Shown piece after piece: positions 1 through 48,686 of a stretch of DNA of 48,686 bases; the first letter of the stretch is position 1; each line of letters opens with the position of its first letter. The DNA comes from a virus, in IMG/VR virus record IMGVR_UViG_3300035670_000333, positions 1 through 48,686 of that record; one strand, given 5' to 3'. The notes below the pieces were generated by a model. That model was given only the letters and a program-made list of their open reading frames with translations, searched no databases and was not told the origin of the DNA. The position numbers were made by a program, and so were the translations under genes.

Positions 1-149
1 ACTGCTGCTACTACTACAATGTCTGCGTAGCTTACAGTGGATCTAACTGCTGTGGCTACACTTGCTATGGATACAACACCTCGAACTGCTGTGGTTACAG
101 TTGTTATGGATACAACGCAGGTGGAAACTGTAAGGGTTACTATTGCTCT
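1..149. repeat. contig-end overlap, left copy (circular genome)
   Basis: Bases 1-149 match 48538-48686 with one difference (C at 23, A at 48560). The difference is silent (GTC versus GTA, Val) in the frame that crosses both copies. This is the expected sign of a circular or circularly permuted assembly rather than of a true inverted or long direct terminal repeat. The mismatch may be population variation. Confidence 0.9.
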
Positions 150-623
150 TGCTATAACGGTTCAAACTGTCAAGGAAACTACTGCTCTTGCTACAACGCA
201 GATGTCTGTGTTGCTTCTTACAACGTTTGTGGTGACAACAGCTGTTTTAGCTGTAGCACTTGGTCTTATTACCCAAACTATGCAACTGGATATGCTAATG
301 CTACGGGTTACAATGGACCATATTACAGCTGCCAGACTTGCTACCCTACTTACATTAAAGTTCTACAGTCAGCTGGTAACGTAGTTTCAACTCTTGTTAA
401 TACCGCAATTAATTCGGTTGTAAACTCTCTAAGGGTCACCACATCTGGTAACCAGATAACCGTCAAAGCCTACTCTGATGCTAACCAAGTGACTCAGGTT
501 GGAAGTGACATTGTTTACAATGCAACTGGCGCTGTAATTAAGCCTAAGTTTGGAATTACGGTTGTCCCAAGCAGCTACGGACAGGGCTACTCAGTAGACG
601 AGATAACTATCACGGGAAACTAG
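1..623 (+). CDS. C-terminal part of junction-spanning Cys/Tyr-rich fibre-like protein
   Basis: This is an open frame from base 3 (first complete codon) to the TAG at 621-623, with no start in the window. It continues the gene that begins at 48105, because the two contig ends overlap by 149 bases in the same frame; on the closed circle the protein is 351 aa. Residues read here are first a Cys/Tyr/Asn/Gly-rich block with two 13-residue repeats (SNCCGYTCYGYNT and SNCCGYSCYGYNA), then a normal C-terminal segment (LRVTTSGNQITVKAY...) that looks like the closing strands of a LamG/jelly-roll domain. About 24 cysteines lie in the inserted block of the whole protein. It is probably a fibre or adhesin component, judged from its place after the collagen-like fibre gene. 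No enzymatic motif was seen. Confidence 0.8.
   Translation, partial: CCYYYNVCVAYSGSNCCGYTCYGYNTSNCCGYSCYGYNAGGNCKGYYCSCYNGSNCQGNYCSCYNADVCVASYNVCGDNSCFSCSTWSYYPNYATGYANATGYNGPYYSCQTCYPTYIKVLQSAGNVVSTLVNTAINSVVNSLRVTTSGNQITVKAYSDANQVTQVGSDIVYNATGAVIKPKFGITVVPSSYGQGYSVDEITITGN
42..119 (+). repeat. tandem 39-bp repeat inside the Cys-rich block
   Basis: There are two adjacent 39-base units (42-80 and 81-119), each coding for 13 residues with the pattern S-N-C-C-G-Y-x-C-Y-G-Y-N-x. They differ mainly at third codon positions, so the protein sequence is being kept while the DNA drifts. The same repeat is present again at 48579-48656 because of the contig overlap. Confidence 0.8.
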
Positions 624-657
624 GTGTAGAATAGTTTCATAGTAGTTAGGGCGCAAA

Positions 658-1356
658 ATGAAACTATTTAAAGTATTCTCTCGTGATGGCCTCAGGGAAT
701 GGGGTAAGCCAGTAGCAATTCGTCAGGCTGTGCCTGAGTGGTATAGGCTCTCTGAAAGCACTTATGTTGATCCAGCTGATCCGAATAGGGAAGAGCATGC
801 TGGTCTGAAAAAATGTATGCCATTTATGGATACGCTGGTCAGCGGATATACGCTTGTTACTCCAGTTGATATCTATGTTACAAAAGACGAGCAAGGCAAC
901 CCTAGATTTAGCTGGAATGGGCCAGATGCCTTGCGAGGATTTGTAGACGAGCGACCTAAGGAGCTTGGCTTGAACATGCCAAGACCTGCTGGGCACTACC
1001 CAAACCATTTAGTATTTTCTGGCTTTTGGGGCTGGAAAACCCCAAAGGGCTGGTCAACGCTAGTTGTGCACCCATTAAATAGATACGATCTGCCATTTAC
1101 AATTTCCGCTGGAATCGTTGATAGCGATAACTTCAATGCACCCGGTAACGTGCCGTTCTTCTTGCGACAGGACTTTGAAGGCACGATTCCAGCCGGCACT
1201 CCGTTTGCGCAGATCATTCCAATAAAGAGAGCATCATGGATGCTTGTGGACGATTCAACTGGTATGTCTGATGTCGAAAAAGTTCAGGGCAAGTTGGTTA
1301 GACAGCCTGAGACGCTTTATAAAAGAATCTTTTGGAGGAAGAAGGATTACCGATGA
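658..1356 (+). CDS. phage protein of unknown function, paralogue 1
   Basis: The 232 aa product has motifs VPEWYR (near 26-31), KKCMPFMDTL, and KTPKGWSTLVVHPLNRYDLPF in the centre, followed by IPAGTPFAQIIPIKRASW. All of these recur in the product of 1763-2431, so the two genes are paralogues separated by one small gene. I recall similar proteins among phage DUF families (DUF6065-like) next to glycosyltransferases, but I cannot confirm the family. There is no signal peptide or membrane segment. The start ATG lies after GTTAGGGCGCAAA, a weak ribosome site. It sits in the fibre/glycosyltransferase module and overlaps the next gene by ATGA. Confidence 0.75.
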   Translation: MKLFKVFSRDGLREWGKPVAIRQAVPEWYRLSESTYVDPADPNREEHAGLKKCMPFMDTLVSGYTLVTPVDIYVTKDEQGNPRFSWNGPDALRGFVDERPKELGLNMPRPAGHYPNHLVFSGFWGWKTPKGWSTLVVHPLNRYDLPFTISAGIVDSDNFNAPGNVPFFLRQDFEGTIPAGTPFAQIIPIKRASWMLVDDSTGMSDVEKVQGKLVRQPETLYKRIFWRKKDYR

Positions 1357-1760
1357 AGAAGCAAAAAATAGCCAAGGAGAGACCAGAGAAAAAGCTGGTC
1401 ATAAAAGTCCCCGGGGACGTAAAAAGGGTTACAACTCTTGACCTTATCAAGATGGCAGCTCTTAGCTATATTGAGAGAAAGAACGCTAAAAAACAGTCAG
1501 CTATCTCTAGCTCGTCATTCATGCCAGACATGAGTATCATGCAGGACATTTCGTTCCTAGCTATAGTCGTCGATGGCGAGGTTCAAGACGTAATGAGGGC
1601 ACAGCCGAAGCTAACATCTATCCTTATGGCTGAACCACAATTTATCAAATTTGATCCTAATCAAATTCAAGTTTTCCCGGGCGATAAATACAATGGCTCT
1701 GAGTTTGTAAAAAGTAGCTCAGATTTAAAGCCATCAGCATTTGAGCTCAAAAAGGATTAG
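1353..1760 (+). CDS. hypothetical protein between the two paralogues
   Basis: The start is taken at the ATG in ATGA (1353), which overlaps the stop of the previous gene and follows GGAGGAAGAAGG. This gives 135 aa rather than the longer frame from 1332. The N-terminus is strongly basic (MKKQKIAKERPEKK); the rest is mixed with hydrophobic strands (FLAIVVDGEVQDVM) and no Cys motifs. I do not recognise it. Translational coupling and position suggest it works with the flanking paralogues. Confidence 0.65.
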   Translation: MKKQKIAKERPEKKLVIKVPGDVKRVTTLDLIKMAALSYIERKNAKKQSAISSSSFMPDMSIMQDISFLAIVVDGEVQDVMRAQPKLTSILMAEPQFIKFDPNQIQVFPGDKYNGSEFVKSSSDLKPSAFELKKD

Positions 1761-1762
1761 AA

Positions 1763-2431
1763 GTGAAGATCTCCGGTAAAAACATAACTTTCATTTCCGA
1801 TAAGCCACAGCTTGATATTTTAAAGCCAGCTCCAGCTAGTCGTTTTGTGCCAGAGTGGTATAGGACGATGCCAGGTGTTGTAGACGGTATCGAAACTGTT
1901 AAAAAATGTATCCCTGTTCTTGACACATTGAATTTGGGTTACATGATTCCGTTGCCAGCAGATGTAATGTATGAGCCAGAGTCAAAACAAGTATTCTCAA
2001 ATGCCATTTTCCCATTAAATAGCGACCATTTAGCGGTTCAGACTGAACAGGTTGTCATCTCCGAGGAATTTGATCCACAACCGCACAAATGGATTAATTC
2101 TTGGTACATAAAAACCCCTAAGGGCTACAGCACGCTCTTTGTGCACCCAATGAACCGAATGGATCTCCCATTTTATTCATTTAGTGGGGTTGTTGATACA
2201 GACAAGCACCCAATGATTATTAACTTCCCATTTGTTATCAAGAGCGACTTTACTGGTGTTATCCCAGCTGGAACTCCAATAATTCAAGCCATTCCATTCA
2301 AGCGAGATTCTTGGGATAGTAAGATTATCGATGAAGGCAAGGGCTATCAATATCTAGATAATGCAGCAAACCAAAACGCACCATTAGCTTGGTATAAGAG
2401 GACATCATGGAACAAGAAAATATTTCGCTAG
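1763..2431 (+). CDS. phage protein of unknown function, paralogue 2
   Basis: The 222 aa product shares VPEWYR, VKKCIPVLDTL, KTPKGYSTLFVHPMNRMDLPF and IPAGTPIIQAIPFKRDSW with the product of 658-1356 in the same order. The two are diverged, not a recent copy. It begins 3 bases after the previous stop and overlaps the downstream glycosyltransferase by 25 bases. The function is unknown. Its tight linkage to two glycosyltransferases suggests a role in making or attaching a sugar or other surface modification, but this is inference only. Confidence 0.75.
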   Translation: MKISGKNITFISDKPQLDILKPAPASRFVPEWYRTMPGVVDGIETVKKCIPVLDTLNLGYMIPLPADVMYEPESKQVFSNAIFPLNSDHLAVQTEQVVISEEFDPQPHKWINSWYIKTPKGYSTLFVHPMNRMDLPFYSFSGVVDTDKHPMIINFPFVIKSDFTGVIPAGTPIIQAIPFKRDSWDSKIIDEGKGYQYLDNAANQNAPLAWYKRTSWNKKIFR

Positions 2432-3834
2432 AAACTATATATGTATCAATTCCGTCATTCTATGACGAAGAGCTGATACCTACGATCGATGACGTATTTG
2501 CAAAGGCAGAGCACCCAAACAGAGTTTTTGTTGGCATAGCTTTGCAAGACTCCAATAAAAAGTTTCTTAAAAAAGTAAAAGCAGAAATTAAGAAATATGG
2601 CAAAAACGTAAATCTTACCTTCACAAAGCTAACCGCTAAAAATGCGCTTACAGATTTAGGGGTTGGCAGGGGTAGGGCTAAGGCGCACAGCTTTTACAAT
2701 GAAGAGGACTACTTTTTGCAAGTAGATTCTCATAGCATGTTTGCAGAGAATTGGGACACAATTCTAATTGAGATGCTGGCTGAAGCAAAAGCTGCTGCTC
2801 AGAATAAAAAGACCATACTTACCGCATATGCCGGTAATTACTTCCTAACAGACTCTGGCGAAAGAACCCTTGACTTCCCTGAAGGGATGAACGCACACGC
2901 TGGCTTCTATTACCCACTTTATTCTAGGTTCGAGACCCGAATGGGTATGCCAGTTTGGGATACTGTGCCAATATCCAGAATAACCGATTCAACCGCTAAA
3001 TACATACCAGCCCCAAAATTTAATGCAAATTTTGCTTTTGGAGATAAGGATTTTGCTCGCAGACTCGGTTTAGAAATATCAGCAGTCTTCTTTGAAGAGG
3101 AGCTAGTCCAGTCGATAAATATCTTGGCTAGCGAATGGTCTATGGCTATACCGAACATTGAAAATGCGATAGTAAGGCATTACTACCTTCCACCAAATGC
3201 TACGGGCCCAGTTAACCGCAAGTCTGCTGGAGACTACATGAAGCAATTTGGTGTTTTTGACCAGATGAACGCTAGACAGCGTGAAAACTATAAGTCATTT
3301 ATCACAACTGAGGGTCGAGAGAACTTTGTTTATGCATACCAAAACTATGCAAATGTTGATCTAGAGCACGGACGGCTAACCGATTCTATGCTGCACCCAA
3401 CAAGCTGGGTTCTTGAGACTGTTAATTACGAGAATGTAGTTGCTGCTTTTAATTATGTAGAGTCTCCGGAGAATGAGAATAAGGATGAAGCTTCAGAAGA
3501 TTCTGGAGAGGGTTGCGGGTGCAAGCATAAGCCACACGAAGAGTCTGGTGAACAGCCACATTCTCACGACCTAGAAACGGCTAATAATGAGCATCCTGAA
3601 GCTGAAAAGCCCAAAGAGGCCCGACCCTGGGATTTGCTAAACCCAAATATTGGTAGAGTTAGCGAAGAAATTAAAGAACTTCGCATGGACGCTTGTCGCA
3701 ATTGCGAGTTCTTTGTTAAGCTAACACAACAGTGCACAAAGTGTGGTTGCATTATGCCTGCAAAGACATCACTGCCTCACGCATCGTGCCCAATCGGAAA
3801 ATGGGACTCAGTTCCAGACGATCAGGAGAAGTAA
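2407..3834 (+). CDS. GT-A type glycosyltransferase (GlcNAc-transferase-like) with C-terminal zinc-binding domain
   Basis: The 475 aa product has an N-terminal domain beginning ETIYVSIPSFYDEEL (about 9-23) with a DxH-type metal motif in FLQVDSHSMF (D107-S-H109), as in the glycosyltransferase family that adds GlcNAc (PF11397-like). A charged linker (about 345-415) carries a Cys/His patch (GCGCKHKPHEE). The C-terminus (427-466) holds CRNC, CTKCGC and SCPIGKW, a zinc-binding module I know from other phage proteins with the ending CPIGKW. It overlaps the upstream gene by 25 bases and the next glycosyltransferase by one. It probably modifies a virion protein or host surface in the cytoplasm; the acceptor is unknown. 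Confidence 0.8.
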   Translation: MEQENISLETIYVSIPSFYDEELIPTIDDVFAKAEHPNRVFVGIALQDSNKKFLKKVKAEIKKYGKNVNLTFTKLTAKNALTDLGVGRGRAKAHSFYNEEDYFLQVDSHSMFAENWDTILIEMLAEAKAAAQNKKTILTAYAGNYFLTDSGERTLDFPEGMNAHAGFYYPLYSRFETRMGMPVWDTVPISRITDSTAKYIPAPKFNANFAFGDKDFARRLGLEISAVFFEEELVQSINILASEWSMAIPNIENAIVRHYYLPPNATGPVNRKSAGDYMKQFGVFDQMNARQRENYKSFITTEGRENFVYAYQNYANVDLEHGRLTDSMLHPTSWVLETVNYENVVAAFNYVESPENENKDEASEDSGEGCGCKHKPHEESGEQPHSHDLETANNEHPEAEKPKEARPWDLLNPNIGRVSEEIKELRMDACRNCEFFVKLTQQCTKCGCIMPAKTSLPHASCPIGKWDSVPDDQEK

Positions 3835-4898
3835 TGAAGGTCGCTGTATATACCATCGCTCTAAACGAAGAGAAGTTTGTTGAGCGATGGTATAACAGCG
3901 CAAAGGACGCAGACTACTTGCTTATTGCAGATACCGGATCGACTGATGGCACTGCTGAAAAGGCTAGGGAGCTGGGCATTAATGTTATCGACCTATCTGT
4001 GCGCCCTTGGCGATTTGATATGGCTAGAAATGCTGCATTAGCAGCTCTCCCAGCAGATATTGACTATTGCATCGCCCTAGACGTAGATGAAATTCTTTTA
4101 CCGGGCTGGAGACTCGAATTAGAGAAGGCTTTTGCGCGTAAAGCAACTCGTCCGAGATACCAATACACATGGTCTTGGAAAGATGGCATGGAGACAATTC
4201 CAGCCTTGCAATATGGCGGAGACAAGATTCACTCTCGGTTTGGCTATCGCTGGAAGCACCCTGTGCACGAAGTCCTGACCGCTTATGGCGATGTGCCAGA
4301 GACTCAGCATTGGGTGAAGCTGGAGATTCATCACCATCCAGACCACTCAAAGTCACGTTCGCAGTATCTACCACTTCTAAGGGTTGCTGTTGAAGAAGAT
4401 CCAAACGATGACAGAAACGCTTTTTATTACGCACGAGAGCTTTACTTCAATAGAAGGCACCTTGACGCTGCTGACGAGTTTAGAAGGCATCTAAGTCTTC
4501 CAACGGCTAAGTGGGCTCCAGAGAGAGCTGCATCTATGCGGTACTTAGCTAAATGCGAGCCAATTTCAGCTGAGCATTGGCTTAAGATGGCTATAGAAGA
4601 AGCTCCAAATCGCCGTGAGGCTTATGTAGAGCTTGCAAGCCTGTATTACTACAGACAGCAGTGGGAAAGCTGCTACAAAGCCGTAAACGGCGCTCTAGCG
4701 ATCTCTGAGAAGCCTTTAGAGTATTTAGTCGAGGAGTTTGCTTGGGGGCCTCTGCCATACGACCTAGGGGCTATTGCGCTATACAATATGGGCAACTACC
4801 AGCTGGCTTATGACTTTGGCGAAAGAGCATACAATCTAGACCCTGCCAGCGACCGACTGAAGGAAAACCTAGAAAAATACAGGGCTGCTCTGGCGTAG
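3834..4898 (+). CDS. family 2-like glycosyltransferase with helical repeat tail
   Basis: The start is the ATG at 3834, which overlaps the previous TAA and follows CAGGAGAAG; the longer frame from 3732 is rejected. The 354 aa product opens with MKVAVYTIALNEEKFVERW and ADTGSTDGT, the nucleotide-sugar binding face of GT2 enzymes, and has the DxD motif in ALDVDEILLPG (83-86). The C-terminal half is helical and TPR-like (LASLYYYRQQWESCYKAVNGAL, ALYNMGNYQLAYDFG). It probably acts with the preceding glycosyltransferase, one priming and the other extending. The glycan and acceptor are not visible; nearby collagen-like fibres are candidates. Confidence 0.85.
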   Translation: MKVAVYTIALNEEKFVERWYNSAKDADYLLIADTGSTDGTAEKARELGINVIDLSVRPWRFDMARNAALAALPADIDYCIALDVDEILLPGWRLELEKAFARKATRPRYQYTWSWKDGMETIPALQYGGDKIHSRFGYRWKHPVHEVLTAYGDVPETQHWVKLEIHHHPDHSKSRSQYLPLLRVAVEEDPNDDRNAFYYARELYFNRRHLDAADEFRRHLSLPTAKWAPERAASMRYLAKCEPISAEHWLKMAIEEAPNRREAYVELASLYYYRQQWESCYKAVNGALAISEKPLEYLVEEFAWGPLPYDLGAIALYNMGNYQLAYDFGERAYNLDPASDRLKENLEKYRAALA

Positions 4899-4906
4899 TG
4901 TAAAAT
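4899..4906 (+). promoter_or_regulatory. -10-like element of a probably leaderless gene
   Basis: TGTAAAAT directly follows the stop codon of the glycosyltransferase. The hexamer TAAAAT (4901-4906) ends six bases before the ATG at 4913, so a transcript starting at the usual distance would begin at or next to the start codon. There is no good -35. Confidence 0.45.
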
Positions 4907-4912
4907 AGGTGT

Positions 4913-5314
4913 ATGCCTACGCCAGACATTACTCCTCCCGACTACACTACTGCTATCGGGCAGGTAAGACTGCTCATTCCGGACACCGAGCAGCTTGAGA
5001 ACCCAGTAGACCCGACTGCTACTGCTGCCTATCTTTTTAGCGACCCGCAGATTCAGGCGCTACTATCCCTTTACTCTAACAACATCAAGCGTTCTGCTGC
5101 ACAGGCGAAACTAGTTCTTGCTACATCAGAAGCCCTGATTAACAAGGTAATTAAGACCAACGATCTATCTACGGACGGAGCTAAGCTAGCTGCCGAACTT
5201 CGTGCTCAGGCTTCAATGCTAATGGCTGAAGCTGACAAAGATGACGCAGAAGACTCCTACGACAGCTTCACCATTGTTGGTAACAGCGAGGCGTGGGATA
5301 ATTCATGGCTCTAA
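4913..5314 (+). CDS. head-tail connector (adaptor) protein
   Basis: The 133 aa product is acidic and mainly helical (AAQAKLVLATSEALINKVIKT, AAELRAQASMLMAEADKDD). Its place and composition fit the head-to-tail adaptor of the HK97 gp6 / SPP1 gp15 group. It is the first of four connector-region genes that overlap or abut (4913, 5305, 5762, 6277). No clear Shine-Dalgarno sequence precedes the ATG, consistent with leaderless expression. Assignment is from gene order more than from motifs. Confidence 0.65.
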   Translation: MPTPDITPPDYTTAIGQVRLLIPDTEQLENPVDPTATAAYLFSDPQIQALLSLYSNNIKRSAAQAKLVLATSEALINKVIKTNDLSTDGAKLAAELRAQASMLMAEADKDDAEDSYDSFTIVGNSEAWDNSWL

Positions 5315-5769
5315 ATAGCAGACCTGCACTAGATCCGCGCTGGGCTTACCACAACCGCCCAGTCGCCAAGTCCTTCATGAACTGTGCAGTTTCCGTTTAC
5401 CACCAAGGACTAGAGGGCGTGGATTATGACGCGACTACTAATACTTGGTCCGACAACGCAACGGTTGTCTGGAGTGGTATGGCGAGAATCCAGCCACTCT
5501 CAAATGCTTCGGATGCAAACACGCTTAGCAACGACTCTGTGACCCGCAAGGTTCAGGTTGAGCTCGACTTTAGTGGCAACAGCGTGACTGGTTCAAATGG
5601 CGCTATGACGGACATCCGCCCGGGAGACTATCTAATGGTCACCAGCAGCCCAGTTGATCCAATGCTAGAAAAGTTTATCTACATCGTTCGCGATGTTATT
5701 AATTCATCTTCGCCTTGGGTCCGGACGCTTGTGTGCGACGTAAACCTAGAGGCGGATCCAGATGCCTAA
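5305..5769 (+). CDS. head-closure (stopper) protein
   Basis: The 154 aa product is predominantly beta-rich with WSGMARIQPLS, VTRKVQVELDFSG and IRPGDYLMVTSSPVDPML, typical of the small barrel protein that closes the connector (SPP1 gp16-like; in actinophages often listed as DUF6093-like). It overlaps both the adaptor gene before it and the gene after it by about 8-10 bases, so the block is translationally coupled. It should sit under the portal/adaptor ring in the mature virion. Confidence 0.65.
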   Translation: MALNSRPALDPRWAYHNRPVAKSFMNCAVSVYHQGLEGVDYDATTNTWSDNATVVWSGMARIQPLSNASDANTLSNDSVTRKVQVELDFSGNSVTGSNGAMTDIRPGDYLMVTSSPVDPMLEKFIYIVRDVINSSSPWVRTLVCDVNLEADPDA

Positions 5770-6280
5770 GCTAGAAGACTTTTCTCGTTACATCGGAAAC
5801 TACGCCTCGGAGACGCTGTTTAACGCATCTGAGGTAGTTACCGAAGTTGCTGATCTTGGTGCTGAGTTTATGCGCGAGTCAATCGCCACCGGAAGCCCTA
5901 CTGGGACCGAGTGGCACGAATACAAGAACCAAGTTAACAACTATGAGCCCGGTGCTCGTATTGGCAGCAGGGTCGCTTTCGACAGATTTGGCATTGACAA
6001 GAACTCTGGTCTTATGCTCAGATCGGTCTCTCACAAGTATGCGATAAGCAGCAAGAATAAGATTGTTAGCAAATTCGGTTGGATAAACACCAAGAAGGAC
6101 TATTTTGCTCAGCAAGATACTGGTTCTTACATGTCTGGCGGAGTCGGTATGGGCTTGCTAAACGAGGGTGAGAACGCTTTACGTAAGTATGGTGCAGTTG
6201 TTTACACCCAAGAGCAGCTAATCAAAATAATGAGACGAGATGGGTTCAAGGTAACTCAGGATAGAAAAGGTGGATTATGA
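5762..6280 (+). CDS. tail-completion / neck protein (HK97 gp10-like)
   Basis: The 172 aa product has an N-terminal helix (ASEVVTEVADLGAEFMRESI) followed by a TGTEWHEYKNQ segment and a basic C-terminus. Gene order (after head closure, before tail terminator) and size match the HK97 gp10-like tail-completion family. It overlaps neighbours by 8 and 4 bases. There are no catalytic or Cys motifs. The specific role is inferred from position. Confidence 0.6.
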   Translation: MPKLEDFSRYIGNYASETLFNASEVVTEVADLGAEFMRESIATGSPTGTEWHEYKNQVNNYEPGARIGSRVAFDRFGIDKNSGLMLRSVSHKYAISSKNKIVSKFGWINTKKDYFAQQDTGSYMSGGVGMGLLNEGENALRKYGAVVYTQEQLIKIMRRDGFKVTQDRKGGL

Positions 6281-6708
6281 GTCTAGACCTGCTTTCAGTT
6301 CACAACCAGATAACCGCCAAGCTTCGCGAGGACTTGGCGCAGGATGTCTATGAGACTGCTGTGCCAGATGACAAGAAGATCGCACACGGCGCAAATGGGC
6401 TATTTAACCCTTACGTTGTGGCAATTTACGGCGACATGACCGAATCTGGCTCCGGTCGCGGTATCCTATCAACCCGCTACAACACAGGCACTAGCTACTG
6501 TGTGATTATGTGCGTTGCACCTACCCAAATGGCAGCTCGTCAGGTTGCGAACCTTGTGCGAGAGTCTTTGCTTGGCTTCCAGCCAACCGATGCCGGCGAA
6601 TTGCGCCCAGCAGGTGGCAGGAACTACGCAAAAACCGAGAGCGTCTCGGTTCCGAAGAGCTATGTATCAGAAGTAGCCTTCAGCTTCACGGTAAACACCG
6701 TGTGGTAA
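6277..6708 (+). CDS. tail terminator protein
   Basis: The 143 aa product starts at ATGA overlapping the previous stop. It has the mixed alpha/beta layout of tail terminators: an N-terminal helix (LLSVHNQITAKLREDL), a central strand-rich section and a final strand FSFTVNTVW. It lies just before the tail-tube block, where the protein that caps the growing tail is usually encoded. Assignment is by synteny and fold impression. Confidence 0.6.
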   Translation: MSLDLLSVHNQITAKLREDLAQDVYETAVPDDKKIAHGANGLFNPYVVAIYGDMTESGSGRGILSTRYNTGTSYCVIMCVAPTQMAARQVANLVRESLLGFQPTDAGELRPAGGRNYAKTESVSVPKSYVSEVAFSFTVNTVW

Positions 6709-6711
6709 AAT
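6703..6711 (+). promoter_or_regulatory. extended -10 promoter element
   Basis: TGGTAAAAT fits the extended -10 pattern TGnTAnAAT and overlaps the stop codon of the tail terminator gene. It would drive the small EF-hand-like gene and the tail tube gene with a leader of about 20 bases containing GCGGAAGGA. No -35 hexamer is evident. Confidence 0.45.
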
Positions 6712-6737
6712 GAGAGATAGCGCGGAAGGACTATAAC

Positions 6738-7034
6738 GTGGCTTTTGTAAAGAATTTGCGAACCGGCAAGGTGGCAAACGTCCCTGACCATTACATTGGT
6801 CACCCAGTTTTGGGCAAAGACCTAGAGCTTATCAGCGAAACTGCTGAGACGCTTGAGGTTTCGGCTGCTCCAAAAACAAAAAAGAAGAAGGCTGAGTATA
6901 TCCCAAACCCAGTTGATGCAGACGGCGATGGCCTTGTGCAAGACGGAACGGAATGGGAGCGTCCACTCGGTGTTTCTCTACCAGAGGAGCAGCCAGCTCC
7001 AGAAACCGAAAACGAAGATAACGAGGAAAAATAA
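6738..7034 (+). CDS. small acidic protein with Ca-binding-like loop
   Basis: The 98 aa product starts with GTG after GCGGAAGGAC. The centre contains DADGDGLVQDGTEW, with the aspartate spacing of an EF-hand/dockerin-type calcium loop, a motif I recall in other actinophage structural proteins. It is preceded by a Lys-rich stretch (KTKKKKAEY) and followed by an acidic, Pro/Glu-rich tail (EEQPAPETENEDNEEK). The stop overlaps the start of the tail tube gene. It may be a minor structural or assembly factor of the tail tube; this is not established. Confidence 0.7.
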   Translation: MAFVKNLRTGKVANVPDHYIGHPVLGKDLELISETAETLEVSAAPKTKKKKAEYIPNPVDADGDGLVQDGTEWERPLGVSLPEEQPAPETENEDNEEK

Positions 7035-8110
7035 TGTCTACAAAGATGCTTCGCCCGAACGTTGGCATTTATGTTGCAGCCTCGGATGCGTTCGCTGACT
7101 GGAGCGCACCTACGCTCACCGAGATCACCGACGCAACCAAGGTATTCAACATTTCGCCAGCCGTTACTGACGACTATACCTTGAACATGACTGACTCTGA
7201 CAGCGACAACTCTCTAGCGATTGTTGACAACGCAGACGTTCAGACCCCAACCTACTACAACTACGAGGCTTCCCTCGACTTGTTCCGCGACGAGAACCTG
7301 ACCGCTGACTCTGTTTACAACAAGGCACGCGACCTATTCTCAACCGCAGATGTCAAGTACTACCTAATCAAGCGCATTGGTAAGCCACACGACGCAGCTT
7401 TCGAGGCTGGCGACGAGGTTTCCGTATACGGCGTTAAGACCGACTTCCCAGTTGACCTAGTTGGCGATGGCGAGATGATCCGTCTTGGTGCTCGCTTCCT
7501 AACCACTGGTGAGGTTGTTGTAAACACCACCGTTGGTGCTGGAACTGCTGGTGCTGGCCCAGAGCTAAAGGCAACCATCGGAACCAAGTCTGTTTCCAAC
7601 GGAAAGATCAAGGTTTACTGGGTTCCAGTATCCGAGCTTTCTGGCACCGAGGACGAGTTTGTTGCTGGCCCATCTGTGGCTGACATCGAAGCTGGTATCG
7701 AGCTAACTGAGGCAATCGCTTGGGATGGCTATGACCTAGGTGCAACTGACTCGAACAAGATCGACGACCGCGGAATCGTTGACACCGGACAGGTTCAGGA
7801 GCGTGGATTCGCCCAGTTCTCTGGTGCTCTAACCTTCTTCCGTGGAATCACTTCTGAGACCACCGGAGCCTACTACGAGGCTTACGAGGCTTTCAAGGCT
7901 GCTACTGATGGCACTCGTCCAGTTGGCTTCCTAGTAACTCGTATCAACGTTCCAACCACCACTGCTCTTGCAGCTGGTCAGAAGGTAAACGCCTTCAAGT
8001 TCATCGCTGACGCTTTCATGGACAACACCGAAGGTGAAGACAGCGTTAAGTTCATGGTCAACTTCATGCCTCAGGGCAAGCTTGGCGTGAACGTAACCGC
8101 AGCAGCGTAA
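7034..8110 (+). CDS. major tail tube protein
   Basis: The 358 aa product is the size and composition of an actinophage major tail protein. It has strand-rich sequence with YYNYEASLDLFRDEN, a central VGDGEMIRLGARFLTTGEVVVNTTVG and a C-terminal MVNFMPQGKLGVNVTAAA that resembles the closing strands of the tube domain. It is followed immediately by a strong terminator and then by the chaperone genes, the standard order. Codon use is biased towards C-ending codons (AAC, ACC, TTC), as in the capsid gene, consistent with high expression. Confidence 0.85.
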   Translation: MSTKMLRPNVGIYVAASDAFADWSAPTLTEITDATKVFNISPAVTDDYTLNMTDSDSDNSLAIVDNADVQTPTYYNYEASLDLFRDENLTADSVYNKARDLFSTADVKYYLIKRIGKPHDAAFEAGDEVSVYGVKTDFPVDLVGDGEMIRLGARFLTTGEVVVNTTVGAGTAGAGPELKATIGTKSVSNGKIKVYWVPVSELSGTEDEFVAGPSVADIEAGIELTEAIAWDGYDLGATDSNKIDDRGIVDTGQVQERGFAQFSGALTFFRGITSETTGAYYEAYEAFKAATDGTRPVGFLVTRINVPTTTALAAGQKVNAFKFIADAFMDNTEGEDSVKFMVNFMPQGKLGVNVTAAA

Positions 8111-8116
8111 TAGAAT

Positions 8117-8161
8117 GGTGGGGAGAGGTTTTGCGCCCATTAGCCTCTCCCCACCCCTTTT
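8117..8161 (+). terminator. intrinsic terminator after the major tail protein gene
   Basis: GGTGGGGAGAGG (8117-8128) pairs perfectly over 12 bp with CCTCTCCCCACC (8144-8155), with a 15-base loop, followed by CCTTTTA. It lies seven bases after the stop of the tail tube gene. It probably lets the tube protein be made in excess over the downstream chaperones. Confidence 0.85.
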
Positions 8162-8193
8162 ACACTAAATAATGGGCAAGAAAAAAGGCGCAA

Positions 8194-8796
8194 ATGACTG
8201 AGCAAGACACAACGACTGAAGAAGTCCTACAACTCGTAAAAGACGCACAATCTAAGAGCAAGTTTGACATCACCGCCTTTGCCAAGGGCCGTGCTTATCC
8301 AGAAGACATCGTAGTTGCATACTTAGACGTTAAGTCTGCCTACGAGCTATCGAAGCTAAATGACGAGATGTCCCGCATAAAGGACGCAGACGAGCTTACC
8401 AAGCTCGAAGAGAAGGCTAACGAGCTCGCTGAGGCCGTAAAAGCATCCAAGGTGACCTTCTACATGCGCGGAGTCAATCAGGGCGTTGTAGACGCTATTA
8501 CTGAGCGTGCAAACAAGTTATTCCCAGCTGAGCTAAACGCTTATGGACAGCCGGAGAACACCGATGGCTGGCTAAAGCATTGGATCTCCAGCCTAGTGGC
8601 ATCCAACCTCGTGAAGATCGAGAACGCAGAGGGTGAAATTGACGAGCGCGAATTCACTACCGAAGACGTAAGAGATCTGTCTGGACACCTGCCTAAAGAG
8701 GTATGGAACATGCTTGTGGCTTCTATGCAAAAGCTAACCCTAGCTACTGCCTATTTTGAAGGATTGACGGACGCAGGTTTTTTACAGAAGTCCTGA
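8194..8796 (+). CDS. tail assembly chaperone, short form (gpG-like)
   Basis: The 200 aa product is helical and acidic. It lies between tail tube and tape measure, where tailed phages encode two chaperones joined by a programmed frameshift. Near its 3' end is the heptamer T TTT TTA (8778-8784) in the correct phase, twelve bases before its TGA. The short form ends DAGFLQKS. It wraps the tape measure protein during tail assembly in the known systems. Confidence 0.8.
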   Translation: MTEQDTTTEEVLQLVKDAQSKSKFDITAFAKGRAYPEDIVVAYLDVKSAYELSKLNDEMSRIKDADELTKLEEKANELAEAVKASKVTFYMRGVNQGVVDAITERANKLFPAELNAYGQPENTDGWLKHWISSLVASNLVKIENAEGEIDEREFTTEDVRDLSGHLPKEVWNMLVASMQKLTLATAYFEGLTDAGFLQKS

Positions 8797-9209
8797 CTTG
8801 GGACGGCAATAGACAATACGTCACCAAAGTCAGGGCAGCCCTAAAAGCCGGGATAAAGCCTTCTGCTCTTATCTTCGAGGAACAGCCGAACGAGCCTTGG
8901 ACCAAATTCGACTTCCTGCTGGTTGAAGCCATGCAGATTCTCGAAGACGAGACTTGCCAACAATGCGGTAACCCTATCTGGGTGTGCAGAAATGAATTTG
9001 CGCACAATGTTGGCTTTAAGGTCAAAGAGGCTAAGTGTTACGCGACTGCTGAGCTTGAAAAGTGGCAGGAAAAAGAAGAGAAGAAAAACTCAAAGAAAAA
9101 GAAGTATGGAACCTATCCATACACGGTCCCATATACCTACGATGGCTCGGAGATGCCTTCTAGGTTGGACTTTTACAGATCGCTGGCCGAACAGCATAAG
9201 GTAGAATAG
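8194..9209 (+). CDS. tail assembly chaperone, -1 frameshift product (gpG-T-like)
   Basis: If ribosomes slip back one base at T TTT TTA (8778-8784), reading continues open to the TAG at 9207-9209, giving about 338 aa. The extension reads EVLTWDGNRQYVTKVRAALKAG, then CQQCGNPIWVC (a possible zinc site) and a Lys-rich region. The extension frame has no convincing start of its own right after the short form, which supports slippage. This is the lambda G/GT arrangement. The slip rate is not known. Confidence 0.75.
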
Positions 9210-9235
9210 ATACAGTATTATTCTAAGGCGGTAGT

Positions 9236-12200
9236 GTGTCTGTAAATTTTGAGGCTAGACTCTCATTAGATATTTCCGCATTTATGCGAAACATCAAGAC
9301 TGCCGAAAGAGCTTTCGAGGGTCTTGCCACTAAGGTTAGAGGCCAAAATGTCCAGATCAAGGCTTCGGTAGAGGCTTCTGGCTTCGAGAAGGCTAAGCAG
9401 CAGGCAAAGCTTCAAAATGACATCAACGACGAGCAGACTCAGAACCTAAGAAACCTTGCTCGCGAGCGCTATGCACTTTACGATGTAGCAGCTGCCTACG
9501 GCGTTGTGGGAGCTGCTGCTTTTGGTGCACTTACCACCGTCGCAAAAGCTGCTATTGAGTTTGAGCGTGCATTTGCAAACGTAGACAGAACCACGGAGTT
9601 CACAAGCGCCAAGGTTGGCGAGGCTGCTCGTGTAATGAAATATGAGCTCATGCAGATTGCTTCCGAGATTCCGGTTGCTTTCGGCAAAGTCACAGAGATT
9701 GCCACCATTGGTAACCAGCTTGGTATTGCACAGGGTAACCTAGAGCAATTCACCAAGACAGTTGCGATGTTCTCCGCAACCACAGGAATGACCGCCGAGG
9801 CAACCGCTATGGGCCTTGGTCGAGTCGTAGAGCTTCTGTCAGACCCAACTGCACAGGTTGGATACGAGCAGCTTGGTGCAGCTATCGCCTATGCCGGTGT
9901 GAAGGCTGTTGCAACTGAAGAACAGATCGTATCAACCACTAAGGAAATCGCAACCACCGCTAAGATGGCGAAGTTTGCTGCTCCAGACGTTGTTGGTCTG
10001 GCTACTGCACTAGCTTCGGTTGGTGTTGCACCTGAAGCTGCCCGAGGCTCAATCATCCGCGCATTTGCTGGAATCAACAAGGCAATTTCCGAGAACGGCG
10101 CTGGCTTGCAGCAGTATGCAAGAATTTCTGGAATGACCGCTCAGGAGTTTGCCTCACAATGGACTACAAACGGTCAGGTCGCCTTCAACGCCTTCCTTAA
10201 GGGCTTGCAGAGCATGAGCCAGTCTGGACAGAACCTAGACACGGTTTTGCGTGACCTAGGAATGGTCAACGTTCGCGACATTCAGACCATCCAAAAGCTT
10301 GGTGACAACTACGACATCTACGCAGAGTCGATCCGGAACGCAAACCAAGCCTACCAAGAGGGAACCTTCTTGGGTGAGGCTTACGGCAAGATTCAGGACA
10401 CGGTTGCAGCAAAGCTAGAGCTTCTACAAAACAACTGGAACAACCTCCTTGCAACCTTGGGCGAGGGTGCAATTGGCGATACCTTCAAGGCGATCCTCGA
10501 CTCAGTAAACGAGACGCTAAAGCAGATCACAGAATTTATCAGGACTCCGCTGGCACAGTCGATCGCCCCTTGGATTATGGCTGGACTTGGCTTTGTTGGC
10601 GTGGTTGCTTCTATCAACGCTGTGCTTGCATTGGCTAAGGCATCGACCTTTGCTTACGCAATCGCCATGGGTGAGGCAGTAGTTGCAACTGAGGTCCTAG
10701 GTAACGGCGTTCAGCAGACTACCCTAAAGCTAAACAAGGCTCGAGTTGCATCAGTAGCGCTAAACACCGCTCTGAAGACAATGGTCCCAATTGCAATTCT
10801 AAGCGCTGGCTTGGCGATGTTCCAGAAGATTTCGGAAGCCCTATCCCCAATCGAAATGAAGGCCGAGAATATCCTTGGCGGTTTCGGTGGACTTCAGGAT
10901 GCTTTGACTCAGGATGCAGCTGCCTATCAGGATGCTCTAAAGGCTACTGGAGATGCAAGTGCAGCATCTGCTGCTGCTGGCGTTTTCATGGAAGTTGAAG
11001 CAGCTTCTAACGACGCAGCTACTGAGGCTGAGAGGCTTGCAAACAACGCAAGAAGCCTTAACGAAGTATTTGGAATTACTACCGGGGCAGCTGGATCGGC
11101 AGCTCAAGAAGTTGACGACCTTACCTTTGTCCTAGGTGCTAACACCGCTGCTTGGATCCGTAACGCCCTTGTGCAGAGCGACACCTTCCAAGAGCTAATA
11201 AAGAACGATGAAGCTATCCGGATGCTAAAGGAGAGCGGATTCAACTTGCAGACTGCTCTAGAAGCTGCTGCTTCTGGAAACCTAGATGTTTATCTAGAGA
11301 AAATTGGTGACAATGCGGTAGCTGGCAAGGGAAGTTTTGAGCAGCTTGAAGATGTCGCATCTCGCATTACCGAAGAGTTCGGGTTCCTCGGTACCATGAT
11401 GACTTGGCTACTTGCCAAGATTAAGAGCGTTGCTTCCATCTTCGGCATTGACCTTACTCCATTCGAGACTGCTCTAAAGAATACTGGAACCGCGATTAAG
11501 GGCACAGTAAACCAAGCAGCCCTTCTTGGACCACTTCTCGACGGCGTTGCTAATGGTGCATCCGGTGCAGCAGATGGAATTGACGAGCTTGGAAATGAGT
11601 CCGACAAGACTTCAGGCCAGCTGAGAACCGTTATTGACTATGCGAACGACCTAAGCGGAATTCTCTCCAGAATTACCGAGCTCGAGTTTGGAAAGCAAAT
11701 TGGTCGAGACTCGATCGCCAAGGGCTGGAACGAAATAAAGGAATCAGCATCTGACGCTACCGAGCAGATCAAGAAGGCTAACGACGAAATCAAGGATCTC
11801 ACCGCTGACCGAAGCATTTTGGAGTATCAGCTATCTGTTGCTGAGCGCTATGGTGACGAAGCTCGTGCAGCCAAGATTCGTGCACAGCTTGCAAAGAACA
11901 CCGAGCAGCAAGCTGCTGCCGAAAAGCGAGTTGCAGATGCAACTAAGGCTCAGGACAAGAACCTAACTGGCACGAGTGAGAGTGCCATGGAGAACCGTGC
12001 ATCGCTGCTTGGCATGGTCTCAACTTACCAAGATTATGTAACAATGCTGGCAAAGCTTGGTCGCAAGCCAAAAGATTTGGCTGCCGACATTCAGGTTCTA
12101 AAGGGTCAATTTGAGAAGAACGCTATCGCAGCCGGATTCTCTAGGGATCAGCTGGGAGAATACCTTGGACTATTTGACCAGTTCTCGACTACTGCTCAAA

Positions 12201-12937
12201 CTGCGCCAAGAGATGTAGACGTTGAGGTAAATGCAAACCTAAGCCCCGCTGAGCAAGCTATCGCTGAATTTGTTGCAAAGCAGAGAAGCACTACTGTTAC
12301 CACAAAAGCTGATACCAGTGGTGCAACTGGAGATGTCGAAAGCTTCGCTTCTAAGCAGTGGAGGCTTAAGAATGTAGTTGCCGACCGAGTAAAGACTGAT
12401 CAGGCAGAAGCTGGCTTGCAGGTCTGGTTGAGCAAGGGTCGCACTCTAAGCGTAAGCATGAAGTTTGACTCCAAGTCGACTGTGCTTGCAAACGCAGCAA
12501 GTGCACTACAGATCGCGAGAAAATTCCCAACCAACTCAACGATGTATACCTCATACATTGAGATGTATCGAGAGCTACTAAAGGTATCTCGCTCATTTGC
12601 TACTGGTGGATACGTAAGTGGCCCCGGAACTGGCACAAGTGACAGCATCCCAGCTCGACTATCCAACGGAGAGTTTGTTGTCAAGGCATCCGCAGTTGGA
12701 GCTTATGGCGTAGACTTCCTGAACGCCCTAAACCAGCAGAAGGTTGCCTTCTCGACCTCCGGTGGCTCTACTGTGATGTCTGGTGGTGGAGCTACTATTG
12801 CCTACCTATCGCCAGAGGACAGGGCCCTGCTGAGGGCGGTTGCTGACCGTCCTGTAAACTTGTATAGCGACAACGTAAAGATCGCTGAGGCTGCAAATAG
12901 CGGAAACACGCTTATCGCCAGAAGGGGTGCACGCTAA
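9236..12937 (+). CDS. tail tape measure protein (TP901-1 type)
   Basis: The 1233 aa product uses a GTG start after CTAAGGCGG. The N-terminal third carries the conserved tape-measure core (FERAFANVDRTTEF, ATIGNQLGIAQGNLEQF, FSATTGMTAEATAMGLGRVVELL). Hydrophobic segments occur at VVGAAAFGALTTVAKAA and WIMAGLGFVGVVASINAVLAL, followed by coiled-coil and Ala-rich regions. At the family rule of about 0.15 nm per residue, the tail would be near 185 nm. It sets tail length and helps DNA passage through the envelope. Its stop overlaps the next start. Confidence 0.93.
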   Translation: MSVNFEARLSLDISAFMRNIKTAERAFEGLATKVRGQNVQIKASVEASGFEKAKQQAKLQNDINDEQTQNLRNLARERYALYDVAAAYGVVGAAAFGALTTVAKAAIEFERAFANVDRTTEFTSAKVGEAARVMKYELMQIASEIPVAFGKVTEIATIGNQLGIAQGNLEQFTKTVAMFSATTGMTAEATAMGLGRVVELLSDPTAQVGYEQLGAAIAYAGVKAVATEEQIVSTTKEIATTAKMAKFAAPDVVGLATALASVGVAPEAARGSIIRAFAGINKAISENGAGLQQYARISGMTAQEFASQWTTNGQVAFNAFLKGLQSMSQSGQNLDTVLRDLGMVNVRDIQTIQKLGDNYDIYAESIRNANQAYQEGTFLGEAYGKIQDTVAAKLELLQNNWNNLLATLGEGAIGDTFKAILDSVNETLKQITEFIRTPLAQSIAPWIMAGLGFVGVVASINAVLALAKASTFAYAIAMGEAVVATEVLGNGVQQTTLKLNKARVASVALNTALKTMVPIAILSAGLAMFQKISEALSPIEMKAENILGGFGGLQDALTQDAAAYQDALKATGDASAASAAAGVFMEVEAASNDAATEAERLANNARSLNEVFGITTGAAGSAAQEVDDLTFVLGANTAAWIRNALVQSDTFQELIKNDEAIRMLKESGFNLQTALEAAASGNLDVYLEKIGDNAVAGKGSFEQLEDVASRITEEFGFLGTMMTWLLAKIKSVASIFGIDLTPFETALKNTGTAIKGTVNQAALLGPLLDGVANGASGAADGIDELGNESDKTSGQLRTVIDYANDLSGILSRITELEFGKQIGRDSIAKGWNEIKESASDATEQIKKANDEIKDLTADRSILEYQLSVAERYGDEARAAKIRAQLAKNTEQQAAAEKRVADATKAQDKNLTGTSESAMENRASLLGMVSTYQDYVTMLAKLGRKPKDLAADIQVLKGQFEKNAIAAGFSRDQLGEYLGLFDQFSTTAQTAPRDVDVEVNANLSPAEQAIAEFVAKQRSTTVTTKADTSGATGDVESFASKQWRLKNVVADRVKTDQAEAGLQVWLSKGRTLSVSMKFDSKSTVLANAASALQIARKFPTNSTMYTSYIEMYRELLKVSRSFATGGYVSGPGTGTSDSIPARLSNGEFVVKASAVGAYGVDFLNALNQQKVAFSTSGGSTVMSGGGATIAYLSPEDRALLRAVADRPVNLYSDNVKIAEAANSGNTLIARRGAR

Positions 12938-13815
12938 TGAACAGAAAAGTCTATTTCGGAAACGCTACTAAGCAAACTTGGATTCCTGCTCCGCAGTCTG
13001 GTCTCGCAGCTGGCACTACTTCATTTGTAGCCCAAAGCCAGCTACTGAGCGGTCGCCAGTCAATCAAGCGGTCCAAGGCAAACAGCAGAAGCTTTGGTGC
13101 CTCTTGGGTTGGCTCGATGAACACCGCGTCAATCGAAGACAGCGTTTACACAATCAAAGACTTTGCAGATGGCCTCTACGGAGAGGGTCCGTTTTACTGG
13201 CTTGACCCATACGCCATAGACACTAACCTATTCCCACCAAACTGGGCTGCCCCGATGCTTTCTGGCGAGGACTGGGGTGCACTATCTACTGTTGGAGCTG
13301 CTTCGAAGGTGACCACAGCTGCTAACACTAATGACTACCCATACAAGTCTCTAAGGCTGACCTTTGGCGCTGCAATCGCTGAGTCAACAAACCAATTCAG
13401 AATCATCATCCCAGAGAACTTCAAGTTGCACTTTGGATGGCACGGTGTGCAGACTTCTGGGGGTGCAACCATCGTGCTTCGTGGCTACGACAGGGACACA
13501 GGCGCTTCTACGGATGTTGCCTCTGTGCCACTTGCAGTTACTTCAAAAATTCGCACAAACACCCAAATGAGTGGAGACACCTACTCTCACGTTGACATCT
13601 TTGTGAAGAACCCTAGCGCCTCAGCTTCCGTAATCGACATCGCTGGGATGATTCTTCAGATCCTCCCGGAGACCGATTCGGTCGAGCAAGGTGGCTTCAT
13701 TTCGGGTCGTGGAACCACTTCCCTAGAGTTTGCCAAGACTCCAGAGATGGAATACTACTCAGCCAAGATAAATGGCGGTCAGATTGGAATTACTGCTGCT
13801 TTCGTGGAGGTCTAA
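12937..13815 (+). CDS. distal tail (Dit-like) minor tail protein
   Basis: The 292 aa product directly follows the tape measure gene, with the start overlapping its stop. The N-terminal half contains GEGPFYWLDPYAIDTNLFPPNWAAP, a Trp/Pro-rich segment common in actinophage Dit proteins, and the second half is a jelly-roll-like beta region (FKLHFGWHGVQ, HVDIFVKNPSASASVIDIAGMIL). It should form the hub joining tube and tip. Assignment rests on position and fold impression. Confidence 0.7.
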   Translation: MNRKVYFGNATKQTWIPAPQSGLAAGTTSFVAQSQLLSGRQSIKRSKANSRSFGASWVGSMNTASIEDSVYTIKDFADGLYGEGPFYWLDPYAIDTNLFPPNWAAPMLSGEDWGALSTVGAASKVTTAANTNDYPYKSLRLTFGAAIAESTNQFRIIIPENFKLHFGWHGVQTSGGATIVLRGYDRDTGASTDVASVPLAVTSKIRTNTQMSGDTYSHVDIFVKNPSASASVIDIAGMILQILPETDSVEQGGFISGRGTTSLEFAKTPEMEYYSAKINGGQIGITAAFVEV

Positions 13816-15387
13816 ATGCCAAAGATAACTAACCTAAGTGGAACTGGCACGCTTCCTGCTGATTCTCTGATTGCATACTCATACTCAGAAGACGCTACTC
13901 CATTTGACCTGAACTCAACAAGCATGGGAGCCGGGCAGATTTCTGCCACCATCTCAGTCGATGAAGGTCCACGCGGTAGCAGACTGCTGATCAACAACGA
14001 GATTCAGATCGAAGACGAATACTTCGGCAACCTAAGCTTTATCGCCAGAAAATATGGTGAGTCAAATGGTGTCGGATCGCTAACTGGCGAAACCATCGCA
14101 TATAAACTCAATGCTTACAGAATCGCTCAGCCACACGGTGGAGCGTCTTCCAGCCTATACACAGCAATCCTAGAATACTGTGCCCTAGCTGACGTAACGC
14201 CAGTAATTGACCCTGCATTGGTAGCAAAGCTAAATGCAATCCCTGTTGCCTTTATCGGCTGGACTGGCAACGTCTGGTCCTACCTAGAGCAGCTTTGTGC
14301 AGCCGTGACTATTGACGAAGACGGCACAAAGATCGAGATGGCTATTATCGACAACCAGCTTCACTTCCGTGAGGCGCTAAAGGCTGAGGCAAACATTGTC
14401 GACCTATTCTCGAACAGTTCGCTGGACATTGAGTCATACGACTCTGCACAATACCTTGGTGTAAACCTATATAAGACCTTCTATGACTCTGACCGCGTTG
14501 TGCGCGAGCAGAATACTGGCAGGAAGACCTATGCCATAAACGAGAACGTGTCTATCACCGACACTTTGCAGGTCGAAGCTGGCGAGACTATCATCAAGCG
14601 AGTTAAGATCAACGCTTCGCTGGAGTCTGTAAACCAACCAGTCGCAGTATCGACAATTAGCCAACTGCCATTCCCAATCAACCACCCAACTGGCGAGTAT
14701 GTAATCGTTGGTAGCGATGATTACCCAGTAAAGGTCTCCCAATGGGTCGCTGAGGGTGGAAAGCTAGAAGTCCTGCTGACTGACACTCCAAACGAGATTG
14801 AGATAAGGCTAACCGCCCCTAAGTCTGTGCAGTTGCCAGCTGAAGATGGCTCGCCAGTCGAGGTTACACTAGCCCCATACAAGGTTGGTGTCGAATCTTC
14901 TGGTGGCAAGGAGTATCCAGCTCTTTACATTACCGGGACTGGCGTTTTCTTCGAGACTTCCACAATAACCATTCCAACTGGCGCTTCAGAAGAATATGCA
15001 CCAGCAATTGCAAGTAGCCAGATTGACAACATCTTCCTGACTAAAAAGAGCGACCTGCTAGCAGCAGCTCTAGCAACATCTCAGAGCATGTGTGGACCCA
15101 GGATTGCCCTAAACGCATCTTTGCAAGATGGCGTGGCTTTTGGTAGCACAATCGGTGCTCTTATTAAAGGTTACGACGTAAACTTAAGTAACAACGGATA
15201 TAACTCAACTTTCCGCATTGTCGGTGCCTCATTTAATGAAGCTGGAGCATCGATTTCCGCAGTTAACTATGTAACGATTAGTGATTTCAATGAGTCATGG
15301 GCTGGAAAGACTTTTGCTGACTTTAACTCGGTGAACGCCGGAATGACGTTCAATGAGTTCACTATCATCCCTTTGGTTAAGGAGTAA
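13816..15387 (+). CDS. minor tail protein (tail-associated hub/Tal-like)
   Basis: The 523 aa product starts directly after the previous stop. It is rich in beta strands and Ser/Thr/Asn, with YISTSDFNE-like segments near the end and a C-terminal SWAGKTFADFNSVNAGMTFNEF motif of the kind seen in actinophage tip proteins. Size and order (after Dit, before the fibre) match the central hub protein. No lytic domain was recognised. Confidence 0.65.
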   Translation: MPKITNLSGTGTLPADSLIAYSYSEDATPFDLNSTSMGAGQISATISVDEGPRGSRLLINNEIQIEDEYFGNLSFIARKYGESNGVGSLTGETIAYKLNAYRIAQPHGGASSSLYTAILEYCALADVTPVIDPALVAKLNAIPVAFIGWTGNVWSYLEQLCAAVTIDEDGTKIEMAIIDNQLHFREALKAEANIVDLFSNSSLDIESYDSAQYLGVNLYKTFYDSDRVVREQNTGRKTYAINENVSITDTLQVEAGETIIKRVKINASLESVNQPVAVSTISQLPFPINHPTGEYVIVGSDDYPVKVSQWVAEGGKLEVLLTDTPNEIEIRLTAPKSVQLPAEDGSPVEVTLAPYKVGVESSGGKEYPALYITGTGVFFETSTITIPTGASEEYAPAIASSQIDNIFLTKKSDLLAAALATSQSMCGPRIALNASLQDGVAFGSTIGALIKGYDVNLSNNGYNSTFRIVGASFNEAGASISAVNYVTISDFNESWAGKTFADFNSVNAGMTFNEFTIIPLVKE

Positions 15388-15389
15388 AA

Positions 15390-16724
15390 ATGGCGTATGT
15401 AAGTAGAGTAGCGCAGTCTGGGGTGCTCTTCCCAGCTAATAATCTTCCATCAGATTCAAAGCTTTGGGGCCTAGAGGTCGAGAAAAGAATTGCAAACTTG
15501 CAGGCAGACTTCCAGAGTGCCGAGGTGAACAACATTACTAGGGATACGCAGTTGACAACTAGCTACACAAGGCTAGACGCTGCTGTAACCAAGATCAATT
15601 CAATCTTGGAGGACCTAGGCGTTCTAAATGACAACGTGTTTGGTCCGGGTGGGCTCGAGGAGTCCATCGCCAATGTGACCGATGTTGTGATTGACCCGAT
15701 TGACAACACTAAGATAAACGGCCTTAACCTAAAAGCTGGAACCGTTCTGGCAGACAATGTAGTTTCGAGCTATGTCTATGCTGGCTCAATCGCAGCAAGC
15801 CAGATCACCGCTGGAACCCTTACCGGTTTTACCATCCAGACCGCTGCGGGCGGGACTCGCGCCAAGCTATCTGGTAGCAACATTGAGTTTTTTAGCGGGC
15901 TTTACGGCGGTGGCGGTAGCAGGGTTGGATATATACAGGGCGACGATGGCGGAGACGCTGGGCTCTACATTATTAGTGACCAAGGCGAGATTGCTCTTGA
16001 CTCTGTGTCAATCACGCTAGCTGGAGACACAACCGTTAGCAACAGTCTTTACGTTAACGGAGATTTCGGCATAGGTGGATCTTTTAACCCCGGCTCGATC
16101 AGCTCAAGCGGATCCGTTTCAGCTGCCTCAGGGTTTTCGACTAGCTCAAGTTCATACTTGGGCTATATAAGCTGTAGTTCGGTAGATGCCAACAGCCTTA
16201 GCGCTACCGGTAACATAAGCAGCTCTGCTGGAACAGTCTCAGCTGGATTCAACGTGACTGCTGGCAATAACATTTACGCAAGCGGATCAAACGGTTGCGC
16301 AGGAAACCTTTATGGTGGAACAATCCAGCGTCCTGGACTCTCTGGTGGTGGAACCACAGGTGCATCTATTACCGATGGTGGCTTTCTCGTAAGAACCAGC
16401 TCCTCACAGCGATACAAGGAGCAGATCGAAGACCTAAATATCGCCTATGAGTCAATTCTGGGGCTAAAGCCAAAGAAGTTCAAGCGCAAGGACGAAGTTG
16501 AGTCTAGGGGCGACGACGCTCGCTATTACCCGGGCTTTATTGCTGAAGACCTAGCTGGAACCGATCTCGACATCTTTGCCTTCTACGAGACTCTGGAAGA
16601 TGGCACGAAGCGCCCAGACGGCATCCACTACCCAGAGCTTACCGCTGCCCTTGTGCTGGCTCTAAAGCATCAAGACCAGCTAATCAAGGACCTAACTGCT
16701 CGCGTTGAGGCTCTAGAGGGATAA
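15390..16724 (+). CDS. tail fibre with C-terminal S74-type self-cleaving chaperone domain
   Basis: The 444 aa product has a helical N-terminus (about 20-110), a middle of Ser/Gly-rich beta-helix-like repeats (SGSVSAASGFSTSSSSYLGYI) and a C-terminal Peptidase_S74 domain (about 338-444). The domain opens with SSQRYKEQI (the usual form is SDxRxKxxI, with the catalytic Ser and Lys), then YYPGFIAED and HYPELTAALVLALKHQDQLI. Such domains trimerise the fibre and then cut themselves off at the Ser. Here SS replaces SD, so cleavage is likely but not certain. A TATAAT follows the stop. Confidence 0.85.
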   Translation: MAYVSRVAQSGVLFPANNLPSDSKLWGLEVEKRIANLQADFQSAEVNNITRDTQLTTSYTRLDAAVTKINSILEDLGVLNDNVFGPGGLEESIANVTDVVIDPIDNTKINGLNLKAGTVLADNVVSSYVYAGSIAASQITAGTLTGFTIQTAAGGTRAKLSGSNIEFFSGLYGGGGSRVGYIQGDDGGDAGLYIISDQGEIALDSVSITLAGDTTVSNSLYVNGDFGIGGSFNPGSISSSGSVSAASGFSTSSSSYLGYISCSSVDANSLSATGNISSSAGTVSAGFNVTAGNNIYASGSNGCAGNLYGGTIQRPGLSGGGTTGASITDGGFLVRTSSSQRYKEQIEDLNIAYESILGLKPKKFKRKDEVESRGDDARYYPGFIAEDLAGTDLDIFAFYETLEDGTKRPDGIHYPELTAALVLALKHQDQLIKDLTARVEALEG

Positions 16725-16726
16725 GG

Positions 16727-16732
16727 TATAAT
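16727..16732 (+). promoter_or_regulatory. -10 element of a probably leaderless gene
   Basis: A perfect TATAAT lies two bases after the fibre stop codon and ends six bases before the ATG at 16739. There is no Shine-Dalgarno sequence in between, so a transcript would start at the initiation codon. Confidence 0.5.
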
Positions 16733-16738
16733 TTACTT

Positions 16739-17107
16739 ATGGCAACTACTAATAAGGGTGTTTACTACCCAACTTCAGGCGATCAGATTGCTCCACTAGA
16801 GTCTGTCTTCGCAAGCGTAGCTGCCACGGCAGATAACGTTGGTGTTATCTCTGGAAAGCAACTCTTTACCGGCCCAAGCGCTACTGGCGATGTGGTCAGC
16901 GTAACCGTTACTTTCCCAGAGGCTCTTTCGGCAGCTCCATACGTTACTGCGACAGTCAAGGGCGCAACAACTGCAAGCGTTTATGCGGTAACTATCGCTG
17001 GAGATCCAAGCACCGTTGGATTTACTGCGAAGGTTTTCCGCTGCAACGGAAGTACCGCGGAGACAGACCTTTACTTGGTCTGGCACGCAAGCACCTACGA
17101 CCTTTAG
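16739..17107 (+). CDS. small fibre/tip protein with lectin-like beta domain
   Basis: The 122 aa product has an N-terminal MATTNKGVYYPTSGDQIAPLE that resembles attachment segments of fibre proteins. A compact beta domain follows (VVSVTVTFPEALSAAPYVTATVKG, VGFTAKVFRCNGSTAETDLYLVWHAS), with the F-P...P-V pattern of H-type lectin domains. It may be a receptor-binding tip or a chaperone for the preceding fibre. It lies between the fibre and the endolysin. The lectin link is a weak resemblance. Confidence 0.6.
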   Translation: MATTNKGVYYPTSGDQIAPLESVFASVAATADNVGVISGKQLFTGPSATGDVVSVTVTFPEALSAAPYVTATVKGATTASVYAVTIAGDPSTVGFTAKVFRCNGSTAETDLYLVWHASTYDL

Positions 17108-17115
17108 GATTTACC

Positions 17116-17712
17116 ATGGCAAGACTGCCCTTCGCTGAGAACACCATAACTGGTGTATATGGCTCGATGTCTGACTTTCGTCGCAAGAACGGTATGCAGG
17201 CTCATTCTGGGACTGATTTTGCTCCAGCTGGTTCTAACAAGAAAAAGACGCTAATCCCATTTGTTGCCAAGGGCAAAGTCACTCTAATTCAATGGAGCAA
17301 CATTCTTGGCTGGGTTGTTGAGCACACCGCTTGGGACGTAAAGAAGAAGAAGGCAGCCTACATCGGCTATTCGCACCTTGCTTGTGCAAAGCATGGAGTC
17401 AACTGCAAGGGTGGTCACGAGGCTTCAATTGCCTTCCCATCACTAAAGGTTGGCGACGAGATCGAAGAAGGCGCAACTGTGCTGGAGATGGGCAACACAG
17501 GCTCAGCCTCGAGTGCTAAGCACCTTCACCTGACAATCTCGTGGAAGCACAAGGGTGTATTCGGCATGACTGCCGACAAGTTTGACTTTGTTGAATGGGT
17601 CAAGACGCAGGTAGTTCCTGCCGTAAAGGGCGCAGTAAAGAAAACAGCAGCCAAGCCAAAAGCTGAAGCTGCCAAGAAGACATGCCCGACATGTGGACAG
17701 GACGTAAATTGA
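17116..17712 (+). CDS. endolysin, M23 (LytM-type) metallopeptidase
   Basis: The 198 aa product has HSGTD (H30, D34) and HLH (H136-L-H138) after GNTGSASSAK, the HxxxD and HxH zinc motifs of M23 peptidases. A further His in YSHL (about 87) could be the extra catalytic one. It cuts peptide cross-links in peptidoglycan. The C-terminus is a Lys/Ala-rich linker and a CPTCGQDV knuckle. There is no signal peptide, so export needs a holin. Membrane-protein genes with a holin-like layout follow at once. Confidence 0.88.
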   Translation: MARLPFAENTITGVYGSMSDFRRKNGMQAHSGTDFAPAGSNKKKTLIPFVAKGKVTLIQWSNILGWVVEHTAWDVKKKKAAYIGYSHLACAKHGVNCKGGHEASIAFPSLKVGDEIEEGATVLEMGNTGSASSAKHLHLTISWKHKGVFGMTADKFDFVEWVKTQVVPAVKGAVKKTAAKPKAEAAKKTCPTCGQDVN

Positions 17713-18050
17713 TTAGCAAACTTAAGCAGATTATGATTCGCTCTATCGGCGTAATCATGTTCGCATTTATCCCCGGAATGGCTGTTGGTGGACCAACTGT
17801 CGGTTGGTTCATGGGTGGACTAATTGGTGTAGCCACCGTTTTCTCTAGCATCATCATCTTCTTTGGTGTGCAGCTGGCATGGGATGCCATGATTTCCGAT
17901 GAAGATATCGAAAAAGGCTTCAGAGCAGCTGTTGCAAAACAAGCTTCCGAGAATGAAGATATCCGCAAGGCCGTGGAGGATCAGTCTAAGAGCTACGATG
18001 GCTTCGATGACATCGAGTTTGACGACAGCGACCCCGACCTAGCCAAGTAA
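17682..18050 (+). CDS. membrane protein, candidate holin
   Basis: The 122 aa frame runs from ATG 17682; a TTG at 17709 after GGACAGGACG would give 113 aa and less overlap with the endolysin gene, so the start is uncertain. There are two closely spaced hydrophobic segments (SIGVIMFAFIPGMAVGGP and WFMGGLIGVATVFSSIIIFF), then an acidic cytoplasmic-type tail ending FDDIEFDDSDPDLAK. The position after the endolysin and the two membrane spans fit a class II holin or a membrane partner of lysis. Confidence 0.65.
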   Translation: MPDMWTGRKLISKLKQIMIRSIGVIMFAFIPGMAVGGPTVGWFMGGLIGVATVFSSIIIFFGVQLAWDAMISDEDIEKGFRAAVAKQASENEDIRKAVEDQSKSYDGFDDIEFDDSDPDLAK

Positions 18051-18199
18051 TGCGTCGGACTCACAGGCTCAGGAGACCGAGGGCTTTACTAAAAAGCCAG
18101 AAGAAACTGAGTCCTGTGAGATTCGAGCAGCAGAGCAAGGCTGCCCCACAGAAAGAGCAAGAAAATGGCAGAGATGAATTCCAACAGAGACTGGGTTGA
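18050..18199 (+). CDS. small basic protein
   Basis: An ATG at 18050 overlaps the TAA of the candidate holin and opens a 49-codon frame beginning MRRTHRLRRPRALLKSQKK and ending QQRLG. It is highly basic at the N-terminus and overlaps the next gene by 35 bases. The stop/start overlap suggests coupling, but coding is not certain. It fills an otherwise unexplained gap of about 115 bases. The function is unknown. Confidence 0.4.
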   Translation: MRRTHRLRRPRALLKSQKKLSPVRFEQQSKAAPQKEQENGRDEFQQRLG

Positions 18200-18422
18200 A
18201 GTTCTCGTTGCTATTGGGCGCATTGAGGAAGGTATCAAGGGATTGAGAGATTCAATCGATCGCCTAGAGAAGAAGTCTGACGCGCAGGACTCCGAGATCC
18301 AAGAAATGCAGCTGGAGATTCAGCAGCTAAAGACGCAACGGAGCACTGTGAAAGAAAATATTGCACTACTAATCTCAGTTATTGCTGCATTAGTAGCGCT
18401 CTATGGTGTCCTAGGAGGCTAG
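18165..18422 (+). CDS. XhlA-like membrane protein, candidate holin
   Basis: The 85 aa product has an N-terminal amphipathic coiled coil (IGRIEEGIKGLRDSIDRLEKK to about residue 58) and a single C-terminal membrane segment (ENIALLISVIAALVALYGVL). This layout is that of XhlA/haemolysin-type holins found beside endolysins. It is the last gene of the plus-strand late unit, just before the terminator hairpin. With the product of 17682-18050 it probably forms the lysis membrane components. Confidence 0.7.
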   Translation: MAEMNSNRDWVEVLVAIGRIEEGIKGLRDSIDRLEKKSDAQDSEIQEMQLEIQQLKTQRSTVKENIALLISVIAALVALYGVLGG

Positions 18423-18430
18423 GACGGTTA

Positions 18431-18491
18431 TAGAAACCCCGACAAGCTGCGACCCCGGATTTAGAGGTGAGTCCGGGGTCGTGGGTTTCTA
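18431..18491. terminator. bidirectional two-stem terminator between convergent units
   Basis: An outer 9-bp stem (TAGAAACCC, 18431-18439, with GGGTTTCTA, 18483-18491) encloses an inner 10-bp GC-rich stem (CGACCCCGGA, 18450-18459, with TCCGGGGTCG, 18472-18481). It lies between the plus-strand stop at 18422 and the minus-strand stop at 18496. It has no long T run, but the position makes a shared transcription end likely. Confidence 0.75.
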
Positions 18492-18495
18492 GGGA

Positions 18496-18816
18496 CTATT
18501 CTTCGTCTTCTTCGCGAGTCTGATCTTCGTATTGAGCTCTAATAGCTTCAACGTCAGCATTTGCGAGATTGCCACAGAAGTAGCAGGTGGGCAACCCTTC
18601 TGAGCATATTCTATCACAATGCTCGCACCAGTAAGTGCCCTCGACCTCGCTCTTGAAGCCAGATACATTCCAACCGCAAGTGCAAAGAAGCTGGATTATT
18701 ATCTCTTCATTTGCTGCCGTGTCAAAGTAAGTGTAAGCAAGATACGGAGTGCCTTCATCTCCATATTTGGGGAGTCTACGGCCTCGGCTCTGGAATAGTC
18801 GTCGAAGCCACTTCAT
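18496..18816 (-). CDS. zinc-ribbon-like protein
   Basis: The 106 aa product has a basic N-terminus (MKWLRRLFQSRGRR), then CTCGW, CEHC and CYFC knuckles (about 55-90) and an acidic tail (EDQTREEDEE). Six cysteines in C-x-C, C-x2-C and C-x2-C pairs suggest two zinc sites. Its ATG overlaps the TAA of the exonuclease gene by one base, and it is the last gene of the minus-strand early unit. Its function is not known. Confidence 0.7.
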   Translation of the reverse strand: MKWLRRLFQSRGRRLPKYGDEGTPYLAYTYFDTAANEEIIIQLLCTCGWNVSGFKSEVEGTYWCEHCDRICSEGLPTCYFCGNLANADVEAIRAQYEDQTREEDEE

Positions 18817-19550
18817 TAGATAGACCTGTTAATGCTCTTTGCTACGTTCTCGGAGCCACGTTGCCACTTGCCACAGTCCTTGCAGACATAACGCTTGTAG
18901 CTAGCGTTATTAGTGTGGGCAAGGCCACGAGAGATTAGGTTTGTTGACGCACAGACAACGCACCCATCTGCCACGCCCTTGTGGAGAGCGGTGCTTGGGT
19001 GGTTCTTAATCCAAGGCTTCAGCTTCTCATAAAGATCGACCAGAAGGTTTACGTCCTGAATCTGATACTTCTTCATCTCGCGCCAAGCCTTGTCATCGCC
19101 AGCCATGCACTTTAGCCATAGGTCGAAGCCGGAGTGCTGGACCTTCGCGCCAACGCCAAGCTTCTGTGCAACATAGTCGAGCTTGTTGCTTGGGAATTTG
19201 AATTGCGACTTGACAACACGCATAAGGTCAAGGTCTCGGTATGGAGACGGCGGGAGCATGTCGTTCTCAATGAGCTCTCGCTTTAGGTGCTTAGTGTCAA
19301 ATGACGCAGAGTTCCAGCCGATCAGTACATCCGCCTCGTCCATGAGTCGGTGGACCTCTTTTAGCATGGCTTCTTTGCCGTCATGGTGCGCAGACTTGAA
19401 GATAACCTTTTTCTCTCCATACCAACGAGCGCCAAAGCACAGCATCTCGGTAGAGGAGACCATTTGGTTTATAGAAACGTTCTGGTTCCATAGCCCCCAG
19501 ACGTAAGCCAAGTTTGGCGTAGTCTCGATGTCCAGAAATAAAATTTTCAT
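18816..19550 (-). CDS. DEDDy 3'-5' exonuclease with C-terminal zinc ribbon
   Basis: The 244 aa product has Exo I in MKILFLDIETTP (D7, E9), Exo II in LIGWNSASFDTKHLKRE (D85) and Exo III as YQIQD (Y162 to D166), the DEDDy pattern of PolB-type proofreading nucleases. The C-terminal 45 residues carry CVVC and CKDC, a zinc ribbon. With no DNA polymerase found in this genome, it may trim DNA during recombination or recycle host DNA. The start follows TTAGGGCGCT, a weak ribosome site. Confidence 0.85.
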   Translation of the reverse strand: MKILFLDIETTPNLAYVWGLWNQNVSINQMVSSTEMLCFGARWYGEKKVIFKSAHHDGKEAMLKEVHRLMDEADVLIGWNSASFDTKHLKRELIENDMLPPSPYRDLDLMRVVKSQFKFPSNKLDYVAQKLGVGAKVQHSGFDLWLKCMAGDDKAWREMKKYQIQDVNLLVDLYEKLKPWIKNHPSTALHKGVADGCVVCASTNLISRGLAHTNNASYKRYVCKDCGKWQRGSENVAKSINRSI

Positions 19551-19568
19551 AGCGCCCTAACGCTCAGG

Positions 19569-20084
19569 TTAGTCTAAGCTTAGTCTATTGACCCAAGTGC
19601 GTCCAGCATCGCCACCCCACGCGTCCCATGCAACACGACCGGGGGTTGGGTAGCCTTCTTCGCCAGAGTTGAATCCAGTAGCCTTCTTGTCGACTGCGTG
19701 TCGAGCAAAGTATGACTTCATGCGAGCAACAACATCTCTGGTTACATATCCACCAGCTGCTAGTTGCTGAGCACGACGGCGACCAACCGAAGTAAAGCCG
19801 TCTCCAGCCTTGCCCTCAGAGATCCACTTCAGAGCACGCTTAGCAGCACTCTGAACGCCAGCTGGCACCTTGTATTTGCCATCTGCTTCTACTAGGATGC
19901 TTTCCTTCTGTCGGTCTCTTGGGTGAGTTCCGCCCGGACGCATGTCCTCAGCAATCGATAGAGCCACCATTTGATCGATCGCTTCTTGCTTGTTTCTGTG
20001 GCACCCGAGAATCTCGTAATCAGACTTAACTGTTGCCCATCCGCCTTCGCAGTCTGGGTGCTTGTTTGTGATGTAGTAAGGCAT
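19569..20084 (-). CDS. protein with domain known from phage head-gene products
   Basis: The 171 aa product has an N-terminal half reading MPYYITNKHPDCEGGWATV. The C-terminal part (PAGVQSAAKRALKWISEGKAG, VGRRRAQQLAAGG, MKSYFARHAVDKKATGF, GRVAWDAWGGDAG) is a module I recognise from many actinophage proteins, often fused to capsid protease or head proteins. Here it stands alone in the early region. Its start overlaps the RuvC-like gene stop by one base. Its biochemical role is unknown. Confidence 0.7.
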   Translation of the reverse strand: MPYYITNKHPDCEGGWATVKSDYEILGCHRNKQEAIDQMVALSIAEDMRPGGTHPRDRQKESILVEADGKYKVPAGVQSAAKRALKWISEGKAGDGFTSVGRRRAQQLAAGGYVTRDVVARMKSYFARHAVDKKATGFNSGEEGYPTPGRVAWDAWGGDAGRTWVNRLSLD

Positions 20085-20530
20085 TACTCGGGCCAGCCCT
20101 TTCTGAGCGTAGGCATATGCTTCGAATTCCGTAAGTAAATTATACTATGGCGGATGGCATCGTTAGCGTGCGGATTTCCCGGCTGATACATTCCTAGCCG
20201 CTTAAGTGCATCGTCATCGCACAGCTTCTTCATGCTGGGAGCTTGGTAGTGAACCTTTGTGCGGTATTGCTCCAAAGCCTCTAGCGCACCGATGATGTAA
20301 GTTGGTGTGATGTCTGCCCCATGAACACCGGGGCGAAGCGTAAAGCTTTCACAAACAACAAAGTCCCAGTCGTGATGCGCATTGTGATACCAATTTAGGA
20401 ATCCTCGCAATCCGTCTGGGATTTGGTTGAACCAAAGCACTTTTGGCTCAGATGTCAGCCCGAAAGAAACTAGGCTGACGCCGGTCGTTCCACCGGGGTC
20501 AAGCCCTAGTATTGTTGTTGTTGAATTCAT
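20084..20530 (-). CDS. RuvC-like Holliday junction resolvase
   Basis: The start is placed at the ATG at 20530 (MNSTTTILGLDPGG), which overlaps the TGA of the small gene upstream (ATGA), instead of the longer frame to 20563. The 148 aa product has D11 in LGLDPGGTTG, E61 in FVVCESF and D124/H128 in NDAIRH, the acidic residues of the RNase H-like RuvC fold. It cuts branched DNA during recombination or packaging. It belongs to the recombination set with the Sak4-like ATPase and PD-(D/E)XK nuclease. Confidence 0.85.
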   Translation of the reverse strand: MNSTTTILGLDPGGTTGVSLVSFGLTSEPKVLWFNQIPDGLRGFLNWYHNAHHDWDFVVCESFTLRPGVHGADITPTYIIGALEALEQYRTKVHYQAPSMKKLCDDDALKRLGMYQPGNPHANDAIRHSIIYLRNSKHMPTLRKGWPE

Positions 20531-20676
20531 TTCCAACCCCTCTGCTCTCTGTATTGGAAGCAAGCCCTAGCCAGACTGTCTCGCTGGCCCCGATCAAATC
20601 GGCTTGCGTGCCAAAGCACAGCCTCTCGATCATGCTTTACCAACTCAAACTCTGCCTTCTTGCTAAATAGATCCAA
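20527..20676 (-). CDS. small gene coupled to the resolvase
   Basis: There is a 49-codon frame with a TTG start at 20676 after TAGGAAAA, overlapping the upstream regulator gene by 14 bases and the resolvase start by 4. It reads MDLFSKKAEFELVKHDREAV and ends YREQRGWK. It is helical and charged. It fills the gap between two genes in a dense unit, and both overlaps are of the kind used for coupling. The function is unknown; the TTG start lowers certainty. Confidence 0.55.
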   Translation of the reverse strand: MDLFSKKAEFELVKHDREAVLWHASRFDRGQRDSLARACFQYREQRGWK

Positions 20677-21052
20677 TTTTCCTACTCATTGTCGACTTGC
20701 TAATTCCGGTGAGCTTCGAAATCATGGTCATGGATGTCCCAGCCTTGATTACTTTTTCCACCAGATCCCAACTTACATTTCCGGTCTCGCTACCGAATAG
20801 CAACTCCCTAATGTCTTCAAGCGATTTGGGATTTATCGCTCCACCTGTCTTGGTGGACTTCTTCGTTATCTTGGAAATGATGTTGTGGTGAATTTTGTTA
20901 TTTGCAATTTTTGCTATCTGCCTGTTCGAGAAAACCCCGAAGTCAGAGATCTGCTTCACCAGAGGCAGGAGAGAGTCCCTCTCAGCGGTCTCAGAATCGT
21001 CCCTGAGACGAATTGAGAGGGCAATAGCTAAAACTACGTCGTGCTTGTTCAC
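20663..21052 (-). CDS. helix-turn-helix DNA-binding protein
   Basis: The 129 aa product has two candidate helix-turn-helix segments, FGVFSNRQIAKIANNKIHHNI (about 38-58) and AGTSMTMISKLTGISKSTMSR at the C-terminus, the second being the clearer. It is basic overall. It lies between primase-helicase and resolvase, overlapping the former by 4 bases. It may be a regulator of early transcription or a replication accessory protein. No family is recognised. Confidence 0.7.
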   Translation of the reverse strand: MNKHDVVLAIALSIRLRDDSETAERDSLLPLVKQISDFGVFSNRQIAKIANNKIHHNIISKITKKSTKTGGAINPKSLEDIRELLFGSETGNVSWDLVEKVIKAGTSMTMISKLTGISKSTMSRKIGSI

Positions 21053-23265
21053 ATCGTCTCCAAAACGGTTCTAGAGTTATCTACATACACACGCATACGG
21101 CCTTGAGACCTTAGCGCTTCCAGCATCTCGTCAAACTCACGCTTCTTCTTGTTGCTAAAGCGCTTGTAAGCCTCGTCGTAACGCACCTTGCCACCCTTGG
21201 TGACCACAAATGCCTCCAAGCTGTCGACTTCTCGTGCCCACTCGGACTCGGAGATCGATGCAGCCATGCGCACAAGGTTGCGGAACCAGCCTTCTGCGTA
21301 GTGAATTGCGATGACAACGTGTCTAACTTCAACTTCGTCCGAGCGGTCATACATCGCTAGCAAGATTGCACACTTCCAAATGGATAGTGCCATACGCTGG
21401 CGCGAAGGCTCAATCGAGTCCTCGTTAGGGTGACCTTCGGTGAAGCTTCCCATGTCCCACTTGAACTTGTTGAAGCGCGATAGTGCCTCGTCGGTCATGC
21501 GAATTGGTCTGGGGAACGGAGCGCCCTTCTTTTCCCACCACAGCTTGCTGTCGTAGATGGAACGGACGATATTCTCCATTTCGTAGTCCTGTGCAACCAC
21601 AGTTTCTTCTTCTGGTGCCTGCTCTACCGCTTCGAGCTCAAAAGTGCGCTCTGGTGCGTCTGCAACAACGTACAAGAAACGTGCTAAGAAGCCTGAACGG
21701 AAGTAGTCCACAGTCAGAATCTCAGACACCTTGCTGGTGATACCCATTAGATACATGATGAAGTTAGTCTCAGCACGATCTGACTGGACGGCGGACCTGG
21801 CGTTGGTGCCACCAGTCGAGCGAATAACTACCGGAACGTGTCCGTCGTAAAGCTCGGTGAACTGGTCAGCAGCAGTTGCCATGTATGTCTTGGTCACGAA
21901 CTCCTTGAACATACCCTGAACTTCATCGCGGTGGAATAGCGAAGTCATCTTGTCGCGACCAGATAGGTGCTTTACAAGACCTTCAGCAGTTACGTTCGAA
22001 CCGATGTCAATCTGGTAGCCAACATATTTCTCGTAAGCACGAAGCATACGGAGCATTAGCTGACGGCTGGTTGACTTACGGCTCAGAGTGGTCTCACCCA
22101 AAAGCATGAACCATAGGTTTAGCCCGAGCTTGCCATACTTCGGCGTTCCATAGCCTGTGTCAGAAAAAGCAGCAGATAGTAGAGTGAACGCGGATGCAAT
22201 CTGATACTCGATAGCACCATCGGTCTTCTTGCGGGCCCATGCAACATACTTGTCGATGAAGGTTGGGCATGCAATAACAGTATTGCGCTCCTCGCGAGTT
22301 AGGAAATCGATAACCCTGTCATCTTGAACATGGGAAACCGCTGCCTGCTCTTCTTGGATAGCCATAGCCTGCTCTGGAGTGTCTGGAGTCAGGTATGAAG
22401 CCTTGGCACGAAGCACTTCACGCCACAGATCGCCATCTGGGTCTAAACGCTTTGGGCGATTTGGGTGGTGATACTTATTGCACTTTGCGTGCCTAGCGAC
22501 TGCAAAGACTTCTTCAGCAGACAACCCTGCACGGAATAGCTCCAGCTCCAGCCTCCAGAGCATCTTGCTCATGTCGGCATTTGGCATTGGCTCCTCGGTG
22601 TAGAGGGTCATGATGTTGTTGTCTGCTGGTAGCTTTGCCAGAATCTTGATTAGCTCAGGAGTCTCTTTTGGCATTGGCTCGTTCAACGGCTCAGTCGGTG
22701 ACTCAACCTGAACATCTGCGTAGACCTGCTCCAGCTCTTGGATGGTGTAAACCAATCCAGAAGCTTCGGCTGTGACATCCTGTGCTGGCTGATACTTCGT
22801 GTTTTTGCTTCCCGGAATACGAAGTAATTTGGTGGGGTTCCAGCCGGAGAGGTCACAGCCTTGCTCCTGATGTGCGTATGCAATCTTCTTTGAGAGCATA
22901 GCAACTCTGTGTGGCTCGTAGTCGGTGTCTAATAACCAGTAGGCGTGCCAGCGGTCGTCAGATGTCTGCACAACGATGCTAGGGGGCATCCTGAAGTGCT
23001 TAGGGTGACAAAGATCGGCATCTGCATACGCTACTGCAACGCTCTTGGCGTTCTCGCGGATACGGCGCTCTTCGTAAAACTTGATTGGCGAAAAGTAAAG
23101 GTCCTCACCAGATCTTTCCTCAGCATACTGAACCATCTCGTCGAGTTCGTCTGGGTAGCTAAAGAACTTCTGGATTGTCGGGTTACCGCTGAAATCCTTT
23201 GTAACGATTGTGGCGTAGCCAGCGCCTTCCCCGAGTATTGACTCGAGAAACTCCTTTTTCTCCAT
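21049..23265 (-). CDS. primase-helicase (RepB/AEP-type primase with DUF3987-like ATPase)
   Basis: The 738 aa product has an N-terminal primase-like domain with VAYADADL (about 78-85, metal-binding acidic pair), HAYWLLD (107-113) and RIPGSKNTK (149-157), the signature order of RepB-type archaeo-eukaryotic primases. The C-terminal ATPase has GETTLSRKST (390-399) as Walker A and belongs with DUF3987-like helicase domains. It primes and probably unwinds DNA at the phage origin. The start ATG follows GAAAGGATGAAGCC. The 5' leader contains a tRNA-like element. Confidence 0.85.
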   Translation of the reverse strand: MEKKEFLESILGEGAGYATIVTKDFSGNPTIQKFFSYPDELDEMVQYAEERSGEDLYFSPIKFYEERRIRENAKSVAVAYADADLCHPKHFRMPPSIVVQTSDDRWHAYWLLDTDYEPHRVAMLSKKIAYAHQEQGCDLSGWNPTKLLRIPGSKNTKYQPAQDVTAEASGLVYTIQELEQVYADVQVESPTEPLNEPMPKETPELIKILAKLPADNNIMTLYTEEPMPNADMSKMLWRLELELFRAGLSAEEVFAVARHAKCNKYHHPNRPKRLDPDGDLWREVLRAKASYLTPDTPEQAMAIQEEQAAVSHVQDDRVIDFLTREERNTVIACPTFIDKYVAWARKKTDGAIEYQIASAFTLLSAAFSDTGYGTPKYGKLGLNLWFMLLGETTLSRKSTSRQLMLRMLRAYEKYVGYQIDIGSNVTAEGLVKHLSGRDKMTSLFHRDEVQGMFKEFVTKTYMATAADQFTELYDGHVPVVIRSTGGTNARSAVQSDRAETNFIMYLMGITSKVSEILTVDYFRSGFLARFLYVVADAPERTFELEAVEQAPEEETVVAQDYEMENIVRSIYDSKLWWEKKGAPFPRPIRMTDEALSRFNKFKWDMGSFTEGHPNEDSIEPSRQRMALSIWKCAILLAMYDRSDEVEVRHVVIAIHYAEGWFRNLVRMAASISESEWAREVDSLEAFVVTKGGKVRYDEAYKRFSNKKKREFDEMLEALRSQGRMRVYVDNSRTVLETM

Positions 23266-23290
23266 GGCTTCATCCTTTCTTGTTGGCTCG

Positions 23291-23362
23291 GTGGTGGTCC
23301 CAGAAGACGTAGTTGAAGATTTGGTTAGGGATTATGAATTAGTCAGACTCATAACCACCACC
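23291..23362. repeat. inverted repeat in primase leader
   Basis: GGTGGTGGT near 23291-23299 pairs with ACCACCACC near 23354-23362. A nested TTATGA/TCATAA repeat lies inside near the right arm. It sits between the tRNA-like element and the primase start and could form a long hairpin in the leader RNA. Confidence 0.5.
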
Positions 23363-23368
23363 AAGCCG

Positions 23369-23439
23369 TGCCCCTAGCAGGAATCGAACCTGCACAACCG
23401 CAAGAGAAAGGAGTAAAATTGCGGTGCTCCATGAGGGGC
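23369..23439 (-). ncRNA. tRNA-like element 1 (acceptor and T arm, no normal anticodon arm)
   Basis: Read on the minus strand (position n = 23440 minus coordinate), bases 1-6 GCCCCT pair with AGGGGC near the 3' end, followed by A. The T arm GCAGG-TTCGATT-CCTGC is canonical. The middle does not fold as D and anticodon arms: GGAG (10-13) can pair with CTCC (27-30), and ACCGCAA (15-21) with TTGCGGT (37-43), which cross and would form an H-type pseudoknot. The middle also contains CTCCTTTCT, identical to the 16S rRNA 3' tail. It lies between the DUF669-like gene and the primase gene in the same transcript. It could be a processing site or a decoy. Confidence 0.6.
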
Positions 23440-23479
23440 GAATGTGCGTTTTAGGAGACGCACCCCTCCGCCCATTAGC

Positions 23480-23944
23480 TTACTGCTCTTGCCAAACGGT
23501 GGTTGCACCGATTGCAGCAAGTGCCTCAGTTGCGGATTCACGCTTGTTGAATCCTGCAACTTCGTTGGTTGCTGGGTAGTCACCCTCAGCCTCGCGAATC
23601 TTTACGCGAACGCTGACTGGCTTACCCAAGATGTCGTTGATCTCTGGAACGCTGAACGCACCCTCGACCTTGTAGCCAAGACCGGAGAAGAAGCTCTCAA
23701 ACTTCCAGAAGTCACCAGCAACATACATTGGGATGTAGGTGAAGACACGGCGGTTGTCATACTGACCGCCCTGAATACGGAGCTGGACATTCCAGCGTGG
23801 CTTACCTGCGTTAGCACCCGACTTGACCTGCTCGGCCTTTACTTCGAATACAGTTGCGTCGTAGGTGCCGACAGGGATTGGTCCTAGGTCGCTAGAACCA
23901 GTTGATGGGGTGTAGTCCGATGGGACGTTGATCGTGAAGCTCAC
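23480..23944 (-). CDS. DUF669-like single-stranded DNA-binding protein
   Basis: The 154 aa product is beta-rich with PIPVGTYDATVFEVKAEQVKSG, PRWNVQLRI, YDNRRVFTYIPMY and the C-terminal ATNEVAGFNKRES, the layout of the DUF669 family that accompanies Sak4-type recombinases and acts as a phage SSB. It overlaps the ATPase gene start-to-stop by 4 bases. It is expected to coat ssDNA during replication and annealing. Confidence 0.8.
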   Translation of the reverse strand: MSFTINVPSDYTPSTGSSDLGPIPVGTYDATVFEVKAEQVKSGANAGKPRWNVQLRIQGGQYDNRRVFTYIPMYVAGDFWKFESFFSGLGYKVEGAFSVPEINDILGKPVSVRVKIREAEGDYPATNEVAGFNKRESATEALAAIGATTVWQEQ

Positions 23945-24678
23945 TTCTTAGCCTCTCCTATCTTGTTGATTGTGTCGATGATTTTCTTCATGCTTGGGTC
24001 ATACATCTTCGATGGAAGACCAAAGCGGTTACCTGATACTAGCCTGTCTGAACCTTGTAGGTGCAAGACACGCTTAGTAACATCCTCGTTACGCTCGCTG
24101 GTCATGTAACCAATGATGTCTGGGATGGCAGGTAGGGTGTTACGAGTCGAACCGGACAGCATTGGCACAGTCTTGACAGCGCCAGTCTGCTCGTCCTTCT
24201 CGTCTTGTGCGTGGGCAATAAAGATAGCCATGAAGTCTGCGTGGTGCATCTTACGGACCATCTGGTTTGCCCACTCCTTCAAATCGCCCCACTTGCCGAA
24301 GCGGTTGTTGCGATTCTCTGGCTTCTCCTCGAAGACCTTCTCGGCTCGGTCCATGGCAACGCCAAGGGTGTCGACGATTACAGTCTTGTAGGGGTGTGGG
24401 GTCGATAGTAGACCATCGAGCACAGACTCAAGCTGAGCGTGATTGTCTACCTGAATTACATCCACGTCCTTCCAGTCACGAGCGATAGCGGTTGCTCCGC
24501 CCTCGACATCGATTAGAAGGACTGGTGAAAACTGCTCCAGCTCTGATGCTGATGCAGCTAGCCAAGTCTTACCGTTCTTAGGGTCACCATAGATCAAGAT
24601 TGACTTGGGCACATTGAGTGCCTCTGCCTTCTTGATGAATTTGGCAAACGCAAGCTCCGGGAACTTTGTGTCTGACAT
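23941..24678 (-). CDS. Sak4-like RecA-fold ATPase / recombinase
   Basis: The 245 aa product has Walker A GDPKNGKT (31-38), a second acidic strand LLIDVEGG (55-61) and Walker B TVIVDTLG (99-106). It is the single-domain size typical of phage Sak4/AAA_24 recombinases. It probably promotes ssDNA annealing or strand exchange together with the adjacent DUF669-like protein and the PD-(D/E)XK nuclease. The start ATG follows AAGGAGATAT, a strong ribosome site. Confidence 0.85.
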   Translation of the reverse strand: MSDTKFPELAFAKFIKKAEALNVPKSILIYGDPKNGKTWLAASASELEQFSPVLLIDVEGGATAIARDWKDVDVIQVDNHAQLESVLDGLLSTPHPYKTVIVDTLGVAMDRAEKVFEEKPENRNNRFGKWGDLKEWANQMVRKMHHADFMAIFIAHAQDEKDEQTGAVKTVPMLSGSTRNTLPAIPDIIGYMTSERNEDVTKRVLHLQGSDRLVSGNRFGLPSKMYDPSMKKIIDTINKIGEAKK

Positions 24679-24697
24679 ATATCTCCTTAGTTGTGTC

Positions 24698-25408
24698 CTA
24701 GATTCCGATTGCGCATTTGAAACAATGCTCGTTCTTCTCTAGGGTTTCCAAGTCTATACCATTTTGGACATTTTGCCAAATTTGTTCCAAGCGCGTCCAA
24801 ACTGATATAGCCAATTCCTCCGAATACTCGAAGGTGTAGTTCCAAATGTCGCCCTCAGTCGTGCCATCTCGGTTGATGAACACAAGGCTGATTCCGTCAA
24901 TTGGAATTCCTGAGTTGTTCAGTCCCCATGCGTAAAGCTGGGTCTGAGCCACGTATTTGCTGAGAGTATACTCCGATTCCTTGTTGGAGTATGTCTGGTC
25001 GTCAAGAACACGCTGGAACTTCCGACTCTTGTCTCGTGTCGAAGTCTTCCAGTCGATTAGGTGATTCTTCTTAACCAATGCAAGGTCTGGCTTCGAGCTG
25101 ATGGTTCCATATCCGTCCAACTCGCCAAGAAAAATCTTCTCCTCGACACGAGCGCCTTCGAGTTCTGGGAAGTCTGCTAAATCAGCACGAGCGATTGAGT
25201 CCTCAATAAAGAGGTGCGTCGCTGTCCCAATCTTCCCCCCAAGCCAATACTTGGTTGGAGTTTCCGGTGCCCCACTCAGCGTCTTCGCTAGATGATAGGT
25301 GCATGGATCCGAGATCTGGCTCGCTCCAACTTTTCTCTGCTTGTCCCTGTCGGTCTCCATCCTGAATAAACGGAGCGTTAAGTCTTGGACGGCCTCGCTT
25401 GAAATCAT
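24698..25408 (-). CDS. PD-(D/E)XK nuclease (Cas4/RecB-like)
   Basis: The start is placed at the ATG at 25408 (MISSEAVQDL) after CAAGGAGATTTAACT, instead of the longer frame to 25531. The 236 aa product has THLFIED (about 64-70), SKPDLAL (D108) and LIDWKTS (D119, K121), the catalytic core of the family, and three cysteines (C36, then C-x2-C at the end) that may hold an Fe-S cluster as in Cas4. It probably resects DNA ends. About 206 bases overlap the 3' end of the WhiB-like gene upstream, in another frame. Confidence 0.85.
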   Translation of the reverse strand: MISSEAVQDLTLRLFRMETDRDKQRKVGASQISDPCTYHLAKTLSGAPETPTKYWLGGKIGTATHLFIEDSIARADLADFPELEGARVEEKIFLGELDGYGTISSKPDLALVKKNHLIDWKTSTRDKSRKFQRVLDDQTYSNKESEYTLSKYVAQTQLYAWGLNNSGIPIDGISLVFINRDGTTEGDIWNYTFEYSEELAISVWTRLEQIWQNVQNGIDLETLEKNEHCFKCAIGI

Positions 25409-25694
25409 AGTTAAATCTCCTTGTAAATTCTTTTGCAATTTGTTTGGGGGATAACCCGCCCCACATTCCGTGTGTCTGCCTTGAGACAATCGCATACTCC
25501 GCACAGAGATCCTTGACTGGACAACGGTCACAAATAGTTTTCGTGAACTTGTAGTCGTAGCTAACTGTTACGGAGTCAACGAAGTCTGGTGCTATGTAGA
25601 GATCCGGATACTGCTCGCACTCTACTCCACCATTATCTTTGATTGCCCTAAGCAAAGCAACATAGGCTTTATCCGCCCGTCTGCTGGCTTGCAT
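25203..25694 (-). CDS. WhiB-family regulator 1, with long overlapping tail
   Basis: The 163 aa product has the four WhiB cysteines (GVECEQ, then CDRCPVKDLC) followed by HGMWGGLS, the usual G-W/MWGG turn. It should carry a [4Fe-4S] cluster and bind RNA polymerase sigma factor. The WhiB core ends by about residue 95; a further 68 residues (RRFNYDFKRGRPRLN and on) are encoded inside the nuclease gene in another frame. RGRPR there looks like an AT-hook, a known WhiB tail feature. It has its own TTGACA promoter (25731-25759) and an AAAAGGAG site. Confidence 0.85.
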   Translation of the reverse strand: MQASRRADKAYVALLRAIKDNGGVECEQYPDLYIAPDFVDSVTVSYDYKFTKTICDRCPVKDLCAEYAIVSRQTHGMWGGLSPKQIAKEFTRRFNYDFKRGRPRLNAPFIQDGDRQGQAEKSWSEPDLGSMHLSSSEDAEWGTGNSNQVLAWGEDWDSDAPLY

Positions 25695-25730
25695 TATTCT
25701 CCTTTTTCTATTCTGTTGTGTTGTGTTGTA

Positions 25731-25759
25731 ATGTTAGCTGGTTTTTCCAGCTGTGTCAA
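25731..25759 (-). promoter_or_regulatory. promoter of WhiB-like gene 1
   Basis: On the minus strand TTGACA (25759-25754) and TAACAT (25736-25731) are 17 bases apart. The spacer contains GCTGG and CCAGC as an inverted repeat across AAAAA, a likely operator. The transcript would begin near 25724 with a leader of repeated CAACA. Confidence 0.65.
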
Positions 25760-26059
25760 CTACCAAAGCTGATCTTCATTCAAGCCAAAGTTGATGCCAC
25801 CCCAGATACCATACTCCTCTTTATTCAAAGTTGCAAATTCATAGCACTCTTTGATTAGCGGGCATCCGTAGCACAGTTGCTCAGCGTCCTCACCAGTAAC
25901 AACCCTCTGCTCGTTCTGGTCTGAAAAGTCGGTGTAAAAATATGGGTTGTCTTTGCATGGATAGGATGCGTGTTCATCCTGTTTTTCGGAAAGCCTTATC
26001 CAAGCGCCGATAGCTTCACGCCTGATACCTGCGTTGTCAAAGTTCAGGCCAGTCCCCAT
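25760..26059 (-). CDS. WhiB-family regulator 2
   Basis: The 99 aa product has four cysteines (SYPCKD, then EQLCYGCPLIKEC) and EYGIWGG, the full WhiB signature of a [4Fe-4S] protein that binds the primary sigma factor. It ends right where the promoter of the next WhiB gene begins. Two such genes in tandem suggest control of phage or host transcription, as shown for phage WhiB of mycobacteriophage TM4 (WhiBTM4, which inhibits host WhiB2). Confidence 0.9.
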   Translation of the reverse strand: MGTGLNFDNAGIRREAIGAWIRLSEKQDEHASYPCKDNPYFYTDFSDQNEQRVVTGEDAEQLCYGCPLIKECYEFATLNKEEYGIWGGINFGLNEDQLW

Positions 26060-26061
26060 TT

Positions 26062-26175
26062 TTAGTCTCTCTGTCTGTTATGTCCATCGTCGATAATGGA
26101 CCATGTAGCTTTCCAAGAAACAATTATGACGCAAATTAGCAACAAATAGGCAGAGACATAGCCAAAAAAGTTCAT
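26062..26175 (-). CDS. small single-span membrane protein
   Basis: This 37-codon frame starts at the ATG immediately after the TAA of the DUF3310-like gene and ends two bases before the WhiB gene 2 start. It reads MNFFGYVSAYLLLICVIIVS and then a charged tail ending GHNRQRD, so one membrane helix with the C-terminus inside or outside. The exact fit between two genes supports it being real. The function is unknown. Confidence 0.6.
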   Translation of the reverse strand: MNFFGYVSAYLLLICVIIVSWKATWSIIDDGHNRQRD

Positions 26176-26448
26176 TTACAACAATCCTTCAAGTCTTTTT
26201 ATTTCATCGCTAATGTAAAAAAGCGCCTTCTTCAGATCCTCGATGTGCTTCTTATCGTCTTTCAATCCAGCTCGCCAAATGTATTTCATGGCGTTGCCAA
26301 GGTTGAAGTTCATGTGTCGAGTAATCTCGATAGCCTCGACTCCAGATGGGTGGCTAGTGTAATGCGGCGGGTGATTCACCATGTCCGTGACATTCGCACG
26401 AACAGGTGACCGTAGTCGCTTCTTTTGCGCAGTCTTCGTGTTTTCCAT
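26176..26448 (-). CDS. DUF3310 protein
   Basis: The frame has up to 90 aa. The conserved part VNHPPHYTSHPSGVEAIEITRHMNFNLGNAMKYIWRAG is the full DUF3310 signature, a small helical phage family sometimes listed as nucleotide kinase-like but without proven activity. The best start may be the internal ATG at 26382 (MVNHPPHY), because the 5' part overlaps a Cys-rich gene in another frame (26354-26518). The HPPHY and trailing helices are intact. Confidence 0.85.
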   Translation of the reverse strand: MENTKTAQKKRLRSPVRANVTDMVNHPPHYTSHPSGVEAIEITRHMNFNLGNAMKYIWRAGLKDDKKHIEDLKKALFYISDEIKRLEGLL

Positions 26449-26518
26449 CTAAACACCATCCAAACTTTCCAGTTGTTTTAGCTCCAGTCCACTCGGAGCT
26501 AGTTTGCTTTTTTGCCAT
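26354..26518 (-). CDS. small Cys-rich protein with CxCxCH motif
   Basis: This is a 54-codon frame whose ATG overlaps the TAA of the upstream zinc-ribbon gene (TAATG). It contains GWCLDGKHEDCAKE and TCSCECHGHG; the C-x-C-x-C-H ending is a pattern seen in many small actinophage proteins and should bind zinc. It overlaps the DUF3310 gene by 29 bases if that gene starts at 26382. The function is unknown. Confidence 0.65.
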   Translation of the reverse strand: MAKKQTSSEWTGAKTTGKFGWCLDGKHEDCAKEATTVTCSCECHGHGESPAALH

Positions 26519-26673
26519 TAGTTGAAACTCATTTTGCCGTCATGCTTGGGCATGTTGTCTTTACCACAATTGTGGCAAGTAAGACGCTTGATTCCGGTGA
26601 CAGGGCAGGCTGCACCGACAATGACATCGTGCCCCTTGAAGATGCAGACCAAACCCTTGAACCAGTTACGCAT
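26518..26673 (-). CDS. small zinc-ribbon-like protein
   Basis: This 51-codon frame starts at an ATG inside the last codons of the upstream gene (8-base overlap) and overlaps the next start by one base. It reads MRNWFKGLVCIFKGHDV, then CPVTGIKRLTCHNCGK and ends KMSFN. The Cys pattern (C..C..C-x2-C) suggests one zinc site, and I recall similar proteins starting MRNxxKxxxC-xxGHD in actinophages. The function is unknown. Confidence 0.65.
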   Translation of the reverse strand: MRNWFKGLVCIFKGHDVIVGAACPVTGIKRLTCHNCGKDNMPKHDGKMSFN

Positions 26674-26866
26674 TGGGGATTAGTTCCTCATTCAAGATCG
26701 ACTTGGCCCAAGCACATACATCGCATTCCTGCTCATGGACAGCCTCGTAGTTACAGACTTCGATGTGCTTACGAACATTTGCTGTAATCGTCTCAAGTGC
26801 GTCAATCATTCCACGCTGATAAGCCAGCGTCATGTTTCTGGCGATTAGCTCGTTTATTTCACTCAC
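26666..26866 (-). CDS. hypothetical small helical protein
   Basis: The 66 aa product reads MSEINELIARNMTLAYQRGMI with later CNYEAVHEQECDVC (three Cys and a His, a possible metal site). It overlaps its neighbours by 8 bases on both sides, so it is part of the dense early unit. The start follows AGAAAAAAGGTGAG. No family is recognised. Confidence 0.65.
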   Translation of the reverse strand: MSEINELIARNMTLAYQRGMIDALETITANVRKHIEVCNYEAVHEQECDVCAWAKSILNEELIPNA

Positions 26867-27161
26867 CTTTTTTCTCCTTCATTCTTTTTTCAAAATTGAT
26901 TGCTGCATCGTAACCGTCTTCGAAGCCATAGCCCCTGCCGTCCTGAAATGCAGTTGCCTCTAGTTCCGTTGCCTCACGCCACTCCAGCACCGGACCACCG
27001 CCATACATACTGCAAACCTGTAAATGCTCAGACATCTCAAGCTCAATTCGTTCACAGTCGCAAGAGATGAAAGACCCCTCTATCTGTTCCCAAGTTTCGC
27101 CACAGCATCCGGGATCTCCACAGCCCCATATGGTGTTGTCTTGCTTGATGTAATAAATCAC
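26859..27161 (-). CDS. hypothetical Cys-rich protein
   Basis: The 100 aa product starts with GTG (27161) in GTGA overlapping the upstream stop. It has CGDPGCCGETWEQIEG and SCDCERIE early, and a helical C-terminus rich in acidic and basic residues ending EKRMKEKKGE. The five early cysteines suggest metal binding. The function is unknown. Confidence 0.65.
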   Translation of the reverse strand: MIYYIKQDNTIWGCGDPGCCGETWEQIEGSFISCDCERIELEMSEHLQVCSMYGGGPVLEWREATELEATAFQDGRGYGFEDGYDAAINFEKRMKEKKGE

Positions 27162-27268
27162 TTCTGCTCTCCCATCTCAGACTCATAAGTGCACTTACAA
27201 GCAAAGCTATTTGGCTCTAGCTCATATATTGCAGCTGTGTTGCATTGTGGACACTTGTCATCACTCAC
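27158..27268 (-). CDS. 36-residue zinc-knuckle protein
   Basis: The GTG start (27268) lies in GTGA, overlapping the stop of the upstream gene; the stop TGA in turn overlaps the next GTG. It reads MSDDKCPQCNTAAIYELEPN then CKCTYESE. The CPQC and CKC pairs form a minimal zinc site. The double GTGA overlap is good evidence of translation despite the small size. The function is unknown. Confidence 0.65.
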   Translation of the reverse strand: MSDDKCPQCNTAAIYELEPNSFACKCTYESEMGEQK

Positions 27269-27558
27269 TTCTGCTCTCCTTTGATTAGTGATACATGATA
27301 TTCAATCATCATCGCTTCCCAATCGCAGTTTATGTGTTTCATAAATTGCTCTCTATCATCAACCTTGAAATCCACCCTTTTGTCTATGCACCAGCAAATC
27401 TTGCTTTCCAAAAGGCTAACGATTCTATCCTGCTCACGCTGTTTGCCAGACTGGACACCACGCAACCAGTTGGTGAGGCTTATCGCATCCACAAATCCCC
27501 AGCCCTGCTCTAAGCGGAACGCTACTTGGTCTATAAACTTTTGGATTCCCTTAATCAT
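27265..27558 (-). CDS. hypothetical protein
   Basis: The start is taken at the ATG at 27558 (MIKGIQKFIDQ), which overlaps the TAA of the upstream small gene, not the longer frame to 27645. The 97 aa product is helical, with FVDAISLTNWLRGVQSGKQRE and an ICWCIDKRVDFKVDD segment. No family is recognised. Confidence 0.65.
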   Translation of the reverse strand: MIKGIQKFIDQVAFRLEQGWGFVDAISLTNWLRGVQSGKQREQDRIVSLLESKICWCIDKRVDFKVDDREQFMKHINCDWEAMMIEYHVSLIKGEQK

Positions 27559-27704
27559 TAGTATGACCTTCCCCAAAACACTACGAAGGTATGCTTGCCC
27601 ATGTAAATATCTAGGGTCTTGCGCTTGCGATGAATGGACAGGCAAATGCCGTAATAATTAGTGACATGTAGCCTGCTCGGTCCATAATGCCTAAAGCCAA
27701 TCAT
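27558..27704 (-). CDS. small basic protein
   Basis: This 48-codon frame begins with ATG after GTGAGGATTACAG, a fair ribosome site, and ends TAATG overlapping the next gene. It reads MIGFRHYGPSRLHVTNYYGI and ends FVVFWGRSY. It is basic and aromatic, predicted mostly beta. It accounts for a gap the longer frame of the downstream gene only half covers. The function is unknown. Confidence 0.6.
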   Translation of the reverse strand: MIGFRHYGPSRLHVTNYYGICLSIHRKRKTLDIYMGKHTFVVFWGRSY

Positions 27705-27713
27705 CTGTAATCC

Positions 27714-27860
27714 TCACAAGTTTCTAATTAGGTCTTTGATACGATCAATTACTTCTTGCTTATTTTGTATCTTCTCTAGATACAAGTCAAGCTCGATTAC
27801 GGTAATTGCTTGTTCTTTTACAGACTCCTTGACCTGCAAAAGCACAGGATGTTTATTCAT
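27714..27860 (-). CDS. small helical protein
   Basis: The start is at the ATG at 27860 (MNKHPVLLQVKESVKEQAIT), overlapping the stop of the upstream acidic gene, instead of the frame to 27917. The 48 aa product is an amphipathic helix ending DRIKDLIRNL. The function is unknown. Confidence 0.55.
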   Translation of the reverse strand: MNKHPVLLQVKESVKEQAITVIELDLYLEKIQNKQEVIDRIKDLIRNL

Positions 27861-28020
27861 CTTCATCCTCTTCATCGAGCGTGTACTCCATGACATAGAC
27901 TGTGGCGTACTTTTCAAACTTTAGGAAGAGCCATTCCGAAATCCTAATAGCTCGATCTGCAATCCAGTTTAGGATTGGTCCGCCATCTTCCTGCCTTACT
28001 GCTTTGAATTCAAAATCCAT
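27853..28020 (-). CDS. small acidic protein
   Basis: This 55-codon frame reads MDFEFKAVRQEDGGPILNWI with an aromatic middle (EWLFLKFEKYATVYV) and an acidic end DEEDEDE. It overlaps the upstream gene by 25 bases and the downstream start by 8. It fills the gap completely. The function is unknown. Confidence 0.6.
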   Translation of the reverse strand: MDFEFKAVRQEDGGPILNWIADRAIRISEWLFLKFEKYATVYVMEYTLDEEDEDE

Positions 28021-28193
28021 TTTTCAACCTCATTCTCTAGAATCCTCTTTACCATATCAATAGTTACGTCGGTATCGCCGTTTATCTCTCCGAGTCGTGC
28101 CATAATTTCTGTCCACAGCTCGATAGCTCCTTCGTTCTTGAGCTCCTTCTCGCGCTTCTTCACAAGCTCAAAGGTGTCCTTGAACTCATTCAT
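27996..28193 (-). CDS. small helical protein
   Basis: The 65 aa product is highly charged and helical (MNEFKDTFELVKKREKELKN, then VDMVKRILENEVEKW-like end). Its start overlaps the end of the helicase gene by 8 bases. It may be a partner of the helicase, but there is no direct evidence for that. Confidence 0.6.
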   Translation of the reverse strand: MNEFKDTFELVKKREKELKNEGAIELWTEIMARLGEINGDTDVTIDMVKRILENEVEKWILNSKQ

Positions 28194-29580
28194 CCGCCAT
28201 CTCCCTTCTCAGGCTTGCGTTCATCTTTAGTTGATCTTCTACCAGCTTGCTTAGCTGACCTTCGTCGTATGTGTCCTCAGCGATAATCTCGTATGAGTTC
28301 ACACTCTTCTTTTGTCCACGGCGGTCAAGGCGACCAGCTGCTTGCTCATTTAGTAGTCGGTTATCGTCTTTACTTAGCCAGACCACCGTGGAACATCTTT
28401 CCTGCAACCCATCGGTGCCCTCGCCAATAGCGGAGATAACCGCAACGATGAACTGCAACTCGCCAGAGATAAAACTCTCTAGAGCCTTGTCGCGCTCCTT
28501 TTGTGCCTTGATGCCAGACCACTCGAACGCCTTGAAGCCCTTGGCTTCGAGTCGCTTGGTTGTCACAGATGCGAACTTCTGGCTATGAGTCAGAATCAGC
28601 ATTGGCTCACCGTCTGGTTGGTCCTCGATGATTGAGAACAACTCATCCAGCTTGCTCGACTTACAGTCCTCAGCGAATGAGACTTCACCAGTCTCTGGGT
28701 CAACCTGTGGAACGCCCAGCGTAATCTGACGCAAGCGAACTCGGGTAGCTACCGGAACTTCTGTTACCAGCGGGTTCTCGCCAAGCCACACAATCAGGTC
28801 CTTCTCCAGCTTCTTGTAAATCTTCTTCTGCTCAGCCGATAGCTGCACAACTCGCTGCATGTCAATCTGATTTGGCAAATCTGCATCCATGCCATCTGGG
28901 TGGAATGAGCAACAGCGGTCACGCTTTAGGTGACGGATATAGCACGGAAGTCCAGAGACGATAACTCCCGGCTTCTTCTCCCCGACGACAACCTTGCCAG
29001 CGAAGTAATCCATTTTGGTTAGGCAGTATTTGTCCACCCATGCCCAGAATGAGTTGGTCGCAACTTCTGGATAAATCCAGCGCAAGATTGACCACATGCC
29101 CTCGATCTTGTTGCCAGCGATTGTTCCGGAAAGTCCCAGTCGCCTTTGGGCTTTTAGTGTGTGGAGCATCTTGGCAGTCCGACTCTTACGATTTGACGCT
29201 CTGTGAATCTCGTCAAAGATCGCGAAGTCTGGCTTGACCTTGCCCCAATGAAGCGTGCGGAACAATTCTGGGGAAATTAGATACCAGCCTTCTTGGTTAC
29301 TGGCAAGCATGTCGTAGTTCTCTTGCCCGAGCTTAGAGCTGTTTACATACCTAACCACAGCATTTGGGATTTGTCGCTCGATAGTTCTTTGCCAAGCCCG
29401 CTTGTGGGTGCCTTTAGGCGCGATAACCAAGTTACAGCCAGTTCCGAGTCGCTTGGCGGTCTCCACAGCCAGTAGTGTTTTACCTCCACCGACCTGAGTT
29501 GCGACGATTCCTGTTCCGTTATTTGCGACAAGCTTCGCAATATCTCGCTCTTGATATTCATAAGGCTTTAGAGGGTCCAT
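28186..29580 (-). CDS. SNF2/DEAD-like superfamily 2 helicase
   Basis: The start is at the ATG at 29580 (MDPLKPYEYQERD), within the end of the preceding gene; the longer frame to 29655 is rejected. The 464 aa product has a Q-like start KPYEYQERD, Walker A GGGKT (31-35), DEIH (123-126), SGT (151-153) and a C-terminal helicase half with LILTHSQKF and NEQAAGRLDRRGQ. This is the layout of phage SNF2-type helicases that remodel DNA-protein or recombination intermediates. Confidence 0.88.
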   Translation of the reverse strand: MDPLKPYEYQERDIAKLVANNGTGIVATQVGGGKTLLAVETAKRLGTGCNLVIAPKGTHKRAWQRTIERQIPNAVVRYVNSSKLGQENYDMLASNQEGWYLISPELFRTLHWGKVKPDFAIFDEIHRASNRKSRTAKMLHTLKAQRRLGLSGTIAGNKIEGMWSILRWIYPEVATNSFWAWVDKYCLTKMDYFAGKVVVGEKKPGVIVSGLPCYIRHLKRDRCCSFHPDGMDADLPNQIDMQRVVQLSAEQKKIYKKLEKDLIVWLGENPLVTEVPVATRVRLRQITLGVPQVDPETGEVSFAEDCKSSKLDELFSIIEDQPDGEPMLILTHSQKFASVTTKRLEAKGFKAFEWSGIKAQKERDKALESFISGELQFIVAVISAIGEGTDGLQERCSTVVWLSKDDNRLLNEQAAGRLDRRGQKKSVNSYEIIAEDTYDEGQLSKLVEDQLKMNASLRREMADE

Positions 29581-29819
29581 CCAGTCTCTTCCCAATCCGC
29601 TTCGGGGAACGTGGACATGACTAGCTTCTGAGCCTCGCTCCACTTCCAAAACCAATGAGTTCGCTTGCCTCCGTCTAGAACAAGCCCAATCTCGTAACTG
29701 TCTCCGTAAAAACGGAATATAAATTCTGCTTCTGTAACTCCAGCTGCTTCTAGCAGTCTGTTCTGTTCCTCGATGTCATAGACGGCATCCTCGCGCCTAA
29801 TAACTGGTAGTGAATACAT
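29568..29819 (-). CDS. hypothetical protein before the helicase
   Basis: The 83 aa product starts after AAAAAAGGAGATCTA. It reads MYSLPVIRREDAVYDIEEQN, then a beta-rich FIFRFYGDSYEIGLVLDGGK and Trp-rich HWFWKWSEAQ. Its last 13 bases overlap the helicase start, so the two are coupled. No family is recognised. Confidence 0.65.
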   Translation of the reverse strand: MYSLPVIRREDAVYDIEEQNRLLEAAGVTEAEFIFRFYGDSYEIGLVLDGGKRTHWFWKWSEAQKLVMSTFPEADWEETGWTL

Positions 29820-29839
29820 TAGATCTCCTTTTTTGGGGT

Positions 29840-29872
29840 GGGGGTAGAGTAAGCCAAGAAACCTCTACCCCC
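29840..29872 (-). other. hairpin before a ribosome site
   Basis: GGGGGTAGAG (29840-29849) pairs over 10 bp with CTCTACCCCC (29863-29872), 13-base loop. On the minus-strand RNA it lies just 5' of the AAAAAAGGAG site of the next gene and just after the stop at 29878. It may terminate weakly or stabilise the downstream message. Confidence 0.6.
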
Positions 29873-29877
29873 AAGTT

Positions 29878-30354
29878 CTAGCGTAGTGCTAGCTTAACTT
29901 CTTCTGCTAGTCCATTACGGTAAACCTGCGGAACAACGAATCCGTCGCCCGAGACATACACGATGTCGTCTTCTTCAAGACGCACAGTAGCGGAGCCAGT
30001 TACACCAGCTTCGCCGAGCCCGACGATTGAAAGCTTCCAGCCGTCAGATACCTGTGCCACCGACCAGTTGGAACCCGTTTGGGAAACATCTGACGCTGGC
30101 ATCTTGGTGGTTTCAAGAATGTCCTGAACAGTCTTGTAGTTGGTTGTGCCTAGAGCCACACCGATCTTGGTGCGTGGTGCGCCCAGCTGGTCTGCCAGCT
30201 TGACTGCCACGTTCCGGTCCTTGATTAGTGGCTCTAGACGACGTTCGAGTTCTACACGGAACTCAGCCTCAAGCATCTCCTTCATGGAACGTAGAGCGTT
30301 CTGCTTCTCCAGAATGTCGTCTAGTGCCTTCTTAGCGCTCGGGGATAGGTTCAT
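29878..30354 (-). CDS. hypothetical protein with N-terminal coiled coil
   Basis: The 158 aa product begins with a long helix (AKKALDDILEKQNALRSMKE to about 45), then a small basic segment (APRTKIGVALGTTNYKTVQD, possibly a helix-turn-helix) and a beta-rich C-terminal half (SATVRLEEDDIVYVSGDGFV). The stop of the upstream gene overlaps its start by one base. The function is unknown. Confidence 0.65.
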   Translation of the reverse strand: MNLSPSAKKALDDILEKQNALRSMKEMLEAEFRVELERRLEPLIKDRNVAVKLADQLGAPRTKIGVALGTTNYKTVQDILETTKMPASDVSQTGSNWSVAQVSDGWKLSIVGLGEAGVTGSATVRLEEDDIVYVSGDGFVVPQVYRNGLAEEVKLALR

Positions 30355-30614
30355 TATGCGTCCACCTTCTCAACCTTGAACCCAATACCTAGATACTGAG
30401 TTGCCATCTCGTCAAGGTCAGCGTCGGTAATCTCGCCGTCCACCTCTACGTCCACAGAAGCGATAACCCTGCCGTCTTCCACAGTCTCGAAGCCAGCGTT
30501 GCTCAGGCGAGCCTCGTGCTTGATGATTAGATTGTTAGCTTGGCGAGTAGCCAGCTCCTCTAGAACGTCTACTGCTGAGTAAAGTCCACCTAGAATTTGT
30601 AGCTTGTATTTCAT
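30354..30614 (-). CDS. hypothetical protein
   Basis: The start is at the ATG at 30614 (MKYKLQILGG) after AAGGAGATAAAC; the frame to 30656 lacks a ribosome site. The 86 aa product has helix ELATRQANNLIIKHEARLSN, then strands VIASVDVEVDGEITDADLDE. The function is unknown. Confidence 0.65.
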   Translation of the reverse strand: MKYKLQILGGLYSAVDVLEELATRQANNLIIKHEARLSNAGFETVEDGRVIASVDVEVDGEITDADLDEMATQYLGIGFKVEKVDA

Positions 30615-30624
30615 GTTTATCTCC

Positions 30625-30864
30625 TTAGTCGATTCTTGTTGTGCGGTGTTCGCCACATGCTGGGCAATCTGGCGATTTTGAGCTTACACCCTGCCACATA
30701 CAGGTAGGGCACTTTAGCCAATGTTCGTTGCTGGCTTTGTCCATGTTGTTGAACAGAACTGCCGCGAGCATTGTCAATGTTGAGTTGTCATAACTTTGGG
30801 AAACACCTGTGGCTCTATCTGTCAGGGTGTTGCCCTCGAAGTCTGGTCTAAATCGTGATGTCAT
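30625..30864 (-). CDS. zinc-ribbon protein
   Basis: The 79 aa product ends with a clear zinc ribbon: CPTCMWQG (about 52-59) and CPACGEH (about 67-73). The N-terminal part is polar and then helical (LTMLAAVLFNNMDKAS). It overlaps the upstream gene by 17 bases. It is probably a nucleic-acid or protein-binding accessory factor; no family is recognised. Confidence 0.7.
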   Translation of the reverse strand: MTSRFRPDFEGNTLTDRATGVSQSYDNSTLTMLAAVLFNNMDKASNEHWLKCPTCMWQGVSSKSPDCPACGEHRTTRID

Positions 30865-31054
30865 CTAGGACCCCCTTCACAATTCGATCTTGAATGGCTT
30901 TGGCAGTCAGTAACTTGTCTGAGTCACAGGCTGAGTCCAGCTCCTCGAAGTCCTTAGACGACCACATGGAGCAGTCCACAATTGCGAACTCGTCCTCGTC
31001 GATTACGCCCCATGCGCCGTCGCCAGTCACATACAGTCTTGTATAGTTCTTCAC
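30848..31054 (-). CDS. hypothetical acidic protein
   Basis: The 68 aa product opens with beta strands YTRLYVTGDGAWGVIDEDEF and ends with a helix (KLLTAKAIQDRIVKGVLDD). Its start overlaps the upstream stop (ATGA). The function is unknown. Confidence 0.65.
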   Translation of the reverse strand: MKNYTRLYVTGDGAWGVIDEDEFAIVDCSMWSSKDFEELDSACDSDKLLTAKAIQDRIVKGVLDDITI

Positions 31055-31380
31055 TTCATCCTCAATTCATACTCTGGTAGCTTGTCTAGCCACTTCTGGA
31101 TTCGCTCTGGCGGTGTGCCCATAGCGATTGTTTCGGTTGTGTCCCAGCTGTCGTAGCCGTCCCAGCTTCCACGAAGCTCCCACTCCTCTAGGTCGAGAAC
31201 GTGAGAGATAATCTCATGGTTGCGCTTGTTGAAGGCACAGGTGAAGGTGGGACCCTGACCCTTGGAGCTGTAATCGCCGGTGAAGTAGCCCTCAGAGGAG
31301 ATCTCCAGCTTGTAAGGGGTGATGCTTAGTTTTCCGTCTTCGATTGTGATGTTGATGTCATGTAGCTTAGTTAGCGCCAT
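31051..31380 (-). CDS. hypothetical protein
   Basis: The 109 aa product starts after AGAAAGGAATCTGA. It is predominantly beta with two Trp-rich turns (WELRGSWDGYDSWDTTE). It is the first gene after a TTGACA element at 31435-31440. The function is unknown. Confidence 0.65.
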   Translation of the reverse strand: MALTKLHDINITIEDGKLSITPYKLEISSEGYFTGDYSSKGQGPTFTCAFNKRNHEIISHVLDLEEWELRGSWDGYDSWDTTETIAMGTPPERIQKWLDKLPEYELRMK

Positions 31381-31411
31381 TCAGATTCCTTTCTCTATTG
31401 TGCTATGTAAT

Positions 31412-31440
31412 ACCGTAATGTTTTATTAGCGTCTTGTCAA
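31412..31440 (-). promoter_or_regulatory. possible promoter
   Basis: TTGACA (31440-31435) with TACGGT (31417-31412) 17 bases downstream on the minus strand, just upstream of the gene starting at 31380. The -35 is perfect; the -10 is poor. Confidence 0.4.
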
Positions 31441-31611
31441 TTCCTCGACCATGGCTCGGACCTTGCTTCTCGCTACTCCGTAGGCTTCATAGCGACCATG
31501 GGCATAATCCGTGTCGGAGTTGTCACCCATGACTTCACAGAGCTGGTAGTGGTTCTCTGCTTCGGCTTCCTGCTCGGTTAGCCACCCCAGAACTTCTAGC
31601 AACTCGCGCAT
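31426..31611 (-). CDS. small acidic helical protein
   Basis: The 61 aa product reads MRELLEVLGWLTEQEAEAEN and ends SKVRAMVEELTRR. It begins at a start overlapping the stop of the Api92-like gene by one base. The -35 of the possible promoter for 31380 lies within its 3' end. The function is unknown. Confidence 0.6.
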   Translation of the reverse strand: MRELLEVLGWLTEQEAEAENHYQLCEVMGDNSDTDYAHGRYEAYGVARSKVRAMVEELTRR

Positions 31612-32225
31612 TAGAGCTCCTCGCTTGGGTTAGAAGCCAACAACTCGATCTTGCGTGGGCAGTCGTCATACCAGAACTCTGAGTCATCCTCATACTCACA
31701 CTGGCAGTCTCGACCGATGTCCTCGTTGTCAGCGTGGGAATTTGGGATGTCCCACTCTTTGGAGATACAGAACTCGCCGTTTAGGTTCACGGCTTCTCCG
31801 CCCCAGCCCTGCTCCTCTTCCCAGCTGAACTCGATGTCAAGGGTTGGGAACTGCTGGCAAATCGCCTCGAAGACTGGACGTGGGTCTGCCCATGCTGTAT
31901 TGAACTCCACGGAAATCTGGTTCAGGGCTGGAACATTCACCATTAGCGAGTCGCAAGCGTCCCACTTGGTGCCCCAGTTCAGGACGTTCCAGTTATACCA
32001 GTTGTTCGCGGTGTTTCCGACTCGCTCGCCACCGACAAAGCCGTTGGTGCCGTCATACTCTCCGGACTCGATAGCGTCCTGTGGTGGGGTCACAAAGCCC
32101 CAGAAGCTAAAGCTGGTCTCGGTGTCGCGTGGGTTCGATCTTGCGGTGTTGAAGAAACGCTCAGCTTCCTCTGGTCGCAGGTTCGTGTTGTTGATTGTGA
32201 TTGTGTTGAATACCCAGTTTGGCAT
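31611..32225 (-). CDS. Api92-like / DUF1281-type protein
   Basis: The 204 aa product starts MPNWVFNTITI and contains NNWYNWNVLNWGTKWDA, the Trp/Asn-rich signature of the ferredoxin-like domain of Api92-like phage proteins, followed by FNTAWADPRPVFEAI. The C-terminus is acidic with several cysteines (CQCEYED, DDCP). The family is common in phages and plasmids and its role is unproven. The start follows AAAAAGGAGTAGTA. The leader carries a hairpin and a tRNA-like element. Confidence 0.8.
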   Translation of the reverse strand: MPNWVFNTITINNTNLRPEEAERFFNTARSNPRDTETSFSFWGFVTPPQDAIESGEYDGTNGFVGGERVGNTANNWYNWNVLNWGTKWDACDSLMVNVPALNQISVEFNTAWADPRPVFEAICQQFPTLDIEFSWEEEQGWGGEAVNLNGEFCISKEWDIPNSHADNEDIGRDCQCEYEDDSEFWYDDCPRKIELLASNPSEEL

Positions 32226-32270
32226 TACTACTCCTTTTTGTTGTGTGTGTTATTTAGTTGTGTTGTTGCG

Positions 32271-32343
32271 TCCTGCCAGTAGGAGTCGAACCTACTAATG
32301 CCCACACAAGAGAGAAACACACACGGCATTTTCCAAAGGCAGG
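32271..32343 (-). ncRNA. tRNA-like element 2 (same unusual architecture)
   Basis: On the minus strand (n = 32344 minus coordinate), CCTGCC (1-6) pairs with GGCAGG near the 3' end, followed by A, and the T arm GTAGG-TTCGACT-CCTAC is canonical at position 49. The D and anticodon arms cannot form. GAAA (11-14) can pair with TTTC (27-30), and ATGCC (15-19) with GGCAT (42-46), giving crossing stems in the same order as in the element at 23369-23439 but with different bases. It lies in the leader of the Api92-like gene, just after a strong hairpin. Confidence 0.6.
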
Positions 32344-32348
32344 TGGGT

Positions 32349-32385
32349 GACTAGGGGGAGTATTGGGGGGGGCTTCCCCCTAGTC
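32349..32385 (-). other. 11-bp leader hairpin
   Basis: GACTAGGGGGA (32349-32359) pairs perfectly with TCCCCCTAGTC (32375-32385). On the minus-strand RNA it is near the 5' end, 14 or so bases after the expected start, and immediately 5' of tRNA-like element 2. It may protect the RNA end or act as an attenuator; no T run follows. Confidence 0.7.
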
Positions 32386-32405
32386 AAGTATTTAGTTATG
32401 GCTAT

Positions 32406-32434
32406 ATGGTAACAACATTATGTAACGTTGTCAA
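32406..32434 (-). promoter_or_regulatory. promoter of the Api92-like gene
   Basis: TTGACA (32434-32429), 17-base spacer, TACCAT (32411-32406) on the minus strand. The spacer contains ACATAATGTTGT, a short element repeated near the other early promoters. Confidence 0.6.
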
Positions 32435-32442
32435 GTTCATTT

Positions 32443-32763
32443 TCAAAATAATTCTGTGTCGCTCAGAGCCTTGCGTCCAGACAAGATTGCGAATTCGTGC
32501 GCCAAGGCTGGGTCATTAGCAATCTCGATGAACGCGTTGATGAAGGTCTCCGCATAGGTCTCAGTCGGGGCATACTCCCTCTCAGAGTCGTATTCGGGGT
32601 AGAAGACAAAACCATTCCTAGTCTTGCCAATCATGCCGACAATTTTGCCCTCGCTTCGATCTCCCAGCATGATTACGTCGAACTCGTTCTCGGACTCAAT
32701 GGTGAGAATTTGGGACAGGTTGTAGTAGCGACTCTGGGTGGGTGGGTAGCTAGCTTCTAGCAA
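32443..32763 (-). CDS. hypothetical protein
   Basis: The 106 aa product has a TTG start (32763) after AAAGGAGAAAAAA. The centre is beta-rich (ENEFDVIMLGDRSEGKIVGM) and the C-terminal half helical (ETFINAFIEIANDPALAHEF). It lies next to the candidate origin. The function is unknown. Confidence 0.6.
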   Translation of the reverse strand: MLEASYPPTQSRYYNLSQILTIESENEFDVIMLGDRSEGKIVGMIGKTRNGFVFYPEYDSEREYAPTETYAETFINAFIEIANDPALAHEFAILSGRKALSDTELF

Positions 32764-33129
32764 TTTTTTCTCCTTTGTTGTGGTGTCATATTTGTTTCAA
32801 AAAAAACACTATTTGATTATGTTGAATTGTAATCGGGGGTTACAACATTATGTCACTATGTAGCGTTGTAACGGCGTGTCGCCACTATAACGTTATGTCA
32901 TGATGTTGTGTTGTAATGGGTGGAGCTGGTGGTCGTGGGACGAATATGGACTTGTATTTGGGTTTTTGGGACGAATATGGACTGAAATGGTGTCATATCT
33001 GTCCCAAGGTGGGGTGATTCCACATATCTCTTGTCTATATATATTATTTTATTATGTATTATTTCATAAAATAATATAGGGTGAGGCTCAAACCGCAAAA
33101 AGCGGTGTCATATTCGTCCCACTCGATTT
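32764..33129. other. non-coding region with short repeats and AT-rich inverted repeat: candidate replication origin
   Basis: There are no supported genes in these 366 bases. A 16-17-base element GGGACGAATATGrCAC occurs as GGGACGAATATGGACT at 32937-32952 and 32968-32983 and, inverted, at 32989-33005 and 33104-33120; a weaker copy is at 32782-32798. Between the inner and outer copies is an AT-only stretch whose 13-bp arms TATATTATTTTAT (33040-33052) and its complement (33066-33078) form an inverted repeat. Near 32841-32916 are several ACAACATTATGT-type palindromic words. Iterons flanking an AT-rich unwinding zone are typical of origins. Confidence 0.55.
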
Positions 33130-34152
33130 TTAGTTTTTGGTCGAAATGTAGTCGTTGGAGTAGATGAATTCATCCCAGCAAGCTTCCGGTCCGTCCTCAC
33201 AAATCACTCCCATGTCGTAGAGATCTTCCACGGTGCCAACGTAGTAACCCTGACGGTCGAAGTATTCGCCATACTCGTTAGAGAACAGCCCTTGGACTAT
33301 TGGGAACTCTGGTAGCGCATAGTCTGAGTCCTCGGGCAGTATGACATCTCCCCATAGGGACTGGAAGACTTTTGGAGCTTGGGAACTTTTGGAGTAGCCA
33401 CCTGAGGTCATTCCGCGGTAATAGCCGTAGTCAGTAAAGCGAGTGTCAGCATAAGCAGGGTCCTGAGCTGGCAGAGACTCCATGCCGTCTATGCGACCGT
33501 CACGAACAGTTAGCATTGTTCGCTCTGAGACTTCTTGGATGAAGGTGGTCTTGAGGTGTAGGCGGTCTAGAGCCTTCTGTAAGATTGACATCGTTGAAGC
33601 AAAGACGAACGAGCCGTCCTTGAGCTGAGCAATAACTAGCGGTGAGTGACTGATACGAGCTAGGCGTAACTCGTTGCGGTTCTTGCGGTCGAGCCAAGCG
33701 ATAGATGCGTCGCCGTCGAGCATGGAGAACTTGTTAGTGTCACGCTCATACTGCTGGAGCAGAGCTGGGATAACGCTGGTATCTACTTCTGGAAGCTTGA
33801 ACTCCAGCTCTTTGCGGAGCAAGTCGTGGTTGTAGATAACACCGTTGTGAACTAGGTCGATAGTCCGGTCTGGCGACTGGATAGGGTGGTTGTTAGCCAT
33901 GTCACTGGTCGATCCGTGAGTTGCGTAACGAGTGTGAAGGATGACGTTACGAGCGTCTCTAGGCATGGTCTTGAGAGATAGACGTGAGCCAGCCGTGTCC
34001 TTCTTGAAGACACCCTGCTCTTTGCCTAGCTGGTAAGCAAAGCCTGAAGCTTGGTCGCCACGAACGTCTAGCTCTGTAAGTAGAGCGTTAGATAGTTTGC
34101 GAGCATTGATTTTTGAGTTCTTTGATAATGAAAATCCGCCGATTCCACACAT
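33130..34152 (-). CDS. class II glutamine amidotransferase
   Basis: The start is fixed at the ATG at 34152 because the catalytic Cys must be residue 2 (MCGIGGFSLS); the frame to 34161 would bury it. The 340 aa product has RYATHGST (75-82) and LVHNGVIYNH (100-109), the substrate-binding motifs of the GATase class II (Ntn hydrolase) fold, which releases ammonia from glutamine. No synthetase domain is attached, so a partner enzyme is needed; the amidoligase-like gene at 35118 is the nearest candidate. The unrecognised C-terminal 100 residues are Tyr/Asp-rich. Confidence 0.85.
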   Translation of the reverse strand: MCGIGGFSLSKNSKINARKLSNALLTELDVRGDQASGFAYQLGKEQGVFKKDTAGSRLSLKTMPRDARNVILHTRYATHGSTSDMANNHPIQSPDRTIDLVHNGVIYNHDLLRKELEFKLPEVDTSVIPALLQQYERDTNKFSMLDGDASIAWLDRKNRNELRLARISHSPLVIAQLKDGSFVFASTMSILQKALDRLHLKTTFIQEVSERTMLTVRDGRIDGMESLPAQDPAYADTRFTDYGYYRGMTSGGYSKSSQAPKVFQSLWGDVILPEDSDYALPEFPIVQGLFSNEYGEYFDRQGYYVGTVEDLYDMGVICEDGPEACWDEFIYSNDYISTKN

Positions 34153-34202
34153 GGGCATCACCTGTTCTTTCTTTTGTCTGTGTGTCGTTCTGTTGTGTTA
34201 CA

Positions 34203-34231
34203 AGTTTACATAATGTTGTCATGTTTGTCAA
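34203..34231 (-). promoter_or_regulatory. promoter of the GATase gene
   Basis: TTGACA (34231-34226), 17-base spacer and TAAACT (34208-34203). The leader (AACACAACAGAACGACACAC) is A/C-rich. The promoter lies right after the stop of the gene at 34233, so the GATase has its own transcript. Confidence 0.65.
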
Positions 34232-34232
34232 G

Positions 34233-34415
34233 TTACGATTGAATCGCCTCGAACATGAGCTTGTGGTTGATACTTGGTGGGGTCAATCGCTGACCGACTG
34301 AGTAGCAATCCTCATAGCTCCAGAAGCGCCATGGAGTCCCGAACGCTTCGTCGGTGTGGTAGGTCTTTGTGCCGTATTCCGACAGCCAGTAGATCTGGTA
34401 GTAGGTGTCGCTCAT
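34233..34415 (-). CDS. small aromatic protein, first minus-strand gene
   Basis: The start is at the ATG at 34415 (MSDTYYQIYW) after GAAGGAGCACACA, not at 34463. The 60 aa product is rich in Tyr and Trp (TPWRFWSYEDCYS). It is the first early gene after the TTGACA promoter at 34512-34540. I recall no family; products of first early genes are often host-takeover proteins, but that is speculation. Confidence 0.65.
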   Translation of the reverse strand: MSDTYYQIYWLSEYGTKTYHTDEAFGTPWRFWSYEDCYSVGQRLTPPSINHKLMFEAIQS

Positions 34416-34511
34416 TGTGTGCTCCTTCGGTCTAAAAGGGGCGGTTTCGTCACTCGCTCGCATAACCCAAGCACCTTTTCCGAAACCAGCCCTTGCTGGG
34501 GGTGTATTACA

Positions 34512-34540
34512 ACATTACATAACGAAATAATGTTTGTCAA
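34512..34540 (-). promoter_or_regulatory. early promoter 1
   Basis: TTGACA (34540-34535), 17-base spacer, TAATGT (34517-34512), directed towards the gene at 34415. The first TTTGGGAATTCG repeat begins five bases upstream of the -35, a natural place for a regulator. Confidence 0.7.
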
Positions 34541-34544
34541 GTTG

Positions 34545-34683
34545 ATTTGGGAATTCGGCGTGTCTGGTGATGTGTATGCGCACCTACACTAATTTGGGAA
34601 TCGGCGCTCGCTAGGCACCGCGCTCGCTCAATTTGGGAATTCGCGATGGTGCGAGCACCCTACACGCATTTGGGAATTTCGCA
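34545..34683. repeat. four spaced direct repeats TTTGGGAATTCGsC
   Basis: Copies begin at 34545 (ATTTGGGAATTCGGCG), 34591 (one T shorter), 34630 (AATTTGGGAATTCGCG) and 34668 (ATTTGGGAATTTCGCA), 46, 39 and 38 bases apart. The core GGGAATTC is partly palindromic. They are probably operators or iterons; spacing and divergence argue against CRISPR. Confidence 0.65.
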
Positions 34684-34724
34684 CCTGACAGGCACCGCTT
34701 ACGGGCATACGGGCGCGGGTCGAT

Positions 34725-34790
34725 CTCTCAGGATTCTCACAGCTGACTCTCAGGAAACTCTCAGGATTGAAACTGGAAGATTCCTGAGAG
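34725..34790. repeat. CTCTCAGGA repeat cluster with hairpin
   Basis: CTCTCAGGA occurs at 34725, 34747 and 34758 in direct orientation and inverted (TCCTGAGAG) at 34782-34790. The last direct copy and the inverted one make a 9-bp hairpin. The cluster lies just downstream of the 34843-34872 promoter and could be a binding site or leader structure. Confidence 0.6.
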
Positions 34791-34842
34791 AAGTCTGAGA
34801 ATGAGGGAGTGGGTGCGGGTATACATGAACGCGCCCGCGCGC

Positions 34843-34872
34843 GTATTACACCATAAGCGAAAGATTGTCAAG
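34843..34872 (-). promoter_or_regulatory. early promoter 2
   Basis: TTGACA (34872-34867) and TAATAC (34848-34843) on the minus strand with an 18-base spacer. Its transcript would run through both repeat clusters before reaching early promoter 1. Confidence 0.6.
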
Positions 34873-34989
34873 GCTATTTTGATAACAAAATCGTTATGAA
34901 CTTTTTTTCAGAATTGCTAGGTTCAGACCCCTAATTCGCGCTACAATGGACACACACACGCACCACCACACACGAAGGGAGCCGAACAA

Positions 34990-35076
34990 ATGTTCGACAC
35001 ACAAACACTTATTGACGCGCTAGTTTTCTACGCTTTCGGCGTTACCGCTTACCTAATCATTAGCCGAACCAAGTAA
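34990..35076 (+). CDS. 28-residue membrane peptide
   Basis: ATG at 34990 follows GAAGGGAGCCGAACAA, a good ribosome site, with an (AC)-rich leader. The peptide reads MFDTQTLIDALVFYAFGVTA and ends YLIISRTK: one membrane helix with a short basic end. Together with the next gene it forms the only plus-strand early unit. Tiny membrane peptides at this place may act on the host envelope; this is unproven. Confidence 0.6.
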   Translation: MFDTQTLIDALVFYAFGVTAYLIISRTK

Positions 35077-35117
35077 CCCCAAACACACACACAACACACA
35101 AGGAGACACGATTACAA

Positions 35118-35993
35118 ATGACCGCCACACTAGAGACCATGTTTGCCCAGCTACCAAGCCACGAGACCGCCGTAAGAAGGTGGAGTTTCGAGGCGGAACA
35201 CCCAGCCATAGCAGGGACAGCCCACGGCACGAATTGGGCAACGCGCCGACCCTTTACATTCGTTGTTGATGGTTCAGTTGACACCGATTACGATTACTGT
35301 GAATGTTCATGCCGTGAATGCCATTACCATGAGTGCAACTGTGATAATTGCGAGGACTACAACGACGATCCAAGCCATTGTGGTGACGCGGACTGTTGCC
35401 CGAATGAGCTATGCCCAACCGAGCCTATCGCGACCGCATGGAACCCAGAGCTGAACGCGTTTCTAGCCCAAGCCCTAACCGACGCCGAGGATTTTGAGGG
35501 CAACTACCCCGACCGCTCTCGCATGGGTGGGCATGTTCATGTCGAGGCGCGAGACCTAACCAAAGCCGAGGCGCGATTGGTTGCCGTGATTGGGCAGAGA
35601 ATGTTCACTATCGCGCCCGATTGGTTTACCGGTGGCGAGGATGACTATAACAACCGAGTCCAAGGCGAGCAACTTCAGAAATGGGTTCAGGACTTGCCCG
35701 GCTGGAATTACCCAGAGCGCGGTTCCATTGTCTCGGTTTACAACGTGGCAGGGCAGACCGAGCCACGCCCCTACTCAATCGGGGACGGATTCGACCACCG
35801 CAAAACCACTATCGAGTTCCGCGGATTCCGAACCACGTTCGACGCGCAGATTATCGCGGTTCGCGGTGCCGTCTGCCGAGCGATTGTAGGATTCGTGAAG
35901 TCTCTAGCCGATTCGGGATTGAGCCCATACTGGGCAACACGCGAGCAGAGTTTTGAGGAGTTTTTGGGAGTGATTGGATTCGGCAAACACTAG
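35118..35993 (+). CDS. amidoligase-like enzyme with Cys-rich insertion
   Basis: The 291 aa product has SFEAEHP (about 23-29), GGHVHVEARDL (137-147) and TIEFRGFRTT (231-240), which I read as the FxxE, GxHVH and EFR motifs of Amidoligase_2-type enzymes (glutamine-synthetase-fold carboxylate-amine ligases). Residues 61-99 are an insertion with eleven cysteines (CECSCREC, CNCDNC, CGDADCC), probably zinc-binding. It would join an amine to a carboxylate, possibly a peptide or cell-wall target. Ammonia from the nearby GATase is a natural substrate. It has a strong AAGGAG site. Confidence 0.7.
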   Translation: MTATLETMFAQLPSHETAVRRWSFEAEHPAIAGTAHGTNWATRRPFTFVVDGSVDTDYDYCECSCRECHYHECNCDNCEDYNDDPSHCGDADCCPNELCPTEPIATAWNPELNAFLAQALTDAEDFEGNYPDRSRMGGHVHVEARDLTKAEARLVAVIGQRMFTIAPDWFTGGEDDYNNRVQGEQLQKWVQDLPGWNYPERGSIVSVYNVAGQTEPRPYSIGDGFDHRKTTIEFRGFRTTFDAQIIAVRGAVCRAIVGFVKSLADSGLSPYWATREQSFEEFLGVIGFGKH

Positions 35994-36005
35994 CCCGACC
36001 ACCGC

Positions 36006-36037
36006 GCCACTCAAACAAATCAAATTGTTTGGGTGGC
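36006..36037 (+). terminator. terminator after the amidoligase gene
   Basis: GCCACTCAAACAA (36006-36018) pairs with TTGTTTGGGTGGC (36025-36037): 13 bp including one T-G pair, six-base loop. CCTTTTC follows after ten bases. It probably ends the short plus-strand unit. Confidence 0.7.
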
Positions 36038-36136
36038 AGGTAGGTCCTTTTCATCTCACACCCGCATCCACGTCAGAAACGTTTTCCCCGATTTCGGATA
36101 TCAAAAAAATTTCGCAGGTATTTTTTCCTGAATTCC

Positions 36137-36145
36137 TGATATACT
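36137..36145 (+). promoter_or_regulatory. extended -10 promoter for the late genes
   Basis: TGATATACT (TGnTATACT) lies upstream of the packaging genes with an A/T-rich upstream region and no evident -35. Start would be near 36152. Confidence 0.5.
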
Positions 36146-36302
36146 TTTCCTACACGCCCCATCTCCGCGTAGTTGGGGTAACGGGCAGTTTCTGCCCTGT
36201 TCAGTTAGCGCTGGTTCTTTATGCTGGCTACTTGCAAGGCTAACCTAGCTCCCCACCATCTTTCGAGATTGGTGGGGTTTAGCTTTCTGCTAGGATTTTC
36301 GT
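36146..36302 (+). promoter_or_regulatory. structured leader before the packaging genes
   Basis: The leader of about 150 bases holds several hairpins: GGGCAG-TTT-CTGCCC (36183-36197), GTTAGC (36204-36209) with GCTAAC (36239-36244) enclosing a 29-base loop, and CCCCACCA (36251-36258) with TGGTGGGG (36270-36277) followed by TTTAGCTTT. The last could terminate transcription, so the leader may be an attenuator. No known riboswitch class was recognised. The stretch 36038-36136 shows nothing I can name. Confidence 0.5.
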
Positions 36303-36527
36303 ATGAGCAGTTTAGACTTCCAGATCAGCGGATGGAACAGCGAGTCCTTCACGCTGACAATCACGATCGTTGACCCAGCTCCGGACTCCGAGAGCGATAC
36401 CGTCTACAAGGCTGCTGTGGGCTCTCAGGAGGTCTACTTCGAGGCTGCCACGGACGCAGAGATGTGGCACATTGTTGATGCTGCCCTGTGTGCAATTAAA
36501 GAATTCATAGATTACGAGAAGTTCTAA
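36303..36527 (+). CDS. hypothetical protein before terminase
   Basis: The 74 aa product is beta-rich (SFTLTITIVDPAPD, QEVYFEAATDAEMWH) with a C-terminal helix. It is the first gene of the late unit and one base from the next gene. The function is unknown. Confidence 0.65.
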   Translation: MSSLDFQISGWNSESFTLTITIVDPAPDSESDTVYKAAVGSQEVYFEAATDAEMWHIVDAALCAIKEFIDYEKF

Positions 36528-36528
36528 A

Positions 36529-36741
36529 ATGATCGACCCCCAAAAAATTTCGCCTGAGAATTTTAAGAAATCCGAGCCCCGCGGTTTGGCTGACCCGATT
36601 CCAGAGCCAGAAGAGCAGATGCCCAGCGTTGAGGAGATGATTGACATCTTCTTCCAAGTCATGATGAAGCGCATGGACGACCTTGATGATCAATTACAGA
36701 CTATAATTGAGTCATGTCAAGAAATGAAGTCTCGCTCCTAG
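36529..36741 (+). CDS. hypothetical acidic protein
   Basis: The 70 aa product has a Pro-rich start (MIDPQKISPENFKKSEPRGL) and a helical, acidic C-terminus (EEMIDIFFQVMMKRMDDLDD). It overlaps the small terminase gene by 28 bases. The function is unknown. Confidence 0.6.
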   Translation: MIDPQKISPENFKKSEPRGLADPIPEPEEQMPSVEEMIDIFFQVMMKRMDDLDDQLQTIIESCQEMKSRS

Positions 36742-37214
36742 ACGAAACGCTTATCCGAGCTGCTGCGTCTGGCAAATCCGGCGAGGAGATGGAAAAGCTC
36801 ACGGGTATCCCTGCTGCTCAGGCTGTGATGCACGTCAAGGAGCTTTTGAGCCGTCGTGACATCTGGACAGAGGTAGAGCGCCGTCAGTTGCTACTGGCGG
36901 AGTTGCAGGACTTGAAAGACTCCCTCACCCAGAACGCTGTGGACTTCAGGGACCAAGACTCGGCAAAGTTGCTATTGAAGGTTTTGCAGGAGATTGGTCG
37001 CAGACTAGACGTTGAGCGCTCTAAGTTGGACTTGGACGTTATTAAGCTAAGTGAGTATCAGGGTAAGGTGCTACTTCGTGCCATGGACTCGGCTTTGAAT
37101 TTTGCAAAGGGTCAGCTCGCAGAGCGATACCCTGATGTCCCGAAGGAAGAACTGGACGAACTGGTTTCTGAAGGTTTGATGCGAGCTAAATACGAGATCG
37201 AAAAGGAGCAGTAG
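36714..37214 (+). CDS. terminase small subunit
   Basis: The 166 aa product has an N-terminal helix-turn-helix-like segment (AAASGKSGEEMEKLTGIPAAQAVM), then long helices for oligomerisation (LLLAELQDLKDSLTQ, AKLLLKVLQEIGRRLDVERS). Size, order and layout match small terminases, which bind the packaging site and recruit the large subunit. The start ATG lies inside the end of the previous gene. Confidence 0.8.
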   Translation: MSRNEVSLLDETLIRAAASGKSGEEMEKLTGIPAAQAVMHVKELLSRRDIWTEVERRQLLLAELQDLKDSLTQNAVDFRDQDSAKLLLKVLQEIGRRLDVERSKLDLDVIKLSEYQGKVLLRAMDSALNFAKGQLAERYPDVPKEELDELVSEGLMRAKYEIEKEQ

Positions 37215-37393
37215 TGCCGACTTACGTTTATGGGTGCGCGTGTGGTCAGATACTGAACATTATCCACTCGATAATGGACGACCCAGACATTGAGTGCAAC
37301 AACTGCGACTCAATGATGCACAGGATCCCCCAGAGTGCGACTGTGACCTTCGGCTCAGACGGCTTCTACACGACTGACAAAAATAATGATTGA
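37214..37393 (+). CDS. FmdB-type zinc-ribbon protein
   Basis: The GTG start overlaps the TAG of the small terminase gene by one base. The 59 aa product reads MPTYVYGCACGQILNIIHSI then CNNCDSMMHR, the FmdB-type regulatory zinc ribbon (MPTYxYxCxxCG...CPxCG). It overlaps the large terminase gene by 8 bases. A zinc-finger gene at this place (as HNH genes in other phages) suggests a packaging accessory role, unproven. Confidence 0.75.
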   Translation: MPTYVYGCACGQILNIIHSIMDDPDIECNNCDSMMHRIPQSATVTFGSDGFYTTDKNND

Positions 37394-38897
37394 AAATGCG
37401 ATTGACGGAGTTGTTGCGGAGCTTCGCAAGCGTTCGCAGAACTCCATTTACATAAACGACCCTGTTGCGTGGGCTCGTGACGTGCTGGGCAAGCACATGT
37501 GGTCTAAACAGGCCGAGATTGCCCAGAGCATCGTAGAGAATACGCACACGGCGGTGGTTTCCTGTAACGGTGCAGGAAAATCGGCAACTGCGGGTATTCT
37601 GGGCGCATGGTGGGTCGCTACTAGAGACCCTTATGAGGTGGCGTTGATTGCATCCGCACCTACCTATCCGCAGATTGCCCGAGTTTTGTTTCGTGAACTA
37701 AAAGACAACCACAAGGCAGCAGCGATGCGTGGCTTCTCGCTGCCGGGGCACATTAACCAGTCAGAGGAGTGGAAGCTTGACGATGAATATGGAACGCTTA
37801 TTGGTTTTGGACGCAGGCCCGCAGATACTGATATCGTTTCGGCCTTCCAAGGAATCCACAGACGATACGTCTTCGTGGTTCTGGATGAAGCTGGAGGTAT
37901 CCCTACTGACCTTTATACAGCTGCTGAAGCTGTTACTACGTCTGCGGATTCGCGGGTACTCGCCATCGGAAACCCTGATAGACGTGGGACCGAGTTCCAC
38001 CGCATCTTCCGAGAAGATGACACTTGGAACAAGATTAAAATATCGGCTTATGACTCGCCTAACTTTACTGGTGAGTGGGTCCCCGAGGATGTCAAGCCCC
38101 TTCTAATTCAGCCCGGCTGGGTTGACCGCCAGAAGCGAGCATGGGGAGAGGATTCGGCTCGATTCCGCTCCAAGGTTCTGGGCGAGTTCCCAGAGGAAGA
38201 CGACACCACGTTCTTCAGCCAGCAGTCGCTGGACAAGGCGCACGATACCCAGATCGAGGATGATGCAGAGGTCACCGCTGTGCTTGGTGTCGACTTGGCA
38301 CGCTTCGGTGAGGACGAGAGCGTTATTTACATTAACCGCGGTGGCAGACTCAGGAAATACTCAGCTTGGAGTAAGGCTACCGCTGTGGAGTCTGCAAACC
38401 GAGTCCACCAAGCAGCTCTAGAGACCGGCGCTCGCGAAGTGCGAGTGGACGGTGCGGGTCTTGGTGGCCCTGTTGTGGACCAACTGGCTGCGATGGCTAA
38501 CGGCAAGTATGTTGTGATCTCGATGATGGGTTCAGCTGCCTCGCCTGACCGCACAAGGTGGTTCAACGCTCGTGCTTTTAATTTTGACTCGCTCCGCGAG
38601 CAGATGCTGACTGGGTTGATAGATATCGACCCAGAGGATAAGCAGCTGTTCGAGGAAATGATGGCGCTGAGGTATAAGTTCCACTCCACAGGCTCGATTC
38701 AAATCGAATCCAAGGATGACATGCGCTCTAGGGGCATGAAGTCGCCTGACAGCCTAGATGCTGCGGTTTATGCCTGTGTGGACCTTGATGGGTTGATTAA
38801 TTCGCCTTATGCTGGCAAGAAGCCGGGCGAGATTGTAACCATGGATGCTGCCTTGGCAGCTGGAGATAGCGCTTTCTACAACTCTTGGGTGTGGTAA
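37386..38897 (+). CDS. terminase large subunit
   Basis: The 503 aa product has Walker A SCNGAGKS (59-66), Walker B VFVVLDEAG (162-170) and a C-terminal RNase H-like nuclease with GVDLARFGEDES (D303), RVDGAGLGG (D355) and DSLDAAVYA. It pumps DNA into the prohead and cuts it. The length is that of actinophage terminases of the HK97/siphovirus type. The end mode (cos or headful) cannot be told here; the circular assembly fits headful or cohesive ends. Confidence 0.95.
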   Translation: MIENAIDGVVAELRKRSQNSIYINDPVAWARDVLGKHMWSKQAEIAQSIVENTHTAVVSCNGAGKSATAGILGAWWVATRDPYEVALIASAPTYPQIARVLFRELKDNHKAAAMRGFSLPGHINQSEEWKLDDEYGTLIGFGRRPADTDIVSAFQGIHRRYVFVVLDEAGGIPTDLYTAAEAVTTSADSRVLAIGNPDRRGTEFHRIFREDDTWNKIKISAYDSPNFTGEWVPEDVKPLLIQPGWVDRQKRAWGEDSARFRSKVLGEFPEEDDTTFFSQQSLDKAHDTQIEDDAEVTAVLGVDLARFGEDESVIYINRGGRLRKYSAWSKATAVESANRVHQAALETGAREVRVDGAGLGGPVVDQLAAMANGKYVVISMMGSAASPDRTRWFNARAFNFDSLREQMLTGLIDIDPEDKQLFEEMMALRYKFHSTGSIQIESKDDMRSRGMKSPDSLDAAVYACVDLDGLINSPYAGKKPGEIVTMDAALAAGDSAFYNSWVW

Positions 38898-38900
38898 AAT
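38892..38900 (+). promoter_or_regulatory. extended -10 promoter before the portal gene
   Basis: TGGTAAAAT, identical to the element at 6703-6711, overlaps the terminase stop. Transcription would start near 38907, with TTAGAGGA as ribosome site for the portal gene. Confidence 0.45.
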
Positions 38901-38930
38901 CTATCTAGAACGCCGTTTTAGAGGATTTTA

Positions 38931-40352
38931 ATGGAAATTTCCAGAATTTTAGAGCAATTTCAGCAACTTTCGAGCGAGAACGAGTTTCTCAAGGAGTCTT
39001 ATGCTGACATGGCCCAAGCAATCATGGCTTTTGACGACAAAGGCTGGGATTTGCCAAATGGCGTTGATGGCTCCAACGGTTTCAAGCTAAACGAGATTAA
39101 GGGTGCCTCTGAGCGCATCCGTGAGATGGCTGAGGCCAACCCACTGCTAAAGCGTGGTTCTGCTATGCGAACCAGCTACATTTTTGGTCGTGGAGTGTCT
39201 TTCGGCACACTAGCCCCTCGCTACCAGAGGATTATCTCGAATCCCGTGAACCAAGACGTTCTATTCTCCCCAGAGGCACAGTCGATCAATGAGCGTAGCC
39301 ACTTTACCGACGGACAGTTCTTCCTAATTGCCGATGTTGCCACCAAGGAGTTCTCGCGAATTCCTTTCAACCAGATTTCCGGTGTTGTCACCGACCCAGA
39401 CGACGAAGAGAAGATTCGCTACGTTCGTCGCACTTGGACCAGAACCGAGGCTGACCTTGCAACTGGTCGTGCGACCAACAAGGAAATGAACGTCTGGTAT
39501 CCAGTCGACACCTACAACCCAGCAGGTCGTTACGTCTCCTCAATTCAGAGGCAGCCAGTTGATACCACTAAGCGTATCTTCGTATCCAGAGTTAACAGAA
39601 GGGCAGGTCGACTATGGGGTGTTCCAGATGCTCTACCAGCGATTCCATGGGCACACGCGTACAACGAATACTTGAAGGACGGGACGAGAGTCTTGAAGTC
39701 CCTAGCGATGTTCGCTTGGCAGCTGAGGAGCAAGAGCAAGGGCGGTGCTCAGGCTGCTGCTGCTGCGATTGCGACACCATCGACGGCGGGTTCGACTGCT
39801 GTGATGGGCGAGGGAATGGAAATGGCTGCTCTTCCGAGGGCGGGAAGTGTCGATCTGGGAACAGGGAGACCGCTAGCTTCGATGGTCGCATCCGCCTTAG
39901 AGGTGTCGATCGTAGCACTATTATCTGACCCCGGTTCGTCAGGTTCTTACTCCTCGGTTCAGACCCTAGACATTCCAACCATGAAGGCTATGGAAGCACG
40001 TCAGGCTGTGTGGACCCAGTTCTACATCCGAGTGCTTACCTTTATTGGCGTGCAGGAGCCTGTTGTGAACTGGCCGAAGATCGAGGTTGAGGCAACTCAG
40101 CGAATGATGCAGGCTTACGCGCTTGCTCGTGAGACCAACGCAATTTGGGATGACGAATACCGAGAGGCTGTCATCGAGTTGCTAGATGTGCCTAAGTTGC
40201 ACAGCGAGGCCCCAGACGCAACCGACCCATACCGCGACACTTCTGACGGAACTGCGAGCGCCGTTCCAAGTCAGGGCAACAGCGGTTCTGTGGGCTCGAT
40301 GCAGGACAACGCAAACGATTTGCGAGACGGTGACCAAGGGCCGATAGCATAG
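38931..40352 (+). CDS. portal protein
   Basis: The 473 aa product lies between terminase and protease. It has PLLKRGSAMRTSYIFGRGVSFG, FLIADVATKEFSRIPFNQISG and YNEYLKDGTRVLKSLAMFAW, the wing and stem pattern of actinophage portals, then a helical, flexible C-terminus ending NANDLRDGDQGPIA. It forms the dodecameric DNA gate at one capsid vertex. Confidence 0.88.
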   Translation: MEISRILEQFQQLSSENEFLKESYADMAQAIMAFDDKGWDLPNGVDGSNGFKLNEIKGASERIREMAEANPLLKRGSAMRTSYIFGRGVSFGTLAPRYQRIISNPVNQDVLFSPEAQSINERSHFTDGQFFLIADVATKEFSRIPFNQISGVVTDPDDEEKIRYVRRTWTRTEADLATGRATNKEMNVWYPVDTYNPAGRYVSSIQRQPVDTTKRIFVSRVNRRAGRLWGVPDALPAIPWAHAYNEYLKDGTRVLKSLAMFAWQLRSKSKGGAQAAAAAIATPSTAGSTAVMGEGMEMAALPRAGSVDLGTGRPLASMVASALEVSIVALLSDPGSSGSYSSVQTLDIPTMKAMEARQAVWTQFYIRVLTFIGVQEPVVNWPKIEVEATQRMMQAYALARETNAIWDDEYREAVIELLDVPKLHSEAPDATDPYRDTSDGTASAVPSQGNSGSVGSMQDNANDLRDGDQGPIA

Positions 40353-40367
40353 CGCTATAACCCCATG

Positions 40368-40376
40368 TGGTATTAT
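40368..40376 (+). promoter_or_regulatory. extended -10 promoter before the protease gene
   Basis: TGGTATTAT lies in the 57-base gap after the portal gene. TTGGAGATTT before the ATG at 40410 is the ribosome site. Confidence 0.45.
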
Positions 40377-40409
40377 TTCCTTTAGAGAAATTTTTTCTAT
40401 TGGAGATTT

Positions 40410-41396
40410 ATGGCTACTCAGCTAACCGAGTCCTTTGGCTTTGATGCTAAAGAGAACAAGAATAAGTGGCGCGTCAAGATCATCCAGTCTGGCTGGGGTT
40501 CTTCAGGATATTACAGCGAGGCTCTTTTATCAACTTATGGTCCTTCTGTGTTTAAGAAGGGCACCAAGGTGTTCATGAATCACCCTTCTGTGGCAGAGGC
40601 TTCTGACCGCCCAGAGCGTGACGTTCACCAGTTGGCAGGAAAGCTTGTTAGCGATGCCACCTTCCAAGAGGGCGCTCTATACGCCGATATTCAGTTTTAC
40701 TCCCACTACGCCCCAATCATCCGCGAGATGTATGAGGACGTAGGACTCTCGATCCACGCTCTAGGTGCTGCAAGCATGGGCGAGGCCGAGGGGAGACAAG
40801 GACCAATCGTCGAGTCGCTAATTGAGGACCCCCTCACTAGCGTCGACGTGGTAACCGTAGCTGGTGCTGGTGGAAAATTCATCAGTCTCCTCGAAAGCTA
40901 CAAAATAAAGGAGGACTCTGAGATCGTCTTAGATGAATCCGTTATGGAAGGAAACGAAAGCATGATTACAAAGGAAGAATTTGAGGCAGCGATTGCTGAC
41001 CTTAAGGCTACCTTCGTTGAGGCTATCGCTCCTCTAAGCGAGACTGTTGCAGTTCTCGCTGAGGCAGCTACTCCTGCTGAGGAGACTGAGGTTGAGGTTG
41101 CAGAAGATGCAGCTCCAGCTCTGGACCCAGTAGAGGTTGCTGAGAAGTTCAACGAATCTGGACTACCAAAGATCGCGCTAAAGCGTGTTTCCGAGGCGCT
41201 AAAGTCCGAAACTAACACCAAGTCGGTAGACGAGCTCATTGAGGACGAGAAGGCTTACGCTGCCTCTATCCGTGAGTCCATCACCGTAGTTGAGGCTGCT
41301 CCAGCAGTTGAGGCGACTGGTGTCATCCAAGAGGCAACCGCCTCGACCCCCGCTGACGAGTTTGACGCAATTGTGTCACGCATCGTAAAGAAGTAA
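40410..41396 (+). CDS. prohead protease with C-terminal scaffold domain
   Basis: The 328 aa product has an N-terminal half with VFMNHPSVAEASDRPERDV, YADIQFYSHYAPIIREM and GLSIHALGAASMGEAEG, which I read as the protease region (His and Ser candidates visible, catalytic set not proven). The C-terminal half is long, acidic and Ala/Glu-rich (about 180-300), typical of a scaffold. Such fused proteins shape the prohead and are then cleaved. It directly precedes decoration and capsid genes. Confidence 0.8.
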   Translation: MATQLTESFGFDAKENKNKWRVKIIQSGWGSSGYYSEALLSTYGPSVFKKGTKVFMNHPSVAEASDRPERDVHQLAGKLVSDATFQEGALYADIQFYSHYAPIIREMYEDVGLSIHALGAASMGEAEGRQGPIVESLIEDPLTSVDVVTVAGAGGKFISLLESYKIKEDSEIVLDESVMEGNESMITKEEFEAAIADLKATFVEAIAPLSETVAVLAEAATPAEETEVEVAEDAAPALDPVEVAEKFNESGLPKIALKRVSEALKSETNTKSVDELIEDEKAYAASIRESITVVEAAPAVEATGVIQEATASTPADEFDAIVSRIVKK

Positions 41397-41407
41397 GGAA
41401 AAAGTAA

Positions 41408-41743
41408 ATGGCTCTTAACGAGATTTACAAGCACGCTTCTGAGGTCACCCTACCAGTAGCTGACACCGTTGTGTCTGGCGACCTAGTAGTTGTTGGTGGC
41501 ATCGTAGGCGTTGCACAGCAGGATGCCATCACCGGCGAGGATGGCAACACTTACGCCACCCTAAAGCTGGATGGCGCATTTAAGTTCGCAGTTGCTACCG
41601 GAGCTACTCTTGCAGTAGGCGACGTTGCATATGCAGAAACCGCTGCAACCGAGGTCGGCAACACCGACACCAACGCAGCAGTCGGTCACGTAATCGCTGT
41701 TCAGGGTGGCAACGTAGTTGTTCGCCTTGTGGCTGGACTCTAA
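41408..41743 (+). CDS. capsid decoration protein (DUF2190-like)
   Basis: The 111 aa product is a small all-beta protein with LPVADTVVSGDLVVVGGIVG, FAVATGATLAVGDVAY and GHVIAVQGGNVVVRLV, the pattern of DUF2190 decoration proteins that sit on HK97-type capsids. It lies just before the major capsid gene and shares its high-expression codon bias. Confidence 0.82.
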   Translation: MALNEIYKHASEVTLPVADTVVSGDLVVVGGIVGVAQQDAITGEDGNTYATLKLDGAFKFAVATGATLAVGDVAYAETAATEVGNTDTNAAVGHVIAVQGGNVVVRLVAGL

Positions 41744-41756
41744 GGTAAGGTAGAAA

Positions 41757-42860
41757 ATGAGTGAATTCATTACTGAGCGTCAGGTAGAGGCAGCCAAGCT
41801 GCTCGAAGGCGCACTTCGTGGTGACAAGGCTGACAAGCTAAAGCTTCAGGAAGGCATCGCTACCAGCGACCTACCAGTTCAGCTAGCACCAACCATCAAC
41901 AAGATCATGCTCGAGAACTACGCAGCTCAGCCAAAGGTCTGGGACCAGTTCGCAACTCGACTAGTAGTTGACGACTTCCGCCCAGTTACCTTCCAGGCTA
42001 TGAAGTATGACGACGAGGGCATGGACAACGCTGGCGACACCTTCCGCGAGGGTTCGCTACCAACCGTTCCTGAGTATGCAGAATACCCAACCGCTGGCTG
42101 GTTCAACGTAACCGAGCAGACCATGTCCGTAAAGAAGGCCGGAACTCGTATCCGCTTCTCATGGGAGGCTATCGTTAACGACGGCCAGATTGGTCTACTA
42201 GAGCGCCTACCTGTCGAGCTAGCTGTCAAGGCTGCCGGCAAGGAGGACGAGGAAGTTACCAAGCAGCTAGTATCTGCTGGTGGCCTGAACACCACCAACT
42301 TCAAGTCTGCTAACCAGAACTTGCTTTCTGGCAACGCTGCTCTTTCCCTAGAGTCCCTAGAGGCTGCTATTGAGGCTGCAAACCTACAGACCTGGAATGG
42401 TGCAAACATCACTCCAATCTCACGTTTCGCCCTAGTAGTTCCTCGTGCACTAGAGATGACCGCTCGCAAGATTCTTGCTATCCAGCAGGTTCGCACCGAG
42501 ACCACCTCTGGCTCCACCGTAACCTCTACCGTTGCTGGCAACCCAATTGCTTCTCAGGTAACCGTAGTCGTAAACGACTGGATCACCAAGATCAACTCTG
42601 GCGCAGGCGCTTACTGGTTCCTAATTCCAGTTCCTGGCCAGGCTCTAAACCCAGGTGTAGCACTAGGCTTCCTACGTGGCTACGAGACCCCAGAGCTTCG
42701 CGTAAAGGCGAACGGCGGTCTATACCTAGGTGGTTCGGCAGTTCCAGCTCGTGAGGGTTCGTTCGACAACGACGACTTCGAGATGCGAATCCGTCACATC
42801 GCAACTGGTGGCTTCATCGTTCCAACCGGAACCATCGCTTCCACTGGTGCAGGTGCATAA
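41757..42860 (+). CDS. major capsid protein (HK97 fold)
   Basis: The 367 aa product has the N-arm/E-loop style region (DDEGMDNAGDTFREGSLPTV), then the A- and P-domain helices (LPVELAVKAAGKEDEEVTKQ, PISRFALVVPRALEMTARKI) and a C-terminal FDNDDFEMRIRHIATGGFIV as in actinophage capsid proteins. Codon use is strongly biased. It is followed by a strong terminator. Confidence 0.93.
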   Translation: MSEFITERQVEAAKLLEGALRGDKADKLKLQEGIATSDLPVQLAPTINKIMLENYAAQPKVWDQFATRLVVDDFRPVTFQAMKYDDEGMDNAGDTFREGSLPTVPEYAEYPTAGWFNVTEQTMSVKKAGTRIRFSWEAIVNDGQIGLLERLPVELAVKAAGKEDEEVTKQLVSAGGLNTTNFKSANQNLLSGNAALSLESLEAAIEAANLQTWNGANITPISRFALVVPRALEMTARKILAIQQVRTETTSGSTVTSTVAGNPIASQVTVVVNDWITKINSGAGAYWFLIPVPGQALNPGVALGFLRGYETPELRVKANGGLYLGGSAVPAREGSFDNDDFEMRIRHIATGGFIVPTGTIASTGAGA

Positions 42861-42876
42861 ATAGCTCCAAACTAGG

Positions 42877-42910
42877 AAATCCCCCGGAGAAATCTGGGGG
42901 ATTTTCTTTT
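42877..42910 (+). terminator. intrinsic terminator after the capsid gene
   Basis: AAATCCCCC (42877-42885) pairs over 9 bp with GGGGGATTT (42896-42904), followed by TCTTTT. It ends the capsid block. Confidence 0.9.
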
Positions 42911-42918
42911 GCTATACT
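42910..42918 (+). promoter_or_regulatory. extended -10 promoter for the NrdH-like gene
   Basis: TGCTATACT directly after the capsid terminator gives a new start near 42925. The leader includes CAAGC-CCCTA-GCTTG. Confidence 0.55.
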
Positions 42919-42987
42919 TGTTATCCACCCCGCCTGCAAGCCCCTAGCTTGTGGGCACTTTTTATCTTTAGAATGTTAGGAACAAAT

Positions 42988-43215
42988 ATGGTTACTGTAT
43001 ATACTTTGCCCTCTTGCCCACAGTGTGACATGACAAAGAAATACTTGACCAGAGAGAACATTCCGTTCTCAGAAGTTGATCTAACTCAGGATGAATCTGC
43101 TATGGAGCTTGTGCGTTCATGGGGCTACCAGTCGGCTCCAGTTGTGCGCTACGGAAGCGAGCATTGGAACGGTTTTAAACTCGATTATCTTAAAGAAATT
43201 AAAGTTGCTGCTTAG
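42988..43215 (+). CDS. nrdH: NrdH-like glutaredoxin
   Basis: The start is at the ATG at 42988 (MVTVYTLPSC) after TTAGGAACAAAT; the frame from 42949 is not supported. The 75 aa product has the CPQC redox pair (about 10-13), SAPVV and HWNGFKLDYL, the NrdH signature (usual form HWSGFRPD). It passes electrons to class Ib ribonucleotide reductase; no reductase is encoded here, so it would serve the host enzyme. Confidence 0.88.
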   Translation: MVTVYTLPSCPQCDMTKKYLTRENIPFSEVDLTQDESAMELVRSWGYQSAPVVRYGSEHWNGFKLDYLKEIKVAA

Positions 43216-43217
43216 TA

Positions 43218-43226
43218 TGCTACAAT
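43218..43226 (+). promoter_or_regulatory. extended -10 promoter of a short RNA
   Basis: TGCTACAAT lies just after the NrdH stop. The next gene starts 110 bases on, beyond a terminator and another promoter, so the product would be a short non-coding RNA. Confidence 0.5.
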
Positions 43227-43232
43227 TTATCT

Positions 43233-43312
43233 CGTAGCGTCCCTCCTTTCGCTACTTGTGTGTTGTGTTACGGCCCGCCCCGTTGAGTTTCTTTCTCCGG
43301 GGCGGGTTTTCT
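43233..43312 (+). ncRNA. putative small RNA with anti-Shine-Dalgarno loop
   Basis: About 80 bases lie between a promoter (43218-43226) and an intrinsic terminator (43274-43310). Its 5' end forms a 6-bp hairpin GTAGCG (43234-43239) / CGCTAC (43250-43255) with the loop TCCCTCCTTT. CCTCCTTTC matches the 3' tail of 16S rRNA and is complementary to AAAGGAGG. No open frame of note is inside. It could pair with ribosome-binding sites of early messages. The start point is predicted from the promoter only. Confidence 0.45.
43274..43310 (+). terminator. intrinsic terminator
   Basis: CCCGCCCC (43274-43281) pairs with GGGGCGGG (43299-43306), then TTTTCTTT. It separates the short RNA from the collagen-like gene. 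Confidence 0.85.
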
Positions 43313-43318
43313 TTACTC

Positions 43319-43327
43319 TGGTAGAAT
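43319..43327 (+). promoter_or_regulatory. extended -10 promoter of the collagen-like gene
   Basis: TGGTAGAAT ends nine bases before the ATG at 43337, and no Shine-Dalgarno sequence lies between, so the message is nearly leaderless. Confidence 0.5.
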
Positions 43328-43336
43328 TGACTCATA

Positions 43337-44077
43337 ATGATTATCTGGCCTGACAACGGACTTCCATCTCAAGCCCAAGACTGGGCAGAAAAAGTTGAGA
43401 CGGAAGTAAACCGCATTGACCGAGTTATCGGCAAGGCTAGACCGGGCGCAGGTTCCATAGGCGCATCTGGACCAACTGGACCACAAGGACCGCAAGGTCC
43501 TGCTGGAGAACAGGGGCCACAAGGTGAACGAGGCGAACAAGGCGAACAGGGTCCGCAGGGCGAGACTGGAGAACAGGGTCCTATTGGTCCTCAAGGTCCT
43601 CAGGGTGAAATTGGCCCTCAGGGTCCTCAGGGAGAGCAAGGAATTCAAGGTCCTCAAGGCGAAATTGGTCCCACAGGACCAATGGGACCTCAAGGAATCC
43701 AAGGAGAACAAGGACTTCAGGGTGAAGTGGGTCCTACGGGCCCCACAGGGGCTCGTGGTCCCGCTGGAGCACAGGGTGTGGAAGGTCCGATGGGACCTAT
43801 GGGTCCACAGGGCGAAGTCGGACCTCAGGGTGCGCTGGGCCCTGCTGGTCCTAAAGGTGATCGCGGTCCGACTGGACCGCAAGGTGCGCCGGGATTTACT
43901 GGACTCTCTGCTTACCAAGTAGCTCAGCAAAATGGCTTTGTTGGGACTGAGGTAGAATGGCTAGAGTCCTTAAAGGGCGCTGACGGTCAGCCTTTTGGCA
44001 ATATTGATGGCGGTAAGGCAAACACCAATTACGGTGGCATTACGTCAATTAGCGGAGGAAGCGCAGGTAGTTTCTAG
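43337..44077 (+). CDS. collagen-like fibre protein 1
   Basis: The 246 aa product has an N-terminal helical segment ([20 protein letters not shown]), about 48 Gly-X-Y triplets (roughly residues 37-190, e.g. [18 protein letters not shown]) and a C-terminal [20 protein letters not shown] motif known to follow collagen-like repeats, then INGG-type ending. It should make a triple-helical, trimeric fibre. Position after the capsid genes suggests a head fibre, though tail-fibre use is equally possible. Confidence 0.85.
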
Positions 44078-44271
44078 TGGCAGTTCAGATTCAGTTTCGC
44101 AACGATACTGCGTACAATTGGCAATCCTACAACCCTGTTCTTGGTGAGGGCGAGATCGGCATCGAGAACGACACTAAGTTCATCAAGATTGGTGATGGTT
44201 ACACCCCATGGAACTCGCTTCCATATGGACCATACGCACCAATAACCGAGATTGATGGAGGTAATGCTTAA
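44077..44271 (+). CDS. short fibre-base domain protein
   Basis: The 64 aa product starts with GTG overlapping the previous TAG. It is a single copy of the domain QIQFRNDTAYNWQSYNPVLG, GEIGIENDTKFIKIGDGYTPW seen at the N-terminus of many phage fibres (Mtd-N-like) and repeated at the start of the protein encoded at 45380. It ends IDGGNA, encoded by GGAGGTAATGCT, which also supplies the ribosome site of the next gene. Confidence 0.75.
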   Translation: MAVQIQFRNDTAYNWQSYNPVLGEGEIGIENDTKFIKIGDGYTPWNSLPYGPYAPITEIDGGNA

Positions 44272-44684
44272 TGGCTAGCCTCCCAGTAAATATTGGATAC
44301 GGAACCGTCGAGGGGCGGTTCCTTATTGCGCTTGCAGACGGCACGGACGGCGACCTAAACCCAGATGGTCAGGCTGCTAGTGGTGTCATCTACTTCATCC
44401 CCTCTCTAACTGTGCTGAAGGGCGTAACGGCACATCCTGATCCGGTAACGATACTTCCAGCAACGGTTGAGTGCACTTTGGACGACGAAGGCTACCTAGT
44501 CGGTCCAGACGGCAATCGTGGTGTGCGCCTAGTCGCTACAAACGACTTGGATGCAAATCCAACAGGCTGGACTTGGAAGGTTCAATATCGGCTGACTGAT
44601 AGCGAAGGCTCCCCGCTGGGGCCAATCACTACTCAGGAAATCTCAGTCCCTGAAGGCCAAACAATCAACCTAACTGGAGTCTAA
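44271..44684 (+). CDS. fibre-module beta protein, paralogue A
   Basis: The 137 aa product has IGYGTVEGRFLIALADGTD, FIPSLTVLKG, PATVECTLDDEGYLVGPDGN, RGVRLVATNDLDANPTGWTW, a domain common in actinophage virion proteins. The next gene encodes a longer paralogue. It likely forms part of the fibre base. Direct function is unknown. Confidence 0.75.
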   Translation: MASLPVNIGYGTVEGRFLIALADGTDGDLNPDGQAASGVIYFIPSLTVLKGVTAHPDPVTILPATVECTLDDEGYLVGPDGNRGVRLVATNDLDANPTGWTWKVQYRLTDSEGSPLGPITTQEISVPEGQTINLTGV

Positions 44685-45380
44685 ATGCCAGACACAAACT
44701 TGCCAACTAATCTGTCCTACGGCACCGTAGTAGGACGCTTCCTGCTAGCTTACGCAGATGGAACTGACGTTGATCTTGGCCCAGACGGAGCAGCTGCTAA
44801 GGGCAGCATCTTCTTTACGCCATCCGTAATCACGCTGAAAGACAACCTAGCATCGCCAGCACCTGTTACTGTGCTTCCAAAGACCGTCGAGTGCACGCTT
44901 GACACCGATGGATACCTGCTTGGTCCAGACGGAACTCGTGGCGTTAGACTTCTTGCAACTGATGACTTAGACGCTAACCCAGTTAACTGGACTTGGGAAG
45001 TTGATTTCCGTCTTACTGACCAGAGCGACACCCCAATCTCTGGTCTAAGCAAATACAGCTTCCAACTACCTGCTTCGACCACAGTAGACCTAACTCTGGT
45101 GTCTCCTGTGCCCGGAGCTAACGGAACTTACTACAACGTAGGTCCAACTGGTCCAACTGGTCCACAAGCCGATCTAAGCAACGTAAACGCAGAAGCTCCG
45201 CTTGTATTCAACCCAATGGAAGAACTTTTCAGCTTTGACTGGAATTCAACCTCAATTGCTTATTTGGCAGACGTTGAGCTACCTACTCCAGCTCTGATTG
45301 GAAATGGTGACATGCTAAAATATAACGCAGAGACTTCTTCGTGGATCAACGCGAATATTATTGATGGAGGCAACGCCTAA
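44685..45380 (+). CDS. fibre-module beta protein, paralogue B, with short collagen-like hinge
   Basis: In the 231 aa product, residues 1-130 are a paralogue of the preceding protein (LSYGTVVGRFLLAYADGTD, KTVECTLDTDGYLLGPDG). Then [13 protein letters not shown]-like GPT triplets follow, a C-terminal domain (FNPMEELFSFDWNSTSIAYL) and the ending IDGGNA, again encoded over an SD-like GGAGG. The tandem duplication and added tail suggest a joined fibre stem. Confidence 0.75.
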   Translation: MPDTNLPTNLSYGTVVGRFLLAYADGTDVDLGPDGAAAKGSIFFTPSVITLKDNLASPAPVTVLPKTVECTLDTDGYLLGPDGTRGVRLLATDDLDANPVNWTWEVDFRLTDQSDTPISGLSKYSFQLPASTTVDLTLVSPVPGANGTYYNVGPTGPTGPQADLSNVNAEAPLVFNPMEELFSFDWNSTSIAYLADVELPTPALIGNGDMLKYNAETSSWINANIIDGGNA

Positions 45381-48103
45381 TGCCAGCGCAAACTATTATT
45401 AAGTTCAGACGCGATGACGCAGCAAACTGGCAGTCAGCAAACCCCATTCTTGGAGCTGGTGAAGCTGGGTATGAGCTAGACACTACTAAGCTAAAGATAG
45501 GTAATGGCGTTACCGCTTGGAACGACCTAGACTACTCCTACGGCGTTGGCGGAATAATCGTAACTGACACCGCTCCTACTGACACCGCTCGTTACCCAAT
45601 GTATTGGGACCCAACTGACTCGACTCTTTATGTCTGGAACCAGACTGAGTGGGAAGAGGCTGTGCCTACCACCATTGGTCCTACCGGTCCAACCGGACCT
45701 ATCGGACCTACGGGTCCACAGGGAACTGACATTCACTTCCTAGGTTCAGTTGCAACTGTATCTCTACTTCCAGCTACTGCGAACATTAACGATGCTTACA
45801 TCGTTGATGAAGATGGAAACCTTTATGTTTACAACGGCTCCGGCTGGACTGATGCTGGACAGATCGTAGGCCCGCAGGGACCAACCGGTCCAACTGGACC
45901 AACTGGACCTACTGGGCCATTGGGTGGAGTTTTTTTAGTAAGTGAAAGCCAGCCTACTGACCCAGTAAATGGCTCAGTATGGTTTGAGGAATCAACCGGA
46001 CTCTCATATGTGTATGTAGCTCCAGAAATGAGCTGGAACCTACTAAACATGTATGGCCCAACTGGACCACAGGGCCCTCAGGGAATTCAGGGTTCGCAGG
46101 GTGAACTTGGACCTACTGGACCTACTGGAGCTTTAGGTCCAATTGGCCCTACCGGACCACAGGGACCAACAGGCCCACAGGGTGAGATTGGACTCCAAGG
46201 ACCACAGGGCGAGCAGGGAATCCAAGGTATCCAAGGTGAACTTGGCCCGACCGGACCTACTGGCCCACAGGGAGAGCTGGGACCAACTGGACCTATTGGA
46301 CCAGAGGGTCCTACTGGACCTATCGGCCCAACTGGGCCTCAGGGACCTACTGGACCAACTGCTGGGGGAGACCTAACTGGTGTAACTTCGGTTTCTACCC
46401 TAGACTTTATTCAATTTGACCCAACTGGCAACGGCTCTGCTGCTGGTATCACTGGCTACCTAACTTGGAACCCAGTTGATGGCACGCTAGACCTAGGCAT
46501 GGACTCAGGTGCTGTTGTGCAGCAGATTGGTCAGGAAACCTACGTTCGAGTTCACAATGGAACCGCAGCCACAATTGCAAACGGATCTGTTGTTTATGTG
46601 AGCGGAACCTCTGATGTTCACGGACACGTTTCTGTTGCCCCATACACCGCAGATGGTGCTTCACCAAGCTTTACTGTTGTCGGTGTTGCAACTCAGGACA
46701 TCGCATCTGGGGCTGATGGATATGTTACCTACAATGGACTAGTTCGCGGAATTGACACTAGCTCGATTTCAGCTGGACAGCCTGTTTACGCAAGCCCAAC
46801 TACTGCTGGAGCATTTACTGGCGTAAAGCCAACTTCTCCAGACCACGTTATGGTTGTTGGCACCTGTGCAGTTAGCAGCGCGACTGAAGGTGCGATTCTA
46901 GTTTCGCTTCGTCCGATGCCAGACGCAGCTCTTGTCAACTACGACAACGCAGAATCTGGCCTTGAATCTTCAAACGTTCAGGCAGCGCTTGACGAATTAC
47001 AGCTAAACAAGGCAGATGTTAGCTTGCTGTCTTCTAACATTATGCTTTACCCAACTACTGCAAGCTCAGACATCTCTGGTTATTACAAACTAGTTGACTC
47101 ACTATCTGACCCAGATTACAATGACACTGCTGTAAACGTTACTACTGGATCAATTAACTCGACCGGACAGCTGATTTCATCTCTAGCTTCTTCTGCTGAG
47201 ATATTTGTTGGAGACGCTGGCGTTCTAAACATTAGCATCGTTGGTAATGTTCGCAAGACTTCTGGAAACGTAAACGATTTTGCCGAGTTCTACTTTGAGG
47301 TTTACCGGAGAAATGCAGCTGGAACTGAGACCTTAATTGGAACTTCAAACGCGACTGGGCCAGTAAATGTGACTTCATACGAGCAGTTCTCCGCAACCGC
47401 AGTTGTTGTTACTGGAAACTTCCTAGAGACTGACAGGATAGTAACCAAGTTCTATGGAACGCTTTTGGGTGGAACCGCAGCTACTTACGACTTCCAGTTC
47501 GGTGGCACCGCACCTGTACGTGTACTTTTACCTGTGCCGGTTTCGGTAATCCCAACCGCCGTAGCATCTGACATCATCGTAAACACCTCTAGCTTCAATG
47601 GTGCCCTAAGCGGTTCAGACGACACCGTTCAGAAGGCACTAGACAAGCTGGATGACATTACGCTTATCCCAAGTCAGACCGGAAACGACAACCGCGTTCT
47701 ATCTACTACTGGAAGCACTTTGCAGTGGATCGACCTTCAGATCATCGAAGGTCCAACTGGACCTGCTGGTGCCGATGGTGCAGATGCTCCTACTGTTACT
47801 GAGATTGTTTCCGCAACTGGAAACTACAACGTAACTAGCGCAGATAAGAACAAGTTGATTCGTATCAACAGCTCTAGTGCTGCAACCGTTTCATTCCCAA
47901 CCACAACCATTGATCCAACCCTAGAGGTCGGTATGGCACTAACTATCGTCCAGATGGGCGCTGGAAGGCTCACAATGGCTGCTGGCGGAAGTGCAATTGT
48001 TTACTCAACCCCGGGCAACAAGACCAGAGCTCAATACTCTATGGTCTCGGCTCTTTACCTAGGCTCTAACGAGTGGATCGTATCAGGAGATTTGGCGGTA
48101 TAA
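45380..48103 (+). CDS. large collagen-like fibre protein
   Basis: The 907 aa product has an N-terminal Mtd-N-like domain ([20 protein letters not shown], residues 5-50), then collagen-like GPT/GPQ triplets in three blocks (about 100-115, 165-180, 215-330), separated by small beta domains ([40 protein letters not shown]). From about 345 it is all-beta, with [20 protein letters not shown] and, at the end, [20 protein letters not shown], domains found at fibre tips. It is likely a trimeric adhesion fibre. The Thr-rich GPT triplets are good sugar acceptors for the nearby glycosyltransferases. Confidence 0.87.
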
Positions 48104-48104
48104 C

Positions 48105-48686
48105 ATGCTAAGAGACGCATTTAGAGGCGCGATTGCGTCAGCCTATCGAAAGGTTATTGGAACCGCTGGCTCCAACCCATTCAACGATGACTTTAACAGG
48201 GCAGATGGAAGTATCAACCCAGCTGAAGACGGTGGAGTTTGGGAAGCTGTCAGAGGGTCATTTCAGGTATCTGGAAATAAGGCATCTTCGCTAACAGATT
48301 CAAACTACCCAATTGCAGCAGTCTCCTCATTTACAAATGACGTGACCATTGACCTAAAGGGCTCAACTGGTGCTGGTGCTGCATTGTGGGTTACTGATTC
48401 TGGCAACTGGTGGGCCGTTGGTGTAACTCAGCAATCCGAGAGCTGTAACTGCGTAGAGTATTACAACAGCTATACATACACTTATTCATATAGCTACATT
48501 TCATCTTGGAGCTACAACTGCGTAGCTGGTAATTACTACTGCTGCTACTACTACAATGTATGCGTAGCTTACAGTGGATCTAACTGCTGTGGCTACACTT
48601 GCTATGGATACAACACCTCGAACTGCTGTGGTTACAGTTGTTATGGATACAACGCAGGTGGAAACTGTAAGGGTTACTATTGCTCT
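48105..48686 (+). CDS. N-terminal part of junction-spanning Cys/Tyr-rich fibre-like protein
   Basis: ATG at 48105 is one base after the previous stop. The frame is open to the contig end and continues at base 1-623. Residues 1-20 (LRDAFRGAIASAYRKVIGTA) form a helix, then a LamG/jelly-roll-like start (NPFNDDFNRADGSINPAEDG, FTNDVTIDLKGSTGAGAALW, WWAVGVTQQ). The fold is interrupted by the Tyr/Cys-rich insertion starting ESCNCVEYYNSY. It may bind carbohydrate. Partial because of the contig end. Confidence 0.8.
   Translation, partial: MLRDAFRGAIASAYRKVIGTAGSNPFNDDFNRADGSINPAEDGGVWEAVRGSFQVSGNKASSLTDSNYPIAAVSSFTNDVTIDLKGSTGAGAALWVTDSGNWWAVGVTQQSESCNCVEYYNSYTYTYSYSYISSWSYNCVAGNYYCCYYYNVCVAYSGSNCCGYTCYGYNTSNCCGYSCYGYNAGGNCKGYYCS
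48538..48686. repeat. contig-end overlap, right copy
   Basis: Same 149 bases as 1-149 with one silent difference (48560 A versus 23 C). See the left copy. Confidence 0.9.

Follow-up and report, generated by a model that had tools for sequence, protein, structure and literature searches.

A tRNA-like element with an anti-Shine-Dalgarno apical loop upstream of a phage primase gene

The stretch of DNA analysed here, referred to as the window, is a phage record 48,686 bases long. A tRNA-like element, e1, occupies positions 23439-23369 of its minus strand, between an SSB-like gene and a primase gene, and is part of the phage replication operon, immediately 5' of the primase (Table 1). A separate H-type pseudoknot lies 4 nt 5' of the e1 acceptor stem, and a branched hairpin lies between e1 and the primase ribosome-binding site (RBS). 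A second tRNA-like element, e2, is found elsewhere in the window, 5' of a gene encoding an Api92-like protein.

Table 1. Features of the two tRNA-like elements and their surroundings in the window
Feature	Position	Strand	Basis or remark
Primase gene, 3' of e1	21049..23265	(-)	PHROG 10514 DNA primase, E 3e-173
AGAAAGGA, primase leader, 8 to 15 nt 5' of the start codon, putative e1 loop partner	23273..23280	(-)	
Branched hairpin between e1 and primase RBS	23285..23367	(-)	z -3.49; motif AAATCTTCAACTACGTCTTC in internal loop
tRNA-like element e1	23369..23439	(-)	Parse and covariation; 64.9 bits with the family covariance model (e1 is among its seed sequences)
e1 acceptor, 6 bp, GCCCCT/AGGGGC	23439-23434 / 23375-23370	(-)	
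e1 GG	23430-23429	(-)	
e1 long stem, 7 bp, ACCGCAA/TTGCGGT	23425-23419 / 23403-23397	(-)	
e1 apical loop, 15 nt	23418-23404	(-)	
e1 loop segment TCCTTTCT, complementary to primase RBS region	23405..23412	(-)	
e1 T arm, GCAGG-TTCGATT-CCTGC	23393-23377	(-)	
e1 discriminator A	23369	(-)	
H-type pseudoknot	23443..23469	(-)	Helix pair parse and helix variety among 30 phages
Pseudoknot helix 1, GGAG/CTCC	23469-23466 / 23457-23454	(-)	
Pseudoknot helix 2, GTGCGT/ACGCAC	23463-23458 / 23449-23444	(-)	A-rich loop TAAA
SSB-like gene, 5' of pseudoknot	23480..23944	(-)	Weak PHROG matches to SSB families; Pfam DUF669
Gene 3' of e2, Api92-like	31611..32225	(-)	DUF1281_C
AACACACAC, directly 5' of the Shine-Dalgarno of the post-e2 gene, possible e2 loop partner	32243..32251	(-)	
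Second tRNA-like element e2	32271..32343	(-)	Parse; 49.8 bits with the family model (e2 is among its seed sequences)
e2 loop segment GTGTGTGTT	32316..32324	(-)	

Read 5' to 3', e1 consists of GCCCCTC-ATGGAGC-ACCGCAA-TTTTACTCCTTTCTC-TTGCGGT-TGT-GCAGG-TTCGATT-CCTGC-TAGGGGC-A. The original prediction gave no strand, and the T arm, 6-bp acceptor and terminal A that it quoted are all present when read on the minus strand; its placement of the element before a primase gene is likewise correct. It also held that the D and anticodon arms are missing, which agrees with our parse: the conserved GG is kept, no D stem is formed, and the position of the anticodon arm is taken by a hairpin of 7 bp whose loop measures 15 nt. 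The e1 fold is more stable than that of shuffled sequences (z = -2.84, with 0 of 200 shuffles as stable). The element is genuine, being neither a chance fold nor an ordinary tRNA.

Relatives were collected as 80 viral-contig loci found via the primase. Each of the 78 relatives whose upstream DNA is long enough has an element of the same kind before the primase, two loci (L039 and L077) being left out because their upstream region ends at the contig edge. The 61 parsed elements, in a few of which the parse is ambiguous (L002, L036, L058, L068), share a common plan of a 5-7 bp acceptor, a short linker in which a UGG hardly varies, a stem whose sequence differs widely between elements, a CU-rich loop, a T arm, the closing acceptor strand and an A. 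This discriminator A is invariant across the parsed elements. Many of them do not have G1. In 33 homologues that were aligned on sequence only, paired cells make up 82.2% versus 63.4% in shuffles, and doubly changed cells number 162 versus 55; the pairing signal is lost when the partner strand is slid. This covariation supports three helices: the acceptor, the T arm and the long stem in the place of the anticodon arm.

A scan with the family covariance model gives one strong match per record, always 5' of the primase, and only the window has two. Some relatives carry real tRNAs or several hundred bases between element and primase. A looser pattern, TTGGTA...CTCCT, yielded among the matches listed 22 loci that were scanned with the model, a single one of which is a family member (L191, before a primase). 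Similar layouts away from a primase were seen at L139 1139-1204 (35.3 bits) and at L154 3776-3864 (32.6 bits), the loop of the latter containing ATCACCTCCTTTT, a match to the bacterial 16S rRNA 3' end. DNA similarity searches among named phages returned no homologues and short T-arm matches at most. Among named phages with distant primases, the family model found no strong match in Molivia, Nonagon, CN1A and CMP1, and the weak matches of 20-27 bits in Yappy, Jojan60 and Frankenweenie were not counted as members. In Clavibacter phage CN1A (L097, ~2925-2975), a very short structure of acceptor and T arm, GGGCATT...GGTGCCC, lies 5' of the primase; this structure, which the family model does not recognise, is possibly a reduced relative of the element. 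A search of bacterial genomes returned no relatives of the primase, and the sequence pattern gave two matches there, which are due to chance and are not recognised by the family model.

The original prediction further proposed a pseudoknot-like core formed by two crossing stems, and saw covariation-like support for it in the second element. The letters for GGAG/CTCC pairing across the long stem are indeed present in e1, and the long stem itself shows compensatory changes. The crossing helix, on the other hand, performs hardly better than shuffles in the alignment of 33 homologues (covariation of 0.321 versus 0.297) and scores about equally when its partner is slid by 1-3 columns; in 26 of 27 sequences its third pair is disrupted. 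Moreover, two relatives (L018 and L027) have 5-nt loops that offer no possible crossing partner. The proposed core was therefore rejected, with only the long stem conserved of its two helices. The conserved GG is better read as the elbow guanines of a tRNA, which would meet the T loop, and the CU-rich strand of the proposed crossing helix is better read as an RBS-complementary loop.

A true pseudoknot does occur at this locus, separate from e1. The same H-type pseudoknot is found 5' of the element in nearly every relative, and among 30 phages helix 1 occurs in 16 and helix 2 in 13 distinct versions. As the parse selects paired solutions, the evidence is this variety of helices and not the percentage paired; judged by it, the H-type pseudoknot is a true, covarying and conserved structure. 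In Arthrobacter phage Molivia (L094, 2560-2760), the region from SSB to primase has the H-type pseudoknot (CGTC/GACG and TGAGCA/TGCTCA) ahead of two tRNAs, a tRNA-Gly and one of undetermined type. Since the pseudoknot stands there before a tRNA-Gly, it may predate the tRNA-like element. Hairpin modules related to the branched hairpin 3' of e1 occur in L037, L065, L066 and L070; their outer stems change and the internal motif TCTTCRAYTACGTCTTC is constant, and they lie between the tRNA-like element and either the primase or the next element.

The apical loops are CU-rich, and 53 of the 61 contain CUCC, resembling the anti-Shine-Dalgarno tail of 16S rRNA. In a comparison with the 3' end of actinobacterial 16S rRNA, the longest shared stretch averages 7.25 nt versus 5.17 nt for shuffled loops. 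We conclude that the apical loop is an anti-Shine-Dalgarno sequence; that such a loop faces the primase RBS is the best hint at a function, and one that the original prediction did not mention. Its complementarity to the RBS of its own primase amounts to 8 bp in the window, 10 bp in L048-L057, L023 and L069, and 11 bp in L002 and L071. For 38 representatives, the own loop-RBS match averages 7.79 versus 6.51 ± 0.18 with exchanged partners, a difference reached in 0 of 100,000 permutations, and the pairing energy is -15.4 versus -13.7 kcal/mol (3 of 100,000 permutations). When shared ancestry is removed by comparing 23 sister pairs, the longest match is better in 8, worse in 3 and tied in 12 (P = 0.11), and energy favours the own partner by 13 to 6 (P = 0.08). 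At the sister-pair level the preference for the own RBS is thus suggestive, and weaker than in the permutation test; the loop is probably tuned to the RBS of its own primase.

The position of this RBS among all genes of its phage points in the same direction. It comes first or shares first place in 23 of 46 cases, against 2.3 expected, with related phages counted separately and mechanically called open reading frames as the comparison set. The primase has a mean loop-match percentile of 0.13 and the exonuclease gene one of 0.21, compared with 0.49 for the remaining same-strand genes. Matches shorter than 6 bp are found exactly in the four elements nearest the start codon, which partly belong to one clade; because their spacer measures only 11-15 nt, the loop could hardly reach the RBS. 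In the window, the e1 loop has longer matches to the RBSs of three other genes than to that of the primase. Action of e1 on these genes was considered and set aside: the matches extend up to 11 bp, but loops from other phages also reach 11 bp there, and an anti-Shine-Dalgarno loop is bound to match many RBSs. In five relatives (L041, L049, L051, L055, L057), the loop also has matches of 9-12 bp to the RBSs of two genes lying upstream, the exonuclease and the Sak4-like gene, a hint that there may be more targets.

The second element has the layout of e1 with different bases and belongs to the same family. Its stem, AATGCC/GGCATT (32330-32325 / 32302-32297), encloses a loop of 22 nt (32324-32303) on the minus strand. 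Of the two crossing stems that the original prediction saw in e2 as in e1, the homologues support the long stem and do not support the crossing helix. ARAGORN labels e2 a tRNA-Thr, an assignment that we reject, as it has no cloverleaf and no proper anticodon arm and its loop measures 22 nt. The loop, GUGUGUGUU, matches AACACACAC 5' of the Shine-Dalgarno of its own gene, so e2 can, on paper, pair with the leader of that gene; both segments are of low complexity, and shuffled loops match as well in 192 of 5000 cases. There is no H-type pseudoknot 5' of e2. A strong hairpin is found there instead, with a perfect 11-bp stem, GACTAGGGGGA/TCCCCCTAGTC (32349-32385, minus strand), directly 5' of the element. 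The upstream regions of relatives of the post-e2 gene show no element of this layout.

We consider that there is about an even chance that e1 belongs to a tRNA-like leader of the primase mRNA that tunes translation by loop-RBS pairing. The leader would start with the H-type pseudoknot; next would come a tRNA-like element in which the acceptor, elbow GG and T arm were kept and the anticodon arm was turned into a hairpin with an anti-Shine-Dalgarno loop. As the complementarity of 8 bp in the window and up to 11 bp in relatives suggests, the loop would pair with the RBS region of the primase, brought close by the branched hairpin (23367-23285), and so limit or gate primase translation. Changes to the tRNA-like fold or its removal, by protein binding or by host tRNA-processing cleavage, would free the RBS, with the tRNA-like half serving as a handle for the host proteins or enzymes involved. 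Comparison of the relatives shows the helices together with the pseudoknot, the constant location of the element before the primase gene and the conserved CUCC-type loop. Repression in cis appears likelier than activation by the tRNA-like fold. Against this reading stand the weak preference for the own RBS among sister pairs, the longer matches of e1 to other genes of its phage, and those relatives in which element and primase are set apart by real tRNAs or by several hundred bases.

Four other readings were weighed. The element could be cut out by host tRNA-processing enzymes and persist as a stable small RNA that acts in trans, its anti-Shine-Dalgarno loop silencing or pacing a number of genes for replication and recombination. 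The exonuclease and Sak4-like matches, the percentile of the exonuclease gene, the real tRNAs between element and primase in some relatives and the two similar elements in unrelated surroundings (L139 and L154) all fit such a role; the single copy per phage in a fixed place before the primase does not, and a structured leader 1-5 nt 5' of the acceptor together with the frequent lack of G1 would probably make a poor RNase P substrate. We regard this reading as unlikely. An acceptor stacked on a T arm is the substrate shape of RNase P and RNase Z, and it was originally suggested that cleavage by these enzymes separates the primase message from the upstream genes, or that the enzymes are absorbed by the element. 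The invariant discriminator A and the location between two genes on the same strand agree with such a processing or stability tag, which would nevertheless leave the conserved stem, the anti-Shine-Dalgarno loop and the upstream pseudoknot unexplained and seems to us improbable.

Direct activation of primase translation by the tRNA-like fold, the loop match being a by-product, would account for the retention of the short-loop elements L018 and L027 and has a parallel in the 2- to 6-fold rise in translation observed in vitro when tRNAs or tRNA-like leaders are grafted before genes (PMC9142559). It does not require CU-rich anti-Shine-Dalgarno loops, yet nearly all phages keep them, and we judge it quite improbable. 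That the element is an ordinary or decaying tRNA gene is very improbable. Such an origin would agree with the ARAGORN call for e2, with the real tRNAs found at the same place in relatives and with a score of 24.8 bits for e1 against the Rfam tRNA family (RF00005). This score is below the gathering threshold of 29, however, and e2 gives no match; the tRNA-like half, an acceptor stem with a TTCRANN T arm, is present, but none of the 61 parsed elements has a D stem or a 5-bp anticodon stem with a 7-nt loop, the stem they have instead is held by compensatory changes, and the real tRNAs coexist beside the element.

No Rfam family reaches its threshold on e1. Matches to Plastid-ycf2 (RF04354; 30.3 and 26.8 bits against a gathering threshold of 65.7) were discarded, as they lie on the opposite strand and the shared part is the antisense of the T arm and acceptor. 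Neither the yjdF aptamer nor C4 antisense RNA appears among the Rfam matches up to E 10, and no description of this tRNA-like leader family was found in the open-access literature. The nearest published precedent that we found is the yjdF riboswitch, a tRNA-like mRNA leader whose T-loop side is paired with the Shine-Dalgarno when the switch is off (PMC9142559). Like e1, it has a tRNA-like shape with elbow loops, stands 5' of a gene and contains a part that can pair with the Shine-Dalgarno; it controls translation in cis, the role proposed here for e1. It differs in having a four-way junction and a small-molecule ligand, the riboswitch responding to azaaromatic compounds, whereas e1 has no D stem and no known ligand; the Shine-Dalgarno partner is the T-arm side in yjdF and the loop at the anticodon position here, and a separate pseudoknot stands 5' of e1.

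Other leader RNAs offer more partial parallels. The C4 antisense RNA of P1/P7 and the CI RNA of P4, whose operon includes a primase-helicase, are RNase P-processed antisense leader RNAs complementary to sites in their own operon. If the e1 loop acts on its own operon, they would resemble e1 as phage RNAs that derive from the leader of the operon they target, but they are not known to have its acceptor/T-arm half. The E. coli thrS translational operator likewise controls ribosome access through tRNA mimicry in a leader; it mimics anticodon arms for the synthetase, whereas e1 has lost the anticodon arm. In plant-virus tRNA-like structures, such as that of TYMV, a pseudoknot is also followed by a tRNA-like fold, but these stand at the 3' ends of RNA genomes and have a pseudoknotted acceptor, while e1 is internal in a DNA phage transcript and has an ordinary one. 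The elements form a new RNA family, which would act, if our reading is right, like other tRNA-like or antisense leaders.

In that case, phages would have turned the tRNA scaffold into a regulatory leader, with the anticodon exchanged for an RBS-complementary loop, and the regulated gene would be the starter of phage DNA replication. The family would take its place beside yjdF among the tRNA-like regulators of translation, being unrelated to it in sequence and layout, and would provide a clear test of host tRNA-processing enzymes as a switch for phage gene expression. A bolder reading, which we consider unlikely, is that of an RNA family in which the anticodon arm was swapped for a copy of the ribosome's anti-Shine-Dalgarno; matured by the host and reading RBSs instead of codons, it would regulate genes of replication both in cis and in trans and have members beyond the primase context (L139, L154).

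Annotation tools miss such elements or label them as tRNAs, as with the tRNA-Thr call for e2. A further tRNA-derived form to compare is tmRNA, of which a version reduced to the tRNA-like domain (TLD) is known from mycobacteriophage DS6A (PMC4131195, PMC11915505). It shares with e1 an acceptor and T arm, a stemless D-loop region containing GG and a long stem where a tRNA has its anticodon arm. In e1, however, C3-G70 replaces the G3-U70 of tmRNA, neither a tag reading frame nor the tmRNA D-loop motif is present, and the anti-Shine-Dalgarno loop sets it apart. Even at E 10, nothing in the window is matched by the Rfam tmRNA model (RF00023). It does recognise tag-less mini-tmRNAs of ~80 nt near or beside the element at two loci (L025 9531-9611, 61.4 bits; L098 2802-2884, 61.8 bits). 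Further mini-tmRNAs were noted by eye in L006, L007, L009, L031, L039, L040 and L075, and unannotated ones are present in Streptomyces phages LuckySocke, Alone3 and BRock and in Stenotrophomonas phage Jojan60.
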